From contig NZ_CP071501.1 of the NCBI RefSeq assembly GCF_017354985.1, forward strand, positions 887,501 through 951,500: DNA of 64,000 nt, read 5' to 3'. Below the pieces are notes generated by a model. That model searched no databases, was not told where the DNA came from, and saw only the letters and a list, made by a program, of their open reading frames with translations. This DNA comes from Shewanella cyperi (GTDB taxonomy: Bacteria; Pseudomonadota; Gammaproteobacteria; Enterobacterales; Shewanellaceae). The position numbers were made by a program, and so were the translations under genes. Below are positions 1 to 64,000 of the stretch, piece after piece. Within the stretch, counting starts at the first letter, position 1, and each line of letters begins with the position of its first letter.

Positions 1-357
1 CAGCTCCTGCAGCCGGGTTTCCTCATCAATGAAGTTGGCCGGATCTTTGGCTTCCTCCAAACGACGCTTGAGGCTGCCATAAAGGGCACCGTCGGTACCT
101 GCATCCAGCGCCAGCTGCTTGACCAGGGGCGCCAGCGCGGGCTTTTGCGACTCCAACAAGCCGGCATAGTGCTCCAGCAGCATGGCGTTGCGTATGCTGC
201 CTTGCTGAAGCTGCTCGCCGAGACTGGCGATTCTCGACTCGCTGAGCTGGCTGTACTTGTTGATTTGCGCCGCCACCTGCTCCTGGCGGTTGTCACCACA
301 ACCGGCCAGTAAAAGCAGTAACGCGGCCACCAGGGCTCGGGTAAGCATACCTGCCAT
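1..357 (-). CDS. putative lipoprotein, 3' part outside the window
   Basis: The reading frame runs off the left edge, so only the first 119 codons are visible. The N-terminus has a short basic start, a leucine-rich hydrophobic core and the lipobox LLLAGC followed by GDN, so it is probably exported by Sec and lipidated at that cysteine. The remainder is polar and probably helical, with a run of K/R/E/Q residues. A second in-frame ATG lies three codons in (at 348) and is also a possible start. It is divergent from glnE with about 205 bp between. I do not recognise the family and infer no function beyond an envelope lipoprotein. Confidence 0.6.
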   Translation of the reverse strand, partial: MAGMLTRALVAALLLLLAGCGDNRQEQVAAQINKYSQLSESRIASLGEQLQQGSIRNAMLLEHYAGLLESQKPALAPLVKQLALDAGTDGALYGSLKRRLEEAKDPANFIDEETRLQEL

Positions 358-562
358 TTTCTCTCCCAATGCACCGCTGCGGCCGGGATCACGAATTATC
401 TTCTTTGCCGATATGCCGCAAGCGGATGTTTATAGTAACCTTATTCCCAGTCGTTCCAATCCAGGGGACGGTAGCCGGGGATGGTGCACCCGGAAGGGCG
501 CAGCCCTATCTATAGCATTAATGACATAATATGTCGACAGTCAACTTTGCCAGGGAATATGT

Positions 563-3418
563 ATGCTTAAGCCTTTATCGCCCCCGCCAACCGCCATCAG
601 GGATGCCGCCGTAATACCCATGGAGCGTCTGCAGGAGATCTGGGGCGAAGGCCTGGCGGCCCTGAGTGCCGAGCAGCGGCTGGAGCTGGAAACCGTACTC
701 GGGCTCAGCGATTTTATTGCCCGGGAACTGTGCCGCCATCCCGAGTGGATCCCCGAGTATTTTGCCGGTCAGCTGGAAAAAGTAGAACGCAGTGAGTTCG
801 ACAAAAAACTGCACCAGGATTTGACCAATGTCCGCAGTGAAGACGAAGCCAAGGCTGTGCTGCGCCAGTTCCGCAATCGGCACATGGTGCGCCTGGCCTG
901 GCGTGATTTTCTCGGTTACAGCGAACTGGAAGAATCCCTGCTGGACATTTCGGCCCTGGCGGAGGCGCTGATCGTCGCCGCCCGGGATTGGCTGTACCAG
1001 GACATGTGTCAGAGCCTGGGCACGCCGGTGGACGGCAATGGCCGGCCCCAGACGCTGATGATCCTCGGTATGGGCAAGCTTGGTGGCCGGGAGCTGAATT
1101 TCTCCTCCGACATCGACCTTATCTTCACCTTCCCCGAACACGGCGAAACCCAGGGAGGCCGTCGCAGCCTCGACAACCAACAGTTTTTTATCCGCATGGG
1201 CCAGCGCCTGGTGAACCTGCTAAACCAGGTGACAGTGGATGGCTTCGTGTTCCGGGTGGATATGCGCCTGCGCCCCTACGGCGAAAGCGGTCCCCTGGTG
1301 GTCAGCTTCAGCGCCCTGGAAGATTACTACCAGGAGCAGGGCCGCGACTGGGAACGTTATGCCATGGTCAAGGCCCGGGCCCTCGGCCCCTGGAGCAGCG
1401 ACAGCGACGAGCTGCACAGCCTGCTGCGCCCCTTTGTGTACCGTCGTTATATCGACTTTTCCGCCATCGAATCCCTGCGGCGCATGAAACAGCTTATCGC
1501 CCAGGAGGTGCGCCGCCGTCAGCTCAAGGACAATATCAAGCTCGGCGCCGGCGGCATCCGTGAGGTGGAGTTCGTGGTGCAATCCTTCCAGCTTATTCGC
1601 GGTGGCCGGGAGCCGGCGCTGCGCACCCAGAGTCTGTTCGGTGCCATAGACACCCTCTACAGCCTGGGTCAGTTGGAATACCTGGCGGTGGATGAACTCA
1701 AACACAGCTATCTGCTGCTCAGACGGGTGGAAAACCTGCTGCAGGCCATAGATGACAAGCAAACCCAGACCCTGCCTGATAACCCGCTGGACTGGCAACG
1801 ACTGTGCTATGCCATGGAGCTGGCCAACGAAATCGATTTGCGTACCCATCTGGAAGCAGCCATGGGCAAGATCCATCGCCATTTCCGCGCCACAGTCGGC
1901 GGCGAGGAGGGGGACGATAACCAGGAGCACTGGACCCACCAATTCTGGAACGTGCAGCAGGACGATCACGCCGAGGCCCTGCTCAGGGATCAGCAAATCG
2001 ATGACCCGGATTTCTGGCCCCTGCTCAGCGCCTGGCGCGACACAGTGAGTCGCCGCTCCATCGGTCCCCGCGGCCGCGAGACCCTCGACAAGCTGATGCC
2101 GCGGCTGCTGGCGGAGCTGGTGGCCATGCCCCAGCCCTCCAAGGCGTTCAAGCCGGTGTTCGGCGTGGTGGAGCAGGTGCTGACCCGCACTACCTACCTG
2201 GAGTTGCTGTGCGAAAATCCCGGCGCCCGGGCCCAGCTGGTGAGCCTGTGCTGCGCCAGTCCCTGGATTGCCACCCAGCTGGCTCGTTTCCCCATGCTGC
2301 TGGACGAGCTTATCGACCCGGCCCAGCTGTACGACACCACCTCCCTGGATGACTATGGCAGCGAGTTGCGCCAGTACCTGCTGCGGGTACCCGAAGAGGA
2401 CATGGAACAGCAAATGGAGGCGCTGCGGCAATTCAAGCTGTCGCAGCAGCTGAAAATCGCCAGCGCCGATGTCACCGGGGTGTTGCCTATCATGCAGGTC
2501 AGCGATCACCTGACCTTCCTTGCCGAGGCCATCATCGAGCAGGTGGTACACCAGGCCTGGCAACAGGTGTCGGCCCGCCACGGGATCCCGGAACACCTGA
2601 CACCGGGGCAGATGGGCTTTGCCGTGGTCGGTTACGGCAAGCTTGGCGGTATTGAGCTGGGGTATGGTTCGGATCTCGACCTGGTGTTCCTGCACAACTA
2701 CCAGGGCAGCGGCATGACCAATGGCGATAAGCCGATTGAGATAAGTCACTTCTATTTGAAGCTGGCCCAGCGCATTCTGCACCTGTTCTCCACCCGCACC
2801 ACCTCAGGCGAGCTGTACGAGGTGGACATGCGCCTGCGGCCCTCCGGCGCCTCCGGCCTGCTGGTAAGCGAGATTGAACGCTTCGGCGAATACCAGCGCG
2901 ACGAGGCCTGGACATGGGAGCATCAGGCCCTGGTGCGCTCACGCTTTGTGTTCGGCGACAACCCGCTGGCGGTGCGCTTCAGCGCCATCCGCGCCGAGGT
3001 GCTGGCCAAAGAGCGTGACGCCGACAAACTCAAGGCCGAGGTGCGTGATATGCGCACCAAGATGCGTGAGCACCTGCTGAAGGTGGACAGCGGCATGTTT
3101 GACCTCAAGCAGAGCGCCGGCGGCATTGCCGACATAGAATTTATTGCCCAGTATCTGGTGCTGGCCAACAGTCACAACTGGCCGGAAATGGCGGTGTGGA
3201 GCGACAATGTGCGCATCTTTCAGACCGCGGCCGAACTGGAGCTGCTGGAGCTGCCGGTGGCCCAGCACCTGACCCAGGCCTATTGCACCTTAAGGGATGA
3301 AAACCACAGGTTGACCCTGGCCGGTCAGGCAGGGCAACTGCCGCTGGATCAGGTGGAGGACCATGTGGAGCGGGTCTGTACCATTTACGAGGCCGTGCTC
3401 GGCGCAGGGGCGAATTAG
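563..3418 (+). CDS. glnE: bifunctional glutamine synthetase adenylyltransferase/adenylyl-removing enzyme
   Basis: At 951 residues it has the usual GlnE length. GlnE adds AMP to, and removes it from, the active-site tyrosine of glutamine synthetase, under control of PII and glutamine. Two nucleotidyltransferase domains are visible. The N-terminal adenylyl-removing one has [18 protein letters not shown] near residue 170, and the C-terminal adenylylating one has [18 protein letters not shown] near residue 690. Both keep the D-x-D metal-binding pair. The gene is single, with about 205 bp of upstream DNA, and its stop codon overlaps the stop of the convergent LysR gene by 4 bp. It links functionally to gltBD at 41.9-47.8 kb, since both act in ammonium assimilation. 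Confidence 0.97.
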
Positions 3419-4296
3419 TAGGCGCTTCCTGACATCAGCAGGTCGCAATGGCGCTGAATTTCCCGGGCCAGGAACTGCAGTTCGGGCCCGGCGACGGGGG
3501 CCTGATGCAAGGCCAGCTCCATGGGTAAGGCCGGGGGCAGGGCTTGCACCTCGCTATGTTGCCCGGGTCTGAGCAGGCGGGCCGGCAGCAGGCTGACACC
3601 CAGGCCCGCCGCCACGGCACACAGCACCCCTTCGAGGGAGTTGCTGCTGTAGGTCAGTTGCCAGGGGATGCCGGCCTCATCCAACAGCTGGCCCATTTCA
3701 TTGCGATACAGCCCCCCCGGTGGAAAAGACACCAGGGGCAAGGGCTGCCCGCTGTCAAACTGCCAGCCCTTGGCTGCCATCCAGCACAGGGGTTCGGGCC
3801 AGCTGGCCCGGGCGCTGTGCTCAGCCTGGCGCTGCTTTATCAACACCAGATCCAATTCTCCTTCCCTGAATCCCTGGTACAGGGGCTTACTGAGCCCTGA
3901 GCTGAGCTCCAGGCGCAGATCCGGATACTGTGCTCGAACTGCCTGCAGAACCGGCATCAGGGTATCACCGGCAAAGTCTTCGGCAACCCCGAGCCGCAGC
4001 AGGCGTTGACGCTGCATAGTGCTGCCGGCCTCCAACATCAGCGCCAGTATGTTTCTGGCATAACTCAGAAGACGCTCGCCCTCCGGCGTCGGCACTGCAT
4101 AGCGGCCCTTGCGGTCGAGCAGCTCATAGCCCAATTGCTGCTCAAGCCGTTTAAGCTGCTGACTGACGGTGGACTGGGTCAGGTGGGTGGCCGCCGCAGC
4201 GCGGGTGAAACTGCCGCTGTCGGCCACGGCCACAAAGGCGCGCAGCAATACGGGATCCAAAAGTCCCTGGTTCGCGGGAGAGGCCGGGTCTGTCAT
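3415..4296 (-). CDS. LysR-family transcriptional regulator
   Basis: This 293-residue protein has an N-terminal winged helix-turn-helix (residues about 15-75, with [20 protein letters not shown] and a following [11 protein letters not shown]) and a C-terminal periplasmic-binding-like effector domain, the standard LysR architecture. It is divergent from the exported amidohydrolase at 4432, and the 135-bp gap between them holds a perfect 15-bp palindrome. LysR proteins usually control the divergent neighbour, so I infer that it regulates the amidohydrolase. The effector is unknown. Its tail overlaps glnE by 4 bp on the opposite strand. Confidence 0.9.
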
Positions 4297-4326
4297 AGAG
4301 TTCAGTCTGTTTTCGGTTTAAGTCGT

Positions 4327-4341
4327 AGTGGAAAATCCACT
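4327..4341. promoter_or_regulatory. candidate LysR operator (AGTGGA-AAA-TCCACT)
   Basis: A perfect inverted repeat with 6-bp arms and a 3-bp centre sits in the divergent gap between the LysR gene and the amidohydrolase gene, about 30 bp upstream of the regulator start and 90 bp upstream of the amidohydrolase start. That is the expected place for an autoregulatory LysR recognition site. The symmetry is seen directly; the binding is inference. Confidence 0.4.
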
Positions 4342-4431
4342 GATGATTATTTCTTTATTTAATTTCTAAATCAATTTGTCCGCCCCTAGACTGGGTTGAT
4401 TACAACAATATTCCCAAAAGGACCCAAGCCC

Positions 4432-5898
4432 ATGCCCCTGCTCAAGCTCTCTTCTCCTCATCCCGGAAAGCACCCAAGCCTTGTTTCCGCACTCTGCCTG
4501 GCCTTGGCCTTGGCTGCACCACTTCAGGCCGAGACCCTGAAACTGACCCATTTCCAGCTGGTGGACGTGGAGCAGGGACGGCTGCTGCAGGACAGGCAAA
4601 TGCTGATTGAAGATGGCCGCATAGTGCGTATCGCCCCGGCAACCGAGGTGCTGGTGGCGGACAGCAGTCGGGATCTGGGGGGCCGGTATCTGATGCCGTC
4701 GCTGTGGGATATGCATGTGCACTTTGAGGGCCGGGAGTTGGTGGAGGACAATGCACTGTTGCTGCCCCTGTACCTTGCTTACGGCATCACGGCGGTGCGG
4801 GAAGCGGCCAGCGATCTCGCCCCCGAGGTCATGGTGTGGCGTAAGCAAATCGCCAATGGTGAGCGTGTGGGGCCGCGTATTTTCTCCGCCGGGCAAAAAT
4901 TTGAGGGCATAGATTCCCTTTGGAATGGCGATCTGGAAGTGGGCGATGAGGCGGCCATGGCGCGGGGTATGGACAAGCTCACCGCCATGGGGGTGGATTT
5001 TATCAAGATCACCGAAAACACATTGCAACCGGAACTCTATCTGAAAACCGTGGCCGAGGCGCGTCGCCGTGGCTACCGGGTATCAAGCCACATTCCTTAT
5101 GGCGTCTCTGTGGCTGAGGCCGCGAATGCCGGGCTGTCGAGCATAGAGCATCTGTCCTATGTGCTGCGCCTTGGGCATCAGGATGAGCCGGAGATAGCGG
5201 CATCGGTGCGCTCCGGCACCCTGGAAGTCAAGGAGGCTGCGGCCCGTTATGGCCTGGGATTCGATCAGACCCTGGCCGACAAGGGCTACCGCATGCTTGC
5301 CGCCCAAGGTGTGGCCGTGACCCCAACCCTGATAGGCGGTTATCAGCTGGCCAACCTCGACGCTACCGACCACAGTGCCGACGGCTTTTTGCGTTACCTG
5401 ACCTCGGCCTTCACCGACAAATACAGTTGGCGCATTGAGCGCATGGGCGAGCAAACGCCGGCCCAATGGCAAGCCCGAAAGCAGAAGTATCAGGATGAAG
5501 CGGCGCAGCTATCCAGGTTGGACGCGGCCGGGGTCATGTTGCTGGCGGGCAGTGATTCGGCAGCGCTCAATACCTATGTGTACCCGGCTGAGGGGCTGCA
5601 CAGCGAGCTGCAACTGTGGCAGCAGGCGGGATTGAGCCCGGCGAGAATTTTGCGTGCCGCCACCCTCGACGGCGCCAGATTTATGGGACTGGAAAAGGAT
5701 TATGGCAGCATAGCCGAGGGCAAGCGGGCGGATCTCTTGCTGCTGCGTGCCAACCCCTTGGCGGACATCAGCGCCACCATGCAGATAGAGGCGTTAATCC
5801 AGGGTGGCGAATTCCATGAAAGGGCGCAGCTGGACACCTGGCTTGGCAATGCAGCCGCTGCGGTGCAGATCCTCAATACCGGCCGCCGCGGGATTTAA
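4432..5898 (+). CDS. exported amidohydrolase-superfamily metal-dependent hydrolase
   Basis: I chose the ATG at 4432 because AAAGGA lies just upstream and because it places a clean signal peptide (hydrophobic LVSALCLALALAAP, cleavage near LQA/ET) at the N-terminus; an ATG 36 bp earlier lacks these. The 488-residue product has the superfamily metal ligands: MWDMHVHFEG (HxH) after the small beta domain, FIKIT, SSHIPYG, SIEHLSY and the late aspartate in LLAGSDSA. The C-terminal GSIAEGKRADLLLL segment is typical of imidazolonepropionase-like and prolidase-like members. The substrate cannot be read from sequence; secreted relatives cleave dipeptides or cyclic amides. Its last 4 bp overlap zapE, which converges on it. 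Confidence 0.85.
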   Translation: MPLLKLSSPHPGKHPSLVSALCLALALAAPLQAETLKLTHFQLVDVEQGRLLQDRQMLIEDGRIVRIAPATEVLVADSSRDLGGRYLMPSLWDMHVHFEGRELVEDNALLLPLYLAYGITAVREAASDLAPEVMVWRKQIANGERVGPRIFSAGQKFEGIDSLWNGDLEVGDEAAMARGMDKLTAMGVDFIKITENTLQPELYLKTVAEARRRGYRVSSHIPYGVSVAEAANAGLSSIEHLSYVLRLGHQDEPEIAASVRSGTLEVKEAAARYGLGFDQTLADKGYRMLAAQGVAVTPTLIGGYQLANLDATDHSADGFLRYLTSAFTDKYSWRIERMGEQTPAQWQARKQKYQDEAAQLSRLDAAGVMLLAGSDSAALNTYVYPAEGLHSELQLWQQAGLSPARILRAATLDGARFMGLEKDYGSIAEGKRADLLLLRANPLADISATMQIEALIQGGEFHERAQLDTWLGNAAAAVQILNTGRRGI

Positions 5899-7058
5899 CC
5901 CGGCCAGTCGGCGCGCAGCATCTGCTGCAGCCGGCTGTGGGTGCGGCGAAATTCAAAACTCAGGGCGCCCTGACAATACAGCTCGGTCAATGGCACCAGG
6001 GTGTGCAGGTACAGCTGTTTACCCTGGTCATAAAATTCGTCCACCAGGGCGATAAAGCGCCGGGCGGCATCGTCCTCCGGCGCATAGCTGAGGATGCGCT
6101 CGCCTGTGGCCGTGGCCTCAACCCCATCTTCGGTACCGCGGGCGCGGATCCAGCCCCTGGGCTCGCCGCCGAGGCGCGGCACATCGCTGAGCACCAGCAA
6201 GTCAAACTGCTCTGCCAGCGCCATGTAATCGAGCTGGGACCTGGGCCCTTCACAGAGGGCGTTAAAGTTGAACCAGGCTCGTCCGGCTCCGGCGCGAACC
6301 GCGGCTATGGGCCGTCCCAGCACCTGCACCTCAAGTGCATTCTTCCCCTTTTCACTGAGCAAGGCATCATTGAACAAGGCATCGAAATTGGGTTCACCCC
6401 CCAGTTGCCAGCGCGGCAGCGGGCCGTGGGGAATATCCGTTGCCATAGTTTTTAGCCTGTGATCCCGCTTGCCATCGAGGTGAATCGACTCCAGTTGCTG
6501 CTCCAGCAGGGCAATGGCGGGCAGGAAGCGCTCCCGCTGCAGCCCGTTCTCATACAGCCTGGGGATGGGGGTATTGGAGGTCGCCACCAGCAGCACTCCC
6601 TGCTCGAACAGGGCCTCGCACAGGCGCCCGAGTATGATGGCATCCCCTATGTCGGAGACAAAAAACTCATCAAAGCAGAGCACCTTACAGTCTTTGGCCA
6701 ACTCCCGCGCAAGGTGCTTAAGGGGATCCCTGACGCCGCTGAGCAGGTTCAGTTCCCTGTGGATCCGGGCCATAAAACGGTGAAAGTGCAGCCTGAGGCT
6801 GGGCATGTTACCGAGGGAGGCGTGAAACAGGTCCATCAGCAGGGTCTTGCCGCGGCCCACATCGCCCCAGAGATAGAGACCGCGGCCGCGCTCGCCCACA
6901 TTGAGCCCTTCGAATCGCTGTTGCAGTGCCGCCAGCGCCGCCTGCTGGGCGGGATCAAAGTCCAGCGCCAGCTGTTGGCACAACTGGTGATAGCGCCCGT
7001 AGGGCGAGTTGGCATCTAAGGGAGAGTTGGCATCAAAGGCGTGGCTGCTGTCCGGCAT
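5895..7058 (-). CDS. zapE: cell division ATPase ZapE (AFG1/YhcM family)
   Basis: A 387-residue AAA-type ATPase. The Walker A motif is GDVGRGKT near residue 65, Walker B is LCFDEFFVSD near 125, and the tail matches the AFG1/ZapE family. In E. coli, ZapE associates with the Z-ring under stress and at low oxygen; the mitochondrial homologue AFG1 helps degrade respiratory-chain subunits. The N-terminus carries a short imperfect duplication (FDANSPLDANSPYGRYHQL). It is a single gene whose stop overlaps that of the amidohydrolase. Confidence 0.92.
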   Translation of the reverse strand: MPDSSHAFDANSPLDANSPYGRYHQLCQQLALDFDPAQQAALAALQQRFEGLNVGERGRGLYLWGDVGRGKTLLMDLFHASLGNMPSLRLHFHRFMARIHRELNLLSGVRDPLKHLARELAKDCKVLCFDEFFVSDIGDAIILGRLCEALFEQGVLLVATSNTPIPRLYENGLQRERFLPAIALLEQQLESIHLDGKRDHRLKTMATDIPHGPLPRWQLGGEPNFDALFNDALLSEKGKNALEVQVLGRPIAAVRAGAGRAWFNFNALCEGPRSQLDYMALAEQFDLLVLSDVPRLGGEPRGWIRARGTEDGVEATATGERILSYAPEDDAARRFIALVDEFYDQGKQLYLHTLVPLTELYCQGALSFEFRRTHSRLQQMLRADWPG

Positions 7059-7190
7059 CTGCTTGGCAATAAGATAAACAAGGCCGTCAGTATACCAGCC
7101 CGGCGGCAGTCCTTGGAGTCTTGCGGCGGATCTCCTATGCTGGTGGCCATTTCAGTCCCGCATACCGGGATGTTTGGCGAGGTAGAAGGC

Positions 7191-7757
7191 ATGAGTGGGG
7201 AAAACACGCCCGTGGGCCTGGGCGATGGCAATTATCAATTTGGCGTCTGCATAGGCAACAGGCCGCCCTTTATGGGCTTGCAGCAGCTGGATAGTTGCCG
7301 TCCCCTGGTGGCGGGTGAGATCAAGGCCATAGGGGATGCCTGTGGCAATGGCTGGCGCAAGGTGTTCAATGTCTACGCCAAACTGCTGTGGGCCATGAAG
7401 CAAGCGGGATTGGCGCAAGAGCCGCCGCTGGCCCGGCTAGAGGAATTTTCGGAATGGCAGCAGTACCGGGATGACCTCTTGCTGCAACCGGGCTCGGGGA
7501 CGGCGCTGCTGTTTGAGCCCCCCGCAACCCTTGATGACGGCCGAGTGCACCTCATCATGGGCCGCACCTGGGCCAAGCAGTTACTGGACGAGGGGCGGCT
7601 GGTGGCCGAGCTGGACTGGCTTAATCCTGAGTTTGCCATCGACCGCCGCAGGCGGCTGATTGTCTGCCCCTACTTCGACTACCGCCAGCTGTCTGATATC
7701 AAGATAGAATTTCTGGTGTCCCTGCTGGCTGAGGGATTTGATTGGTCCGGTGCCTGA
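7191..7757 (+). CDS. conserved hypothetical protein (possibly DUF6942)
   Basis: A 188-residue soluble protein with no signal peptide or membrane segment. Recognisable stretches are GVCIGNRPPF near the start, NGWRKVFNVYAKLLWAM in the middle and LIMGRTWAKQLL later. It resembles what I remember of a Shewanella/Vibrio family labelled DUF6942, but I cannot verify this. I chose the ATG at 7191 with GAGGT upstream; an in-frame ATG at 7137 is an alternative. It is divergent from zapE and its 3' end overlaps the convergent four-helix membrane gene by 59 bp, an unusually long tail-to-tail overlap. No function is inferred. Confidence 0.65.
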   Translation: MSGENTPVGLGDGNYQFGVCIGNRPPFMGLQQLDSCRPLVAGEIKAIGDACGNGWRKVFNVYAKLLWAMKQAGLAQEPPLARLEEFSEWQQYRDDLLLQPGSGTALLFEPPATLDDGRVHLIMGRTWAKQLLDEGRLVAELDWLNPEFAIDRRRRLIVCPYFDYRQLSDIKIEFLVSLLAEGFDWSGA

Positions 7758-8229
7758 CAGACTGCCTGTGTTTGGCCGCCTCTATGGTTGCCCGCCTGAC
7801 CTTGATGCCATGGTGCCAGTGCCAGAGGAACAGCAGCAGCAGCAGGTTCCCCAGGCCTGAGTGCAGCAGGCTGGCGTAAAGTTGCCAATCTTCGTCGCCA
7901 AGGTAATAGAGCCCAAGCCCCGTCAGTGCCAGCAACAGCAGTGACAACGTCAGGATCAGACCGCTGCGGTGGTTCTCGCGCCGACGCCAACCGGCGCGGA
8001 TATGCACCTGCCACAGGGCGCCGAGCAGCAGCAACAGGCCGTAGGCCGCCAGCATATGGCTCACCACTATGGGTTGGCGCCAGCCATGAGCGAGTTGGAT
8101 GCCCACATCCAGCTCCAGTTTGAATTCCGCAACCCAGGGCAGCATGGCCAGGCCCGACAAGCCCACCAGCGCCATGGCGCCAATCAGTAAATAGAAAAAT
8201 CCGTTGGGATAACCATTGAGCCTTTTCAT
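7699..8229 (-). CDS. four-helix integral membrane protein, last gene of the Fur-linked flavin operon
   Basis: The 176-residue product has about four hydrophobic segments (residues about 10-32, 50-75, 85-105 and 115-140) and histidines in or near them: VVSHMLAAYG, LHSGLGN and LWHWHHG. This is compatible with a small b-type cytochrome, although haem ligation is only a guess. I chose the ATG at 8229 with GAGGA upstream; an earlier in-frame ATG at 8265 lies inside apbE. The ribosome site overlaps the apbE stop codon, so translation is probably coupled. A quinol-linked membrane partner passing electrons to the FMN protein of the same operon would fit the context. Confidence 0.75.
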   Translation of the reverse strand: MKRLNGYPNGFFYLLIGAMALVGLSGLAMLPWVAEFKLELDVGIQLAHGWRQPIVVSHMLAAYGLLLLLGALWQVHIRAGWRRRENHRSGLILTLSLLLLALTGLGLYYLGDEDWQLYASLLHSGLGNLLLLLFLWHWHHGIKVRRATIEAAKHRQSVRHRTNQIPQPAGTPEILS

Positions 8230-8236
8230 TCTGTCC

Positions 8237-9031
8237 TCAATCAAAATCGACCAGGGTGCCACCAAGCTCCGCCAGCAGCTCGGGGCCTCTGTGCCAGGCA
8301 GCGACCTTGGTCAGGGCATCGGCACGCCAGGCAAAGCGGGCGGCGACACTCAGCATGCGCTCGCCATTGGTGGTCGCATCGCAGAGCAGCAGTGATGGAA
8401 AGCTGGGATCGGCAGCGCCACCGAGGCGTGAGCTGGCGATGGCCATGTTTTCCAATGCCATGGGGGCGCTCAAACCATCGCAACGCCTTTGCCGCAGTGC
8501 CAGGCGCATATCACCGAAAACCCGGATATCACCGCCGGCATTGACGCTGCCGCTTTGAATACCTTGCGCCTTGAGTGCCCTGACCGCCAGATCCACCGCG
8601 TAGCCCTTGGCTATGCCATCCAGGGTCAAGAGCACGGGGCGGGCCAGCCTGGCGCCTTGAGGGCCAAGTTCAATATCCCGCCAACTGCCGAGGGTCAAAA
8701 AATCCCGGGCCTTGTGCCTTGGCAGGGCGCCACGCTCCACCAAAGACCCACCGACCGTGACGTTGAATTTATCCTCTGTCCGCCGCCCAAGGGCCCTGGC
8801 CAGGCGCAGAATCCGCAGGCCGTGGCGCCCCATGGGCTGCCATTGCCCGGGATGGGCGTTGAGCCTGGACAGTTCGCTGTCCGGGCGATGGAAGCTGAGG
8901 CTACTGTCTATCTGCGCCATCACCGCAAAAGCCGCCCCGAAGGCGGCCTGTGCCTTGGCACTGTCATCACAGCGGAGGGTTAACTCCACCAGGGTGCCCA
9001 GCAAGGGCCGGGCGCGGCGTTGCAGTGTCAT
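8237..9031 (-). CDS. apbE: ApbE-family FAD:protein FMN transferase
   Basis: A 264-residue ApbE-like protein, shorter than the usual 330-350 because it lacks an obvious signal peptide. Family features are LLGTLVEL at the N-terminus, NVTVGGSL, LDGIAKGYAVDLAV, GSVNAGGDIRVFG (FAD/Mg site) and ADALTKVA near the C-terminus. ApbE enzymes split FAD and attach FMN to a threonine in a [S/T]GAT-type motif on a target protein. A plausible target, with SGAT, is encoded immediately upstream and overlaps by 4 bp (ATGA). Lack of a signal peptide leaves open whether it acts in the cytoplasm or is exported differently. The operon is probably Fur-controlled. Confidence 0.88.
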   Translation of the reverse strand: MTLQRRARPLLGTLVELTLRCDDSAKAQAAFGAAFAVMAQIDSSLSFHRPDSELSRLNAHPGQWQPMGRHGLRILRLARALGRRTEDKFNVTVGGSLVERGALPRHKARDFLTLGSWRDIELGPQGARLARPVLLTLDGIAKGYAVDLAVRALKAQGIQSGSVNAGGDIRVFGDMRLALRQRRCDGLSAPMALENMAIASSRLGGAADPSFPSLLLCDATTNGERMLSVAARFAWRADALTKVAAWHRGPELLAELGGTLVDFD

Positions 9032-9579
9032 GCGTCTTTGGCAAGGTAAAGCTGTTGTATGGTCAGCAGGCGTTTGACCCCATCGAGCAGGTTACGACAG
9101 CTCAGGGTGGCACCGCTGATGTTGCTGACGTCTTCATCCAGCTTGAAGGGTTGCCCCAGGTGCTTGCCCTTGAACTGATCGCGCCAGGCCTGTTCCCGCA
9201 CCTGACCACCGTGGGTCTCACGATAGCTGAGCACTTCCATTCCCAGCACCTCGCCCTCGGGGCTGATGCCGACCGCATAGGTGATGTATTCATGCTTGCC
9301 TATGACGTCATCGACGATAAACCAGCCACGGAATTCGCCGTTTTCTTCCACCCGCCAAATGGGTTGTTGATCCTGACGCTGGCGGGTGCCGGCCTTGTGC
9401 TTGATCTCGTCCTTGGCATCGCCGTTAAACAGGGTGGGGCGCTCGATAAATTGCGCCTGGGACGAGAACAGCAGCTGCTGGGCCTGGGGAATGCTGAGGT
9501 AATCGGCGGCAACCGCGGGGGCGGCCACCAGGGCCATGGGGATGAACCACAGGCTGTTGTTGAACAGATTGTCTGACAT
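9028..9579 (-). CDS. periplasmic FMN-binding-domain protein
   Basis: The start at 9579 is supported by GAGGAG in the right place; a longer frame to 9606 is less likely. The 183-residue product begins with a signal-like hydrophobic stretch (FIPMALVAAPAVAA) and has the FMN-binding fold: YAVGISPEGEVLGMEVLSYRE in the middle and DVSNISGATLSCRNLLDGV near residue 155, where the threonine of SGAT is the expected site of covalent FMN attachment. ApbE, the enzyme for that modification, is the next gene and overlaps by 4 bp. It is probably an envelope electron carrier, as in NqrC/RnfG relatives. A hairpin terminator lies just upstream of its ribosome site. Confidence 0.85.
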   Translation of the reverse strand: MSDNLFNNSLWFIPMALVAAPAVAADYLSIPQAQQLLFSSQAQFIERPTLFNGDAKDEIKHKAGTRQRQDQQPIWRVEENGEFRGWFIVDDVIGKHEYITYAVGISPEGEVLGMEVLSYRETHGGQVREQAWRDQFKGKHLGQPFKLDEDVSNISGATLSCRNLLDGVKRLLTIQQLYLAKDA

Positions 9580-9591
9580 GGAGAGCTCCTC

Positions 9592-9621
9592 AAAAATGGC
9601 GGGCATGGGACCATGCCCGCC
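9592..9621 (-). terminator. intra-operon hairpin with T-tract
   Basis: On the minus strand an 11-bp perfect stem (GGCGGGCATGG / CCATGCCCGCC) with a 2-nt centre is followed by ATTTTTG. It lies between the stop of the beta-barrel gene and the start of the FMN-binding gene, so it should end most transcripts after the first gene and let a fraction read through. Confidence 0.7.
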
Positions 9622-9627
9622 GCGGCA

Positions 9628-10527
9628 TCAGAAGTTGAAGGCCACTTTCAGGCGGATTTCCTGCTCGGTTTTCTCGATCAGGTGCAGATCCGTATCCTGA
9701 CCATCGAACTGCTCACCACCACCGGCCAGTTGCGGCAACCAGGTCAGGGTTGCCCACCAGTTGGCGCTGCCGTAGTGCAGGGAAGGGCCGGCAAACCAGG
9801 ACCAGCGCTCCTGACCCACTTCGGTTTCAAATTCGGTTTCGTACAGCACTTCGGCGCTGACAAACCAGTTGGGGGCGAAGCGGTAGCTCAGACCGGTGCC
9901 GAACTTGAGTTCGATTTCCATTTCAGGATCGGTTGGCCAATCAAAGTCTTCCGGCAGGTTATTGATGGCGGCGCGATCGGCATAGGTGGCTTCAACAGCC
10001 ATGTTGCCAACCCAAACCAGCTCACCTTCGAGCATGTACTTCTGGGTTTGCAGTCCCATTTCCAGTGACAGTGTGTCCTTGTCATAGCCCGAGTGCTTGT
10101 CGACCCAGTCATAGTCCAGCGACAGGGAGGCCTGCAGGCCCAGATCATCCTTGGCGGGGCTGAGGAACATGTAGGCCATGCCGAGCTCTGCACCCGAGGT
10201 CTTGAAACCTATGTTCTTGTCACCGGGCAGGTAACCATCAACGCTCAAACCCTTGGCGTCCAGGGACATGAATTTGGCCGAGGCGGACACGGAGAACTTG
10301 TCGCTGTAGCCGTATTCCAGCTCGGTTTCATAGTCTATGCCCTGGTAGCTGCCGATGCTTTTGCCATCGCGTACCGTGACTTTTTGGTACAGCTCTACCG
10401 CATCCTTGGGCAGGGATTCAGCCCCTTTTACATAGCCGAACAGGTCTTCACCGGCTTGGGCATTTTGCATCAGGGCGCCTGTAATGATCATTGCCAACGC
10501 ACTGAGTTTTAACGAAGTTGTTTTCAT
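9628..10527 (-). CDS. outer-membrane beta-barrel protein (possibly DUF6662), first gene of the Fur-linked operon
   Basis: A 299-residue protein with a clear signal peptide (cleavage near NAQA/GED). The mature chain is rich in alternating polar and aromatic strands, including repeated YGYSDKFSVSAS and LSYRFAPNWFVSAEV-type segments, and ends in VAFNF with a terminal phenylalanine, the signature of BAM-inserted barrels. It resembles the family I recall as DUF6662. It is not TonB-dependent: no plug domain or TonB box is seen and it is too short. It is followed by FMN-binding, ApbE and membrane genes, and a Fur box overlaps its promoter, so a role in iron or electron handling at the cell surface is a reasonable inference. 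Confidence 0.78.
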   Translation of the reverse strand: MKTTSLKLSALAMIITGALMQNAQAGEDLFGYVKGAESLPKDAVELYQKVTVRDGKSIGSYQGIDYETELEYGYSDKFSVSASAKFMSLDAKGLSVDGYLPGDKNIGFKTSGAELGMAYMFLSPAKDDLGLQASLSLDYDWVDKHSGYDKDTLSLEMGLQTQKYMLEGELVWVGNMAVEATYADRAAINNLPEDFDWPTDPEMEIELKFGTGLSYRFAPNWFVSAEVLYETEFETEVGQERWSWFAGPSLHYGSANWWATLTWLPQLAGGGEQFDGQDTDLHLIEKTEQEIRLKVAFNF

Positions 10528-10569
10528 TATTTCCTTTTCCCCATCTTGGAATATCAGTTGATGGCGCGA

Positions 10570-10598
10570 ATTGTATAGAGAACTTAATCTAAATGCAA
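10570..10598 (-). promoter_or_regulatory. sigma-70 promoter of the OMP-FMN-ApbE operon
   Basis: Read on the minus strand, TTGCAT (10598-10593) and TACAAT (10575-10570) are separated by 17 bp. The -10 matches consensus at five of six positions and the -35 at three. The start would fall about 35 bp upstream of the barrel gene's ATG. The Fur box covers the -35. Confidence 0.55.
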
Positions 10599-10608
10599 AT
10601 CACTATCA
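10594..10608. promoter_or_regulatory. Fur box
   Basis: TGCAAATCACTATCA matches the 7-1-7 Fur consensus TGATAATNATTATCA at 12 of 14 fixed positions. It overlaps the -35 of the minus-strand operon and lies about 120 bp upstream of fumC, so iron-loaded Fur would be expected to repress the operon and perhaps fumC. Fur control of the iron-free fumarase is known in other gammaproteobacteria. Confidence 0.65.
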
Positions 10609-10727
10609 TTAAGATCATTGTAAATCTCATCGGGCTGTGGCAGGGAAGGGGCGGGTGCCCCGAGCCTGAACTAACATGGGTAGAAGAAGCCTGGGTTGGC
10701 CGGGCTCAGGCATCAGGAATCTGTGTG

Positions 10728-12101
10728 ATGGAAACCCGGATTGAACGCGACAGCATGGGTCAGGTCGCCGTGCCGAAAGAGGCACTTTATGGTGCCCAGA
10801 CCCAGAGGGCGGTGGATAACTTTCCCATCAGCGGCACGCCCATGCCCAAGGCTTTCATTCAGTCGCTGTTGCAGATAAAGGCCGCTGCGGCGAGGGCCAA
10901 TGCCCACCTGGGAGTATTGGCTCCGGATTGCGCCCATGCCATTGCCGAAGCCGCCCTGTCCCTGGCCCGCAATGACAGGCTAATGCAGCACTTCCCGGTG
11001 GACGTATTCCAAACCGGCTCAGGCACCAGCAGTAATATGAACGCCAACGAGGTACTGGCCAGTTTGGCGGCCATAGGTCTGGGACGCCCCGTCAGCGCCA
11101 ACGATGAGGTCAACCAAAGCCAGAGCAGCAATGATGTGATCCCAAGCTGCATCCATGTGGCGGCCGCCAAGGCTTTGGCAACCGAGCTGTTGCCGGCGCT
11201 GGAGCAGCTTAAATCCAGCATTCGGACCAAGGCCACCGGTCTGTCCGGTTCAATCAAAACCGGCCGCACCCACTTGATGGATGCCATGCCTGTGCGCCTG
11301 AGCCAGAGCCTGGAGACCTGGGCCAGTCAGCTGGATGCCCAGGCGCTGCAACTCCAATCCCATTTGCAGGCGGTGCAAAATTTGCCCCAGGGTGGCACAG
11401 CCGTGGGTACCGGGGTTAATGCACCCCCAGGCTTTTCCCGGACCTTTTGCGATGAGCTGAATCTAATTACCGGCCTGGGCTTTCAACCGGCCGCCAATCT
11501 GTTTACCTATATCGCCAGTCAGGACGCGGCGGTGGCTTTGTCGGGTCAGCTCAAGTCCCTGGCGGTGACCCTGATGAAAATTGCCAACGATCTGCGCTGG
11601 ATGAACTCCGGCCCCCTGTCCGGTCTTGGGGAAATCCGTTTGCCGGCGCTGCAGCCCGGCTCTTCCATTATGCCGGGCAAGGTGAATCCTGTGATCCCCG
11701 AGGCGGTGGCCATGGTCGCCGCTCAGGTGATAGGCAATGATGCCTGTATCACGGTTGCCGGTCAGTCGGGGAATTTTGAACTCAATGTGATGCTGCCCGT
11801 TATAGCCCATAACCTGCTGTCCAGTCTGCAACTCTTGAGCAAGGCCATGGTGACGCTGGCCGACAAGGCCATTGCCGGTTTCGAGGTCTGTGATGACAGA
11901 TTGGCGCGGGATCTGGCCCGTAATCCGATCTTGGTGACAGCGCTCAATCCCGTCATCGGTTACGCCAAGTCGGCGGAGATTGCCAAACGGGCCTATGCCG
12001 AGGGCAGGCCGATACTGGAAGTGGCAGCGGAAATGACCGACATGGATAAGGAAGAGCTGGCGCGATTGCTGGATCCCGCCCGCCTCACGGGACAGGAGTA
12101 A
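10728..12101 (+). CDS. fumC: fumarate hydratase, class II (iron-independent)
   Basis: A 457-residue class II fumarase, which interconverts fumarate and malate without an Fe-S cluster. Signatures are ALYGAQTQRAVDNF at the N-terminus, FQTGSGTSSNMNANEV near residue 100, the conserved GRTHLMDA and the fumarate-lyase motif GSSIMPGKVNP near 320. I chose the ATG at 10728 with AGGA upstream; the longer frame would start before any ribosome site. It is divergent from a Fur-linked operon, and the Fur box between them fits the use of FumC when iron is short and Fe-S fumarases fail. A strong hairpin terminator follows. Confidence 0.96.
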   Translation: METRIERDSMGQVAVPKEALYGAQTQRAVDNFPISGTPMPKAFIQSLLQIKAAAARANAHLGVLAPDCAHAIAEAALSLARNDRLMQHFPVDVFQTGSGTSSNMNANEVLASLAAIGLGRPVSANDEVNQSQSSNDVIPSCIHVAAAKALATELLPALEQLKSSIRTKATGLSGSIKTGRTHLMDAMPVRLSQSLETWASQLDAQALQLQSHLQAVQNLPQGGTAVGTGVNAPPGFSRTFCDELNLITGLGFQPAANLFTYIASQDAAVALSGQLKSLAVTLMKIANDLRWMNSGPLSGLGEIRLPALQPGSSIMPGKVNPVIPEAVAMVAAQVIGNDACITVAGQSGNFELNVMLPVIAHNLLSSLQLLSKAMVTLADKAIAGFEVCDDRLARDLARNPILVTALNPVIGYAKSAEIAKRAYAEGRPILEVAAEMTDMDKEELARLLDPARLTGQE

Positions 12102-12112
12102 ACACAGAAAGC

Positions 12113-12140
12113 AAAAACGCCTGCAGAAGCAGGCGTTTTT
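12113..12140 (+). terminator. intrinsic terminator after fumC
   Basis: AAAAACGCCTGC and GCAGGCGTTTTT form a perfect 12-bp stem with an AGAA loop, 11 bp after the fumC stop codon. The A-rich and T-rich flanks make it usable from both strands, and it also separates fumC from the opposing tRNA. Confidence 0.85.
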
Positions 12141-12150
12141 GGCTGGAATA

Positions 12151-12227
12151 TGGTGGCCCCTCACGGACTTGAACCGTGGACCTAACGATTATGAGTCGTG
12201 TGCTCTAACCAACTGAGCTAAGGGGCC
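12151..12227 (-). tRNA. ileX: tRNA-Ile2 (CAU anticodon, lysidine-modified)
   Basis: The minus strand folds into a 77-nt tRNA with encoded CCA. The anticodon loop reads CTCATAA, so the gene anticodon is CAU. The acceptor stem starts GGCCCCTTAGCTCAG and ends GGGGCCACCA, as in E. coli ileX, and differs from elongator tRNA-Met (GGCTACG...) and initiator tRNA. I therefore call it tRNA-Ile2, whose C34 is converted to lysidine by TilS to read AUA. A generic scan may label it tRNA-Met. Confidence 0.85.
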
Positions 12228-12407
12228 GGCGCTTTTTGGATGTGACTCCACTCAAGCGGGTTGCAGTATACGAAGTTTGTCAGCGCTTGTCACCCGTGAA
12301 TATTGGCAAAATTTCACTCTGAATGTTCAAGTGGTTATCTGTTAATCAACTGGATTTACACGGCTTGTCCATGCGGCCGGGAGAGGGGCAGGGCAGTGGC
12401 AACGAGG

Positions 12408-12445
12408 CCAAAGAAAAAGCCGCCCTTGGGCGGCTTTTTCTTTGG
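12408..12445. terminator. bidirectional terminator after rpoD
   Basis: A 17-bp perfect stem (CCAAAGAAAAAGCCGCC and its complement) with a CTTG loop begins 6 bp past the rpoD stop codon. The T-rich arm is present in both directions; on the minus strand it ends the rpsU-yqeY-dnaG-rpoD transcript. Confidence 0.85.
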
Positions 12446-12451
12446 CTGGAA

Positions 12452-14311
<1,860 letters not shown>

Positions 14312-14426
14312 CCAAGTTGGGTAACTGTTACAACGACGGACGGCGCCCCACGGGCGACGTCGCGCAAATCGTCAATTATAGCCATCTGCCTAAGGCTGTG
14401 CCAGAGTTTGAAGCTGGTTTTTTGTT

Positions 14427-16154
14427 TCACTTCAAGCCCTTCATCACAGTGATAAGCTTTTGGAGTTGCAGCTTTTCTTCCCTGGTCAGGTCGGGTTTCA
14501 TGCTCAACTCCTGGTAGCGCTGTTCTATATATTGGTTGTTCAACCAAATCAGCGCTTTTCGGAATTCCTGCTGCAAGTTCTCGTCTGCTACCTGATGTTC
14601 CCACTGGGCCAGTTTTTTCAGGGGATTCCAGTGTTCGCTCTCCCTGAACTGCTCAAGCAGCTGTGCGCTGTTAATGGCTTGCGGCCGGGTCAATTCCAAC
14701 AGCAGGTTAAGTAATTCTATACCTGCCATCTTAAGGTGCTCCAACGCCGGTTGCTTGGGTAAACCCTGTCCCAACGCCGGATGCTGGACCAAGAGGGCAA
14801 TGGCCAACCTAAGCGGTGTACCACGGCCCTTGAGGCCCTTTTGACCCAGTGCCTGCGAAGCCGGTTTGGTTTGCAAACCAAGCTTTTTCTTAAGATCCTC
14901 ACTGCTGTTCATGCCCAGTTTGTGGGCCAGATCTTCCAGCAGCAGATTGGCAAGCACTGTGTCTTTAATCTTTTCAATCAGGGCAATGGCCTGTTTGGCA
15001 AGGTTGCCCTTGTCGGCGCCGTATTTGTCCGTGAGGGTGGCAAACAGATAATCCTGCAGCGATTGTGCCTGGGCTATCTGTTCCTCAAAGGCGTCTTTTC
15101 CTATCTTGCGTACCAGTGAATCGGGATCTTCTCCCTGATCCAAAAACATAAACTTGACTCTGTCACCGGGCTTGAGCAGCGGCAGTGCGGTATCCAATGC
15201 CCGCCAGGCGGCCTCGAAACCGGCCTTGTCACCGTCGTAGCAACAAACCACTTCTTTGGCGCTGCGCAGTAACAACTGAAACTGCTCCGCCGTGGTGGAA
15301 GTGCCGAGCGACGCCACCGCATAGTCGAGTCCGAACTGGGCCAGGGCCACCACGTCCATATAACCTTCGACTATCAAAACCCGCTGAGGGTCCCGGTGTT
15401 TTTGTTTCAATTCATAAAGGCCGTAAAGCTCATTGCCCTTATGGAAAATCGGGGTTTCCGGCGAATTAAGGTACTTGGGCGTGCCATCCCCCAATACCCG
15501 ACCACCGAAACCTATAACCCGACCGCGGCGGTCGCGGATGGGGAACATCAGCCGATCGCGGAAGCGGTCGTAGCGTTTGCCGCCGTCATTCTCAATCAGC
15601 ATGCCGGCAGTGAGCAACTTGTCCAGGGCGTCCTGGTTCTGGCGATAGCGACCAAGCAGGCCGCCCCAGCCTTCGGGGGCAAAGCCGATGCCGAAATCGC
15701 TGATGACCTCGGCAGACAGACCGCGCTTGTCCAAATAGGCCTGGACCCGCTGGCGGTCGGCATGTTGCCTGAGCTGACTCTGATAAAACAGCGCAGCTTC
15801 TTCCATCAACTGGTACAGATCCCGGCTCAGGCCTTCATCGCGACGGGGGCCTGAGCCCTGCTCGCGGGGCACATCCAGGCCCAGCTGGCCAGCCAGTTCT
15901 TCTATGGCATCAACAAATTCAAGCCGTTCATATTCCATGACAAAGTCGATGGCATTGCCATGGGCGCCACAGCCGAAGCAATGGTAGAACTGCTTGTCGC
16001 GACTGACGGTAAAGGAGGGTGATTTTTCGCTATGAAAAGGACAACAGGCCGAGTAATTTTTACCCGCCTTTTTCAAGGGCACCTTGCGGTCGATTAACTC
16101 GACTATGTCGGTGCGGGCTATCAGATCATTGATGAAATCACGGGGTATTGCCAT
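14427..16154 (-). CDS. dnaG: DNA primase
   Basis: A 575-residue primase that makes RNA primers for the replication fork. The N-terminal CHC2 zinc finger is visible (CCPFHSEKSPSF then FYHCFGCGAHGNAI, residues about 38-70). The TOPRIM core has VLIVEGYMDVVALAQFG near 260 and CYDGDKAG near 305. The C-terminal helicase-binding domain is recognisable but diverged. It lies between yqeY and rpoD in the macromolecular synthesis operon; a hairpin upstream may reduce its expression relative to rpsU. Confidence 0.97.
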   Translation of the reverse strand: MAIPRDFINDLIARTDIVELIDRKVPLKKAGKNYSACCPFHSEKSPSFTVSRDKQFYHCFGCGAHGNAIDFVMEYERLEFVDAIEELAGQLGLDVPREQGSGPRRDEGLSRDLYQLMEEAALFYQSQLRQHADRQRVQAYLDKRGLSAEVISDFGIGFAPEGWGGLLGRYRQNQDALDKLLTAGMLIENDGGKRYDRFRDRLMFPIRDRRGRVIGFGGRVLGDGTPKYLNSPETPIFHKGNELYGLYELKQKHRDPQRVLIVEGYMDVVALAQFGLDYAVASLGTSTTAEQFQLLLRSAKEVVCCYDGDKAGFEAAWRALDTALPLLKPGDRVKFMFLDQGEDPDSLVRKIGKDAFEEQIAQAQSLQDYLFATLTDKYGADKGNLAKQAIALIEKIKDTVLANLLLEDLAHKLGMNSSEDLKKKLGLQTKPASQALGQKGLKGRGTPLRLAIALLVQHPALGQGLPKQPALEHLKMAGIELLNLLLELTRPQAINSAQLLEQFRESEHWNPLKKLAQWEHQVADENLQQEFRKALIWLNNQYIEQRYQELSMKPDLTREEKLQLQKLITVMKGLK

Positions 16155-16180
16155 CAGGTTGCCAAATTACGCCGGTCGAT

Positions 16181-16218
16181 CAATAAAACAAACAAGCCGC
16201 GCAGATGCACGGCTTGTT
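16181..16218 (-). terminator. partial terminator/attenuator between yqeY and dnaG
   Basis: On the minus strand AACAAGCCG (16218-16210) and CGGCTTGTT (16199-16191) form a 9-bp stem, extended by a small inner GC pairing, followed by TGTTTTATTG. It sits 18 bp past the yqeY stop. In E. coli a weak terminator in the same place, between rpsU and dnaG, keeps primase scarce while S21 is abundant, so I infer the same role here. Confidence 0.65.
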
Positions 16219-16235
16219 CATACACTGTGAACCTA

Positions 16236-16679
16236 TTACTGCAGTTTGGCACGAATTCGGGGGCCTATGGCTCCCAAATCTGCGCGTCCCTGCACTTTCG
16301 GCTTCAGTGCTCCCATTACTTTGCCCATGTCCGCGATAGAGGCGGCACCGACTTCAGCGATAGTGGCGTCGATCAGCGAGGCAATTTCTTCCTCGGTGAG
16401 CGGTGTAGGCAGGAAAGCTTCAATGACCTTGATTTCCGCTGCTTCCACCTCAGCCAAATCGCTGCGACCCGCTGCCTCATATTGGGCTATGGAGTCGCGG
16501 CGCTGCTTGACCATCTTGGTCAGTACAGCCAGTACTTGCTCATCGGTCAGAGTTTCGCGGGTATCCACTTCAATCTGCTTGATGGCGGCAAGGGCCAGAC
16601 GAATAGTGCCCAGGCGAGCCTTGTCTTTAGCAACAAGTGCCTGTTTCATTTCGTCTTTAAGCTGTTCTGTCAGGCTCAT
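16236..16679 (-). CDS. yqeY: GatB/YqeY domain protein
   Basis: A 147-residue protein of the YqeY family, which resembles the C-terminal tRNA-binding domain of GatB. Motifs are LKDEMKQALVAKDKARLGTI at the N-terminus, IAQYEAAGRSDLAEVEAAEI near residue 80 and IADMGKVMGALKPK near 120. Its role is unproven; tRNA or amidotransferase-related binding is assumed. The gene lies 6 bp downstream of rpsU, inserted into the operon that in E. coli is simply rpsU-dnaG-rpoD. Confidence 0.9.
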   Translation of the reverse strand: MSLTEQLKDEMKQALVAKDKARLGTIRLALAAIKQIEVDTRETLTDEQVLAVLTKMVKQRRDSIAQYEAAGRSDLAEVEAAEIKVIEAFLPTPLTEEEIASLIDATIAEVGAASIADMGKVMGALKPKVQGRADLGAIGPRIRAKLQ

Positions 16680-16685
16680 ACGGGA

Positions 16686-16901
16686 TTAGTATAAACGTAC
16701 GCGACGTGCGTTTTCGCGAGAAAGCTTCTTGGCCAGACGCTTAACTGCAGCGGCCTTGGCGCGCTTACGGGCAGTAGTTGGCTTCTCGTAGAATTCACGA
16801 GCACGCACGTCAGCCAGGATACCTGCTTTTTCACAAGAGCGCTTGAAACGACGCAGAGCTACGTCGAATGGTTCGTTTTCACGTACTTTAATAATTGGCA
16901 T
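16686..16901 (-). CDS. rpsU: 30S ribosomal protein S21
   Basis: A 71-residue, strongly basic protein that matches S21 over its full length ([20 protein letters not shown] at the N-terminus, arginine/lysine-rich C-terminus ending NARRVRLY). S21 binds the 30S platform and helps initiation. It is the first gene of the macromolecular synthesis operon, has a well-formed promoter about 90 bp upstream and is divergent from tsaD, as in E. coli. Confidence 0.98.
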
Positions 16902-16989
16902 ACGCCATCACCCCTTAGGTGTAGATTTGTATTGACTCGGATAAGGTTGGTCGACCCATCCTCGCCAAGAGGATTTAAAATGGTGCGGA

Positions 16990-17019
16990 ATTTTACACTG
17001 ACCGCTTAGACATTGTAAA
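16990..17019 (-). promoter_or_regulatory. promoter of the rpsU operon
   Basis: On the minus strand TTTACA (17019-17014) and TAAAAT (16995-16990) are 18 bp apart. Both are five-of-six matches to the sigma-70 consensus. The start would leave a leader of about 80 nt before rpsU. Confidence 0.6.
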
Positions 17020-17112
17020 CCCCAAAACGAGATTCATGCCTCACTTTGGCTGGTCAAGCGCGGCGGTGACGGGTAGAATTGGCCGCCTTGCCAGAGGAGA
17101 TAAAGAGAAACG

Positions 17113-18126
17113 ATGCGGGTTCTGGGTATTGAGACTTCCTGTGACGAAACGGGAATAGCCATATATGACGATCAACTGGGATTGCTGTCGCACACCTTGT
17201 ACAGCCAGGTTAAACTGCACGCCGATTACGGCGGTGTGGTGCCGGAGTTGGCCTCCAGGGATCATGTGCGCAAAATTGTGCCGCTTATCCGTGAGGCGCT
17301 GAAAAACGCCGACACCCGTATCGAAGATCTCGATGGCATCTGCTTTACCAAGGGGCCGGGTCTTATCGGTGCCCTGTTGGTGGGTGCCTGTGTTGGCCGT
17401 GCCCTGGCCTATGCCTGGAACCTGCCGGCGGTAGGCGTGCATCACATGGAAGGCCATTTGCTCGCGCCCATGCTGGAAGACGAGGCGCCTGAGTTTCCCT
17501 TTGTGGCACTGCTGGTGTCCGGCGGTCACTCCATGTTGGTGAAGGTGGATGGCATTGGCCAGTATGAAGTGCTGGGCGAGTCCATTGACGATGCCGCCGG
17601 TGAAGCCTTCGACAAAACCGCCAAGCTGATGGGCCTGGATTATCCCGGAGGCCCAAGACTGGCCAAGCTTGCCGCCTCTGGATTGCCGTCTCATTATAAA
17701 TTTCCCCGTCCCATGACAGACAGACCGGGACTGGATTTCAGCTTTTCAGGCCTCAAGACCTTTGTGGCCAACACCATAGCCGCCGAGCCCGATGATCCGC
17801 AGACCCGCGCCAATATCGCCCGCGCCTTTGAAGAAGCCGTGGTGGATACCCTGGCCATCAAGTGTCGCCGCGCCCTGGAGCAGACGGGTTACAAGCGTCT
17901 GGTCATCGCCGGTGGTGTGAGCGCCAACCTGAGACTGAGGGCCGGGCTGGCCGAGCTGATGCAAAAACTCGGTGGCAAGGTGTACTACCCCAGGGGGGAA
18001 TTCTGTACCGATAATGGCGCCATGATTGCCTATGCGGGGCTGCAGCGGCTCAAGGCCGGTCAGGTGGAAGATCTCGCGGTCAAGGGCCAACCCCGCTGGC
18101 CCCTGGACAGCCTGCCTGCGGTCTGA
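17113..18126 (+). CDS. tsaD: tRNA N6-threonylcarbamoyladenosine transferase TsaD
   Basis: A 337-residue ASKHA-fold enzyme that, with TsaB and TsaE, transfers threonylcarbamoyl to A37 of ANN-decoding tRNAs. Signatures are [16 protein letters not shown] at the N-terminus, the metal-binding HHMEGH near residue 110, LVSGGHSML near 135 and [12 protein letters not shown] near 265. The ribosome site AGAGGAG precedes the ATG. It is divergent from rpsU and closes with a strong hairpin shared with plsY. Confidence 0.98.
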
Positions 18127-18135
18127 TTGGCTTGA

Positions 18136-18169
18136 AATAAAAAACGGCGCCTTGGCGCCGTTTTTTATT
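18136..18169. terminator. bidirectional terminator between tsaD and plsY
   Basis: AATAAAAAACGGCGCC and its complement form a 16-bp arm pair with a 2-nt centre, between the convergent ends of tsaD and plsY. A-rich and T-rich outer parts give a T-tract in both directions. Confidence 0.85.
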
Positions 18170-18207
18170 GGAATTTTTATTGCTTGCAATCAATTGCTTG
18201 AAAGCAA

Positions 18208-18813
18208 TCAGCTGCGGCGTTTACGGGACACCTTGCTTTCTTCACCCCGCAGCAGTCGCTGAATGTTGTCCTTGTGGCGGATGACAATCAGGGTCGACAG
18301 CATGGCCACCGGCAGAGTAAACCTGTCGTCCAGCCACCAGGTATAGATGGGAGCCAGAAATGCCGTCAGCAGCGCCGCCAGCGAGGAATAGCGGCTGATA
18401 AATACCAGCACCAGCCAGGTGATCACCAGCAAGATTGCCAGGGTACCACCAATTGGGGCTATGGCACCGAAGGCGGTGGCTACACCCTTGCCGCCCTTGA
18501 AACCAAAGAATATGGGGAAGATATGTCCCAGGCAGGCGGCGATGGCGATCACCCCCAGCCAAACGGATTCTATGCCGAGCTTATAGGCCACCCAGCTGGG
18601 GATGGCGCCCTTGAGCATATCGAATAACAGTACCATGGCAGCGGAGCTGGCGCCGCCGATACGCAACACGTTGGTGGCGCCGGGATTCCCTGAGCCCTGG
18701 CTGCGCGGATCCGGCAATCCCCGCAGGCGACAGACCAAGATAGCACTGGACACTGAGCCTGCCAGGTAGGCCGTGACTATCATCAGAGCAATCAGTGCAA
18801 TTTCGCTGGTCAA
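18208..18813 (-). CDS. plsY: glycerol-3-phosphate acyltransferase PlsY
   Basis: A 201-residue membrane protein with five or more hydrophobic helices. It acylates glycerol-3-phosphate from acyl-phosphate made by PlsX, the first step of phospholipid synthesis. Family motifs are [12 protein letters not shown] near residue 40 and [10 protein letters not shown] near 105. The start codon is TTG at 18813, with AAGGA well placed upstream; the first ATG is ten codons later. It is monocistronic, divergent from folB. Confidence 0.95.
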
Positions 18814-19084
18814 ATTGGTTTCCTTACACGTCTTGGGGTATTATCGCGGCCTGTTGGAGCGGGGGCTGCATTCCCGGGTTCGGCCTGGAACTGATACCTT
18901 GAACCGCTCCGCAAATCGCCGGCGACGCCTTAACGGAGTGCCGGGCGGTAAATCTTATCCTTCAAGGCCTTATCCTAACTGGCTTGGGCCCTGATCGAAA
19001 GCTCAATTAATCGATTGTGAGCCCATGCGCCGCCGATTATACCGGCTTTGTGTGCCACAGCTTATCTGACCTCAGGAGACACAG

Positions 19085-19438
19085 ATGGATAAAGTGCTGA
19101 TCCGTGAGTTGCGCATAGACACAGTCATAGGCATCTACGACTGGGAAAAGCAGATCCACCAGAGTCTGTTGTTGGATTTGGATATGGCCTGGGATAACCG
19201 TTTACCCGGCAGCACAGATGATTACCGCCATGCCCTGTGCTACGAAACAGTCTCCAAGCGCATAGTCGAGCTGGTGACGGCCCAGCCCATCGAACTTATC
19301 GAGACGGTGGCCGAGATGACCGCCAATTGTCTGATGACAGAGTTCGGGGTGCTGTGGGTCAAGGTGCGGGTGATGAAGCCCGGCGCCGTACCCTCGGCCA
19401 CCGCCGTTGGGGTTGAAATCGAGCGCGGCCATTGCTGA
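19085..19438 (+). CDS. folB: dihydroneopterin aldolase
   Basis: A 117-residue protein of the FolB tunnelling fold, which converts dihydroneopterin to 6-hydroxymethyl-dihydropterin in folate synthesis. Typical stretches are MDKVLIRELRIDTVIGIYDW at the N-terminus, YETVSKRIVELV near residue 57 and LIETVAEMTANCLM near 75. folK follows after 40 bp, so the two pterin steps are probably co-transcribed. Confidence 0.96.
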   Translation: MDKVLIRELRIDTVIGIYDWEKQIHQSLLLDLDMAWDNRLPGSTDDYRHALCYETVSKRIVELVTAQPIELIETVAEMTANCLMTEFGVLWVKVRVMKPGAVPSATAVGVEIERGHC

Positions 19439-19478
19439 TGCCGCGGCGTTTTGACTGCAACAGGGGATAGAAATACTG

Positions 19479-19967
19479 ATGGCAAGGATTTATATCAGCG
19501 TCGGCAGCAACATCAATCCACAGCACTATGTGCGTGAGGCACGTCGTTTGCTGGCCGAGGTTTTCGGCGAGCTTAGCTTGTCGCCCGTATATGAAAGTGA
19601 AGCGGTTGGCTTTGACGGCGGTCACTTCCTTAATCTGGTGATAGGTGCCGACACAGATCTTGATGTCGCCCAGGTGGTGGCCCAATGCAAACGCATTGAG
19701 CTGGAGCAGGGCCGGGATCCGCAGGCGCGCAAATTCAGCTCCCGCACCCTGGATCTCGACCTCCTGCTTTACGATCAATGTGTGTGTACCGTACCGGTGG
19801 AACTGCCGCGGGCCGAGATAGTCAAAAACGCATTCGTGCTTTGGCCGCTGGCGGATCTCGCTCCCGAAACCCAGCATCCCCTCACGGGACTGAGTTTTGC
19901 CGCCATGTGGCAGGCATTTGATAAACAAAGCCAAAAATTGTGGCCGATAGACTTTAACTGGAACTGA
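19479..19967 (+). CDS. folK: 2-amino-4-hydroxy-6-hydroxymethyldihydropteridine pyrophosphokinase
   Basis: A 162-residue HPPK that transfers pyrophosphate from ATP to the pterin made by FolB. The N-terminal IYISVGSNINP and the Mg-binding SRTLDLDLLLYD near residue 90 are clear. The usual basic segment before that motif reads RDPQARKFSSRTLD here instead of the E. coli RH...GPRTLD, a divergent form also typical of this Shewanella-type branch. It sits between folB and uppP. Confidence 0.93.
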   Translation: MARIYISVGSNINPQHYVREARRLLAEVFGELSLSPVYESEAVGFDGGHFLNLVIGADTDLDVAQVVAQCKRIELEQGRDPQARKFSSRTLDLDLLLYDQCVCTVPVELPRAEIVKNAFVLWPLADLAPETQHPLTGLSFAAMWQAFDKQSQKLWPIDFNWN

Positions 19968-19982
19968 TCCCCAAGGAATTTC

Positions 19983-20783
19983 ATGGATACCCTACAGGTT
20001 ATTATTCTTGCCCTCATTCAGGGTCTGACCGAATTTTTGCCGATTTCCAGCTCGGCCCATCTGATTTTGCCGGCGCAGCTGCTGGGATGGGAGGATCAGG
20101 GCCTGTCCTTTGATGTGGCGGTCAACACCGGCTCCTTGTTGGCTGTGGTGATCTATTTCCGTCACGAACTGTGGGCCATGGCCAAAGCCTGGACCCTGAG
20201 CATCTTCAAGCGTGAACTGTGCGCCGAGAGTAAGTTGGCCTGGTGGATCATTCTCGCCACCCTGCCGGCGATTTTCTTTGGCTTTGCCGCTAAAGATTTT
20301 ATCGCCACCCATCTGCGCAGCGCTGCTGTTATTGCCGTGACAACCGTGGTCTTTGGCCTGTTGCTGTGGTGGGCAGATAAGAAGGGCGTCAGGCAGCTAA
20401 ATGAATACCAATCCGGTTGGCGCAAGGCCCTGTTTATCGGTTTTGCCCAGGCGTTAGCCTTGATCCCGGGCACCTCTCGCTCAGGTATCACCATGACCGC
20501 CGGTCTGATGCTGGGCCTGACCCGAGAAGCGGCGGCGCGTTTTTCCTTCCTGATGTCTGTGCCCGTCAGTCTCGGTGCCGCCATACTGGTGACCAGGGAT
20601 CTGCTCAAAAGCCCCGATGCTGTGGATGTACAGGCGCTGACCCTGGGCACGGCGATTTCTTTTGTGGCGGCCTATGCCTGTATCCACTATTTTCTGAAAA
20701 TCATCAGCCGCATGGGGATGACCCCCTTTGTTATCTATCGCCTGGCACTGGGTGCCGTGCTGTGCGGCTTTATATTCCTGTGA
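19983..20783 (+). CDS. uppP: undecaprenyl-diphosphatase UppP
   Basis: A 266-residue integral membrane phosphatase with about seven or eight hydrophobic helices. It regenerates the C55 lipid carrier for peptidoglycan and other envelope polymers. Both active-site motifs are present: [13 protein letters not shown] near residue 15 and [12 protein letters not shown] near 160. It starts 15 bp after folK, in the folB-folK-uppP-rlmA string. Confidence 0.96.
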
Positions 20784-20791
20784 GTGAATCC

Positions 20792-21616
20792 ATGACAGGT
20801 CTGTTCCGATGCCCCCTCTGCGCTTTGCCATTGCATGCCCACCAGGCATCGGGCGGCTGGTATTGTGATGGCAAACACCATTTCGACAAGCGTGAGCCGG
20901 GCTTCTGGGGCTTTGCCAAACCCGCCAAGGGCAAGGTGCAGGGCGACAGCCGCGCCGAGCTGAGGGCAAAGCATTTCCTGTTGGAGTCAGGCATTTTAAT
21001 GCCCGCCATCACGGCCTTGGCCGAGACAGTTACCGGGTTGGCTGGAACCGATGGCACCCTCAAGGCATTGGATTTTGATTGTGGTGATGGCTATTTCAGC
21101 CGGGCCCTGGCCGCGGCTTTGCCCAAGACCCTGGCGCTGGAGCTGCAGGCGGTGACAGAGGCTGAAAATGCGGCCTTTGCCGCGGCCAAGGCCAAGGGAC
21201 CCGCCGGGATAAGCTATGCCTCCCTCAAGTCCTTACCCTATGCCGATGGTGCCTTCGATATGCTGTGGCTGATGGATAAGGCCCTCAAGGGCAAGGATGG
21301 TTTAAGGGTATTGAAGCAGGGCGGATTGCTGGTGAATCTGGCCCAGGGGCCAAGGCACCTGTGGCAACTGCGGCAATATATTTATGGCGATTTGAGTGAA
21401 AAGCCCTTTGTGGCCAATTTGCCCGCCGGGATGACACTGGTGAGTGAGCGTGCTGTCAGCTTCACCCTGGATCTCAAGCCCGAGGCGGCTTTGGTATTGC
21501 TGGAAATGACGCCCTATGCCTGGCGCCTCAAGGATGCCATGCGTCATCAAATATTGCGGGGAGATTTTTCGGCTTTGGAACTGGATTACCGGATAGTGGT
21601 GGCGCAAAAAGCCTGA
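20792..21616 (+). CDS. rlmA: RlmA-family 23S rRNA guanine methyltransferase
   Basis: A 274-residue protein starting at the ATG at 20792, 8 bp after uppP. The N-terminal zinc finger (FRCPLCALPL ... YCDGKHHFDKREPGFW) followed by a SAM-dependent methyltransferase domain with ALDFDCGDGYFSRALA near residue 95 is the RlmA (RrmA) layout; E. coli RlmA methylates G745 of 23S rRNA. It is more divergent than its neighbours, and the final methionine-rich DMLWLMDKAL replaces the usual catalytic-core stretch, so the exact target base is uncertain. Confidence 0.85.
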   Translation: MTGLFRCPLCALPLHAHQASGGWYCDGKHHFDKREPGFWGFAKPAKGKVQGDSRAELRAKHFLLESGILMPAITALAETVTGLAGTDGTLKALDFDCGDGYFSRALAAALPKTLALELQAVTEAENAAFAAAKAKGPAGISYASLKSLPYADGAFDMLWLMDKALKGKDGLRVLKQGGLLVNLAQGPRHLWQLRQYIYGDLSEKPFVANLPAGMTLVSERAVSFTLDLKPEAALVLLEMTPYAWRLKDAMRHQILRGDFSALELDYRIVVAQKA

Positions 21617-21634
21617 ATCCGGCAAATTTCAGGC

Positions 21635-21669
21635 AAAAAAATACCGGTAGCCCCGTTGGAGGCTACCGG
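21635..21669 (-). terminator. intrinsic terminator of lpp
   Basis: On the minus strand CCGGTAGCC and GGCTACCGG pair over 9-10 bp around a short loop and are followed by a seven-T run, immediately after the lpp stop codon. This is a strong terminator, as expected for an abundant short transcript. Confidence 0.85.
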
Positions 21670-21677
21670 CACCCACA

Positions 21678-21941
21678 TTACTTCTTGTAGCGAGAAGCAA
21701 CGTTGTCAAGACGGTCGTTGGCGCGCTTGGCTTCGGCTTGAGCGTCCATAGCAGCAGCTTTGGCAGCTTTTGCATCGGCAGCGATTTCACCTTGAGAAGC
21801 TTTCAGAGAGCTAACTTCAGCTGACAGTTGGTCAACTTTGTTGCCCAGGTTAGCAACGCTTTCTTCCAGAGCGGTAGTGTTGGCACAGCCACCCAGCAGA
21901 GCAGTCATAGCAACACCAGCAATCAGCAGTACTTTTTTCAT
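21678..21941 (-). CDS. lpp: major outer-membrane (murein) lipoprotein, Lpp-like
   Basis: An 87-residue product with a lipoprotein signal peptide (lipobox LLGGC, mature N-terminus CANTTALEE) followed by a continuous alpha-helical heptad region rich in A, L, S and D, and ending YKK. This is the Braun lipoprotein layout: the cysteine is lipidated in the outer membrane, and the C-terminal lysine can be joined to diaminopimelate of peptidoglycan by an L,D-transpeptidase. It is transcribed alone, with an extended -10 promoter, a 5' hairpin and a strong terminator, all fitting high expression. Confidence 0.9.
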   Translation of the reverse strand: MKKVLLIAGVAMTALLGGCANTTALEESVANLGNKVDQLSAEVSSLKASQGEIAADAKAAKAAAMDAQAEAKRANDRLDNVASRYKK

Positions 21942-21980
21942 GAAATAAATCCCTTCGAAATAGGTTGGATTTTAAGTTAT

Positions 21981-21997
21981 CAGTTGCCTCGCAACTG
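21981..21997 (-). other. 5'-end stem-loop in the lpp leader
   Basis: CAGTTGC and GCAACTG form a perfect 7-bp hairpin with a CTC loop (written on the plus strand), about 40 nt before the lpp start codon and only a few nt from the predicted transcript start. A stem at the extreme 5' end is known to protect some abundant mRNAs from RNase E, as in ompA. Confidence 0.45.
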
Positions 21998-22007
21998 AAG
22001 CGCGCTA

Positions 22008-22016
22008 ATTATGTCA
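22008..22016 (-). promoter_or_regulatory. extended -10 promoter of lpp
   Basis: On the minus strand TGACATAAT gives TGN directly before CATAAT, an extended -10. No good -35 is seen, which extended -10 promoters can do without. The start would lie near 22001. Confidence 0.45.
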
Positions 22017-22138
22017 CAGCCAATTTTTTTTGCTACGAATATTCATCAATTAGCCTGTTTACCTTAACTAATCCTCAGTCAATTGCAAGTCTGAAGCCGA
22101 ATTGGTGAATTTTGTCACCGTTTTTTAACAGCCTATTG

Positions 22139-23398
22139 TCAAATTATGGGCGGATGCCCGCTACTTTGCACAATATTTTTCACCGTCTTGAACTGTGATA
22201 TTTGTCTCACTCTTTGGCGCTGTAATTCGGCCTTAATTTTCGCCCCTTCAAAACCGGCTGAAATGATATTTTTTACCTCAACCTGACGGGCGATAGTAAA
22301 ACATTGGCGCACATATTCGCCCTGGGGATAGGGCTGATCTTCGAAGCCGGTCCGGCCACGCATATCGGCCTCACAGGACAGCAATAGCTGCTCCAGTCGC
22401 TCAGGTTTACGCCAGAGATCGGCCATATCGAAAATCTTCACCAGGGTCTCGGCTCTGAGTTCGAAGGCCTGATGCAGATTCTGATGTTGGTCGCTGACCA
22501 GCAGGGCCAGGTCCCGGTACTCGTTGGGGATCCGCAGGCGCTCGCACATCTTCCTTATCAAAGGCAGCCCCTTTTGACCGTGGCCATGGTGCTTGGGCCA
22601 GAGTTCACTGGGGGTGACGGCCTTACCCAAGTCGTGCACCAGGGCGGCAAAACGCACCGTTTTGTCATCGCTGAGCCTGGCCGCCTGGGCCAGCACCATC
22701 AGGGTGTGAACGCCCGTGTCAATCTCCGGGTGCCAGCGCTCGGGCTGAGGGACGCCAAAAAGGGCATGAATTTCCGGAAACAGAACCTCCAGGGCACCAC
22801 AGTCCTTCAGTACCTCGAAAAAGACTTGGGGGGCTTCTGTGGCCAGCGCCCGCTCCAGTTCCTGCCACACCCGTTCGGCGGTCAAAGCTTCCAGCTCGCC
22901 GCTGGCGGCTATGGTGGCCATCAGTGCCATGGTCTCCGGGGCAACCTTAAAACCCTGGGGCGCGAAACGGGCGGCGAAGCGGGCGACCCGCAGTACCCGC
23001 AGCGGGTCTTCCACAAAGGCCGCCGACACGTGGCGCAGCAATCTGGTTTCTATGTCCTTAATGCCGCCCCAGGGATCATGCAATTTACCTTGCTCGTCCT
23101 GGGCTATGGCATTGATGGTCAGGTCCCGCCGTTGCAGGTCCTCTTCCAGTGTCACCTCGGGGCTGGCATGGCAGCTAAAGCCGTTGTAGCCGCTGCCGGT
23201 TTTGCGCTCGGTGCGGGCGAGGGCATATTCCTCCTGAGTTTGCGGATGCAGGAACACGGGGAAATCCTTGCCCACCTGGCGAAAACCTGCCGCCAGCATC
23301 TCCTCCACAGTGGCACCCACCACCATATAATCCCTGTCTTTCACCGGCAGACCCAGCAGGGCATCGCGGACGGCACCGCCGACCAAAAATCGTTTCAC
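22139..23398 (-). CDS. cca: CCA tRNA nucleotidyltransferase
   Basis: Adds or repairs the 3' CCA of tRNAs. The start is GTG at 23398: GAGGA lies at the right distance, and the product then begins [27 protein letters not shown], aligning with E. coli Cca. At 419 residues it has the long form: nucleotidyltransferase domain at the N-terminus, RNA-binding helices around 140-200, and an HD phosphohydrolase domain with [11 protein letters not shown] near residue 260. It is transcribed toward lpp, with about 197 bp between holding the lpp promoter, and is divergent from exeA. Confidence 0.96.
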
Positions 23399-23562
23399 AA
23401 TGAAATCCTCTTCTCTGTATGGTCTGAGCTTATCATGGTCCCGGTGCCAATTCAGCTTGCCACCGGCCCGAGAGGCCGCCGCAGGCTTTGACTTTGACGG
23501 TCGCTGCCAGTAATTTGGGCTACAATCTTGGCCTGTGGGCCTCAAGTTTTAAGGGAATTTCC

Positions 23563-25245
23563 ATGTACAAGGCGTTCTATGGACTGAAAGAGAGTCCGTT
23601 TTCCATCGCCCCCAACCCCGACTTCCTGTTTCTCAGCGACAGGCACAGGGAGGCCTTAGCCCACCTGACCTATGGCCTGGGGGAGACCGGCGGCTTCGTG
23701 CTGCTGACGGGGGAAGTGGGGACGGGCAAGACCACAGTGTCCCGCTGCCTGTTGCGGCAACTGCCGGACAACACTGATACGGCCTTTATTCTCAATCCCT
23801 CGCTGACGGAGCAGGAGCTGCTGGCCACCCTGTGCGACGAGCTGAAAATTCCCTACGGCGACAATCCCAGCCTCAAGCAACTGACCGACCTTATCAGCCG
23901 CTTCCTGTTGCAAAACCATCAGGCGGGCCGCAATACCGTGATGATCATCGACGAGGCCCAGCACCTGAGACCCGAGGTGCTGGAGCAATTGCGCTTGCTG
24001 ACCAACCTGGAAACCGACACCAAAAAGCTGCTACAGGTCATATTGATAGGCCAGCCGGAGCTGCAGCAACTGCTGAAACGTCAGGAGTTGCGGCAACTGG
24101 CCCAGAGGATCACCGCCCGCTACCACCTGTTGCCCCTGACCCTGGAAGAAGTGGGCATGTATGTGCAGCACAGACTGCAGGTGGCGGGGCGCTTCGAGCC
24201 CCTGTTTAACCGCGGTGCCATCAAGGTGCTGCACAAATTCAGCGGGGGGATCCCGAGGCTGATCAACCTGATGTGCGAACGGGCACTGATGGCGGGTTAT
24301 GCCCGCTCCAGGGTGCCCATAGATGCCCGCATGGTGAGCCAGGCCGCGGCCGAGGTACTCGGTCTGGAGGCGCCAAAACCCGGTCTGTGGCAGCGGCCGG
24401 TACCGATTGCGATAGCCACTGCCCTGACCTTCGGTGGTGCCCTGCTGTGGTTGAATCAATATAGCGGTCTGCTGCCGGGGGCCGAAGCCGGGCAACAGCC
24501 TCCTGTCACTACCCAGGCGGTGGTATCTGATACTGCCGTGGAAACTCCCGCTGCCGAAGTGGTGGCACTCCAGCCGGCAAACAGCATAGATGAGGCCCAG
24601 TCAGAGCGTCAGGCTCAGCTCCAGGCCCAGGCGAGGGTGCTGAATATCGCCATCGACGCCAGTCGCGAGATCGATACCGCCTTTGCTGCCCTGTTCGGCG
24701 CCTGGGGCGCAGCTCCTTACAGTGACTTGAGTCCCTGCCAGGGAGCACAGGCCCAGGGATTGTCCTGCCATCAGCAGCAGGGCAACTGGTTCAGTCTCAC
24801 CCGGCTCAATTATCCGGCTGTGGTGTATCTGCTGGACGATGAGGGCCAGGACTTTTATGGCACCGTGCTGGCGCGCGATGGTGACTCGCTGCTGTTGCAA
24901 TTGGCTGAGCAGCAACTGTGGGTGGAGCGGGACTGGTTCAACCGTCACTTTACCGGCACCTTTGAGCTGTTTTGGCAGGCGCCGGCCCAGGCTGCCAGCG
25001 ACATAGGACGGGGATCGGCGCTGAGCCAGATCCAGTGGCTGGAAAATGGTCTGGCCCAGCTTGATGACCGTCCCCCAAGGCAAATGCAGAGTTTCGACAG
25101 CCAGTTGGAAATGCGCCTCAAACAGTTTCAGCGTCAACATGGTCTCAAGGCCGATGGCATTGCCGGCAGTCAGACCCAGGTACAGCTGAACCTGTATCTG
25201 AGTCGCCAGGGGCCACGTCTTGTGAGCAATGGGGGGCTGAGCTGA
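23563..25245 (+). CDS. exeA: type II secretion assembly ATPase ExeA/GspA
   Basis: The ATG at 23563 gives a 560-residue protein beginning MYKAFYGLKESPFSIAPNPD, the usual N-terminus of this family. The AAA ATPase domain (residues about 1-270) has Walker A GEVGTGKTT near 47 and Walker B VMIIDEAQHL near 125. One transmembrane helix follows near 285-305, and the periplasmic part ends in a peptidoglycan-binding domain (QMQSFDSQLEMRLKQFQRQH near 515). ExeA and ExeB remodel peptidoglycan to insert the GspD secretin. It overlaps exeB by 1 bp (TGATG). Confidence 0.93.
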   Translation: MYKAFYGLKESPFSIAPNPDFLFLSDRHREALAHLTYGLGETGGFVLLTGEVGTGKTTVSRCLLRQLPDNTDTAFILNPSLTEQELLATLCDELKIPYGDNPSLKQLTDLISRFLLQNHQAGRNTVMIIDEAQHLRPEVLEQLRLLTNLETDTKKLLQVILIGQPELQQLLKRQELRQLAQRITARYHLLPLTLEEVGMYVQHRLQVAGRFEPLFNRGAIKVLHKFSGGIPRLINLMCERALMAGYARSRVPIDARMVSQAAAEVLGLEAPKPGLWQRPVPIAIATALTFGGALLWLNQYSGLLPGAEAGQQPPVTTQAVVSDTAVETPAAEVVALQPANSIDEAQSERQAQLQAQARVLNIAIDASREIDTAFAALFGAWGAAPYSDLSPCQGAQAQGLSCHQQQGNWFSLTRLNYPAVVYLLDDEGQDFYGTVLARDGDSLLLQLAEQQLWVERDWFNRHFTGTFELFWQAPAQAASDIGRGSALSQIQWLENGLAQLDDRPPRQMQSFDSQLEMRLKQFQRQHGLKADGIAGSQTQVQLNLYLSRQGPRLVSNGGLS

Positions 25246-26258
25246 TGTCGATTCTGCTTGATGCGGTCAGTCGCAGCCAACAGCAGCAGGGGGATTTGCT
25301 CAGCAGCCCAAGACCCTTGTATGAGGAGCCCAAGAATGGTTTGCCGCTGGCCAATTTGTGGTTGCCGGCGGCCCTGACCCTGGCGATTGCCTCGGCCTGG
25401 GGGCTGAATCATTTTCTACATGGCACAGAAGGTAGTGCAGCTGTTACCCAGGCTGCCACTCAAGCCTCTGCAATCCAGACCTCTGAAAATGAGGTTCAAA
25501 CGCAGGTTTCAGCCAAGCAGCCGGTGTCGCAGCAAGCCGCCGCTGATACAGAGCAGGGGATCCAGGAAAGTGGGGTGCGTCTGGCGGGCAAGGTGGCCTT
25601 GCCTTTGTCCCGTAGTTGGCAGTCCCAAACTCCGGAGACCCAGCCATCGGGTTTTGTGCAACAGAGCCTCGAGCAAAAAAGCTCTGCACAAGATCCTGAA
25701 GGGCAAAACGTCGAAGATGCTGACGTTGCCCGGCAAACCAAGCTTGAGTCTGAAAGCTTTGACACTGAGCCGGACTCCGAGCCGATTATCCTCGGTGCCG
25801 GGGCCAATCAGCGCGGTTTGGATACACTTGCGGCCCTGAAACAGGAAGTGGCTTCGGCCGCCGCCGAGGAGGGGCTGAGCCAGGTACAAGAGAAAGCAAG
25901 GCCCCAGGTCGCCGATGCCGAGCTGGTCAGTGCCTTTCAGGCGGCACTCAAGGAGGTGGAGTTCGACAAATCCGCCAACCAGCCGGTGACCGAACCCAAG
26001 CTCGATCCCATACCAGCGCCCAAGAAGGATTATCCCAAGTACGGTGAATTGCCGGCGGCGCTGCAGCTCAGAGTGCCCGAGTTCAATATCAACGCCCATG
26101 TGTATGCCACTGCACCCAACAACCGTTGGCTCAATGTCGACGGTGCCGAGCTGCAACAGGGGGACAAGATCAAGGGGCTTCTGACCATAGTGGAGATCCG
26201 GCCGCGGGACGTGGTGCTTTCCATCGAAGGCACTGAGTTCAAGGTACCGGCTATCTAG
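25245..26258 (+). CDS. exeB: type II secretion assembly protein ExeB/GspB
   Basis: A 337-residue protein that starts in the stop codon of exeA. It has a short cytoplasmic N-terminus (MSILLDAVSRSQQQ), one transmembrane helix near residues 30-55, a long low-complexity Q/E/S/A linker (about 60-260), and a conserved GspB domain at the C-terminus (LPAALQLRVPEFNINAHVYA ... LNVDGAELQQGD). GspB pairs with GspA in the inner membrane. A hairpin terminator follows 26 bp later. The main gsp genes are elsewhere. Confidence 0.9.
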   Translation: MSILLDAVSRSQQQQGDLLSSPRPLYEEPKNGLPLANLWLPAALTLAIASAWGLNHFLHGTEGSAAVTQAATQASAIQTSENEVQTQVSAKQPVSQQAAADTEQGIQESGVRLAGKVALPLSRSWQSQTPETQPSGFVQQSLEQKSSAQDPEGQNVEDADVARQTKLESESFDTEPDSEPIILGAGANQRGLDTLAALKQEVASAAAEEGLSQVQEKARPQVADAELVSAFQAALKEVEFDKSANQPVTEPKLDPIPAPKKDYPKYGELPAALQLRVPEFNINAHVYATAPNNRWLNVDGAELQQGDKIKGLLTIVEIRPRDVVLSIEGTEFKVPAI

Positions 26259-26283
26259 CCGATTAGGACAAGGCTCTGACAGC

Positions 26284-26309
26284 AAAAAGGCGCCCTTGGG
26301 CGCCTTTTT
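26284..26309. terminator. bidirectional terminator between exeB and nhaD
   Basis: AAAAAGGCGCC and GGCGCCTTTTT form an 11-bp stem with a CTTG loop between the convergent ends of exeB and nhaD. Confidence 0.85.
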
Positions 26310-26324
26310 TCATGGACTCGAGTA

Positions 26325-27572
26325 TCAGTTGAAGAACTCGTACGCCATAAACAAAGTCAGGGCGTAGCCGACGCTGTAGGACAGCAGCAGGGATGGCACG
26401 TACTTGAGGTAGCTGACGAAGGTCAGTTCCTTCACCTTGCTCATGGCCACGATACCGGACGCCGAACCAATCACCAGCAGCGAACCACCCACACCCACGG
26501 CATAGGTCAGGCCCAGCCATTCTGGGGTGTTCAGCACAGGCTCTGCCTTCAGCAGGGCTGCGGTCAGGGGCACGTTGTCGATCAGCGCCGAACCCATACC
26601 TGTGACAAAGTTGGAGATATTGGGGTCGAACATGGCGTAGACCTCGGTCAGCATGTTCAGTGTGCCTATTTCCTTGAGCATACCCACCAACAGCAGGATC
26701 CCGAGGAAGAACAGCAGGGTGTCGTATTCCACCTGACGTATGTACTCAAGGATCTTGATTTCTTCCTTGTCGCTGCGGGCGGTGTGGCCCACCAGGAACA
26801 TGATCGACAGACCGCTGAGGAAGGTCAGTACCGGTGGTATGCCGAACAGCACGTTCAGCACCATGGTCATGATAATGGTACAGAAGAAGATGATGGCGAT
26901 GGCCACATCCACCTTCTGGTAACTGCGCTTGATGGGGCTGGTACTGACTTCACCGTTGGCATTCATGGAGAAGAGCACCGCCAGCAGCAGCACACTGACC
27001 GAGGCGGGAACAAACAGCGCCAGCAGTTCGGAGATATGCACGTGGCCGCTCAGGAAGATCATCAGGGTGGTTACGTCGCCTGTGATCAGTGCCACACCGC
27101 CTGAGTTCACCGCGAAGATGATCAGCACGGCCATGCGGCGGCGCATCTGCTTGTCGAGCTTGAAGGTGGTCAGCAGCCCCAGGGACACCAGGGTGGCGGT
27201 GACGTTATCACAGAAGGCCGACAGCAGCAGCGAGAAGAACGCCACCTGGATCATCAGCATGCGTACAGTCACCCGCTGGGGGAAAATCTTCTGCACCATT
27301 ATCTGGATCATGCCCTTGGCGTTGAGGTAGGCCACGAAGGTCATGGTCGACATCAGGAACAGCCATAAGGTAGCAATTTCCAACAGGTTCTCGTTCAGTG
27401 ATTCGGCGACAAGTTTGCTGTGCTCGCCGTCGCCGGCGTGCATGAACAGGGCCAGCCAGGAGACACAGCCGAAAAACAGGGTGGTTTTGGCTTTGTTAAG
27501 GTGGGTAACCTCTTCAAAGATGATGCTCAGCAGTGCCAGCACTGCCAAAATGATCAGAAAGGTGTAGAGCAT
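26325..27572 (-). CDS. nhaD: Na+/H+ antiporter NhaD
   Basis: A 415-residue integral membrane protein with about eleven helices, of the ion-transporter (arsenic-pump-like) superfamily rather than the NhaA fold. Family stretches are SAFCDNVTATLVSLGLL near residue 118, NSGGVALITGDVTTLMIF near 157 and MGSALIDNVPLTAALL near 325. NhaD exports Na+ or Li+ at alkaline pH in halotolerant gammaproteobacteria. It is monocistronic with a long, unexplained upstream region. The window encodes a second antiporter, NhaA. Confidence 0.92.
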   Translation of the reverse strand: MLYTFLIILAVLALLSIIFEEVTHLNKAKTTLFFGCVSWLALFMHAGDGEHSKLVAESLNENLLEIATLWLFLMSTMTFVAYLNAKGMIQIMVQKIFPQRVTVRMLMIQVAFFSLLLSAFCDNVTATLVSLGLLTTFKLDKQMRRRMAVLIIFAVNSGGVALITGDVTTLMIFLSGHVHISELLALFVPASVSVLLLAVLFSMNANGEVSTSPIKRSYQKVDVAIAIIFFCTIIMTMVLNVLFGIPPVLTFLSGLSIMFLVGHTARSDKEEIKILEYIRQVEYDTLLFFLGILLLVGMLKEIGTLNMLTEVYAMFDPNISNFVTGMGSALIDNVPLTAALLKAEPVLNTPEWLGLTYAVGVGGSLLVIGSASGIVAMSKVKELTFVSYLKYVPSLLLSYSVGYALTLFMAYEFFN

Positions 27573-28011
27573 AAATGCATTTCCAACTGCTGATTGTATT
27601 TATTCAGGCCCTGTGGGCCGAGACAAGCACTGGCTGTTTCACAAAAAGAAAAGCCGCTTGCATTTGTGCCTGTAGAAGGCGTGCGGATCAGACCATAACC
27701 AGGGGCAGAACGCAACCGTTAGCGGTATAACAATTCGTCTAATCTTTGTGAGCCGGATCGAGTGAAATGTTTCTTTTTACAGAGATAAATCTGGCAAATT
27801 TGTTGTGATGCAGTGATAAATGCTGAATTATCCTGTGGGCTTATTGGTTTTCTGGCAGCTTTAACTGACGCGTGTGGGCATCGGCAGCAGATAATATCTT
27901 GTGCCAGATCAATTACCGGATTCTGGCTGGTTTGGCGCTAAACCCCATGGCGTTTTATACCGCATCCAATATGCAGCAATTTGGACGCTATTCTTGACCT
28001 TGAATACAAAA
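27573..28011. other. 439-bp intergenic region upstream of nhaD
   Basis: No convincing open reading frame is seen. It is AT-richer than the flanking genes. On the minus strand, the sense strand for nhaD, two small hairpins can be read: CCG-CTAA-CGG (27725-27716) and GGCCC-ACA-GGGCC (27619-27607), the second about 35 nt before the start codon. Either a long regulated leader or several stacked promoter elements could fill it; I cannot assign a known riboswitch class. Confidence 0.35.
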
Positions 28012-28039
28012 AATAAAGGACGCCGCGGCGTCCTTTATT
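28012..28039 (-). terminator. intrinsic terminator of hemL
   Basis: AATAAAGGACGCCG and its complement are directly adjacent, a 28-bp perfect palindrome whose centre forms the loop. On the minus strand it ends CTTTATTTTTTG, 15 bp past the hemL stop codon. Confidence 0.85.
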
Positions 28040-28053
28040 CGGAAGAGTGAGGC

Positions 28054-29337
28054 TTACTTCATGCGGGCCAGTACACGGTCGGCCGCGGCCAGGGTGGCCT
28101 CGATTTCGGCGTCGCCGTGGGCCATGGACAGGAAACCTGCTTCATAGGCGCTCGGTGCCAAATAGACACCTTCGTCCAGCATGCCGTGGTAGAAAGCGCG
28201 GAACTGTTCCATGTTGCAGCGGGTCACCTGCTCAAAACGGATAATTTCCGGCTCGTCGGTGAAGAAGAAGCCGAACATGCCACCCACATAGTTGATTGCC
28301 ATGGGGATGCCGTGCTTGTCTGCGGCGGCCTTGAAGCCTTCGGCGATGCGCTTGGTCTTGGCGGCGAGTTCCTCATAGAGGCCATCGGCACACAGGGCAT
28401 CGAGCTGAGCCAAACCGGCAGACATGGCGATGGGATTACCGGACAGGGTGCCGGCCTGGTACACAGGACCGGCGGGGGCCAGATACTGCATCACTTCTTT
28501 CTTGCCACCAAAGGCACCGACCGGCATACCGCCACCGATAACCTTGCCCAGGGTGGTGAGATCCGGGGTTACGCCGTAATAGCCCTGGGCGCCGCTCTTG
28601 GAGACGCGAAAGCCGGTCATGACTTCGTCGATGATCAGCAGTGCGCCGTATTGGTCACACAGGGTGCGCAGACCTTGCAGGAAACCGGGGACCGGTGGGA
28701 TACAGTTCATGTTACCGGCCACGGGCTCGATAATGATACAGGCTATCTCTTCCGGGTATTGCTCGAAGAAGGTCTTCACCGAGTCCAGGTCGTTATAGAC
28801 GGCGGTCAGGGTGTGCTTGGCGAAATCTTCCGGAATGCCGGGAGAGCTGGGTTGACCCAGGGTCAGGGCGCCCGAGCCGGCCTTAACCAGCAGACAGTCG
28901 GCGTGACCGTGATAGCAACCCTCAAATTTCAAAATCTTGTCGCGCTTGGTGAAACCACGGGCCAAACGGATGGCGCTCATGGTGGCTTCGGTTCCAGAGC
29001 TGACCATGCGCACCTGATCCATGGAAGGCACCATCTCAATGACCTTTTCGGCCATGGTCACTTCCAGCTCGGTGGGCGCGCCGAAGGACAGGCCGTTGTG
29101 CACCGCCTTGAGTACGGCTTCACGAATGGCAGGATGGTTGTGGCCGAGGATCATCGGGCCCCAGGAACCCACGTAGTCCACATAGGCCTTGCCGTCGGCA
29201 TCATAAATGTAGGCGCCATCGGCCTTCTCAATAAAGCGTGGGGTGCCGCCAACACCGTTGAAGGCGCGCACCGGCGAGTTGACACCGCCGGGAATGGATT
29301 TCTTTGCCTGTTCAAACAAGGTTTCGGAACGGGTCAT
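28054..29337 (-). CDS. hemL: glutamate-1-semialdehyde 2,1-aminomutase
   Basis: A 427-residue pyridoxal-phosphate enzyme that makes 5-aminolevulinate from glutamate-1-semialdehyde, the committed C5-pathway step for haem and other tetrapyrroles. Features are [18 protein letters not shown]-like N-terminal text ([18 protein letters not shown]), [12 protein letters not shown] near residue 240 and the lysine motif [17 protein letters not shown] near 265. It follows pyrB by 29 bp on the same strand, so the two may be co-transcribed. Heavy demand for cytochromes makes this a key gene in Shewanella. Confidence 0.97.
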
Positions 29338-29366
29338 GTATAGATCCTTTATGTCTTTGGCCGATA

Positions 29367-30386
29367 TCAGAAATCGGCTTTGCGTGAATACCAGTTAACC
29401 GCACACTCATATTTTTCCAGCTGGCTGTCGACCCCCAGAGTCAGGGCAAACAGCGCCATGCGGATCAGCAAGCCATTGTCCGCCTGGCGGAAGATGGCCA
29501 GGTTCGGATGGCTGTTCAGATCATTGTCCAGCTCGTTGGCCTGGGCGCGGGAGTCCCGTGGCAGTGGATGCATGATGACTGTGTTGGACTTGCAGTGCTG
29601 GGTATAGATGCTGCGGTTGAGCCTGAACTTGCCGCGGTACTTGTTGGCCTCTTCCTGTGATGGGAAGCGCTCTTCCTGGATGCGGGTCAGGTACAGAATA
29701 TCCGCCTTGTCCAGGTGTCCTTCCAGCTGATCGGTAATTGTGACCTTGTGGCCGGCATTTTCAATGTCGGCGATCACATAATCGGGCATGGCCAGCTCGG
29801 TTGGTGAAATCAGGGTGAAATTGATGTTCTTGTACATGCACAGCAAACGCGACAGCGAGTGTACCGTACGGCCAAATTTCAGATCGCCCACCATGGCGAT
29901 ATGCATGCCGTCAATGCCGCGACCGCCCTGATTCAGTTCCTTTTGGATGGTGAACAGGTCCAGCAGCGCCTGGGTCGGATGTTCATTGGGGCCGTCGCCG
30001 CCGTTGATCACAGGTACCCGGCTGCCCTCGGCAAACTCACGCACCGAATAGGCATCGGGGTGGCGCATGGCGATGACGTCCGAATAGGTCGACAGTACCC
30101 TGGCCGTGTCGTACAGGGATTCACCCTTGGACAGGGAAGATGCGGCCATACCTACGGTTTCGGCCACCCTGCCACCCAGAAGATTGAAGGCGCAGCCAAA
30201 GCTGACACGGGTGCGGGTGCTGGGTTCGAAAAACAGGTTGCCCAGAATCGCACCGTCGAGTACCCGGGTACGCTTTTCTCGCAGGGCATAGGGAGCCATA
30301 CGATCTGCGACACTGAAAATGGTGTGGATTGAGTCCAGATCCAACTGGTTTACGGAGAGGATGTGAGATCCCTGAAACTGAGTCAT
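29367..30386 (-). CDS. pyrB: aspartate carbamoyltransferase, catalytic chain
   Basis: A 339-residue enzyme of pyrimidine synthesis that joins carbamoyl phosphate to aspartate. [13 protein letters not shown] (carbamoyl-phosphate site) near residue 50, [17 protein letters not shown] near 130 and MHPLPRDSR near 270 identify the ATCase rather than the ornithine enzyme. I chose the ATG at 30386; a TTG five codons earlier is in frame. It is longer than E. coli PyrB (311), and no regulatory-chain gene pyrI is adjacent, so it may act without that subunit. hemL lies 29 bp downstream. Confidence 0.9.
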
Positions 30387-30416
30387 CAGCCTGTTTTCCA
30401 ATAGCTAGGGGGCGTG

Positions 30417-30431
30417 GCAACCCTGGGTTGC
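30417..30431. promoter_or_regulatory. palindrome at the pyrB transcript start
   Basis: GCAACCC-T-GGGTTGC is a perfect 7-bp inverted repeat around one base, located just downstream of the predicted pyrB -10. It could be an operator, or a 5' hairpin in the leader RNA. Confidence 0.35.
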
Positions 30432-30438
30432 GGCCCTG

Positions 30439-30467
30439 ATTATTTGTAGGGTTTGGCTGAGGCGCAA
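30439..30467 (-). promoter_or_regulatory. candidate promoter of pyrB-hemL
   Basis: On the minus strand TTGCGC (30467-30462) and AATAAT (30444-30439) are 17 bp apart; the -10 matches at five of six positions and the -35 at three. The start would fall near 30432. Confidence 0.4.
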
Positions 30468-30525
30468 CTATAGCAGATGGCCGGGGTCTTTGAAATGGCG
30501 CCGGCCAAAATCCAGCGCTGGCGGA

Positions 30526-32241
30526 TCAGACTTCGCCGGCACGGATTTGTTGTTGCAGATTGCCCCAGCTGATCACGCCCACCACCTGCTCCGGCGTGTC
30601 CTGATAGATGTAGACCTCACCGCTGCGTTTGGGCAGCAGCAGTTCATACACCTGATTGAGGCTGGCACTATCCGGCAGTCCCTCCATGGGTTGGCGGGAC
30701 AGGGTGGTGGCATCCTCAAAAGAATGCATTTCCAGGCGCAGCATTTCTATCTGCCCTTCGGCATTGCGCACCATTACGGGCCGGCCTTCGGCCCGCTTCA
30801 ATACTTCCAGCAGCAGCTCGTCATTGTTGTTCACTATCACAAAGCGCCTGTCCATCAGCGCCCGTACCCCGACCTTTTGCAGTCCCTGATTGACCGGTGG
30901 CACCTTGTACCCCAGGCCCATCAGGTCGAGCTGGCGGAAGAATACCGACTCGGTGCGAAACCATTGATGGGCGGTCAAAAACGCCGGCACCATCACGAAC
31001 ATGGCCGGCATTATGATGGCGGCATCATTGGTCAGCTCCAGCAGGGCCACCAGGGCGGCCAGCGGTGCACTGAGGCACACCCCCATCATGACAGTCATGC
31101 CGACTACTGTGTAGAGGCCGACGTAAGCGGCAATGGACGGGAACATCAGGCTGCTGACCAAGGCCAGTATCGCCCCCAGCAACGCACCCATACCGTAAAG
31201 GGGGCCTATCAGGCCGCCGGGGATCCCAAGACCTATGGCCGCTATGGTGGCTATCACCTTGCCGGCCAGCAGTGCCAGCAGGAACCAGAGGGCCGGATTG
31301 TCCGAGATGGCAACATCGATGGCAAAGTCCCCTGAACCCAGGGCCTGGGGCAGGGCTATGCCCACGGCCGTGGTAATGGAACCGGCCAGCAACAGCCGGG
31401 CCACCAGGGGCCAATGTTTGCCCAGTTCTGTTACCCGCAGCAGCGCTGAATTAAAGCCGGCGGAAGCCACCCCCAGCACTATGCCGCCCAGGGCCAGCAC
31501 TGGGTAGTGATCCAAAGGAATGCGGATCACTTCAATACTGTCGTATTCGTGCACGTTGCCGAACACCAGCTGGCTGGACACGGCGCCACACAGGGCGGAA
31601 ATAATGATGGGGAAGAAGTAATGGATCTTGTATTCGCGCACTATCACCTCGAATACGAAGATCACCGCCGCCAGCGGGGCGTTAAAGGTGGCGGCAATAC
31701 CCGCCGCTATGCCGCTGGCGCACATGATGCGCACACTGTTGTCCGGCAGGTGGAATTTTTCGGCCAGCACGCTGGCACTGACGGCGCCCAGATGAATGGC
31801 CGGGCCTTCGCGGCCCACGGAAAAGTTGGTGCCCAGGGCGAACAGGGCCTGGAAAAACTGGCCCGGTGCCGACTGCAGCGGGATCTTGCCATAGTGCAAT
31901 TTATAGCGGTGCAGCACATAGGCTATGCCCATGCGCCGATAGCGGCGGGAACCCAGGGCCGCCACCATCCAGATCAACAGGGCACCAATCAGTGGCAGCA
32001 GGGCTCGCCAGTTGTGCAACATGTCGCTGAAGTCCATTTCCTGGATATGGGTGTAGCTATCGGCCCATTGCAGCAACAGGCGGAACAGCAGGATCACCAA
32101 AGACGCCAGGATGCCGAACAGCAGTGCCAGGGCGCACAATTGCAGGCTGGTTCGGGCTTCGGACAACTTGTCCCTCAGCTCACCGCGAAGGTAGCTGTGG
32201 ATCCCTTGCCTGAGTTTGATAAGCTTTGCTCGCACTGTCAC
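30526..32241 (-). CDS. clcA: ClC-family chloride channel/transporter with CBS domains
   Basis: A 571-residue protein if it starts at GTG 32241; a GTG two codons later (32235) is also possible. About 10-12 helices carry the ClC ion-path motifs: GREGPAIHLGA near residue 140, with the gating glutamate of exchange-type ClCs, and IGLGIPGGLIGPLYG near 350. The C-terminal 130 residues contain a CBS pair (ALMDRRFVIVNNNDELLLEV, then DSASLNQVYELLL). It probably moves Cl- against H+, as in acid response. It is divergent from the DUF6776-like gene. Confidence 0.88.
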   Translation of the reverse strand: MTVRAKLIKLRQGIHSYLRGELRDKLSEARTSLQLCALALLFGILASLVILLFRLLLQWADSYTHIQEMDFSDMLHNWRALLPLIGALLIWMVAALGSRRYRRMGIAYVLHRYKLHYGKIPLQSAPGQFFQALFALGTNFSVGREGPAIHLGAVSASVLAEKFHLPDNSVRIMCASGIAAGIAATFNAPLAAVIFVFEVIVREYKIHYFFPIIISALCGAVSSQLVFGNVHEYDSIEVIRIPLDHYPVLALGGIVLGVASAGFNSALLRVTELGKHWPLVARLLLAGSITTAVGIALPQALGSGDFAIDVAISDNPALWFLLALLAGKVIATIAAIGLGIPGGLIGPLYGMGALLGAILALVSSLMFPSIAAYVGLYTVVGMTVMMGVCLSAPLAALVALLELTNDAAIIMPAMFVMVPAFLTAHQWFRTESVFFRQLDLMGLGYKVPPVNQGLQKVGVRALMDRRFVIVNNNDELLLEVLKRAEGRPVMVRNAEGQIEMLRLEMHSFEDATTLSRQPMEGLPDSASLNQVYELLLPKRSGEVYIYQDTPEQVVGVISWGNLQQQIRAGEV

Positions 32242-32368
32242 GGAACCGCCTGCTGGAGTAGCACAAGTCCCCGCAGGTTCGACTGGCCTTGGCGGGGTGC
32301 TTGCTGTTATTCTGCGCTGCCGGAGCCGCGACTCCGGCAAAATGCTTATTATAAGAGGTTGTTATCCA

Positions 32369-33172
32369 ATGGGGAATTATCACCGCTGGCTGGATCGGCT
32401 GCAAGTGATGGAGCGCAAATTCAGGCCATCGAGCCGCTACCTCAGCGCCCTGATGCTGGTGGCCTTTGTGCTGGGAGCCCTGAGCTACCATTCTTGGTTG
32501 GCGCTGGATAATACCCCCATCAGCCTGGGGGGCGGCAAGAGCAAGCAGCTGGCGGCACAATTAGCCGAGCAGGCCCAACAACTGGCCAGCCGCAATCTGG
32601 AGCTGGCGCTGGAGCGGGATGCCAACGACAAGCTGAAACAGATGTTTGCCGAGCAGCATCAGCAGCAGAAGGCGCTGGAGCGGGAGCTGGCCTTTTACCG
32701 GGCCATTATGGCGCCGGGGGAAAATGCCGATGGTGTGTCGATCCACGGTCTGGAATTGCTGCCCGGCTTTCAACCCGGGAGTCAAAAGCTCAAGCTGGTA
32801 TTGACCCAGTTGCAAAAGCGCAAGCAGGCGCTCAAGGGGCGGATTGAGGCCACCTTGATAGGCCTGCGTGACAATAAGCCAACCGAGTTGGATATCAGCA
32901 AGGCCGGCGGCAAGTTCAGCGGTTTTGACTTCCGTTATTTTCAGGTGCTGGAATCGGACTTGTTGGTCCCGGCGGATTTTGAACTCAAGCGGGTGCGGGT
33001 CAAGGTGATAGTACCCGCCAGCCGTTGGAGCAAAGGCGCCCAGACCGAGCAGGAATTCAGCCTGCCGGAGCTGCTGGAGGGCCAAAAAGAAGCCGGTATA
33101 ATACTTGAACAAAATAGTCAGGTAACGGATAATTCGGCACAGAATACTGAAGTACGAGGTAGTAATGACTGA
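32369..33172 (+). CDS. membrane-anchored coiled-coil protein (possibly DUF6776)
   Basis: A 267-residue protein starting at ATG 32369 with AAGAGG upstream. One transmembrane helix ([18 protein letters not shown], residues about 23-40) is followed by a coiled coil rich in Q, L, A and E (about 60-110), then a globular periplasmic part. It matches what I recall of DUF6776 in Shewanella. Its end overlaps erpA by 8 bp, so the two are translationally linked, although no functional link to Fe-S transfer is known to me. The topology suggests an envelope or scaffold role. Confidence 0.75.
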
Positions 33173-33515
33173 TCAAGCTGACGCAGCAATGCCCATCAAG
33201 TTTACCGACGCGGCGGCTGCCAAGGTGAAGAGCCTGTTGGAAGAGGAGCAAAACGAGGCCCTCAAGCTGCGGGTATATGTGACCGGTGGCGGTTGTTCCG
33301 GTTTCCAGTACGGATTCACCTTTGATGAGAAGGTCAACGAGGGTGACTTCACCGTTGAGAAGCAGGGTGTACAACTGGTGGTTGACCCCATGAGTCTGCA
33401 ATACCTGGTCGGTGGCGAAGTGGATTACACCTCGGGCCTGGAGGGGTCACGTTTCTTCGTGAAAAACCCCAATGCCACCACCACCTGTGGTTGCGGTGCC
33501 AGCTTCTCCGTTTGA
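33165..33515 (+). CDS. erpA: A-type iron-sulfur carrier ErpA
   Basis: A 116-residue A-type carrier that delivers Fe-S clusters to apoproteins such as IspG/H and respiratory enzymes. The three conserved cysteines are visible: GGGCSGFQY near residue 47 and TTCGCGASF near the C-terminus. [21 protein letters not shown] is typical of ErpA rather than IscA. It overlaps the upstream membrane gene and ends with a strong hairpin. Confidence 0.95.
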
Positions 33516-33536
33516 TACCGAGACTGCATAGCATTG

Positions 33537-33564
33537 AAAAAGCCGTCCCATGGGACGGCTTTTT
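33537..33564 (+). terminator. intrinsic terminator after erpA
   Basis: AAAAAGCCGTCCC and GGGACGGCTTTTT pair over 13 bp around a 2-nt centre, ending in six T, 22 bp past erpA and before the convergent membrane gene. Confidence 0.85.
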
Positions 33565-33593
33565 TGTGCCTGACGGTCGGCTTTCTCACCGAC

Positions 33594-34007
33594 TTACTGC
33601 ATCAGATTAAAGCTCTGGGTGCGCTTGAACCATTGGGCCACCTTGGGGGTGAAGGCCAGCCACACCTGCACCATGCTCAGCAGGATCAACATCGCAAAGA
33701 TGGCATAATCTGACAGCTTAAGCTCCATACCGCCGAGATTGAGGCTGTTGGGGCCGGTGCTGACGTTGCTGCCCTGATCCAGTATAAAGGGCATCAGGCT
33801 CACCAGTGCCAGCTGCACCAGAGTATAACCGCGCAGAAACCACAGGCCGGCGCGCTGACGGGCGAGGATCGCCACTACCATCAGCAGGGTCAGGATGCAG
33901 AATATCTCCCCCTGTTTGGCAATCAAGCCGCTGACTGCGGCAGCCGCGTACAGCAGGCTCAGGGCAAGCAGGCGTTTGGGCATCTGCTTCAAGGGAAACT
34001 CTGCCAT
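33594..34007 (-). CDS. small integral membrane protein of unknown function
   Basis: A 137-residue protein with four predicted hydrophobic segments (residues about 12-28, 32-48, 55-75 and 95-115). The loop between the third and fourth (ILDQGSNVSTGPNSLNLGG) is polar. I do not recognise the family. AGGAG precedes the ATG at 34007. It lies 9 bp downstream of a DUF2750-like gene on the same strand, so they are probably co-transcribed; convergent to erpA. Confidence 0.65.
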   Translation of the reverse strand: MAEFPLKQMPKRLLALSLLYAAAAVSGLIAKQGEIFCILTLLMVVAILARQRAGLWFLRGYTLVQLALVSLMPFILDQGSNVSTGPNSLNLGGMELKLSDYAIFAMLILLSMVQVWLAFTPKVAQWFKRTQSFNLMQ

Positions 34008-34016
34008 CACAGACTC

Positions 34017-34403
34017 CTAGTGTTTGGTCTTGGGTTGCAGGCGTTGTTGCAGTTCCCAGGGCTGTACCACCACACCCAGATCGTCCTGCACCGGGAACAC
34101 GGCCACCATCAGTTCGTCGTCTTCCATGCCGGACACCCAGCGCTCTTCCCATTCATTCAGTGGAATGGACAGGGGCTGGCAGTCCTGCCAATCATCCACG
34201 GCCCACAGGGCGGCGGCTTCTTCCGATGGCCACATGGGGATGCAGTCTTCATCTTCAGTGGTCAGCATGACGCAGCCGTCATTGTCCTGCAGGGTCCAGA
34301 TTTCCTTGTGTTCTTTGACCTGTTCTACCAGGTAGTCGTAGCGACCTTCGGGGGTGAGGGCGGTAATTTGGGCCAGGGATTTGCGCTGATTGCTCATGGT
34401 CAT
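34017..34403 (-). CDS. DUF2750-domain protein
   Basis: A 128-residue soluble acidic protein. GRYDYLVEQVKEHKEIWTLQ near residue 20 and CIPMWPSEEAAALWAVDDWQ near 55 resemble the DUF2750 family, whose function is unknown. The start is uncertain: ATG at 34403 or two codons later, and no strong ribosome site is seen. It leads the small membrane gene downstream and lies after the mepM-anmK pair on the same strand. Confidence 0.7.
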   Translation of the reverse strand: MTMSNQRKSLAQITALTPEGRYDYLVEQVKEHKEIWTLQDNDGCVMLTTEDEDCIPMWPSEEAAALWAVDDWQDCQPLSIPLNEWEERWVSGMEDDELMVAVFPVQDDLGVVVQPWELQQRLQPKTKH

Positions 34404-34516
34404 TTGCTCAATAAGGGGCTTAATGGGCGCGATGTTAACATCTGCCGCAGGCGAGAAAAAGTTCAGTGTGTGTAAAAGTCGGGGCCGGGGCGCTGCTGGC
34501 CCCGGCAAGAGTTGCT

Positions 34517-35626
34517 TCAGGCTGCGGGGAAACGGGCACCCAGCACCGCTTCGCGGCTGGCTCCCGTGACCGCCGGCAGGTTGGCCGGCAGACCCAAATC
34601 GTGCCTAAGTGCCAGCCAGGCAAAGGCGATACCCTCAACCCACTTGGGATCGACTCCCAGTGCCGAAGTTGTGGCCACACTGTAGCCCGGCAGCAGGGCC
34701 GCCAAGCGTCGCATCAGGGCGCCGTTAAGGGCGCCTCCGCCACAGACATAGAGCTCACCCTTGGCCGAGAGCTTGTTGATGTCATTGGCAATGCTGTGAC
34801 AGGTGAGATCCAGCAGGGTCGACTGCACATCTTCCTCCGCCAGATTGCCATAGGGCGCCAGTTGCTGCTCCAGCCAGGCATGGTTGAACAGTTCCCGTCC
34901 TGTGCTCTTGGGGTAATCGAGTGAAAAGTAGGGGTGTGACAGCAACTGGGCCAGCAGCGCCGGGTGGGTCGTGCCCTCTTCGGCAAAGGCGCCGTCGCAG
35001 TCGAAACTTTCCTGGCGCACTTCGCGGATCCAGGCGTCTATCAGGGTGTTGCCCGGGCCGGTATCAAAGCCCAGCACCTTGTCGGCGTTACCGGGCAGAT
35101 AGGTGAGGTTGGCTATGCCGCCGATATTGAGAATGACCCTTTGCTGGCCTTCGCGGGCAAACAGTTGCTGGTGGAAGGCCGGCACCAGAGGCGCGCCCTG
35201 GCCGCCAAGGGCAATATCCTTGCGGCGAAAGTCGGCGATCACGTCTATGCCCGTCATGGCCGCTATGGTGTTGGGATCGCCAATTTGCAGGGTAAAGCCC
35301 ACTTCCAGATTCGGCATGTGACGCACCGTCTGGCCGTGACTGCCGATGGCGCGCACCTGGGACTTGTCCACCCCGGCAACGCTCAGTAACTCGTTGACTG
35401 CCTTGGCAAACAGCAGGCCAACGCTGCGATCGAGCCGCCCCAGGCGATTGATTTCATCCTGGCCCGGCTGGCACAGGCGCTGCAATCCCTTGAACAGGTG
35501 CTCGGGAAAGGCTTCGGTATGGCTGGCCACCAGGGCCGGGGCGTCACCGGCAAAGTCCACCAGTACGGCATCGACACCGTCCATGCTGGTGCCGGACATC
35601 AGCCCCACGTAATAGGCACTTTTCAT
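34517..35626 (-). CDS. anmK: anhydro-N-acetylmuramic acid kinase
   Basis: A 369-residue ASKHA-fold kinase that phosphorylates and opens 1,6-anhydroMurNAc released during cell-wall turnover, returning it to metabolism. [20 protein letters not shown] at the N-terminus, [13 protein letters not shown] near residue 175 and [13 protein letters not shown] near 195 are diagnostic. It follows mepM by 8 bp, so a wall-cutting enzyme and a wall-recycling enzyme share a transcript. Confidence 0.96.
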
Positions 35627-35634
35627 CGGGATTC

Positions 35635-37038
35635 TCAGGGCGTCATCGCCACTTGCAATTGCTTGTTATGTTGAAGTTTAGCCATCAAATCCTGGCTGAT
35701 AAGGCTAAATTTGGCCTTGTCGGTGGCGGCAATGGATTCAGCCTTGGGCAAATCCACGGTGCGGGGGTTGCGGTGTACGCCATTGACGATAAATTCGTAG
35801 TGCAGATGGGCGCCCGTGACCCGTCCTGTTTTACCCAGGGTGCCCACAACCTGACCCTGCTTGACCGTGTCGCCCTTTTTCACCTTGCGTTTGTTCAGAT
35901 GCAGGTACTTGGTGGTATAGGTGTCGTTGTGCTTGATAAACACATAGTTGCCGTTGAACTGGTTGTAGCCCGCCTCTATCACCCGACCCCGACCGGCGGC
36001 CTTGATGGGGGTGCCTATGGCCGCCACATAGTCCACACCCCGGTGGGCCTTGACCTGGCCCGTGACCGGATGCAGACGCTTGGGGTTGAAGTTGGAACTG
36101 ACGTACTTGAAGTCCACCGGTGAGCGCAGGAAGGCCTTGCGCATGCTCTGGCCGGACTCGGAATAGTAGTTGCCGTCGCTGAAACGTACCGCAGTATAAC
36201 GGTCACCTTCATTGATGAATTCGGCCGCCAGAATGGCACCGTTCTTGAGGAATTCGCCATCGGCATATTGCTGCTCATAGATGAGGGCGAAGGTGTCGCC
36301 CTCACGCAGATCCAAAGCAAAATCTATGTCCCAGCCAAAAAGCGTCGCCAGCTCCATGATTTGCGACGCGGTTAAACCGGCATCCACTGCGGCATTCCAG
36401 AAGTTGCTCTTGATGCTGGCCTGGGCAAATTGGGTACGCAGTTCCACTTCCTTGACCTGCACATCTTCGCGGTAACCTTCGCCATCACGGCGGATAAACA
36501 GGGTGGAAACCGCATCTATGCGGTAGCTGAGTTCGGTGAGCTGCCCCTCGGCATCCTTGGCTATCACCAGTTCTTCACCGGGCATTATCTTAAGCAGGTT
36601 CTGCTTGGCCAGGGGCAGTTGGGTTATTTCATAGACATCGCGGCTCGACAGGTTGGCGCGCTGGAACAGAGCGGCCAGGGTGTCGCCCTTTTCCACTTCA
36701 AAGTGCTCCACCGTCTGGTGCAGTTTGTCGCTGTCCTTGGCCTCTGGCACCTGGGGCTCTTCTAATTTGGGTTCCACTATGGCGCCGGGCACGCGGGTGC
36801 CAAGCTCGGTATCGAGGTCACCTGAGTCGTTGCTGGGGGCTGTGGGAGTACGAAAGGCCAAAGGCAGCTGATAACTTTCCCCGGTTTCTGCATGGGTACT
36901 GGGCTCGTCGGCATTTTTTGATGCCTGGGCGGGCTCAGAGGGGAAAAACAGGCTGGCAGTGACAAAAAGCATCAAAATACTCACTATGATCTGGTGCTTT
37001 TTCGGGAGTAATTTGAAGAGTGTAATGACCTTTCCCAT
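35635..37038 (-). CDS. mepM: M23-family murein DD-endopeptidase, MepM-like
   Basis: A 467-residue envelope protein with an N-terminal membrane/signal helix ([16 protein letters not shown], residues about 15-30). A LysM/OapA-type segment ([20 protein letters not shown] near 115) is followed by the LytM peptidase with zinc ligands HRGVDYV and HLHYEF (residues about 340-430). Such enzymes cut the peptide cross-links so that the wall can expand. It is divergent from tyrS and precedes anmK. Confidence 0.92.
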
Positions 37039-37162
37039 TGAGCCTTTTACCGTTTACCTGTCTCAGTTTGCCTGGGCCTAGTGTACACACTTTCATTTGC
37101 TCTGGCTAACAAGTAACATAAGTCTCTTTGATTGCATTTGAATCTCAGGGGTAGCTGCCAAA

Positions 37163-38362
37163 ATGGCTGATTTAGACCAGGTATTAGCAGAAATTAAACG
37201 TGGTACGGACGAGATATTGCTGGAGTCCGATCTGCTGGAAAAACTCAAGGAAGGTCGCCCCTTGAGGATCAAGCTCGGCGCGGATCCTACCGCCCCCGAC
37301 ATTCACCTGGGTCATACCGTTATCCTCAACAAATTGCGTCTGTTCCAGGAGCTGGGGCACGAGGTGATCTTCCTCATAGGTGACTTCACCGGCATGGTGG
37401 GCGATCCGAGCGGAAAGAACAGCACCCGTCCGCCCCTGACCCGTGAGCAGGTATTGGCCAATGCCGAGACCTACAAGGAGCAGGTGTACAAAATCCTCGA
37501 TCCGGCCAAGACCCGTATCGAATTCAACTCCAGCTGGCTTGAGCCGCTCGGCGCCGCCGGTATGATCCGCCTGGCCTCCCAGCAGACAGTGGCCCGCATG
37601 ATGGAGCGTGACGACTTTAAAAAGCGCTATAACAGCGGCCAGTCCATCGCCATCCACGAATTTATGTACCCCTTGCTGCAGGGCTATGACTCTGTGGCGC
37701 TCAAGGCCGATGTGGAGCTGGGCGGGACAGATCAGAAGTTCAACCTGTTGATGGGCCGTGAGCTGCAAAAGGTCGAGGGCCAGAAGCCCCAGGCGGTGAT
37801 CATGATGCCACTGCTGGAAGGTCTGGACGGGGTCAAGAAGATGTCCAAGTCCGCTGCCAACTACATAGGCGTCAGCGAGGCACCGGACGAGATGTTCGGC
37901 AAGATCATGTCCATCTCAGATGAACTGATGTGGCGTTACTTCGAGCTGCTGTCTTTCCGTCCTTTGGCGGAAATCGAGCAGTTCCGTGCCGATGTGGCCG
38001 AAGGTGCCAACCCCCGTGACATCAAGATTGCCCTGGCCAAGGAAATCATCGCCCGCTTCCACAACCAGGAAGCCGCCGACAAGGCGCACCAGAACTTCAT
38101 CGACCGCTTCCAGAAGGGTGCCATGCCCGATGAGATGCCGGAACTGACCCTGAGCGCCGGCGCCGAAGGTCTGGCCATAGCCAATCTGCTGAAAGAGGCG
38201 GATCTGGTGGGCTCCACCTCGGATGCCATGCGGATGATCAAGCAGGGCGCGGTGAAGATGGATGGCGACAAGGTCGAAGACACCAAGCTGGTGCTGCAAG
38301 CCGGTACCCAAGCGGTATTCCAGGTCGGCAAGCGCAAGTTTGCCCGGGTGACTCTGGACTGA
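37163..38362 (+). CDS. tyrS: tyrosyl-tRNA synthetase
   Basis: A 399-residue class I synthetase. The HIGH motif appears as HLGH near residue 50 and KMSKS as KKMSKSAAN near 230. The C-terminal S4 RNA-binding domain carries [16 protein letters not shown] near 355. At 399 residues it fits the shorter of the two bacterial TyrRS types rather than E. coli's 424. It is divergent from mepM and ends in a strong hairpin. Confidence 0.97.
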
Positions 38363-38384
38363 GAAATCCAATTCAATTCTATTG

Positions 38385-38418
38385 AATAAAAAGGGCGCCG
38401 CAGGGCGCCCTTTTTATT
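38385..38418. terminator. bidirectional terminator between tyrS and the NTF2-like gene
   Basis: AATAAAAAGGGCGCC and GGCGCCCTTTTTATT form a 15-bp stem with a short GCAG loop between convergent genes; either strand ends in a T-tract. Confidence 0.85.
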
Positions 38419-38455
38419 TGCAGCCATTCTTTATTCACAGCTGGTTCAATAACTG

Positions 38456-38935
38456 CTACTGCATCGACAGCTGGTCGGCCATGGTTTGGTAGTCGATAAG
38501 ATCCAGGTGCTCCTGCACCCTGTGGTTATTGAGATCCAGCGCCAGGGTGGTCACCGCAGGCACGGCCACATCTATGATCTTGCCCGGCTTGCCAAACTGC
38601 TCACCCGGCCCCTTGAAGTGATAGTTGCCTATCATCACCACCAGTGAGCCCGTGTTGTACATGTGCTCTATGTTGAAATTGTATTCCAGCACCCCGGCAT
38701 GGGCCCGTTGGAAGAAACCTATGATAAAGCGGCCGCCCTTGTATTTGCGGCCGGCGGTGCGGTCCTGGAATACGCTGTCCCTGTTGTAGAAGGTGGCCAG
38801 GGTGGCATAGTCATGATCGGTCAGTGCCTTGATGTAGTTCACCGCCATCTGCTGCTCCCTGGGCATTTCACCCGTATCGGCCAACAGCGGCGCTGCAATA
38901 CACCAAAGCAAGAAACCTAAAAATCGCAATGTCAC
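38456..38935 (-). CDS. exported NTF2/SnoaL-like protein
   Basis: A 159-residue protein with a signal peptide ([15 protein letters not shown]) and a mature chain of the NTF2-like alpha/beta cone fold ([27 protein letters not shown] near residue 32, then a beta-rich half). Such domains bind small hydrophobic ligands or act as enzymes; the ligand is not known. Its start overlaps the TRIC gene by 4 bp (ATGA), making it the last gene of a coupled trio. Confidence 0.75.
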
Positions 38936-39555
38936 TCTCTCTTGGTTTTCAAATCAAAGGCCGGCAGCGACAGGTGCCAGCGGATCGCGGCCAGACGTAT
39001 GGCCAGGGTGCTGAGCATGGCCAGCCACAGGGCAACCTTGGGACCCATGCCCAGCTGCAGGCTGACTGTGTAACCTATGCCGCCGATGATGGAGGCGGTG
39101 GCGTAAATTTCGGTCCGCAGTACCATGGGGATTTGCCGACAAAGCAGATCCCGGATAATGCCTCCTCCCACGCCGGTAATCAAGCCCATGACCACGGCGG
39201 ACATGCCGTTGAGGCCCAGGCTCAGGGCCTTCTGGGCACCTATGACGGTAAAGAGCGCCAGCCCCAGGGCATCGGCTATGGGCAAGGTGTATTGGGGCAC
39301 CTTGCGCGGTCTGCGTACCAGCAGCAGGGTGGCCAATACGGTCGCCAGTATCACTATGATGTAGTTGGGATCCCTGAGCCAGAACACAGGGGTGGCACCT
39401 ATGATGCTGTCCCTTATGGTGCCGCCGCCGACGGCTGTCACCGCGGCCAGTACGGTCACGCCGAAGGGATCCATGCGATGCCGGCCAGCTGCCAGGGCAC
39501 CGGTGAGGGCAAATACCGAGGTACCACAGAGGTCAAAGAAATAAATCCAGCTCAT
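38932..39555 (-). CDS. TRIC-family (UPF0126) cation channel protein
   Basis: A 207-residue membrane protein with seven predicted helices and two homologous halves. [20 protein letters not shown] near residue 18 and [16 protein letters not shown] near 128, with the matching [11 protein letters not shown] in the first half, are the repeated TRIC signature (UPF0126, like YadS/YicG). Prokaryotic TRIC proteins conduct K+ or other monovalent cations. It overlaps both neighbours by 4 bp, so all three genes are co-translated. Confidence 0.88.
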
Positions 39556-39929
39556 TTGCTCATCTCTTTGAGGTGGATGTTGAGGGCATCGACCGAAATG
39601 CGGATTTCAATTACCGACAGGATCAGTGAGTACAGCAACAGCAGCAGGCTGGCACCGAAGATCAGCGAGCCCGTGTGCAGAAAGCCAAGGTAAATGAAGA
39701 TCATGCACAGCACGCACAGGGCGAAACTCAACACCCCGGCTTCCTGCATGCGACGGATAATGACGATGCGTTGCCGCAGATTTTTAATCTGATCCTGATG
39801 CACCGGCTGCTCGCCGCTGGAGAGGCTGCGGATAAGGGCCGCCAGGGCGAAGAAGCGGTTGGTGTAGGCGAGCAGCAGCAGGGAGATCGCCGGAAACAAC
39901 AGGGCCGGTGTGGTCAGGGAAATTTGCAT
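39552..39929 (-). CDS. DUF2721-domain membrane protein
   Basis: A 125-residue protein if it begins at ATG 39929; a TTG four codons earlier is in frame. Two or three hydrophobic helices flank a basic loop with [19 protein letters not shown], typical of DUF2721, whose function is unknown. It is the first gene of the DUF2721-TRIC-NTF2 trio, overlapping TRIC by 4 bp. No clear promoter was found in the 130 bp upstream. Confidence 0.75.
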
Positions 39930-40062
39930 GTTTTCTAGCAAGATGAGGCTCCGAAAAAAGGATTCTGGCCCGGGGGAACTGTGTGCCGGCGGCCAGTGAC
40001 CGGCAGCCCTTCATTATACTGCCTGACGCCCCGAATGACAGGGGCTGCGCTGCAGTTTGGCG

Positions 40063-41052
40063 TTACTGGGCTTGCAGCAGGCGCAGCACTGTCCAAGTCA
40101 GGGGCAGCTGCAGCAGAAACAGAAACCACAGCAGGCAGGCGCGGTTCGACAGCCGTACCGCCGGGGCTATGGCGCTGCGGTCCGGCTTGGGACCGCCCTT
40201 GATGGGGGCTATGGCGACGCGCTCACCATTGTGGCGCTGCGGACCGCAAAGTTCCACGCCCAGAATGTTGGCGGCCACTGTGGCCGGCCGCAGGGCATTG
40301 GCGTGGGGCTGCTTACCCGGCAAGGGCCGCAGCAGTGCGGCAAAGCCCTTGGGTCCGCCGAGTATGGCCAGGGTCAGGCTCCAGAGCCAGGAAGGCAGCA
40401 ACAGCAGCACATGGCTGAGCAGCTGCACCGGGCGGCTGAAGTAGCGGTATTTAGGCGATACCGGCGGCCACACCAGCTCCAGTTGCTTAACCATGCGCAC
40501 CGCCAGCACCGCAGGGGCGCCGGCGATGGCAAAGAAGAACACCACGGCGGCGGTGCCGTACACGGGGGAGGTCACCAGCTTTTCTATGGTGGCCTTGACT
40601 ATGCCGACTTCCGACAGCTCGCCGGTATCCCGCGCCAGCCATTGACCGAGCTGAGCTCTGGCGTGTTCCTTGTCGTTGCGTTGCAACGCCTTGTCTATGT
40701 CTTCGGCCACCTGGGCGAAGCTGGCATCGCTCAAACACAGGTAGAGCACCAGGAACTCAAAGAACCAGGGAAAGGCCGCCAGTTGCAGCAGGAAGCTGAC
40801 GATGGCCCAGAAGGGCAGGATCAGCAAGAGTGCCGAGAGCAATCCGGCGGTCAATTGTTGACTGGGATGCCTGTGGTTGTGATTCACCTTGGCGGCCAGG
40901 CGCTTGGCCAGTACTCCAAACCAGACCAGGGGCTGCATCTCCCTTGGCAACGGCGCCAGCCGTGCCAGGGGCAGGGCGCACAGCAGCACGAGGAAACCCT
41001 CGAACATGGCGCCATCGAGTTGCAGCAAGCGGTCAAAGAAGGAGGCGGTCAT
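40063..41052 (-). CDS. cbiB: CbiB/CobD-family cobalamin biosynthesis membrane protein
   Basis: A 329-residue membrane protein with several helices and the CbiB family arrangement (ARDTGELSEVGIVKATIEKLV near residue 140, GTAAVVFFFAIAGAPAVLAVRMV near 165). CbiB makes adenosylcobinamide(-phosphate) from cobyric acid and aminopropanol. The similarity is weaker than for classical CbiB, and the product may work in corrinoid salvage. It begins 3 bp after mtnN, an order also seen in Vibrio with btuF nearby. Confidence 0.75.
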   Translation of the reverse strand: MTASFFDRLLQLDGAMFEGFLVLLCALPLARLAPLPREMQPLVWFGVLAKRLAAKVNHNHRHPSQQLTAGLLSALLLILPFWAIVSFLLQLAAFPWFFEFLVLYLCLSDASFAQVAEDIDKALQRNDKEHARAQLGQWLARDTGELSEVGIVKATIEKLVTSPVYGTAAVVFFFAIAGAPAVLAVRMVKQLELVWPPVSPKYRYFSRPVQLLSHVLLLLPSWLWSLTLAILGGPKGFAALLRPLPGKQPHANALRPATVAANILGVELCGPQRHNGERVAIAPIKGGPKPDRSAIAPAVRLSNRACLLWFLFLLQLPLTWTVLRLLQAQ

Positions 41053-41055
41053 GGC

Positions 41056-41748
41056 TTACAGATGCTTTAGCAGTTCCATCACCATCAGGGCCGAGTGGTG
41101 ACCGGCCTTGATCAGGTAGGACTCGAAATCCACCGGGCTGTCGTTGTTGGCATTGTCCGACAGGGAGCGGATCACCGCAAAGGGCACCTTGAACTGGTGG
41201 CAAACCTGGGCGATGGCGGCGCCTTCCATTTCACAGGCGGCCATGGTGGGGAAGTCGGCGCGCATCTTGGCTGTACGGACAGGATCGCAGATAAAGCTGT
41301 CGCCGGTGCAGACCAGGCCTTCCAGGGTTTTCACTTCACCCTGGGCGGCCACAGCTTGCTTGGCGGCGGCAGTGAGGCGAGAGTCGGCCACAAAGGCGGC
41401 CGGTTGCTGGGCCATCTGGCCAATCTCATAACCAAAAGCGGTGACGTCCACATCGTGGTAGCGCACTTCGTTGGCTATTACTATGTCGCCTATGGTCAGG
41501 CTGTCGACAAAGCCGCCGGCTGAGCCGGTATTGATCACCGCATCGGGTTGATATTCCTGGATAAGCAGGGTGGTGGCGATGGCGGCCGCCACCTTGCCTA
41601 TACCGCTGCGGGTCACTATCACCTCACGGCCGCTGAGTTGGCCTTGGGTAAATTCGATGCCGGCTATGGTGCGGCTTTCACTGTTTTCCAGGGCGGCGAG
41701 CAGGTGAGCCACTTCGGGCTCCATGGCGCCTATGATTCCGATTTTCAT
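41056..41748 (-). CDS. mtnN: 5'-methylthioadenosine/S-adenosylhomocysteine nucleosidase
   Basis: A 230-residue nucleosidase (Pfs) that removes adenine from MTA and SAH and so feeds methionine salvage and AI-2 formation. [17 protein letters not shown] at the N-terminus, [18 protein letters not shown] near residue 75 and [14 protein letters not shown] near 170 identify it; the late aspartate lies in SLSDNAN. The next gene, cbiB, is only 3 bp away. Confidence 0.97.
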
Positions 41749-41830
41749 GGGGTGACCTTATGGAATGGGAAAATATCGCCGCAATATACCATATGGCGCG
41801 GCCGGGTCACAGGGAGCGGATGGGGAAGAC

Positions 41831-41872
41831 AAACAGTCAGGTCAAACAGTCAGGTCAAACAGTCAGGTCAAA
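41831..41872. repeat. 13-bp tandem repeat, three full copies
   Basis: AAACAGTCAGGTC occurs three times without a mismatch (41831, 41844, 41857) and is followed by AAA of a fourth copy. It lies between the mtnN start and the gltD terminator; replication slippage could change its length. Confidence 0.85.
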
Positions 41873-41910
41873 TAAAAAGGCGCATCCGCGGGTCCCCCCC
41901 TTGGATGCGC
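41873..41910 (-). terminator. intrinsic terminator of gltD
   Basis: On the minus strand GCGCATCC (41910-41903) and GGATGCGC (41887-41880) form an 8-bp stem with a 15-nt, G-rich loop and are followed by CTTTTTATTT. It lies 26 bp past the gltD stop codon, directly next to the tandem repeat. Confidence 0.7.
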
Positions 41911-41935
41911 AAGACACAAGCAAGCTGTGCCGGGA

Positions 41936-43369
<1,434 letters not shown>

Positions 43370-43372
43370 CTA

Positions 43373-46300
43373 TTACCCCGCCTTGACCGCCAGCTTGGCC
43401 TCGGACTGCTCCAAACGCAGCAGATCGGCCATTTCCACATTCTTGGGTTTGACCAGCACGAAGCAGTCGAGCCAGTTTTCAAAATCGCTCAGGATCATCC
43501 TGGCATGCTCGCTGCCGGTCTCGGCCACATGCTGTTCTATCAGGCCCTTGAGGTGCTGCTGATGGATTACCGAGGTCAGCTTGTGGGTGTCGACCAGCTC
43601 GGTGTTGACCCTGCGACTGAAACGATTGAACTGATCGAACACATAGGCAAAGCCACCCGTCATGCCGGCACCGAAGTTCACCCCGGTTTTGCCGAGCACC
43701 AGCACTATGCCGCCGGTCATGTATTCGCAGCCGTTGTCGCCCACGCCTTCCACCACAGCTATGGCGCCCGAGTTGCGCACCGCGAAGCGTTCCCCGGCCT
43801 GACCTGCTGCGAACAGCTTGCCGCCGGTGGCGCCGTACAGGCAGGTGTTGCCTATGATGGCGCTGCGTTCACTCTGGAACGGACTGCCGACGGGCGGATA
43901 CAGGGCAATCTTGCCGCCGGACATGCCTTTACCCACATAGTCGTTGGCATCACCGCACAGGGACAACTCCACCCCGGGGGCGTTCCAGACGCCGAAGCTC
44001 TGACCGGCGCTGCCGTTAAAGCTGAGTTTGAGTGCTTGTTGGCAACCCTTGACCCCATGGCGACTGGCTATGTAGCCGGACAGGGATGCCCCCACTGAGC
44101 GGTCGGTGTTGCTGATGCTGAAGCTGCCGACAAAGCCTGCGTCTTCGTCGATTGCCTGACGACATTCTTCCAGCAGGTGTTGGTTCAGCAGGCCCGGATC
44201 CGATGGTGGATTGGTCTCGCGCCAGCTGGCGGCACTGCCGGGACGTACCGTTGGGCGGTACAGTATGGGGCTGAGATCCAGGCCACGCTGCTTGTCTGTG
44301 CTGCCTTCGACGGCCTGCAGCCAATCGCTGCGGCCCACCAATTCTTCAAATTGGCTGACACCGAGTTTGGCCATCCATTCACGCACTTCCTCGGCCACAA
44401 ACTCGAAGTAGGTCATCACCCGCTCCGGCAGGCCGTGGAAATGTTGCTGGCGCAGTTTCTGATCCTGGGTGGCGACGCCGGTGGCGCAGTTGTTCAGGTG
44501 ACAGATACGCAGGTACTTACAGCCCAGGGCTATCATGGGCACGGTGCCAAAGCCGAAGCTTTCGGCCCCCAGCAGCGCGGCCTTGATGACGTCGGTGCCG
44601 GTCTTGAGGCCACCGTCCACCTGCAGGCGGATCTTGTGTCTCAGGCCGTTGTCCACCAGGGACTGGTGCACTTCGGCCAGGCCCAGCTCCCAGGGTGAGC
44701 CGGCATATTTGACCGAGGTCAGCGGGCTGGCACCGGTGCCGCCGTCATAACCGGAGATGGTGATCATATCCGCATAGGCCTTGGCCACGCCGGTGGCTAT
44801 GGTGCCAACACCGGGTTCAGATACCAGCTTGACCGACACCAAAGCCTTGGGGTTGATCTGCTTGAGATCGAAGATCAGCTGCGCCAGATCCTCAATGGAA
44901 TAGATATCGTGATGCGGCGGCGGTGAGATCAGGGTGACACCCGGACGCGCATGGCGCAGGCCGGCGATTTCAACACTGACCTTGTGCCCCGGCAGCTGTC
45001 CACCCTCACCGGGCTTGGCCCCCTGGGCAATCTTGATCTGCAGCACCTCGGCGTTCACCAGATAGTGGGCGGTCACCCCAAAGCGGCCCGAGGCAATCTG
45101 CTTGATGGCCGAGTTGCGCTCGCTGTTGAAGCGACCGGCGTCCTCACCACCTTCCCCTGAGTTGGAGCGGCCACCCAGACGGTTCATGGCAATGGCCAGG
45201 GCCTCGTGGGCCTCGGGGCTCAGGGCGCCGATACTCATGGCGGCACTGTCGAAGCGCGGATACAGAGACTTGGCCTGCTCCACCTGGTCCAGTGCTATGG
45301 CAGCCTGGCCGGCCTTGATATGGATAAGATCCCGCAGCATGGCCACGGGACGGTCATCCACCAGGCGGGCGAACTGCTTGTATTTGCCATAGTCGCGCTC
45401 CCGCAATGAGGCCTGCAGGGTATTGACCACATCCGGGTTAAAGGCATGGTACTCGCCACCCGCCACATACTTCAGCAAGCCGCCCTGGGTCAGGCCCTGA
45501 TGGGGACGGAAACCGGCCAGATGCAGCTTGGCCTGATCGCGGGCAATGGCTTCGAAACCCACCCCCTCAATGCGGCTGACCACGCCCTTGAAGCAGAGTT
45601 CTATCACTTCGCTTGCCAGACCTATGGCTTCGAACTGCTGGCTGCAGCGGTAGGAGCCGACTGTGCTGATGCCCATCTTGGACATTATTTTGCGAAGGCC
45701 TTTCTCAATGCCATAGCGGAAGTTGAGCATCAGGGCGGCGAAATCGTCCTGACCGTTACGGCGGGCGAGATCGGCAATGGATTCATAGGCCAGGTAAGGG
45801 TAGATGGCGGTGGCACCAAAGCCCAGCAGCACCGCAAAGTGGTGCGGATCCCGGGCGGATGCCGTCTCCACTATGATGTTGGTGTCGCAGCGCAGGCTCT
45901 TGGATACCAGCATCTGCTGTACGGCGCCCACGGCCATGGCGGCGGGAATAATTTGGCGGTTCTTGGCCACGGCCCGGTCCGACAGCACCAGCAGTGTGGT
46001 GCCGGTGCGGGCGAGCCGCTCGGCATCTTCGGTGATCCTCACTATGGCCTTTTCAAGCCCTTCGGCCGGGTCGTAGTTAAGGTCGACCGTGTTGGCGCGA
46101 TAGTAGGCCTTATCCAGCGACATCAACTGGTTAAAGTCACTGAACAGCAGGATAGGGGAGTTGAACATCACCCGGTAGGCATGGCCTGTGGTTTCGTTGA
46201 ACAGGTTTTGCTCGCGGCCGACACAGGTGGCCAGGGACATCACGTGTTTTTCCCTAAGCGGATCTATCGGCGGGTTGGTGACCTGGGCAAACTTCTGCCT

Positions 46301-47821
46301 GAAGTAGTCGTACAGGGAACGCTGCTGGTTGGACAGCACTGCCATGGGAGTATCGTCTCCCATGGAGCCCACGGCTTCTTCGCCCTGGGACGCCAATACC
46401 CAGATCACCTGCTCCAGCTCTTCACGGCTGTAGCCGAACAGCTTTTGGTAACACAGCAGGTTTTCGGGGGTGAATTCGGCGGCACCCTGTTGCTCGGCGC
46501 TCATTTGCTCGGCGCTTTTCAGGGTACGGCTGTTCTTGGCCATCCATTCTTTGTAGGGATGACGGCGCTTGAGATCGTTATCGATTTCAAAGGATTGGTA
46601 CAAACGACCGCTGAGGGTGTCGAGCACCAGCAGTTCACCGGGACCAACCCGGCCCTTTTCCACCACTTCGTCGGCGGCGTAGTCCCAGATGCCGACCTCG
46701 GAGGCCAGGGTCAGGATGCGGTCCTTGGTGATCACATAACGGGATGGACGCAGACCGTTGCGGTCAACCGCACAGGCGGCGTGGCGGCCGTTGGTCATGA
46801 CTATGCCCGCCGGGCCGTCCCAGGGCTCCATGTGCATGGAGTTGAAGTCATAGAAGGCCTTGAGCTCATCGTCCATCTCGGGGTTGCTTTGCCACGCAGG
46901 CGGGATCAGCAGGCGCATGGCGCGGTACAGATCCATGCCGCCGGAGAGCAGCATTTCCAACATGTTGTCCAGAGAGGACGAGTCAGAGCCGGTTTCATTG
47001 ACGAAGGGCGCGGCCTGTTGCAAATCCGGCAGCAGTGGCGAGTTGAACTTGTAGGCACGGGCGCGGGCCCATTGGCGGTTGCCGGTAATAGTGTTGATCT
47101 CACCGTTGTGGGCCAGGTAGCGGAAGGGCTGTGCCAGGGGCCACTTGGGTGAAGTGTTGGTTGAAAAGCGCTGGTGGAACAGACAGATGGCGCTTTGCAA
47201 GCGGATGTCGGCCAGATCCGGATAGAAGGCGGGCAGATCGGCGGGCATCATCAGGCCCTTATAAACTATGACCTGGCCCGAGAGGCTGGCGACATAAAAA
47301 TCGGGATCGTCCGTCAGCTGTTGTTCCAGACGGCGGCGGGCCATGTACAGGCGACGTTCAAGATCCTTCTCGCGCCAACCAATGGGCGCGTTGATCAGCA
47401 CCTGCACTATGCGCGGCAGGCTGGCCTTGCCTATCTCACCCAGCACATCGGGATTGACCGGTACTTCACGCCAGCCGGCGATACTCAGGGTTTCCTTTTC
47501 CAGCTCACGTTCCAGCAGAAAACGCGCGGCGGCAACCCGGTCCTGATCCTGGCTGAGGAAAAACATGCCTACGGCAAACTTGCGTGACAGGTGCCAATCG
47601 TTCTCGGCAGCAATGGCCTCAAAGAATTTAACCGGCAGCTGCATCAACAGGCCGCAGCCATCGCCGGTGCGACCATCGGCTGCAATACCACCACGGTGTT
47701 TCATCCGATCCAGGCCATGAATCGCGGTACGCACTATCCTATGGCTGGCCTCGCCATCCATCTGGGCTATCAGACCAAATCCGCAATTGTCCCGCTCAAA
47801 ACTGGGATGATACAAGCTCAT
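43373..47821 (-). CDS. gltB: glutamate synthase (NADPH) large subunit
   Basis: A 1482-residue enzyme that makes two glutamates from glutamine and 2-oxoglutarate. The N-terminal propeptide is short; the mature catalytic cysteine is Cys13 (DNCGFGLIAQMDG), of the class II amidotransferase. The FMN/synthase domain lies around 790-1190, with the 3Fe-4S cysteines in CKYLRICHLNNCATGV near 1120. The C-terminal beta-helix is GXGXG-rich (GDANDYVGKGMSGGKIALYP near 1330). With gltD it forms GOGAT; glnE in this window controls the partner enzyme GlnA. Confidence 0.98.
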   Translation of the reverse strand: MSLYHPSFERDNCGFGLIAQMDGEASHRIVRTAIHGLDRMKHRGGIAADGRTGDGCGLLMQLPVKFFEAIAAENDWHLSRKFAVGMFFLSQDQDRVAAARFLLERELEKETLSIAGWREVPVNPDVLGEIGKASLPRIVQVLINAPIGWREKDLERRLYMARRRLEQQLTDDPDFYVASLSGQVIVYKGLMMPADLPAFYPDLADIRLQSAICLFHQRFSTNTSPKWPLAQPFRYLAHNGEINTITGNRQWARARAYKFNSPLLPDLQQAAPFVNETGSDSSSLDNMLEMLLSGGMDLYRAMRLLIPPAWQSNPEMDDELKAFYDFNSMHMEPWDGPAGIVMTNGRHAACAVDRNGLRPSRYVITKDRILTLASEVGIWDYAADEVVEKGRVGPGELLVLDTLSGRLYQSFEIDNDLKRRHPYKEWMAKNSRTLKSAEQMSAEQQGAAEFTPENLLCYQKLFGYSREELEQVIWVLASQGEEAVGSMGDDTPMAVLSNQQRSLYDYFRQKFAQVTNPPIDPLREKHVMSLATCVGREQNLFNETTGHAYRVMFNSPILLFSDFNQLMSLDKAYYRANTVDLNYDPAEGLEKAIVRITEDAERLARTGTTLLVLSDRAVAKNRQIIPAAMAVGAVQQMLVSKSLRCDTNIIVETASARDPHHFAVLLGFGATAIYPYLAYESIADLARRNGQDDFAALMLNFRYGIEKGLRKIMSKMGISTVGSYRCSQQFEAIGLASEVIELCFKGVVSRIEGVGFEAIARDQAKLHLAGFRPHQGLTQGGLLKYVAGGEYHAFNPDVVNTLQASLRERDYGKYKQFARLVDDRPVAMLRDLIHIKAGQAAIALDQVEQAKSLYPRFDSAAMSIGALSPEAHEALAIAMNRLGGRSNSGEGGEDAGRFNSERNSAIKQIASGRFGVTAHYLVNAEVLQIKIAQGAKPGEGGQLPGHKVSVEIAGLRHARPGVTLISPPPHHDIYSIEDLAQLIFDLKQINPKALVSVKLVSEPGVGTIATGVAKAYADMITISGYDGGTGASPLTSVKYAGSPWELGLAEVHQSLVDNGLRHKIRLQVDGGLKTGTDVIKAALLGAESFGFGTVPMIALGCKYLRICHLNNCATGVATQDQKLRQQHFHGLPERVMTYFEFVAEEVREWMAKLGVSQFEELVGRSDWLQAVEGSTDKQRGLDLSPILYRPTVRPGSAASWRETNPPSDPGLLNQHLLEECRQAIDEDAGFVGSFSISNTDRSVGASLSGYIASRHGVKGCQQALKLSFNGSAGQSFGVWNAPGVELSLCGDANDYVGKGMSGGKIALYPPVGSPFQSERSAIIGNTCLYGATGGKLFAAGQAGERFAVRNSGAIAVVEGVGDNGCEYMTGGIVLVLGKTGVNFGAGMTGGFAYVFDQFNRFSRRVNTELVDTHKLTSVIHQQHLKGLIEQHVAETGSEHARMILSDFENWLDCFVLVKPKNVEMADLLRLEQSEAKLAVKAG

Positions 47822-47905
47822 AACACGTTCCCCACCTGAAAAACCTCTTCCTCTACGACTCGGGGAAAGCAGTGACTGCTATAGATATGCACCCGAACTT
47901 CCCAA

Positions 47906-47932
47906 ATTATCGTGAGAAACTCCAAAGGTCAA
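47906..47932 (-). promoter_or_regulatory. candidate promoter of gltBD
   Basis: On the minus strand TTGACC (47932-47927) and GATAAT (47911-47906) are good hexamers, five of six each, but are only 15 bp apart, which is short. The leader would be about 80 nt. Confidence 0.4.
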
Positions 47933-47997
47933 ACCCAAAAATTGCATAAAACATGGGTAAAAAATCACGTTTAATACAGATTTTTGAAAAGGCTTAC

Positions 47998-48024
47998 GTT
48001 GACGTCAACTGAGAAAGTTGACGT
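47998..48024. repeat. GTTGACGT repeats in the gltB-yhcC gap
   Basis: GTTGACGTCAAC (47998-48009) is a perfect 12-bp palindrome, and a third half-site GTTGACGT follows at 48017-48024. Together they give ACGTCAACT-GAGAA-AGTTGACGT, an inverted repeat with 9-bp arms. It lies about 180 bp upstream of gltB and 310 bp upstream of yhcC, and looks like a transcription-factor site. Confidence 0.5.
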
Positions 48025-48164
48025 ATAACATTATGAATAAATGCAATTTTAAATTTACCATCCAATTTTGTTTACCTGGGTGTAACATGGCGTCCCCATT
48101 GTTTTCGATTTAAAAATAGTGATTTTTTTTGCATACACAGTGTTTGGCGATGTTAAAAAGTGTC

Positions 48165-48198
48165 TGTGATTAACTATTCGAAATTTGTGATTATCTAT
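48165..48198. repeat. TGTGATTA(A/T)CTAT direct repeats, 21 bp apart
   Basis: A 13-bp element occurs at 48165 and 48186 with one mismatch, giving a 21-bp period, two helical turns, so both copies face the same side of the DNA. The remaining 47822-48327 region contains no gene I can support. Confidence 0.45.
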
Positions 48199-48327
48199 GT
48201 GTTTTGGTTTTTGTGGCCATTCCTATTACTGATGGCCAACTGCGACTTGCCTTGACCCAGCACAGGGATTGGCGCCGTGACAGCCGCTAGACTGGCGGCT
48301 TTTGTCACAACAGAGCAGGAGCTGTCC

Positions 48328-49266
48328 ATGTCTGAGGCCAGTCTGGGACTCGACACTTACGTGAATACCTATGGCAATGAGTGCAAGCGCCGTTTTGGCC
48401 GGCGGTTGAAGAAATTGACTCTGGATGCGGGCTTCAGCTGCCCCAACAGGGATGGCACCCTGGGACGGGGGGGCTGCACCTTTTGCAACGTACAATCCTT
48501 CAATCAAAGCGATGCGAACCTGGGAATTGCCGCCCAGTTGGCGAGCCAAAAATTGCCGGCGGCGGAGCCGGGTACGCCTTACCTGGCCTATTTCCAGGCT
48601 TACACCAGTACCTATGGTGATTACGAGGTGCTGCAGCGGCAGTACCGTGAAGCCGTGGCCGAGCGCGACATAGTGGGGCTGTTTGTGGGGACCCGGCCTG
48701 ACTGTGTCCCCGATTCGGTGTTGGCGCTGCTGGCGTCGTATCAGCAACAGGGACTGGAGGTCTGGCTTGAGCTGGGGTTGCAGTCGGCCAATGATGACAC
48801 CCTAAGGCGCATCAATCGTGGCCATGGCTTTGATGCTTATGCCGATGCGGTGCGGCGGGCAAGGCGTCACGGGCTCAAGGTGTGCACCCATCTGATTTTG
48901 GGCTTGCCGGGGGAAAACCACGGGGATTTTATTGATACCCATAAAAAGGTGCTGGACCTCGGGGTTGATGGTCTCAAGCTGCACCCCCTGCATATAGTGA
49001 GCGGCAGTACCATGGCCAGGCAATGGCAGGCCGGGCGACTTGAACCTGTCACCCTGGAAGACTATGCCTTCAGTGCAGCCGAACTTATCCGCCATACCCC
49101 GGCCCAGGTGCTGTTTCACCGGGTCACCGCCTATGCCAAACGGCCCATGTTGCTGGCGCCGGACTGGTGCAGCTATCGCTGGAAAGGGCAGATGGCCATT
49201 CTTGATTCGCTGCAGGCTTTGGGTGGCCAGGGGCACTATACCGACACCCCTTACCGGGCGGTTTAG
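48328..49266 (+). CDS. yhcC: YhcC-type radical SAM protein
   Basis: A 312-residue radical SAM protein of the TIGR01212/YhcC family, starting at ATG 48328 with GGAGC upstream. The cluster-binding cysteines are spaced C-x(11)-C-x2-C in CPNRDGTLGRGGCTFC, near residue 37, not the classical CxxxCxxC spacing. GTRPDCVPDSVLALL near 125 and LGLPGENHGDFIDT near 195 are also conserved. Its substrate is unknown. In E. coli, too, yhcC lies next to gltB, and the pair is conserved here divergently. Confidence 0.88.
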   Translation: MSEASLGLDTYVNTYGNECKRRFGRRLKKLTLDAGFSCPNRDGTLGRGGCTFCNVQSFNQSDANLGIAAQLASQKLPAAEPGTPYLAYFQAYTSTYGDYEVLQRQYREAVAERDIVGLFVGTRPDCVPDSVLALLASYQQQGLEVWLELGLQSANDDTLRRINRGHGFDAYADAVRRARRHGLKVCTHLILGLPGENHGDFIDTHKKVLDLGVDGLKLHPLHIVSGSTMARQWQAGRLEPVTLEDYAFSAAELIRHTPAQVLFHRVTAYAKRPMLLAPDWCSYRWKGQMAILDSLQALGGQGHYTDTPYRAV

Positions 49267-49427
49267 GATAGCTGTGGTCCTGGTTAATCATTTGTTAAAT
49301 CTGAGTTCTTTTACTCAATCCACTGCCGCCGCGGTTGCAAGGCCGGTGTGAGTGGGTATGATGGGGTAATTCATCGGGGGTGCTGCATCCCTGTCTCAGA
49401 CAGAATTCTCACTTAAAGGGGAGCTAC

Positions 49428-49793
49428 ATGACGACGGCTGAACTGGACACAATTTTGGATCTCAACACCCTGGAACAATATTGCAGTGCAATAGGTGCCG
49501 GTACCCTGCTCAAGAGTGTGGTGCTGTTTGAGCAGTTGATGCCGGAATATGTGGCCAACCTGGTCAAGGCCAAGGAAGCCGGAGACAAGGAAACCCTCTG
49601 TGCCGAGGCCCACAAGTTCAAGGGTGCTGCCGGCAGTGTTGGTCTCAAGCGCATTCAGCAATATGCCCAGCTATTGCAGCATGGTGAAGAGGCCGGTTGG
49701 GATGCGGGCCATGAACTTTGGCTCGGTATGATTGCCGAGCATGCTTTTGCCGATCTGCAAAGACTCAAGTCTTTCCTTGAAGCCAAGGCCTGA
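49428..49793 (+). CDS. hptA: histidine phosphotransfer protein HptA
   Basis: A 121-residue single-domain Hpt protein. The phosphorylated histidine is in EAHKFKGAAGSVGLKRI near residue 63, within a four-helix bundle. In S. oneidensis, HptA is the separate phosphotransfer step of the Arc system, passing phosphate to ArcA because its sensor lacks the Hpt domain that E. coli ArcB has. Gene order relative to yhcC and oxyR and the size agree with that gene. It starts at ATG 49428 after AAAGGGGAG and has its own terminator. Confidence 0.88.
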   Translation: MTTAELDTILDLNTLEQYCSAIGAGTLLKSVVLFEQLMPEYVANLVKAKEAGDKETLCAEAHKFKGAAGSVGLKRIQQYAQLLQHGEEAGWDAGHELWLGMIAEHAFADLQRLKSFLEAKA

Positions 49794-49807
49794 TTTCTGA
49801 TTTCACT

Positions 49808-49841
49808 AAACGGCGCAGTCACTAGACTGCGCCGTTTTTAT
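49808..49841 (+). terminator. intrinsic terminator of hptA
   Basis: AAACGGCGCAGTC and GACTGCGCCGTTT form a 13-bp stem with an ACTA loop, followed by TTATTTT, 15 bp past the hptA stop codon. Confidence 0.85.
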
Positions 49842-49975
49842 TTTCCGGCTTACCGCTGTACCCATCCTTGCCGGCTTCTCTATCCTTGCCCTAATCCTCG
49901 TCCCAATCCCGATGGCGTATTCACCCCTGATGTGTTAGGTTTTATCTATCCATTGATTAGATGGCAATCGGAAAA

Positions 49976-50878
49976 ATGAAACATCTTCCCAGCCTGAAAA
50001 ACTTCTATTACCTGGTGAATCTGCATCAGGAGCAAAACTTCAACCGCGCCGCCAAGGTGTGCCATGTGAGTCAGTCAACCTTGTCGAGCGGAATTCAGAA
50101 TCTGGAAGAGCAGCTCGGACACCAGCTGATAGAGCGGGATCACAAGTCCTTTATGTTTACCGCCGTGGGTGAAGAAGTGGTGGGGCGCTGCCGTAAGATC
50201 CTGACCGATGTAGATGACCTGGTGGAGCTGGTGAAAAATCAGGGCGAACCCATGACGGGGGAGATCCGCCTTGGCTGTATTCCCACCATAGCGCCTTTCC
50301 TGCTCAGCCGCGTGGTGCGCCACTGTCAGCAGCATTACCCCGGCTTAAGCCTGCTGCTCAAGGAAGACACCACGGAAAAACTGCTGGAGGCTCTGGGCAA
50401 GGGCGAGTTGGATCTGCTGCTGTTGGCTTTGCCTGTGGATACCAGCGGTTTTCACAGCATGAAGGTGGGGGTCGATCCCTTCAAACTGGTGGTGCACCGG
50501 GATCTCGCCGGTGGCATTCATGAACCTGTGGATTACCAGGCGTTGCCGGATGAAAGCATTTTCCTGCTGCAAAATGAGCATTGCATTACCGGCCATGCGA
50601 TAAGTGCCTGCCAGTTAAAGGACAGCACCAAGATCAACCCTTTTGCCGCTACCAGTTTGCACACCCTGGTGCAGATGGTCGACAGTAAGCTGGGCACCAC
50701 CTTTTTACCGCAGATGGCAATAGATGCCGGGATCCTTAAGGACACTGAATTGACTGTGATGGATCCGCCGGGGGAAGCGCCCTACCGCGACATAGGCCTG
50801 GTGTGGCGCCAGACCAGCAGCCGGCTGATGACCTTCAGAACCCTGGGGTTGGCCATTCAGCAATTGCTGCAGCCTTGA
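49976..50878 (+). CDS. oxyR: hydrogen-peroxide sensor OxyR
   Basis: A 300-residue LysR-type regulator; an ATG five codons earlier (49961) is also in frame, but MKHLPSLKNF aligns better with the E. coli N-terminus. The helix-turn-helix covers NFNRAAKVCHVSQSTLSSGI. Two cysteines nine residues apart, C203 and C212 (EHCITGHAISAC), correspond to E. coli C199 and C208, which form the peroxide-sensing disulfide. In S. oneidensis OxyR mainly represses KatB and Dps when reduced. Its stop codon abuts the stop of cyaC. Confidence 0.9.
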   Translation: MKHLPSLKNFYYLVNLHQEQNFNRAAKVCHVSQSTLSSGIQNLEEQLGHQLIERDHKSFMFTAVGEEVVGRCRKILTDVDDLVELVKNQGEPMTGEIRLGCIPTIAPFLLSRVVRHCQQHYPGLSLLLKEDTTEKLLEALGKGELDLLLLALPVDTSGFHSMKVGVDPFKLVVHRDLAGGIHEPVDYQALPDESIFLLQNEHCITGHAISACQLKDSTKINPFAATSLHTLVQMVDSKLGTTFLPQMAIDAGILKDTELTVMDPPGEAPYRDIGLVWRQTSSRLMTFRTLGLAIQQLLQP

Positions 50879-51961
50879 TCAGTCCTGCTGGGGTTTCTTC
50901 TGGCTGACGCCGAAAACCTCGATGGAGTGTTGTTTACCCTTAAGCTTCACCGGTCCCAGATCGGTCAGCTCATAATCGCTGTCGCTGCGGTCGAGCCTTG
51001 AGGCCAGCGCGCCGGAAATCAGCATCCGCTGTCCCAGAGGATTGCACTGATCCTGCAAGCGGGCCAGGGTGTTAATCACATCGCTGAAGAAACTGATCTC
51101 CTGCTTTTGCACCCCGACCACAGCGGCCACCACCTGGCCGCAGTGTGCCGCGGCCTTGAATTTGGGCACAAATCCGTAGCGCTCTTCAAAGAACTGCCTT
51201 TGCCAGGCCAGCTCCTGACTGAATTCAAAGTAGATATTCAAACAGCGATCTTTCTTGATGCCCTGCTCCATGGGCCAGTGGATCAGCACGGCATCACCCA
51301 TGTAACGGTAAATTTCGGCTTCATTGTTGGCCACTGTATCCGACAGCAGGCTGAAGCTGTCCTGGATCAGGCGGCTGAATCTGTAGTCACCCAGGGATTC
51401 GGCGTGGGTGGTGCTGGCCACCATGTCCAGATAGAGGAAGAGTCGTTGTTCATACCTGGGCTTATGATATTTGCCCAGGCCAATATTGAGCAGCACCCTG
51501 GGGCCCACCAACAAGCCCATTTGCTCGATAAAGGCCAATCCCAGCCGGACGACCACCAGATAGACTATCAGTGCCTGAAATGATGGACTGTAAAGAATAT
51601 GCACGGTCAGCATCTGCCTCAGGGTGGCCATGTGATTCTCTATGGCCCAGAGGTTAAGGTACTGGGTGATGTAGGCCAATGTGGTGGCACCCAGGAGCAA
51701 AAACAGCCCTTTAAACAGCACGGAGAAAAAATAGGGCAGGCGGTGGATGGCGCTGAAGTCAGTGACCAGATTCGACATCCAGTGCAGGCTGCCGAACACT
51801 ATCCCCATATAGATGGCCAAGGTTGCCAGATCCGCAGAGCTGACTGCCCATTTGGGCAATTCCGGGGATTGCGCATAGCGGAAGAATACAAAGGCTGCCA
51901 TGGCAATGGCCCAGGCCAAAATGGCAAACAATAGCTTCTTTGCCTGACGACTTGCTCTCAC
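50879..51961 (-). CDS. cyaC: membrane-bound class III adenylate cyclase CyaC
   Basis: A 360-residue protein with GTG as likely start. Four or more hydrophobic helices occupy residues about 8-165, and a class III nucleotide-cyclase domain follows (LFLYLDMVASTTHAESLGDY near 175, YRYMGDAVLIHWP near 220, AAHCGQVVAAVVG near 265). In S. oneidensis, CyaC supplies cAMP for CRP-controlled anaerobic respiration. Convergent with oxyR without any spacer, and divergent from nothing: mutH follows on the same strand, upstream. Confidence 0.85.
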   Translation of the reverse strand: MRASRQAKKLLFAILAWAIAMAAFVFFRYAQSPELPKWAVSSADLATLAIYMGIVFGSLHWMSNLVTDFSAIHRLPYFFSVLFKGLFLLLGATTLAYITQYLNLWAIENHMATLRQMLTVHILYSPSFQALIVYLVVVRLGLAFIEQMGLLVGPRVLLNIGLGKYHKPRYEQRLFLYLDMVASTTHAESLGDYRFSRLIQDSFSLLSDTVANNEAEIYRYMGDAVLIHWPMEQGIKKDRCLNIYFEFSQELAWQRQFFEERYGFVPKFKAAAHCGQVVAAVVGVQKQEISFFSDVINTLARLQDQCNPLGQRMLISGALASRLDRSDSDYELTDLGPVKLKGKQHSIEVFGVSQKKPQQD

Positions 51962-52071
51962 TGGGATTTCTAATCCACTTAGGGTTCAAAGAGTGGGCTA
52001 GTGTACAGAAACCCGCAAAGGCATTGCCAGCCTTAATTGTGATCTGTATCAAGGCGAATGCAGATATTGGC

Positions 52072-52746
52072 TCAGTCGGCAAAGGCGGCGCGCAGAATTT
52101 GCTGGGTAAAAGCGGTTTTCAGGTAAAACCCCCGCGGATTGGTGAGGCCTATGGTACCGTCTTCCCGTATGCACTCGGTCTTGGCACGGCTGTTGGCGGC
52201 CTTGGGTCTGAGCTGTAATACCTCACCGTGTCTGGCGCTAATGGATGCCACCTTTCCCAGGGCGATAAGCTCGATAATCTCTTCCCAGTCCTGTCTCAGG
52301 CTTTGTTCTTCTGCCGGCGTGGGTTGCCACAGTACCGGCATGCCGATACGGCGCTCACCAAGGGGAATGTCGCGACTTCCCTGCACCGGGATCCACAGCA
52401 CCCGCTGCAATTTATGGCGTACCAGGCTATCGTGCCAGCGCAGCCCAGTGGTATCCAGCAGCGGTGCCACACAGACATAGGTGGTTTCCAGCGGTTTACC
52501 CGTGTCATCCACAGGTATGGTCTTGAGCTCCACCCCCAGGTGCAGAAAATCCTGCTGGGGTTTGGAGCCGGCGCTGGCCCCGAGTTCCAGCTCCATCAGT
52601 TGCCCAATCCAACCCTTATCCCGGCGCAGATCCTTTGGGACCCCCAGACTGTGCTCGGCAGCCAGTTGTGCCAGGCTGAGACCCGCCATACCGACGGCCC
52701 TGTCCATGAGTTCCTCTAGAGATGTGGGGCTGTTATGAATATTCAT
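52072..52746 (-). CDS. mutH: DNA mismatch repair endonuclease MutH
   Basis: A 224-residue endonuclease that nicks the unmethylated strand at hemimethylated GATC after MutS/MutL activation. The start at 52746 is chosen because it gives [17 protein letters not shown], similar to E. coli; a longer frame extends into the upstream gap. Conserved parts are [19 protein letters not shown] near residue 47, the catalytic D-x(n)-E-x-K in [12 protein letters not shown] near 75, and [14 protein letters not shown] near 205. It implies that this organism uses Dam methylation. Confidence 0.94.
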
Positions 52747-53439
52747 CGGCGCGATTCTACCCCCTTTGGAGAGAGAATCAATCCTGGCTGATTTTTGAGC
52801 AAGGGTGGCTGTGGACGGCCATAAAGACAAATTTACAAATCTAAGTTATTGAATATAAAAATTAAAAAAAGTTTCGGTTATCACGGGGCTTACCGGGGAA
52901 AAAGTTACTCGTGTATTTCCCCACTGTTGCCAACAATTTTATCCACAGAATTACGGGATAACTTGGTGTCGGCAGCGCTTTTAACCGATCGAAATGCCCA
53001 AGTCAACCCGAAATAAGCACTCATTTTGCAGATTTTTAGCGAGATCCCAACAGGGGCTGTGAATAAATGTACCGACTTGCCAGTCAAAAATGACGGCTAA
53101 AAACCACTGCTTAAAAATGCGCCATCTTGGTTGATGGCTGTATATGAAAAGACGTCGCATTAAAAAATATCCATATTTAACAGGTGTTAACGTCTATTTT
53201 GATAAGGCGGTTAAAGGAGGTGGGTTTGTCGCTTTTTAATCGATCCTATGGTTTTAGGTCAGTTTCAAACAGAGATATCCACAGAAATTGTGGATAGACT
53301 GGCAGTTGGATTCGGATCGCTGTTGATAATCTTGGTTTAGTGTGGATTTTATCCAACGCACCGGGATAAATAGGGGTTTGCCGCCGGCCGGGCTTTATGA
53401 AACAATCGCGCTATAACAATTTGTGTATTCGGAGTCCAT
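52747..53439. other. 693-bp AT-rich gap between mutH and rppH with a DnaA-box cluster
   Basis: No gene is supported here. DnaA-type 9-mers are: TTATCCACA at 52939 (plus), TGTGAATAA at 53058 (TTATTCACA on minus), ATATCCACA at 53275, TGTGGATAG at 53289, TGTTGATAA at 53321, TGTGGATTT at 53341 and TTATCCAAC at 53349. The first two fit TTATNCACA exactly; the others differ by one to two bases. 53276-53296 is an 8-bp inverted pair around GAAAT. At least three GATC sites lie between 52987 and 53316. The site may also hold the rppH promoter. Confidence 0.55.
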
Positions 53440-53958
53440 GTGATTGATAGCGACGGCTTTCGCGCAAATGTGGGCATCATAATCTGTAACAGATTCGGCC
53501 AGGTCATGTGGGCCAGGCGATTTGGACAACATTCGTGGCAATTTCCCCAGGGTGGGGTCGATGAGGGTGAAACGGCAGAAGATGCCATGTATCGCGAACT
53601 GTATGAAGAAGTAGGGCTGAGACCCGAACACGTGCAGATCCTCACCTCAACCCGTTCCTGGCTCAGGTATCGCTTACCCAAGCGTCTGGTGCGCCAGGAC
53701 AGCAAGCCCGTATGTATTGGCCAGAAGCAGAAGTGGTTTTTGTTACAGCTGAAGAGCCAGGAAAGCGCCATCAACCTCAATTCTTCCGGTCACCCGGAGT
53801 TTGATGATTGGCGCTGGGTCAGCTATTGGTATCCGGTGCGGCAGGTGGTCTCCTTCAAGCGGGATGTGTACCGTAAGGTAATGAAGGAGTTCGCGGCCAC
53901 GGCTCTGGCATTCCAGAACAAGGAGCCGCCACCGCGCAAGCGCAGTCGCCAACGCTGA
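53440..53958 (+). CDS. rppH: RNA pyrophosphohydrolase RppH
   Basis: A 172-residue Nudix enzyme that removes pyrophosphate from mRNA 5' ends and so triggers decay by RNase E. The start is GTG at 53440 with GGAG upstream, giving an N-terminus aligned to E. coli ([16 protein letters not shown]). The Nudix box is [22 protein letters not shown] near residue 38, complete. It heads an operon-like string with ptsP, as in E. coli. Confidence 0.97.
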
Positions 53959-53992
53959 CGCAGGCTGGCATTTCATTAAGAGGAGGGAGGCA

Positions 53993-56227
53993 GTGCTTAA
54001 TACGCTCAGGGACATTACTCAGGCCGTTGCTGCGGCCCACACGCTGGAACTGGCGCTGGAATTGCTGGTGGCTCAAACCAAGGCCGCCATGGATACCCAG
54101 TGCTGTTCCATTTATATCCTTGAGCAACAAGAGCTGATCCTTTCCGCCACCGATGGTCTTGAGAAAAGTGCCGTCGGACGGGTCAAGATGCCGCTTTCCG
54201 AAGGTTTGGTGGGCTTGGTGGCCGAGCGTGAAGAAGCCATCAATCTTGCCGACGCCAGGAAACACCCCAGATTCAAACTCTTTCCCGAGGTCGCGGAAGA
54301 AGAATACCGCGCCTTCCTTGCCGCCCCCATTATTTATCAGAAACAAGTCCTTGGCGTGATAGTGGTGCAACAGGCCAGCGCCCGGCAATTCAATGAGGGT
54401 GAAGAAGCCTTTTTGATGACCTTGGCGGCCCAGCTGGCCATGGCCATCAGTGGTCTGAAGCGTCGTGCCGATGTGCAGGGGCTGGAGCAACAGATACTGT
54501 TCAACGGCACCTGTGCCTCCACAGGTATTGCCATAGCCCATGCACTGGTGCTGGGGGGAGAGATCCCCCTGGAGCAACCTGAGCTCAGGGCCGCAGATAC
54601 AGTGGCGGAATTGCTGCGGCTGCGCACCGCCATCGGCCGTAGCCGTGATGCCCTGAGCGCCCTGGCGCAGAAGTTTGACGGTGAGCAGGATGAAGAGCTG
54701 TCGAGTATTTTCTCGGCGCTCCTGTCCCTGTTAGATGAAGCCAGTCTTGGGGGCGAGTATGCCCGCGAAGTAAGCCTGGGATGGCGGGCGGAGTCGGCGG
54801 TCAGCCGGGTGTCGCTGCGCTGCATTGCCCAGTTCAGCGCCATGGAAGATGCCTACCTCAAGGAAAGGGCCAGCGATATCCGTGAGTTGGGGCAGCGGGT
54901 ACTCAGGCAGCTGATTGAACCGGGTCGGGTGACCCTGGAGCCGGATAAGCCGGTGATCCTGGTGGTGCGTGAAGCCGATACCGGGCTGCTGGCTGAGTTT
55001 CCGCGCCAGAAGCTCGCGGGCCTGGTTACCGAACTCGGTGGTGTCAACAGTCATGCGGCCATACTGGCCCGGGCACTCGATGTGCCGGCCATGATAGGGG
55101 TGGACCAGGTTACCCAGGCGGGACTGGATCAGAAGCTGGTGGTGCTTAACGCCAGCCGTGGGCAATTGCTCGTCTCGCCGACCCCCTCTGTGGTGGACGA
55201 ATACCGCAACCTGATTTCTGCCCAGCGTGCCTTACAGCGTCGATACGCCAGCGAATTGAATGAGCCGGCGCTGACCCTCGATGGCCACAGGGTGCACTTG
55301 TTTCTCAATGCCGGGCTGCTCAGTGGCGTGGCTTCCGAAATTGCCGATGGTGCCGATGGTATAGGCCTGTACCGTACCGAGATCCCCTTTATGCTGCAGC
55401 AGCGCTTTCCCAGCGAATCCGAGCAGATAAAGGTTTACCGTCAGGTGCTGCAGGCTGCTGCCAATAAGCCCGTGGTTATGCGTACCCTGGACGTGGGTGG
55501 CGACAAACCTTTGCCTTATTTCCCCATCAAGGAAGAAAATCCCTTCCTGGGCTGGCGGGGCGTGCGCTTGTCACTGGATCATCCGGAACTCTTTCTGGTG
55601 CAGCTGCGGGCCATGTTGCAGGCTGCTGCCGATGGTGAGCAGCTCAAAATCCTCTTGCCCATGGTCAGTCACCTCGATGAGATAGACCAGGCACTGACCT
55701 ATTTGGAACAGGCCTTCAACGAATTGCGCACCGACTTTAATGCACAATTGAAGCGCCCGCCCATAGGGGTCATGCTGGAGGTGCCGGCGCTGCTGTATCA
55801 GCTCCAAGAGGTGGCCGCCAGGGTCGACTTTGTCTCCGTCGGCAGCAACGATTTGACCCAGTATTTATTGGCGGTGGACCGCAACAATCCCAGGGTCAGC
55901 AGCCTGTTTGACAGCTATCATCCCGGCGTTTTGCGGGCCCTCCATGCTGCGGCTCGCGATTGCCAGTCCTATGGATTGGCCGTCAGTGTCTGTGGTGAGT
56001 TGGCCGGTGAGCCCATGGGGGCGTTATTGCTGGTTGCCATGGGTTACAGGGAACTCAGTATGAGCCAGGGCAGCCTGGCCAAGGTCAATTATCTGCTGCG
56101 ACGGGTCGAGTGCCACGAGCTGGAACAACTGTTGGAGTTGGTGCTGCAGATGTCCAGTGGCTACGAGGTGCGGGAACTGGTGCGTGAGTATCTCAGCAGT
56201 CGGGAACTTTCCTCGATCCTGGACTGA
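53993..56227 (+). CDS. ptsP: nitrogen phosphotransferase system enzyme I (PtsP)
   Basis: A 744-residue enzyme I-Ntr with a GTG start and a strong AGGAGGGAGG ribosome site. The N-terminal GAF domain (residues about 5-160) senses small metabolites. It is followed by the EI phosphohistidine domain with GGVNSHAAILARALDVPAM, His near 353, and the C-terminal PEP-binding barrel (GADGIGLYRTEIPFM near 460, FVSVGSNDLTQYLLAV near 615). It feeds phosphate from PEP to NPr and EIIA-Ntr, linking carbon and nitrogen signalling. Confidence 0.97.
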   Translation: MLNTLRDITQAVAAAHTLELALELLVAQTKAAMDTQCCSIYILEQQELILSATDGLEKSAVGRVKMPLSEGLVGLVAEREEAINLADARKHPRFKLFPEVAEEEYRAFLAAPIIYQKQVLGVIVVQQASARQFNEGEEAFLMTLAAQLAMAISGLKRRADVQGLEQQILFNGTCASTGIAIAHALVLGGEIPLEQPELRAADTVAELLRLRTAIGRSRDALSALAQKFDGEQDEELSSIFSALLSLLDEASLGGEYAREVSLGWRAESAVSRVSLRCIAQFSAMEDAYLKERASDIRELGQRVLRQLIEPGRVTLEPDKPVILVVREADTGLLAEFPRQKLAGLVTELGGVNSHAAILARALDVPAMIGVDQVTQAGLDQKLVVLNASRGQLLVSPTPSVVDEYRNLISAQRALQRRYASELNEPALTLDGHRVHLFLNAGLLSGVASEIADGADGIGLYRTEIPFMLQQRFPSESEQIKVYRQVLQAAANKPVVMRTLDVGGDKPLPYFPIKEENPFLGWRGVRLSLDHPELFLVQLRAMLQAAADGEQLKILLPMVSHLDEIDQALTYLEQAFNELRTDFNAQLKRPPIGVMLEVPALLYQLQEVAARVDFVSVGSNDLTQYLLAVDRNNPRVSSLFDSYHPGVLRALHAAARDCQSYGLAVSVCGELAGEPMGALLLVAMGYRELSMSQGSLAKVNYLLRRVECHELEQLLELVLQMSSGYEVRELVREYLSSRELSSILD

Positions 56228-56272
56228 GAATGATTTAAGCTATCGGCCCCGTCGATAACAAGAATAAAAGGG

Positions 56273-57079
56273 ATGACAGTGGAAAGTGTGCTGTGGGTGT
56301 TCACCCTTTGTATCATGCTCGGCGCCCTGGTTGGTTTTATGGCCGGTTTGCTTGGGATCGGCGGTGGTTTGCTGATAGTGCCGGCCTTGCTTTATCTGCT
56401 GCCCTCCGTTGGCGTGGATGAGGCCCATTTGCCCCACGTGGCCATTGCCACCTCGTTGGCGGCCATCATACTGACATCCTTATCTTCCGCCCGGGCCCAT
56501 TACAGCCGCGGCAATATCCCGTTCTCTCTGCTTAAACCTCTGTTACCTGCGGTATTGCTCGGTGCACTGGCCTCGGGCTTTGTGGCTCAGATGGTGCCCG
56601 CCGATGATCTGCGGCGGGGCTTTGCCCTGTTTGTGATCCTGATGGCGGTGCAAATGGCCTATCCGCTAAAGGCGGAGTCGCAACGATCATTGCCGGCCAA
56701 CGGGCTGCTGTTCGCCATTACCCTGGTCATCGCCCTGCTGGCGGCTCTGATGGGGATTGGTGGTGGTGTGCTGCTGGTGCCGCTGCTGAGCTTTTTTGGG
56801 GTGCAGTTGCGCCAGGCTGTGGGGGTATCTTCGGTGACGGGCCTGTGTATCGCCCTGTCCGGTAGCCTGGGGTATATTCTTGCCGGCTGGCGGGTAGAAG
56901 GCCTGCCCGAGTGGACCCTGGGTTATGTTTTTGTGCCGGCGCTTTTGGGGGTGGTGATGACCTCAACCCTGGTGGCACCTTTGGGTGTTCGGGCCGCCTG
57001 TAGCTGGCCCACGCCCCTGCTTAAAAAAATCTTTGCCTTGCTGCTGGCCATTATTGGTTTGCGCTTGGTTTTGGCCTGA
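56273..57079 (+). CDS. TSUP-family (TauE/SafE) membrane transporter
   Basis: A 268-residue membrane protein with about eight helices in two inverted halves, each starting with a glycine-rich motif: FMAGLLGIGGGLLIVPALL near residue 22 and LMGIGGGVLLVPLLSFFG near 160. This is the TSUP/DUF81 family, which exports or imports small organic sulfur or carboxylate anions; the substrate is not evident. It lies between ptsP and lgt, where E. coli has no such gene. Confidence 0.85.
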   Translation: MTVESVLWVFTLCIMLGALVGFMAGLLGIGGGLLIVPALLYLLPSVGVDEAHLPHVAIATSLAAIILTSLSSARAHYSRGNIPFSLLKPLLPAVLLGALASGFVAQMVPADDLRRGFALFVILMAVQMAYPLKAESQRSLPANGLLFAITLVIALLAALMGIGGGVLLVPLLSFFGVQLRQAVGVSSVTGLCIALSGSLGYILAGWRVEGLPEWTLGYVFVPALLGVVMTSTLVAPLGVRAACSWPTPLLKKIFALLLAIIGLRLVLA

Positions 57080-57105
57080 TAAATGCCTGTTAACATGGAA
57101 TTGCA

Positions 57106-57915
57106 ATGGCACTGAATTTTCCGCATATAGATCCCATCATAGTGTCCTTTGGTCCCTTCGAGATCTTCGGCACCAGCCTTGAACCGGCACTGCGCTGGTA
57201 TGGTTTTATGTATCTGGTGGGCTTTGTGGCGGCCCTGTGGCTGCTCAACCGTCAAGCCGACCGCTCCAATGGACTGTGGAGCCGGGAGCAGGTGTCGGAC
57301 CTGCTGTTTTATGGCTTTCTCGGGGTTGTGCTTGGGGGGCGCGTTGGTTACGTGCTCTTCTATCATTTGGATCTGCTCCTGGCCAATCCCATGTACCTGT
57401 TCAAGATCACCGAGGGCGGCATGTCCTTCCACGGCGGTCTTATCGGGGTGATTTCTGCCATGGCCTACATAGCCTGGAAGCAGAAGCGGCATTTCTTCGC
57501 GGTGGCAGATATGGTGGCCCCTGTGGTGCCGATAGGCCTGGGCGCCGGTCGCATAGGCAATTTCATTAATGGTGAACTCTGGGGCCGGGTATCGGATGTG
57601 CCTTGGGCCATGGTGTTCCCGACCGGCGGACCCGATCCCCGTCATCCATCTCAGTTATACCAATTTGCCCTGGAAGGTGTGGCCCTGTATCTGCTGCTGT
57701 TCTGGTTCAGTCGCAAGCCAAGACAGCAGGGGGCGATTTCCGGCATGTTTTTGCTCGGCTACGGCAGTTTCCGCATTCTGGTGGAAACTGTGCGTCAACC
57801 CGATGCCCACCTTGGTTATTATCTGGGCTTTATCACCATGGGCCAGATTTTGTCCGTGCCCATGTTGGCATTGGGTTTGTATTTGATTTTGCGTAAACAG
57901 GAACCACGTGCATGA
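57106..57915 (+). CDS. lgt: prolipoprotein diacylglyceryl transferase
   Basis: A 269-residue, seven-helix inner-membrane enzyme that attaches diacylglycerol to the lipobox cysteine, the first step of lipoprotein maturation (needed for lpp and the lipoprotein at the left edge). [11 protein letters not shown] near residue 103 and [16 protein letters not shown] near 143 are the signature motifs. It overlaps thyA by 4 bp, as in E. coli. Confidence 0.97.
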
Positions 57916-58706
57916 AACAGTATTTGGAATTAATGCAGCATATTCTCGACAACGGCACCGACAAGAGCGATCGCACAGGTACCGGTACCCGCTCCGTTTT
58001 TGGTTACCAGATGCGTTTCGACCTGAGCAAGGGATTCCCCCTGGTGACCACCAAGAAGTGTCACCTGCGCTCCATCATTCATGAGCTGCTGTGGTTCCTC
58101 AAGGGCGACACCAATGTGGCCTATTTGCATGAACACAAGGTCAGCATTTGGGATGAATGGGCTGATGAGAATGGCAATCTGGGGCCGGTTTATGGTGCCC
58201 AGTGGCGCAGTTGGCCGACACCGGATGGTCGTCATATAGATCAGATTAGCCAGGTCATTGAACAAATTAAGTCAAACCCTGACTCCCGCCGTTTGATTGT
58301 GTCGGCCTGGAACGTCGGCGAGCTGGACAAGATGGCACTGGCTCCCTGCCATGCGTTTTTCCAGTTTTACGTTGCCGATGGCAAGCTGTCTTGCCAGCTG
58401 TATCAGCGCAGTTGCGACGTCTTCCTGGGACTGCCATTCAATATCGCCAGTTATGCCTTGTTGACCATGATGGTGGCCCAGCAGTGCGATCTGGAATTGG
58501 GTGACTTTGTCTGGACCGGGGGCGATACCCATCTGTACAGCAACCATATGGAGCAAACCGGCTTGCAGCTGGGCCGTGAACCCAGGCCGCTGCCGACCAT
58601 GACCATAGCGCGCAAGCCCGAATCCATCTTCGATTACCGCTTCGAGGACTTTGAGTTATCCGGCTACGATCCCCATCCCCACATCAAGGCGCCGGTTGCC
58701 ATTTGA
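57912..58706 (+). CDS. thyA: thymidylate synthase
   Basis: A 264-residue enzyme, the same length as E. coli ThyA, that methylates dUMP to dTMP using methylene-tetrahydrofolate. [16 protein letters not shown] near residue 50 and the catalytic cysteine in [12 protein letters not shown] at about 146 are present. Start overlaps lgt (ATGA). It follows the folate genes of this window in metabolism, not in position. A long hairpin lies just beyond the stop codon. Confidence 0.98.
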
Positions 58707-58715
58707 TGCTTAAGT

Positions 58716-58744
58716 CTGATACCTCGGAATTTTCGAGGTATCAG
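58716..58744. other. 11-bp perfect inverted repeat between thyA and nhaA
   Basis: CTGATACCTCG and CGAGGTATCAG are separated by GAATTTT. There is no T-tract on either strand, so it is not a simple terminator; it could be an RNA hairpin ending the thyA message or an operator for nhaA, whose start is 70 bp away. Confidence 0.45.
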
Positions 58745-58814
58745 GCAGAAACTTACGATTATATTTGCTAGTCTTGTTTAGGTACACTCGCTCCATATTC
58801 ATTCGGAGGGTGAC

Positions 58815-59990
58815 ATGAAACGAGCTTTGCGTAATTTTTTTAGCCAGGAATCGAGCGGCGGTATCTTGCTGCTGTTGGCCGTGGCGCTGGCCATGTTGTT
58901 GGCCAATTCTCCACTCCATGGGCTTTATCAGAGTTTTATCGCCACCCCGGTGCAACTGCGCATCGGCGCCCTGGACATAGACAAACCCTTGCTGCTGTGG
59001 ATTAACGATGGCCTGATGGCCTTGTTCTTTCTGCTGATTGGTCTTGAGGTTAAGCGGGAATTGCTGGAAGGTTCATTGTCCAGTCTGTCCAAGGCGTCGT
59101 TACCGACTTTCGCCGCCATAGGTGGCATGTTGGCGCCGGCACTGATTTACCTGGCCTTTAACGGCGACGATCCCCTGACCCAAAACGGCTGGGCCATCCC
59201 CGCAGCCACCGACATTGCCTTTGCTTTGGGGATCCTGGCGCTGCTTGGCAACCGGGTGCCACCGGCGCTAAAGGTGTTTTTGTTGGCGCTGGCCATCATT
59301 GATGACCTGGGTGTGATCGTCATTATTGCCCTGTTTTACAGCAGCGATCTGTCCATGACCAGCCTGTTGGTGGCCGCGGTGGCGGTCGCCGGTCTGGTGA
59401 CCCTCAATATCCGTGGTGTTAACCGCCTGCTGCCCTATGGTGTGCTCGGTTTGCTGCTGTGGACTGCGGTACTGAAGTCCGGCGTCCATGCGACCCTGGC
59501 CGGCGTCGTGATAGCTTTCTGTATTCCGCTTGCCGGCAAGCGTGGCAATTCGCCCGCCAGACACCTGGAGCACAAGCTGCATCCCTGGAGCAACTGGCTG
59601 ATCCTGCCACTGTTTGCCTTTGCCAATGCGGGCGTCCCCCTGGGCAATATGTCCATGGGCGATCTGCTGTCTCCCGTACCCATGGGAATAGCCCTGGGTC
59701 TGCTTATCGGCAAGCCTTTGGGGGTGATGTTGTTCAGTTATCTGGCGGTCAAGCTCAAGCTGGCTGAGTTGCCTGAAAACGTCAGTTGGCAGTCACTGAC
59801 GCCGGTGGCCGTCATGTGTGGTATCGGCTTTACCATGTCCATGTTTATCGCCTCGTTGGCATTCGAGCATGGCGGCGTTGAGTTTGGCGATCTGGCTCGC
59901 CTGGGGATACTGCTGGGGTCCATGCTGGCGGCGGTGATAGGTTACCTTTGGCTTGATCGCCTGCTGCCCAAGACAGTGAGCAGGGATTGA
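58815..59990 (+). CDS. nhaA: Na+/H+ antiporter NhaA
   Basis: A 391-residue, twelve-helix antiporter that exchanges one Na+ for two H+. The Asp pair of the ion site is present in [15 protein letters not shown] near residue 163, and [17 protein letters not shown] near 132 is the TM IV assembly helix. [19 protein letters not shown] near 335 belongs to TM XI. nhaR follows 2 bp later, as in E. coli. Confidence 0.97.
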
Positions 59991-59992
59991 AG

Positions 59993-60895
59993 ATGCAGCA
60001 TTTGAATTACAACCATCTGTATTATTTCTGGATGGTGCAGCGCAAGGGCTCGGTGGCCAAGGCCGCCGAGGCCCTGTGCCTGACGCCACAGACGGTAACT
60101 GGTCAGGTTCGCGCCCTGGAAGAGCGCCTGGGAGGACCGTTGTTTCGCCGGGCCGGCCGCAGTCTTGAGCCCAGTGAACTGGGTGAACTGGTATTCCGCT
60201 ATGCCGATCGTATGTTCAACTTGAGTTACGAACTGCTGGACTTGCTCAATTATCGCAAGGATGCCTCACTGCTGTTCGAGGTGGGCATAGCCGATGCCCT
60301 GTCAAAGGCGCTGGCCGGTCGCATCTTGCTCACCGCCATGGATGACAAGATGCGCCTTAATTGCTATGAGGCCACCCATGAGAGCCTGATGGCCAGGCTG
60401 CGGGAGCATAAGCTTGACATCATATTGTCCGACTGTGCCGGTGAATCACTCAAATACCCGGAAATCCTCTCCAAAAAACTGGGGGAGTGCGGTGTGAGCT
60501 TTTTCTCCGTCCGTAGCTATGACAGACCCTTCCCGGCTTGTCTGGAGCAGGATGCACTGTTGATCCCGGGTAAGCGTACCAGCCTTGGTCAACAATTATG
60601 TCGTTGGTTCCATGAGCAAAACCTTGAGGTTAATATAGGCGGCGAGTTCGACGACGCCGCCATGATGAAGGCCTTTGGTCTGTTCGGTCGGGGCATATTT
60701 GTTGCCCCGTCCATTTACCGTCAGGATCTGTTGCAGCAGGGAATGCTACTGTTGGGGGAAACCCTCGACGTGCGTGAGGAGTACCACGTGATGTTTGCCG
60801 AGCGCATGATCCAGCACCCGGCGGTAAAACGCCTGCTGGCGTCGGACTTTGGGTCTTTGTTTGCCGGCGAAGAACTTTCTCCCTCGGCCGAATGA
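59993..60895 (+). CDS. nhaR: transcriptional activator NhaR
   Basis: A 300-residue LysR-type regulator; I use ATG 59993, 2 bp after nhaA, with AGCAGGGA upstream. LNYNHLYYFWMVQRKGSVAKAA with TPQTVTGQVRALE is the NhaR form of the DNA-binding domain. In E. coli NhaR activates nhaA in response to intracellular Na+ and also controls osmC and pgaABCD. Confidence 0.95.
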   Translation: MQHLNYNHLYYFWMVQRKGSVAKAAEALCLTPQTVTGQVRALEERLGGPLFRRAGRSLEPSELGELVFRYADRMFNLSYELLDLLNYRKDASLLFEVGIADALSKALAGRILLTAMDDKMRLNCYEATHESLMARLREHKLDIILSDCAGESLKYPEILSKKLGECGVSFFSVRSYDRPFPACLEQDALLIPGKRTSLGQQLCRWFHEQNLEVNIGGEFDDAAMMKAFGLFGRGIFVAPSIYRQDLLQQGMLLLGETLDVREEYHVMFAERMIQHPAVKRLLASDFGSLFAGEELSPSAE

Positions 60896-60967
60896 TGGGA
60901 TTCGCTTGCGGTGGCAAAACTGCTAGACTAGCGTCCACTTGACCGCAGTATGAGTAAGGGGAAAAAG

Positions 60968-61219
60968 GTGTCGGAATTGATGAACATAGCCCGAGTCAGA
61001 TGGGCCTGCCGCCGCGGTATGCTGGAATTGGACGTGCTGTTTCAACCTTTCGTTGAAAAGCATTATGAGGCCATGAGCGATGCCGATAAGGCGGTGTTCG
61101 TGCGGTTGTTGGCTTGCGAAGATCCTGAGTTGTTTGCCTGGTTCATGGGACATGAGCAATGTCCGGATCCCGAGCTGGCCGCCATGGTGATCACGGTTCG
61201 TGGACGCGAGGCGCCATAA
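60968..61219 (+). CDS. sdhE: FAD assembly factor SdhE
   Basis: An 83-residue protein if it begins at GTG 60968, which AAGGGG precedes; an ATG at 60950 lacks a site and an ATG at 60980 is too short upstream. ARVRWACRRGMLELDVLF holds the RGxxE motif needed to promote covalent attachment of FAD to SdhA and FrdA. It overlaps ygfX by 20 bp and is followed by nadB, the L-aspartate oxidase related to those flavoproteins. Confidence 0.88.
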   Translation: MSELMNIARVRWACRRGMLELDVLFQPFVEKHYEAMSDADKAVFVRLLACEDPELFAWFMGHEQCPDPELAAMVITVRGREAP

Positions 61220-61649
61220 CTTTTCCCTGGGGCCATCCCGCGACAGTTGGCTTTGTTTTGCGCTGTTGTGGGCCCTGAGCCTCAGTAGTTTTCTGGCCTG
61301 GCCGCGGCAAACGTCGCTGGCCTGGTTGAAAATCCTGCTTATCTTCTCGCTATGCCTGTCTTTTATCGTTGCCGCCAGGCATTTGTGGTTGTGGCGCTGG
61401 CAATTCAGCCTGGATACTGAAGGACGGGGACTGCATTCCGATGGGCGTCAGTTCTCCTTGTCTCAGCCTTTGTGGGTGTCTCCCTTCGCCTGTCTGATCT
61501 GTTTCCGCAACCAGGGACATGAGGGCGTGCTGGAGCGCCGGGGCCGCTGTGTGCTTATCTGTGCCGATATGCTGCCCGATAACCAATACCGCCACCTGTG
61601 TCGCTTGCTGCTGCAAATAAGGGACAAAAAGTCACAGACGGTGATCTAA
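61200..61649 (+). CDS. ygfX: YgfX-family membrane protein (CptA)
   Basis: A 149-residue protein with GTG start inside sdhE; no good ribosome site is seen, consistent with coupled translation. Two hydrophobic helices (residues about 18-35 and 42-60) precede a small soluble domain (LWLWRWQFSLDTEGRG). In E. coli, the sdhE-ygfX pair (cptBA) has been proposed as a toxin-antitoxin system acting on MreB/FtsZ, although SdhE is now best known as a flavinylation factor. Confidence 0.78.
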   Translation: MDARRHNFSLGPSRDSWLCFALLWALSLSSFLAWPRQTSLAWLKILLIFSLCLSFIVAARHLWLWRWQFSLDTEGRGLHSDGRQFSLSQPLWVSPFACLICFRNQGHEGVLERRGRCVLICADMLPDNQYRHLCRLLLQIRDKKSQTVI

Positions 61650-61650
61650 T

Positions 61651-61678
61651 AAAAAAGCGCCTTGCAAGGCGCTTTTTT
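61651..61678. terminator. bidirectional terminator between ygfX and nadB
   Basis: AAAAAAGCGCCTTG and CAAGGCGCTTTTTT are adjacent, giving a 28-bp perfect palindrome; both strands carry a T-tract. It serves the convergent ygfX and nadB ends. Confidence 0.88.
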
Positions 61679-61689
61679 TTATTTTCGGG

Positions 61690-63291
61690 TTAATCGGGCT
61701 GCAATATGGTGGGGCCCGAGTGTTCCAGCTTGGCCGGATGATCTATGTTGCAGTGCAGGCCGCGGCTTTCTTTGCGGGCCATGGCGCAGCGGATGATAAG
61801 CTCTGCAACCTGCACCAGATTACGCAGCTCCAGCAGGTTATTGCTGACCCGGAAGTTGGAGTAATACTCCTCAATTTCCTGCTGCAACATGGCGCAGCGG
61901 CGCAGGGCCCGCTCAAGGCGTTTGTCGGTACGCACTATGCCCACATAGTCCCACATAAACAGCCGCAGCTCGTGCCAGTTGTGGGCGATAACCACTTCCT
62001 CATCCGAGTCGGACACCTTGCTTTCGTCCCAGGCCGGCAGTTGTCCCGGCATGGGGATCTTGCCCAGCTGGCTCTCTATATCCTGGGAGGCGGCGCGGGC
62101 AAACACCAGGCATTCCAGCAGTGAGTTGCTGGCCAGGCGGTTGGCGCCGTGCAGGCCGGTATAGGCCACTTCACCTATGGCGTACAGGCCGTTGAGATCG
62201 GTCTGACCGTGCAAGTCCGTCATCACGCCGCCGCAGGTGTAGTGAGCAGCAGGCACCACGGGAATGGGATCCTTGGTGATGTCTATGCCCAGCTCCAGGC
62301 AGCGGCTGTAGATGGTCGGGAAGTGTTTGATGACAAATTCGGCCGGTTTATGGCTGATGTCCAAATACACACAATCAGCACCCAGACGCTTCATTTCAAA
62401 ATCTATGGCCCGGGCCACAATGTCCCGCGGTGCCAGCTCGGCCCGCTCATCGAATTCCGGCATAAAGCGGCTGCCATCGGGGCGGCGCAGGAAGGCGCCT
62501 TCACCGCGCAGGGCCTCGGTCAGCAGGAAGTTGCGGGCGTCCGCGTGATAGAGGCAGGTGGGGTGGAACTGGTTGAATTCCATGTTGGCGACCCGGCAAC
62601 CGGCCCGCCAGGCCATGGCGATACCATCGCCACTGGCCACATCCGGGTTGGAGGTGTATTGATAAACCTTGGAGCAGCCCCCCGTGGCGAGGGCGACGAA
62701 TTTGGCCCTGACGGTTTCCACCTGCTCCTGCTCCCGGTTCCAGACATAGGCACCCAGCACCCGGTTGCCTGGGCGACCCAGTTTGCGGCTGGTGATAAGG
62801 TCGATGGCGTTGTACCGCTCCAGCACCTGGATATTGGGGTGATTGCGGGCCCTGTCCTGCAGTGTGGTTTGTACCGCCTTGCCGGTGGCATCGGCGGCAT
62901 GCAATATGCGCCTGTGGCTGTGGCCGCCTTCACGGGTGAGGTGATAGGGCTGACTGCCGTCGCCTTCCTCGTCCTTGTCAAAATCGACCCCGCATTCTAT
63001 TAACCATTGCATGGCGGATTTGGCATTGGCGGCTGTGTAGGTGACCACGGCCTCATCGCAAATACCGGCGCCGGCCACCAGGGTATCGGCCACATGGGAC
63101 TCGACCGTATCGCCTTCGTCAAAGACAGAGGCGATGCCGCCCTGGGCGTAATAGGTGGAGCCTTCGCTTAATGGGCCCTTGGAAATTAGAATAACCTTCG
63201 TTTTTTCAGCCAGATGCAGCGCCAAAGTCAGGCCGGCCGCACCACTGCCTATCACCAGTATGTCTGATTGGTGTTCAACTGCTTGTTTCAT
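61690..63291 (-). CDS. nadB: L-aspartate oxidase
   Basis: A 533-residue FAD enzyme that oxidises aspartate to iminoaspartate, the first step of NAD synthesis, using oxygen or fumarate. The Rossmann FAD motif [16 protein letters not shown] is at the N-terminus; [20 protein letters not shown] near residue 118 and [14 protein letters not shown] near 350 match the succinate-dehydrogenase/aspartate-oxidase family. It is divergent from rpoE, an arrangement conserved in E. coli. Confidence 0.97.
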
Positions 63292-63386
63292 CGGGTATCA
63301 TGTCAGGTCAAATAAGTTCCGCTATGGTAAACCAAGTCGCACTTTTAAGGTACTTGCCGCCGTCGCGGTTTTTTTATAATTGCGCA

Positions 63387-63414
63387 GAACTTTTTATACA
63401 GACGCGAGTCTCAA
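63387..63414 (+). promoter_or_regulatory. sigma-E promoter of rpoE (autoregulatory)
   Basis: GAACTT (63387-63392) and TCTCAA (63409-63414), 16 bp apart, fit the sigma-E consensus GAACTT-N16-TCTGA closely. The transcript would start near 63421, about 57 nt before rpoE, allowing positive autoregulation. Confidence 0.6.
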
Positions 63415-63477
63415 TAACTGAATATGATTCGAGCGACTGAGAAATCAGCAATATAGATTTGGGAGAAGTCGGCTCGG

Positions 63478-64000
63478 ATGAGTGGACAACAAAGCGATCA
63501 ACAGCTGGTAGAGCTGGTGCAGCAGGGCAATAAAAATGCCTTTAACCTGCTGGTGCAAAAATATCAGGGAAAGGTCATCAACCTGATTTCCAGGTATGTA
63601 CGGAATCAGGCTGACGTGGCCGATGTGGCTCAGGAAGCCTTTATTAAGGCTTATCGCGCATTGCCCAATTTCCGTGGTGAGAGTGCGTTTTATACCTGGC
63701 TCTACCGCATTGCGGTTAATACCGCCAAAAATTACCTGGTATCCCAGGGACGCAGGGCGCCGGCCAACGATGTGGATGCCGATGAGGCCGAGTATTACGA
63801 CGGCAGTGATGCGCTCAAGGAATTTGCTTCACCGGAACGGCTGATGCTCTCCGATGAAATTAAACGGGTGGTGTTTGAGACCCTGGAGTCATTACCCGAA
63901 GAGCTGAGAATGGCAATTTCGTTGCGGGAACTCGATGGCATGAGCTATGAAGATATAGCCAACATCATGGATTGCCCGGTTGGAACTGTCAGGTCGCGGA
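63478..64000 (+). CDS. rpoE: RNA polymerase sigma factor RpoE, 3' end outside the window
   Basis: The first 174 codons of sigma-E, the envelope-stress sigma factor. The start at 63478 has GGGAGAAG upstream. Region 2 covers FNLLVQKYQGKVINLISRYV with DVAQEAFIKAYRALPNF, and region 4.2 is just visible as MSYEDIANIMDCPVGTVRSR at the edge. rseA and rseB, its controllers, would be expected next. The upstream DNA has a matching sigma-E promoter. Confidence 0.97.
   Translation, partial: MSGQQSDQQLVELVQQGNKNAFNLLVQKYQGKVINLISRYVRNQADVADVAQEAFIKAYRALPNFRGESAFYTWLYRIAVNTAKNYLVSQGRRAPANDVDADEAEYYDGSDALKEFASPERLMLSDEIKRVVFETLESLPEELRMAISLRELDGMSYEDIANIMDCPVGTVRSR

Follow-up and report, generated by a model that had tools for sequence, protein, structure and literature searches.

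Four adjacent minus-strand genes at positions 7699-10527 of the window (the whole stretch of 64,000 nucleotides of Shewanella cyperi DNA analysed here), whose products are a barrel of the DUF6662 family, an SGAT-bearing FMN_bind protein, a short ApbE and a protein of four helices, form a conserved module, which we consider probably to be a Fur-repressed, flavin-based ferric-reductase system, passing electrons from a b-type cytochrome through a periplasmic flavoprotein to ferric iron. Flavinylated ferric-reductase systems are already known, but the membrane and outer-membrane parts found here make this a new form of them, and the four-gene set looks undescribed. The features of the locus are:

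7699..8229, minus strand: four-helix membrane protein, 176 aa, with invariant His58/His76/His123/His137 (conservation, model)
8237..9031, minus strand: short ApbE without signal peptide or catalytic-histidine motif (PF02424, 105.7 bits vs cut-off 25.6)
9028..9579, minus strand: FMN_bind protein, 183 aa (PF04205, 43.8 bits vs cut-off 22)
9106..9117, minus strand: SGAT codons, with the Thr at 9106-9108 as the expected FMN attachment site (motif, conservation)
9628..10527, minus strand: DUF6662 outer-membrane protein, 299 aa (PF20367, 306.3 bits vs cut-off 27)
10570..10598, minus strand: promoter-like TTGCAT-17-TACAAT (hexamers read by eye)
10592..10610, minus strand: Fur-like 9-1-9 palindrome AATGATAGTGATTTGCATT, overlapping the -35-like TTGCAT (sequence and alignment)

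ORF positions and sequence confirmed the original prediction of four genes packed head to tail, including the 4-bp overlap (ATGA) of apbE with the FMN-binding gene and the GAGGA of the four-helix gene lying over the apbE stop. For the FMN-binding gene, its presence and the SGAT motif stood, whereas the proposed start was slightly off, the ATG after GAGGAG being at 9579 and giving 183 aa. A Pfam scan of the ORFs around the operon returned ZapE, DUF6942, an amidohydrolase, LysR and a FumC-like protein, while neither P19 nor FTR1 was found by it beside the operon. The divergent fumarase, which had been proposed as a functional partner, was rejected as a part of the system, since 0 of 108 other loci have one at E 1e-10.

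As a unit, the gene set is conserved by synteny across genomes, as had been predicted. The same four-gene order was found in all 24 other DUF6662-positive genomes identified, and within the genus the proposed check of co-conservation placed the four genes together in all 15 other DUF6662 genomes, although DUF6662 occurs in only 16 of 146 family genomes, the same 16 that carry the four-helix gene (the DUF6662 match of G520, C1:359993, is outside this survey). A four-helix profile run on 398 genomes identified 14 genes, all 14 no more than two genes from an FMN_bind gene. Anchored on the FMN-binding protein, with SGAT in the search pattern, at least 548 relatives were obtained, of which the nearest 80 were analysed, with distant variants under-sampled. 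Among these best 80 of at least 548, 75 loci have the four genes in this order. The incomplete ones are L091, which lacks both ApbE and the four-helix gene; L093, whose contig stops within ApbE; L124, which lacks the barrel; L125, which lacks ApbE; and L126, where the FMN-binding gene stands alone. Shewanella sp. ANA-3 (L058) is a further carrier of the module. Because the order recurs to this extent in both samples and a version of the Fur-like box sits at the same place in 12 of 12 aligned Shewanella promoters (the window included; four near-identical promoters omitted), the set is more than a chance grouping.

The FMN_bind protein looks periplasmic and is the probable substrate of ApbE, with covalent FMN predicted on the SGAT threonine. 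This residue is invariant in alignment A2 (19/19; alignments A1 to A4 hold 19, 19, 17 and 15 sequences, near-identical ones omitted) and kept in all of the best 80 of at least 548 relatives, SGAT being part of the pattern by which these were found. The N-terminus is hydrophobic and signal-like, and 78 of the same best 80 of at least 548 passed the hydropathy test. A location of the pathway at the cell surface, as originally suggested, was unsupported, as only the barrel is outer-membrane-like. Concerning the Nqr and Rnf complexes, the protein scored 40.5 against a cut-off of 102 for RnfG and remained under the cut-off for NqrC, and pump subunits of such a complex were not among the scanned neighbours of its gene.

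The operon's ApbE adjoins the likely substrate gene in 77 of the best 80 of at least 548 loci, so that the adjacency noted in the window holds, but its activity as a transferase is less safe, as the catalytic His and room for a signal peptide are missing. Among these best 80 of at least 548, the Ser and Asp of the triad are kept in 74/77 and 75/77 ApbE proteins, respectively, while a His occupies the aligned catalytic column in 4/77; in the alignment, the window's ApbE has no His between the conserved Ser and Asp. Passages of PMC12052999 describe this His as the general base in characterised ApbE enzymes, report decreased yet not abolished activity for the V. cholerae variant H257G, and mention cytosolic ApbE enzymes. 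The ApbE domain begins a median of one codon past the FMN-binding stop (among the best 80 of at least 548), leaving no space for a signal peptide, and we base its absence on this lack of room because the hydropathy rule did not separate the ApbE proteins cleanly, 18 of 77 passing it (among the same best 80 of at least 548).

Compatible with a ferric-reductase module, and a serious possibility even if somewhat short of an even chance, is that the ApbE of the operon does not act on its neighbour: flavinylation of the SGAT protein would then be done in the periplasm by the signal-peptide-bearing ApbE encoded elsewhere in the genome, while the enzyme from the operon would handle or hydrolyse flavin or be a relic. 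Besides the missing His and signal-peptide room, a lipoprotein-like ApbE with an HLIDP stretch, encoded elsewhere in the same genome near an NqrF-like ORF (named by eye), speaks for this, as do three loci in which the FMN_bind and four-helix genes lack an adjacent ApbE (L162, L164 and L125). However, the regular position of the gene beside its likely substrate argues against it, the retained Ser and Asp would be unexpected of a relic, and both the known cytosolic enzymes and the residual activity of H257G weaken the objection to a transferase role. A more tentative and rather unlikely reading of the sequences is that the operon encodes a distinct cytosolic transferase with a moved catalytic base, flavinylating its substrate before export, in which case the module would be a separate class of flavin-based ferric reductase, having both a four-helix two-haem cytochrome and an outer-membrane channel of its own. 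At the position where the two canonical ApbEs of the genome carry Tyr and Phe, 62/77 module members have His and 12/77 Gln (among the best 80 of at least 548). If the ferric-reductase reading is right, the locus poses the question of how an apparently cytosolic ApbE without the catalytic His serves a secreted substrate.

The four-helix protein is predicted to be a two-haem b-type cytochrome. Its AlphaFold model (pLDDT 94) has four membrane helices, with His58 and His76 on helix 2 and His123 and His137 on helix 4; among the best 80 of at least 548 loci, the former are conserved in 77/77 and the latter in 76/77 proteins. The membrane histidines that had been noticed in the sequence are four conserved residues in a pattern like that of a two-haem cytochrome b, sharing with such cytochromes two conserved His pairs on two membrane helices. 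The window's protein matched nothing in Pfam or NCBIfam up to E 0.1, Foldseek with its model returned nothing at E <=0.001 (best E 0.068), a PDB sequence search with the profile yielded nothing credible (best E 1.4), and the fold match obtained is within the range that helix bundles reach through arrangement alone. Of 65 family members, 19 showed weak matches to cytochrome b561 (PF01292) and nine to DUF4405, and PepSY was absent from the 25 listed of the 32 families matched.

In agreement with the signal-peptide beta-barrel originally proposed, the DUF6662 protein has a signal-peptide-like N-terminus and ends in Phe, and its AlphaFold model is a 12-strand barrel (pLDDT 93.7), for which the nearest solved folds are FapF (Z 23.5) and a COG4313 channel (Z 22.8). 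A PDB sequence search with the barrel profile found no credible match (best E 1.2). The term 'DUF6662' was not found in the literature searched, though similar clusters may sit unassigned in the supplements of PMC8238504. The barrel was also considered as a second flavinylated protein and rejected, as its SGAE stretch has no acceptor Ser/Thr (motif evidence only).

The operon is probably switched on under iron scarcity, as judged from its upstream region. Individual promoters were scored with a strict Fur consensus, and shuffled sequences reached the box score in 5/200 cases for the window, 21/60 for L034 and 27/60 for L045, so that, scored singly in this way, the box is not above shuffles in several of the Shewanella promoters. 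Taken over 75 of the 78 barrel loci (among the best 80 of at least 548), the mean Fur score was 11.96 of 18 upstream of the barrel versus 9.94 in 488 controls, and scores of at least 14 were reached by 23/75 versus 12/488; both comparisons ignore kinship, and the controls are greedy ORF picks of which some are not real genes. A motif learned without a Fur prior passed in 18/37 and 16/38 held-out loci. The recurrence of Fur-like palindromes upstream across classes backs the proposed Fur control, with Fur as the presumed ligand of the box. In the own genome, the strict consensus found one other site, with 3 mismatches, in L170, and a degenerate box pattern matched solely the window site, which proves little as the pattern was shaped on it. 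A Fur table for S. oneidensis (PMC12442407) names the PepSY protein SO_1188 and no DUF6662 gene.

With regard to iron, genes for FeoB (7, all with FeoB Pfam domains), bacterioferritin-like proteins (7) and FTR1 with a cupredoxin (1) were found nearby in the best 80 of at least 548 loci. Any of these or ferritin lay close in 11/80 (a raw count with no background rate) and none of the searched iron genes near the remaining 69/80, so the original link to iron holds in that iron genes lie near some loci, but these are a minority. Some of these hits are queries finding their own source locus (L094, FTR1 and cupredoxin; L124, bacterioferritin; L126, FeoB), and Pfam confirmed their identity. In L162, genes for P19, ferritin, cupredoxin and FTR1 stand in a single row with those for FMN_bind and the four-helix protein, and the own genome encodes FeoB.

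In the mechanism we propose, iron limitation would release Fur from the box and the four genes would be expressed. The four-helix protein would act as an inner-membrane two-haem b cytochrome, with His58/His123 near the periplasm and His76/His137 near the cytoplasm, accepting electrons from quinol, as we infer, or from another membrane or cytosolic donor, and transferring them to the FMN that the periplasmic protein would carry on its SGAT threonine. The flavin would reduce ferric iron or a ferric chelate arriving via the DUF6662 barrel, and ferrous iron could then pass to a transporter such as FeoB.

We regard it as clearly unlikely that the relay instead serves another acceptor (quinone, peroxide, copper or an organic compound) in a respiratory or detoxifying role, replacing iron-rich enzymes during iron starvation. 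Not every gene under Fur serves uptake, as electron-transfer genes such as dmsE and mtrD are also in the S. oneidensis table (PMC12442407), the barrel resembles COG4313 channels for organic molecules, and the 69 loci without a searched iron gene nearby, of the best 80 of at least 548, fit such a role; the FeoB, FTR1, P19 and ferritin neighbours, however, point to iron, as does the association with iron transporters that PMC8238504 describes for flavinylation clusters of a similar kind. Very improbable is an inward flow, in which a periplasmic donor, e.g., ferrous iron or a sulfur compound, would pass electrons via the flavoprotein and the cytochrome to quinone. Many records among the best 80 of at least 548 suggest this by name, as Thiomonas, Thiobacillus, Sulfuriferula, Gallionellales and Halothiobacillus are lineages of iron or sulfur oxidisers, but Shewanella, Novosphingobium and Microbulbifer records are also included, and the Fur-like boxes imply use under iron scarcity.

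If the ferric-reductase reading is true, these widespread genes (the flavoprotein has at least 548 relatives) would constitute a defined route by which electrons cross the envelope under the control of iron, DUF6662 would gain a role, and the four-helix cytochrome would join the known flavinylation-linked membrane carriers. Closest are the PepSY-like flavinylated systems (eLife 2021, PMC8238504), which are reported to be linked to Fur and iron and whose clusters likewise combine ApbE with a membrane electron carrier and a periplasmic protein that is flavinylated. Compared with the systems described there, the window's membrane part is not PepSY_TM (PF03929 or PF16357) and has no Pfam match, its substrate is FMN_bind instead of DUF2271 (frequent there, not universal; no match in the own genome), and the DUF6662 barrel belongs to the unit. 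Mutual exclusion with the PepSY/DUF2271 system was rejected, as DUF2271 is present in 12/16 DUF6662 genomes versus 34/130 others and the two tend to co-occur. The DUF4405 and FezC cytochromes (mSystems 2024, PMC11334425) are also membrane proteins linked to apbE, and they too have four conserved histidines; haem b is shown there for DUF4405. DUF4405, however, is described with six membrane helices and central histidines as opposed to four helices in our model, and the window's protein does not match DUF4405 (PF14358), the weak matches of nine of its 65 relatives reaching E 9.7e-5 at best. The P19/FTR1 iron uptake clusters with FMN_bind described in PMC8238504 resemble L162, whereas the window's operon has no P19/FTR1 alongside.

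A partner exchange was observed within the own genome and counted for the ferric-reductase explanation: a second cluster, L169, joins another FMN_bind protein and a porin to PepSY_TM. It also holds an outer-membrane protein, FMN_bind and a membrane carrier in one run, but with porin domains and PepSY_TM in place of DUF6662 and the four-helix protein. ApbE is not among the ORFs of this 7-kb stretch, and upstream of it lies the Fur-like AATGCGAATCGTTTGCATT.

The four-gene layout of the original prediction (minus strand, 7699-10527) holds on reading the sequence: the genes follow the order given, the 4-bp overlap (ATGA) and the overlapping ribosome site are present, the barrel ends in Phe and the SGAT motif is in place; the FMN-binding gene is likewise as described except for its start, which we corrected, with 9579 as the most likely position. 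Family searches assigned the barrel protein to DUF6662 (306 bits), the FMN-binding protein to FMN_bind (43.8 bits) and the flavin transferase to the ApbE family (105.7 bits), and the four-helix protein of the window had zero matches in Pfam and NCBIfam searched up to E 0.1. DUF6662 is present in 16 of 146 family genomes and in 10 of 398 phylum genomes (S. cyperi counted in each), both samples together giving 24 genomes besides S. cyperi. Barrel, FMN-binding protein, ApbE and four-helix protein follow one another on one strand in all 20 DUF6662 genomes surveyed first, and the remaining four show the identical order. Anchoring on the FMN-binding protein and taking the best 80 of at least 548 relatives, from named genomes, recovered the barrel in 78 loci, ApbE and the four-helix gene in 77 each and all four genes in 75. 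Among the source records are Shewanella, Alteromonadaceae, Oxalobacteraceae, Methylophilaceae, Thiomonas, Thiomicrorhabdus and Novosphingobium, as well as MAGs carrying the database labels Omnitrophota and Verrucomicrobia. The four-helix profile found 14 genes in 13 of the 398 phylum genomes, all 14 with an FMN_bind gene at most two genes away, 12 with ApbE and 10 with a DUF6662-type barrel; the gene was found in all ten DUF6662 genomes of this sample, and among the 146 family genomes both families mark the identical set of 16, a match in genome G052 (E 9.8e-4) that crosses stops being left out of this count. One locus (L132, 6920-8086) carries a tandem pair of FMN-binding genes between barrel and ApbE.

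The flanking genes of the window do not travel with the four-gene unit, as ZapE, DUF6942 and RpoD were found in 3, 5 and 2 of 108 loci, respectively. The divergent fumarase, which the original prediction drew on for its pathway, drops out of the system, with FumC in none of the 108 related loci. This FumC-like protein (10593-12101), encoded divergently from the operon with a common promoter region, scores below the NCBIfam cut-offs for fumarase and for aspartase.

An alignment of 19 members of the four-helix family left His58, His76, His123 and His137 as the sole invariant histidines. Among the best 80 of at least 548 loci, all 77 four-helix proteins keep His58 and His76, and 76 of them also keep His123 and His137, the local alignment of the remaining one stopping early; this conservation is not built in, because the loci were found by the patterns of another gene. 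The AlphaFold model (65 sequences, pLDDT 94) shows four membrane helices, of which the first is kinked and the second and fourth carry two of the histidines apiece. From the basic residues we read both termini as cytoplasmic, and therefore one predicted haem would lie near each membrane face. In the fold comparison, cytochrome b6 came first (Z 12.7, rmsd 3.7, 134 aligned, Z values below about 13 being common for helix bundles of this kind according to the tool's warning); further top matches included hydrogenase cytochrome b, superoxide oxidase, formate dehydrogenase N gamma and designed two-haem bundles, alongside helix bundles with no such relation; the best Foldseek match had an E of 0.068. 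Cytochrome b561 (PF01292) was matched by 19 of 65 family members (best E 4.6e-8) and DUF4405 by nine (best E 9.7e-5), and in the same search the window protein itself matched neither these nor other families.

Five classes of flavinylation-linked membrane carrier have been described, with PepSY systems linked to Fur and iron (PMC8238504), and DUF4405 and FezC have been added as further such carriers (PMC11334425). The module would work like these systems, although by the tests run it belongs neither to PepSY nor to DUF4405. In the main-text literature searched, we found no description of such an operon and no mention of DUF6662. The barrel model (59 sequences, pLDDT 93.7) has 12 strands by our count, 13 segments being listed and two of them taken as one broken strand. 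Its nearest solved fold is FapF (Z 23.5, rmsd 3.2, 248 aligned), followed by the COG4313 channel (Z 22.8, rmsd 2.6, 239 aligned), and our guess from the model is that it might be a small-molecule channel.

The profile of the module ApbE aligns with solved ApbE structures, and the catalytic set of the V. cholerae enzyme is given as Ser241-His257-Asp285 in PMC12052999. Within the best 80 of at least 548 loci, the Ser is retained in 74 and the Asp in 75 of 77 module ApbEs, His stands at the aligned catalytic column in four, and the H[ILV]xDP motif in none; the window ApbE has zero histidines from Ser to Asp. Since the deep relatives L050, L166, L167 and L168 retain HIVDP or HI[IV]NP, the sequences suggest that the catalytic His was lost inside the main branch of the module. 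At a position with Tyr and Phe in the two canonical ApbEs of S. cyperi, 62 of the same 77 have His and 12 have Gln. Their ApbE domain starts a median of one codon past the FMN-binding stop, with 15 or more codons ahead of it in only three (one being L132, where the second FMN-binding gene intervenes), and therefore, as a rule, there is no space for a signal peptide. In 78 of these best 80 loci, the N-terminus of the FMN-binding partner is hydrophobic and signal-like. Either flavinylation would precede export, or a different ApbE would be responsible. In L050 (6593-7144), the FMN-binding protein has a Tat-like RRQFIK N-terminus, and the adjoining ApbE retains a HIVDP stretch.

A 19-bp palindrome overlaps the operon promoter, and each of the 12 Shewanella promoters aligned has a version of it at the matching place, those of L036 and L046 being the weakest. 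With relatedness ignored, the best match to AATGATAATNATTATCATT averaged 11.96 of 18 in 75 barrel upstreams versus 9.94 in 488 control upstreams drawn from the same loci, and scores of at least 14 were reached by 23 of 75 versus 12 of 488. Palindromic motifs learned on half the loci without a Fur prior placed 18 of 37 and 16 of 38 loci kept out of the learning above the control 95th percentile, relatedness again ignored. Boxes such as AATGAGAATGATTCTTATT lie upstream of four deep members (L165 to L168), and several Shewanella had a low Fur score when promoters were scored singly.

Searched by tblastn, the best 80 of at least 548 loci contained FeoB in seven (Pfam domains confirmed in all seven), bacterioferritin-like genes in seven, another ferritin in one and FTR1 together with a cupredoxin in one, at least one searched iron gene being present in 11; in the other 69, the iron context is silent on function. 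One run in L162 (6571-13986) comprises P19, an OprB-like porin, ferritin, cupredoxin, FTR1, a 4Fe-4S membrane protein, Porin_O_P, FMN_bind and the four-helix gene, and is a hybrid of P19/FTR1 uptake and the four-gene module.

The four-helix protein is partnered with FMN_bind and Porin_O_P in L162, and with ApbE, FMN_bind and Porin_O_P in L161. S. cyperi itself has a second flavinylation-type cluster (L169, 2623-5198, within C1:590500-597500), one run of porin, FMN_bind and PepSY_TM, with a Fur-like AATGCGAATCGTTTGCATT upstream. This exchange of partners, four-helix protein versus PepSY_TM, fits the view that the four-helix protein donates electrons to the flavoprotein. Genome G187 has a second four-helix gene (L164, 4519-6699), convergent with an FMN_bind gene that stands behind a barrel-like protein without a Pfam match; this locus has no ApbE.
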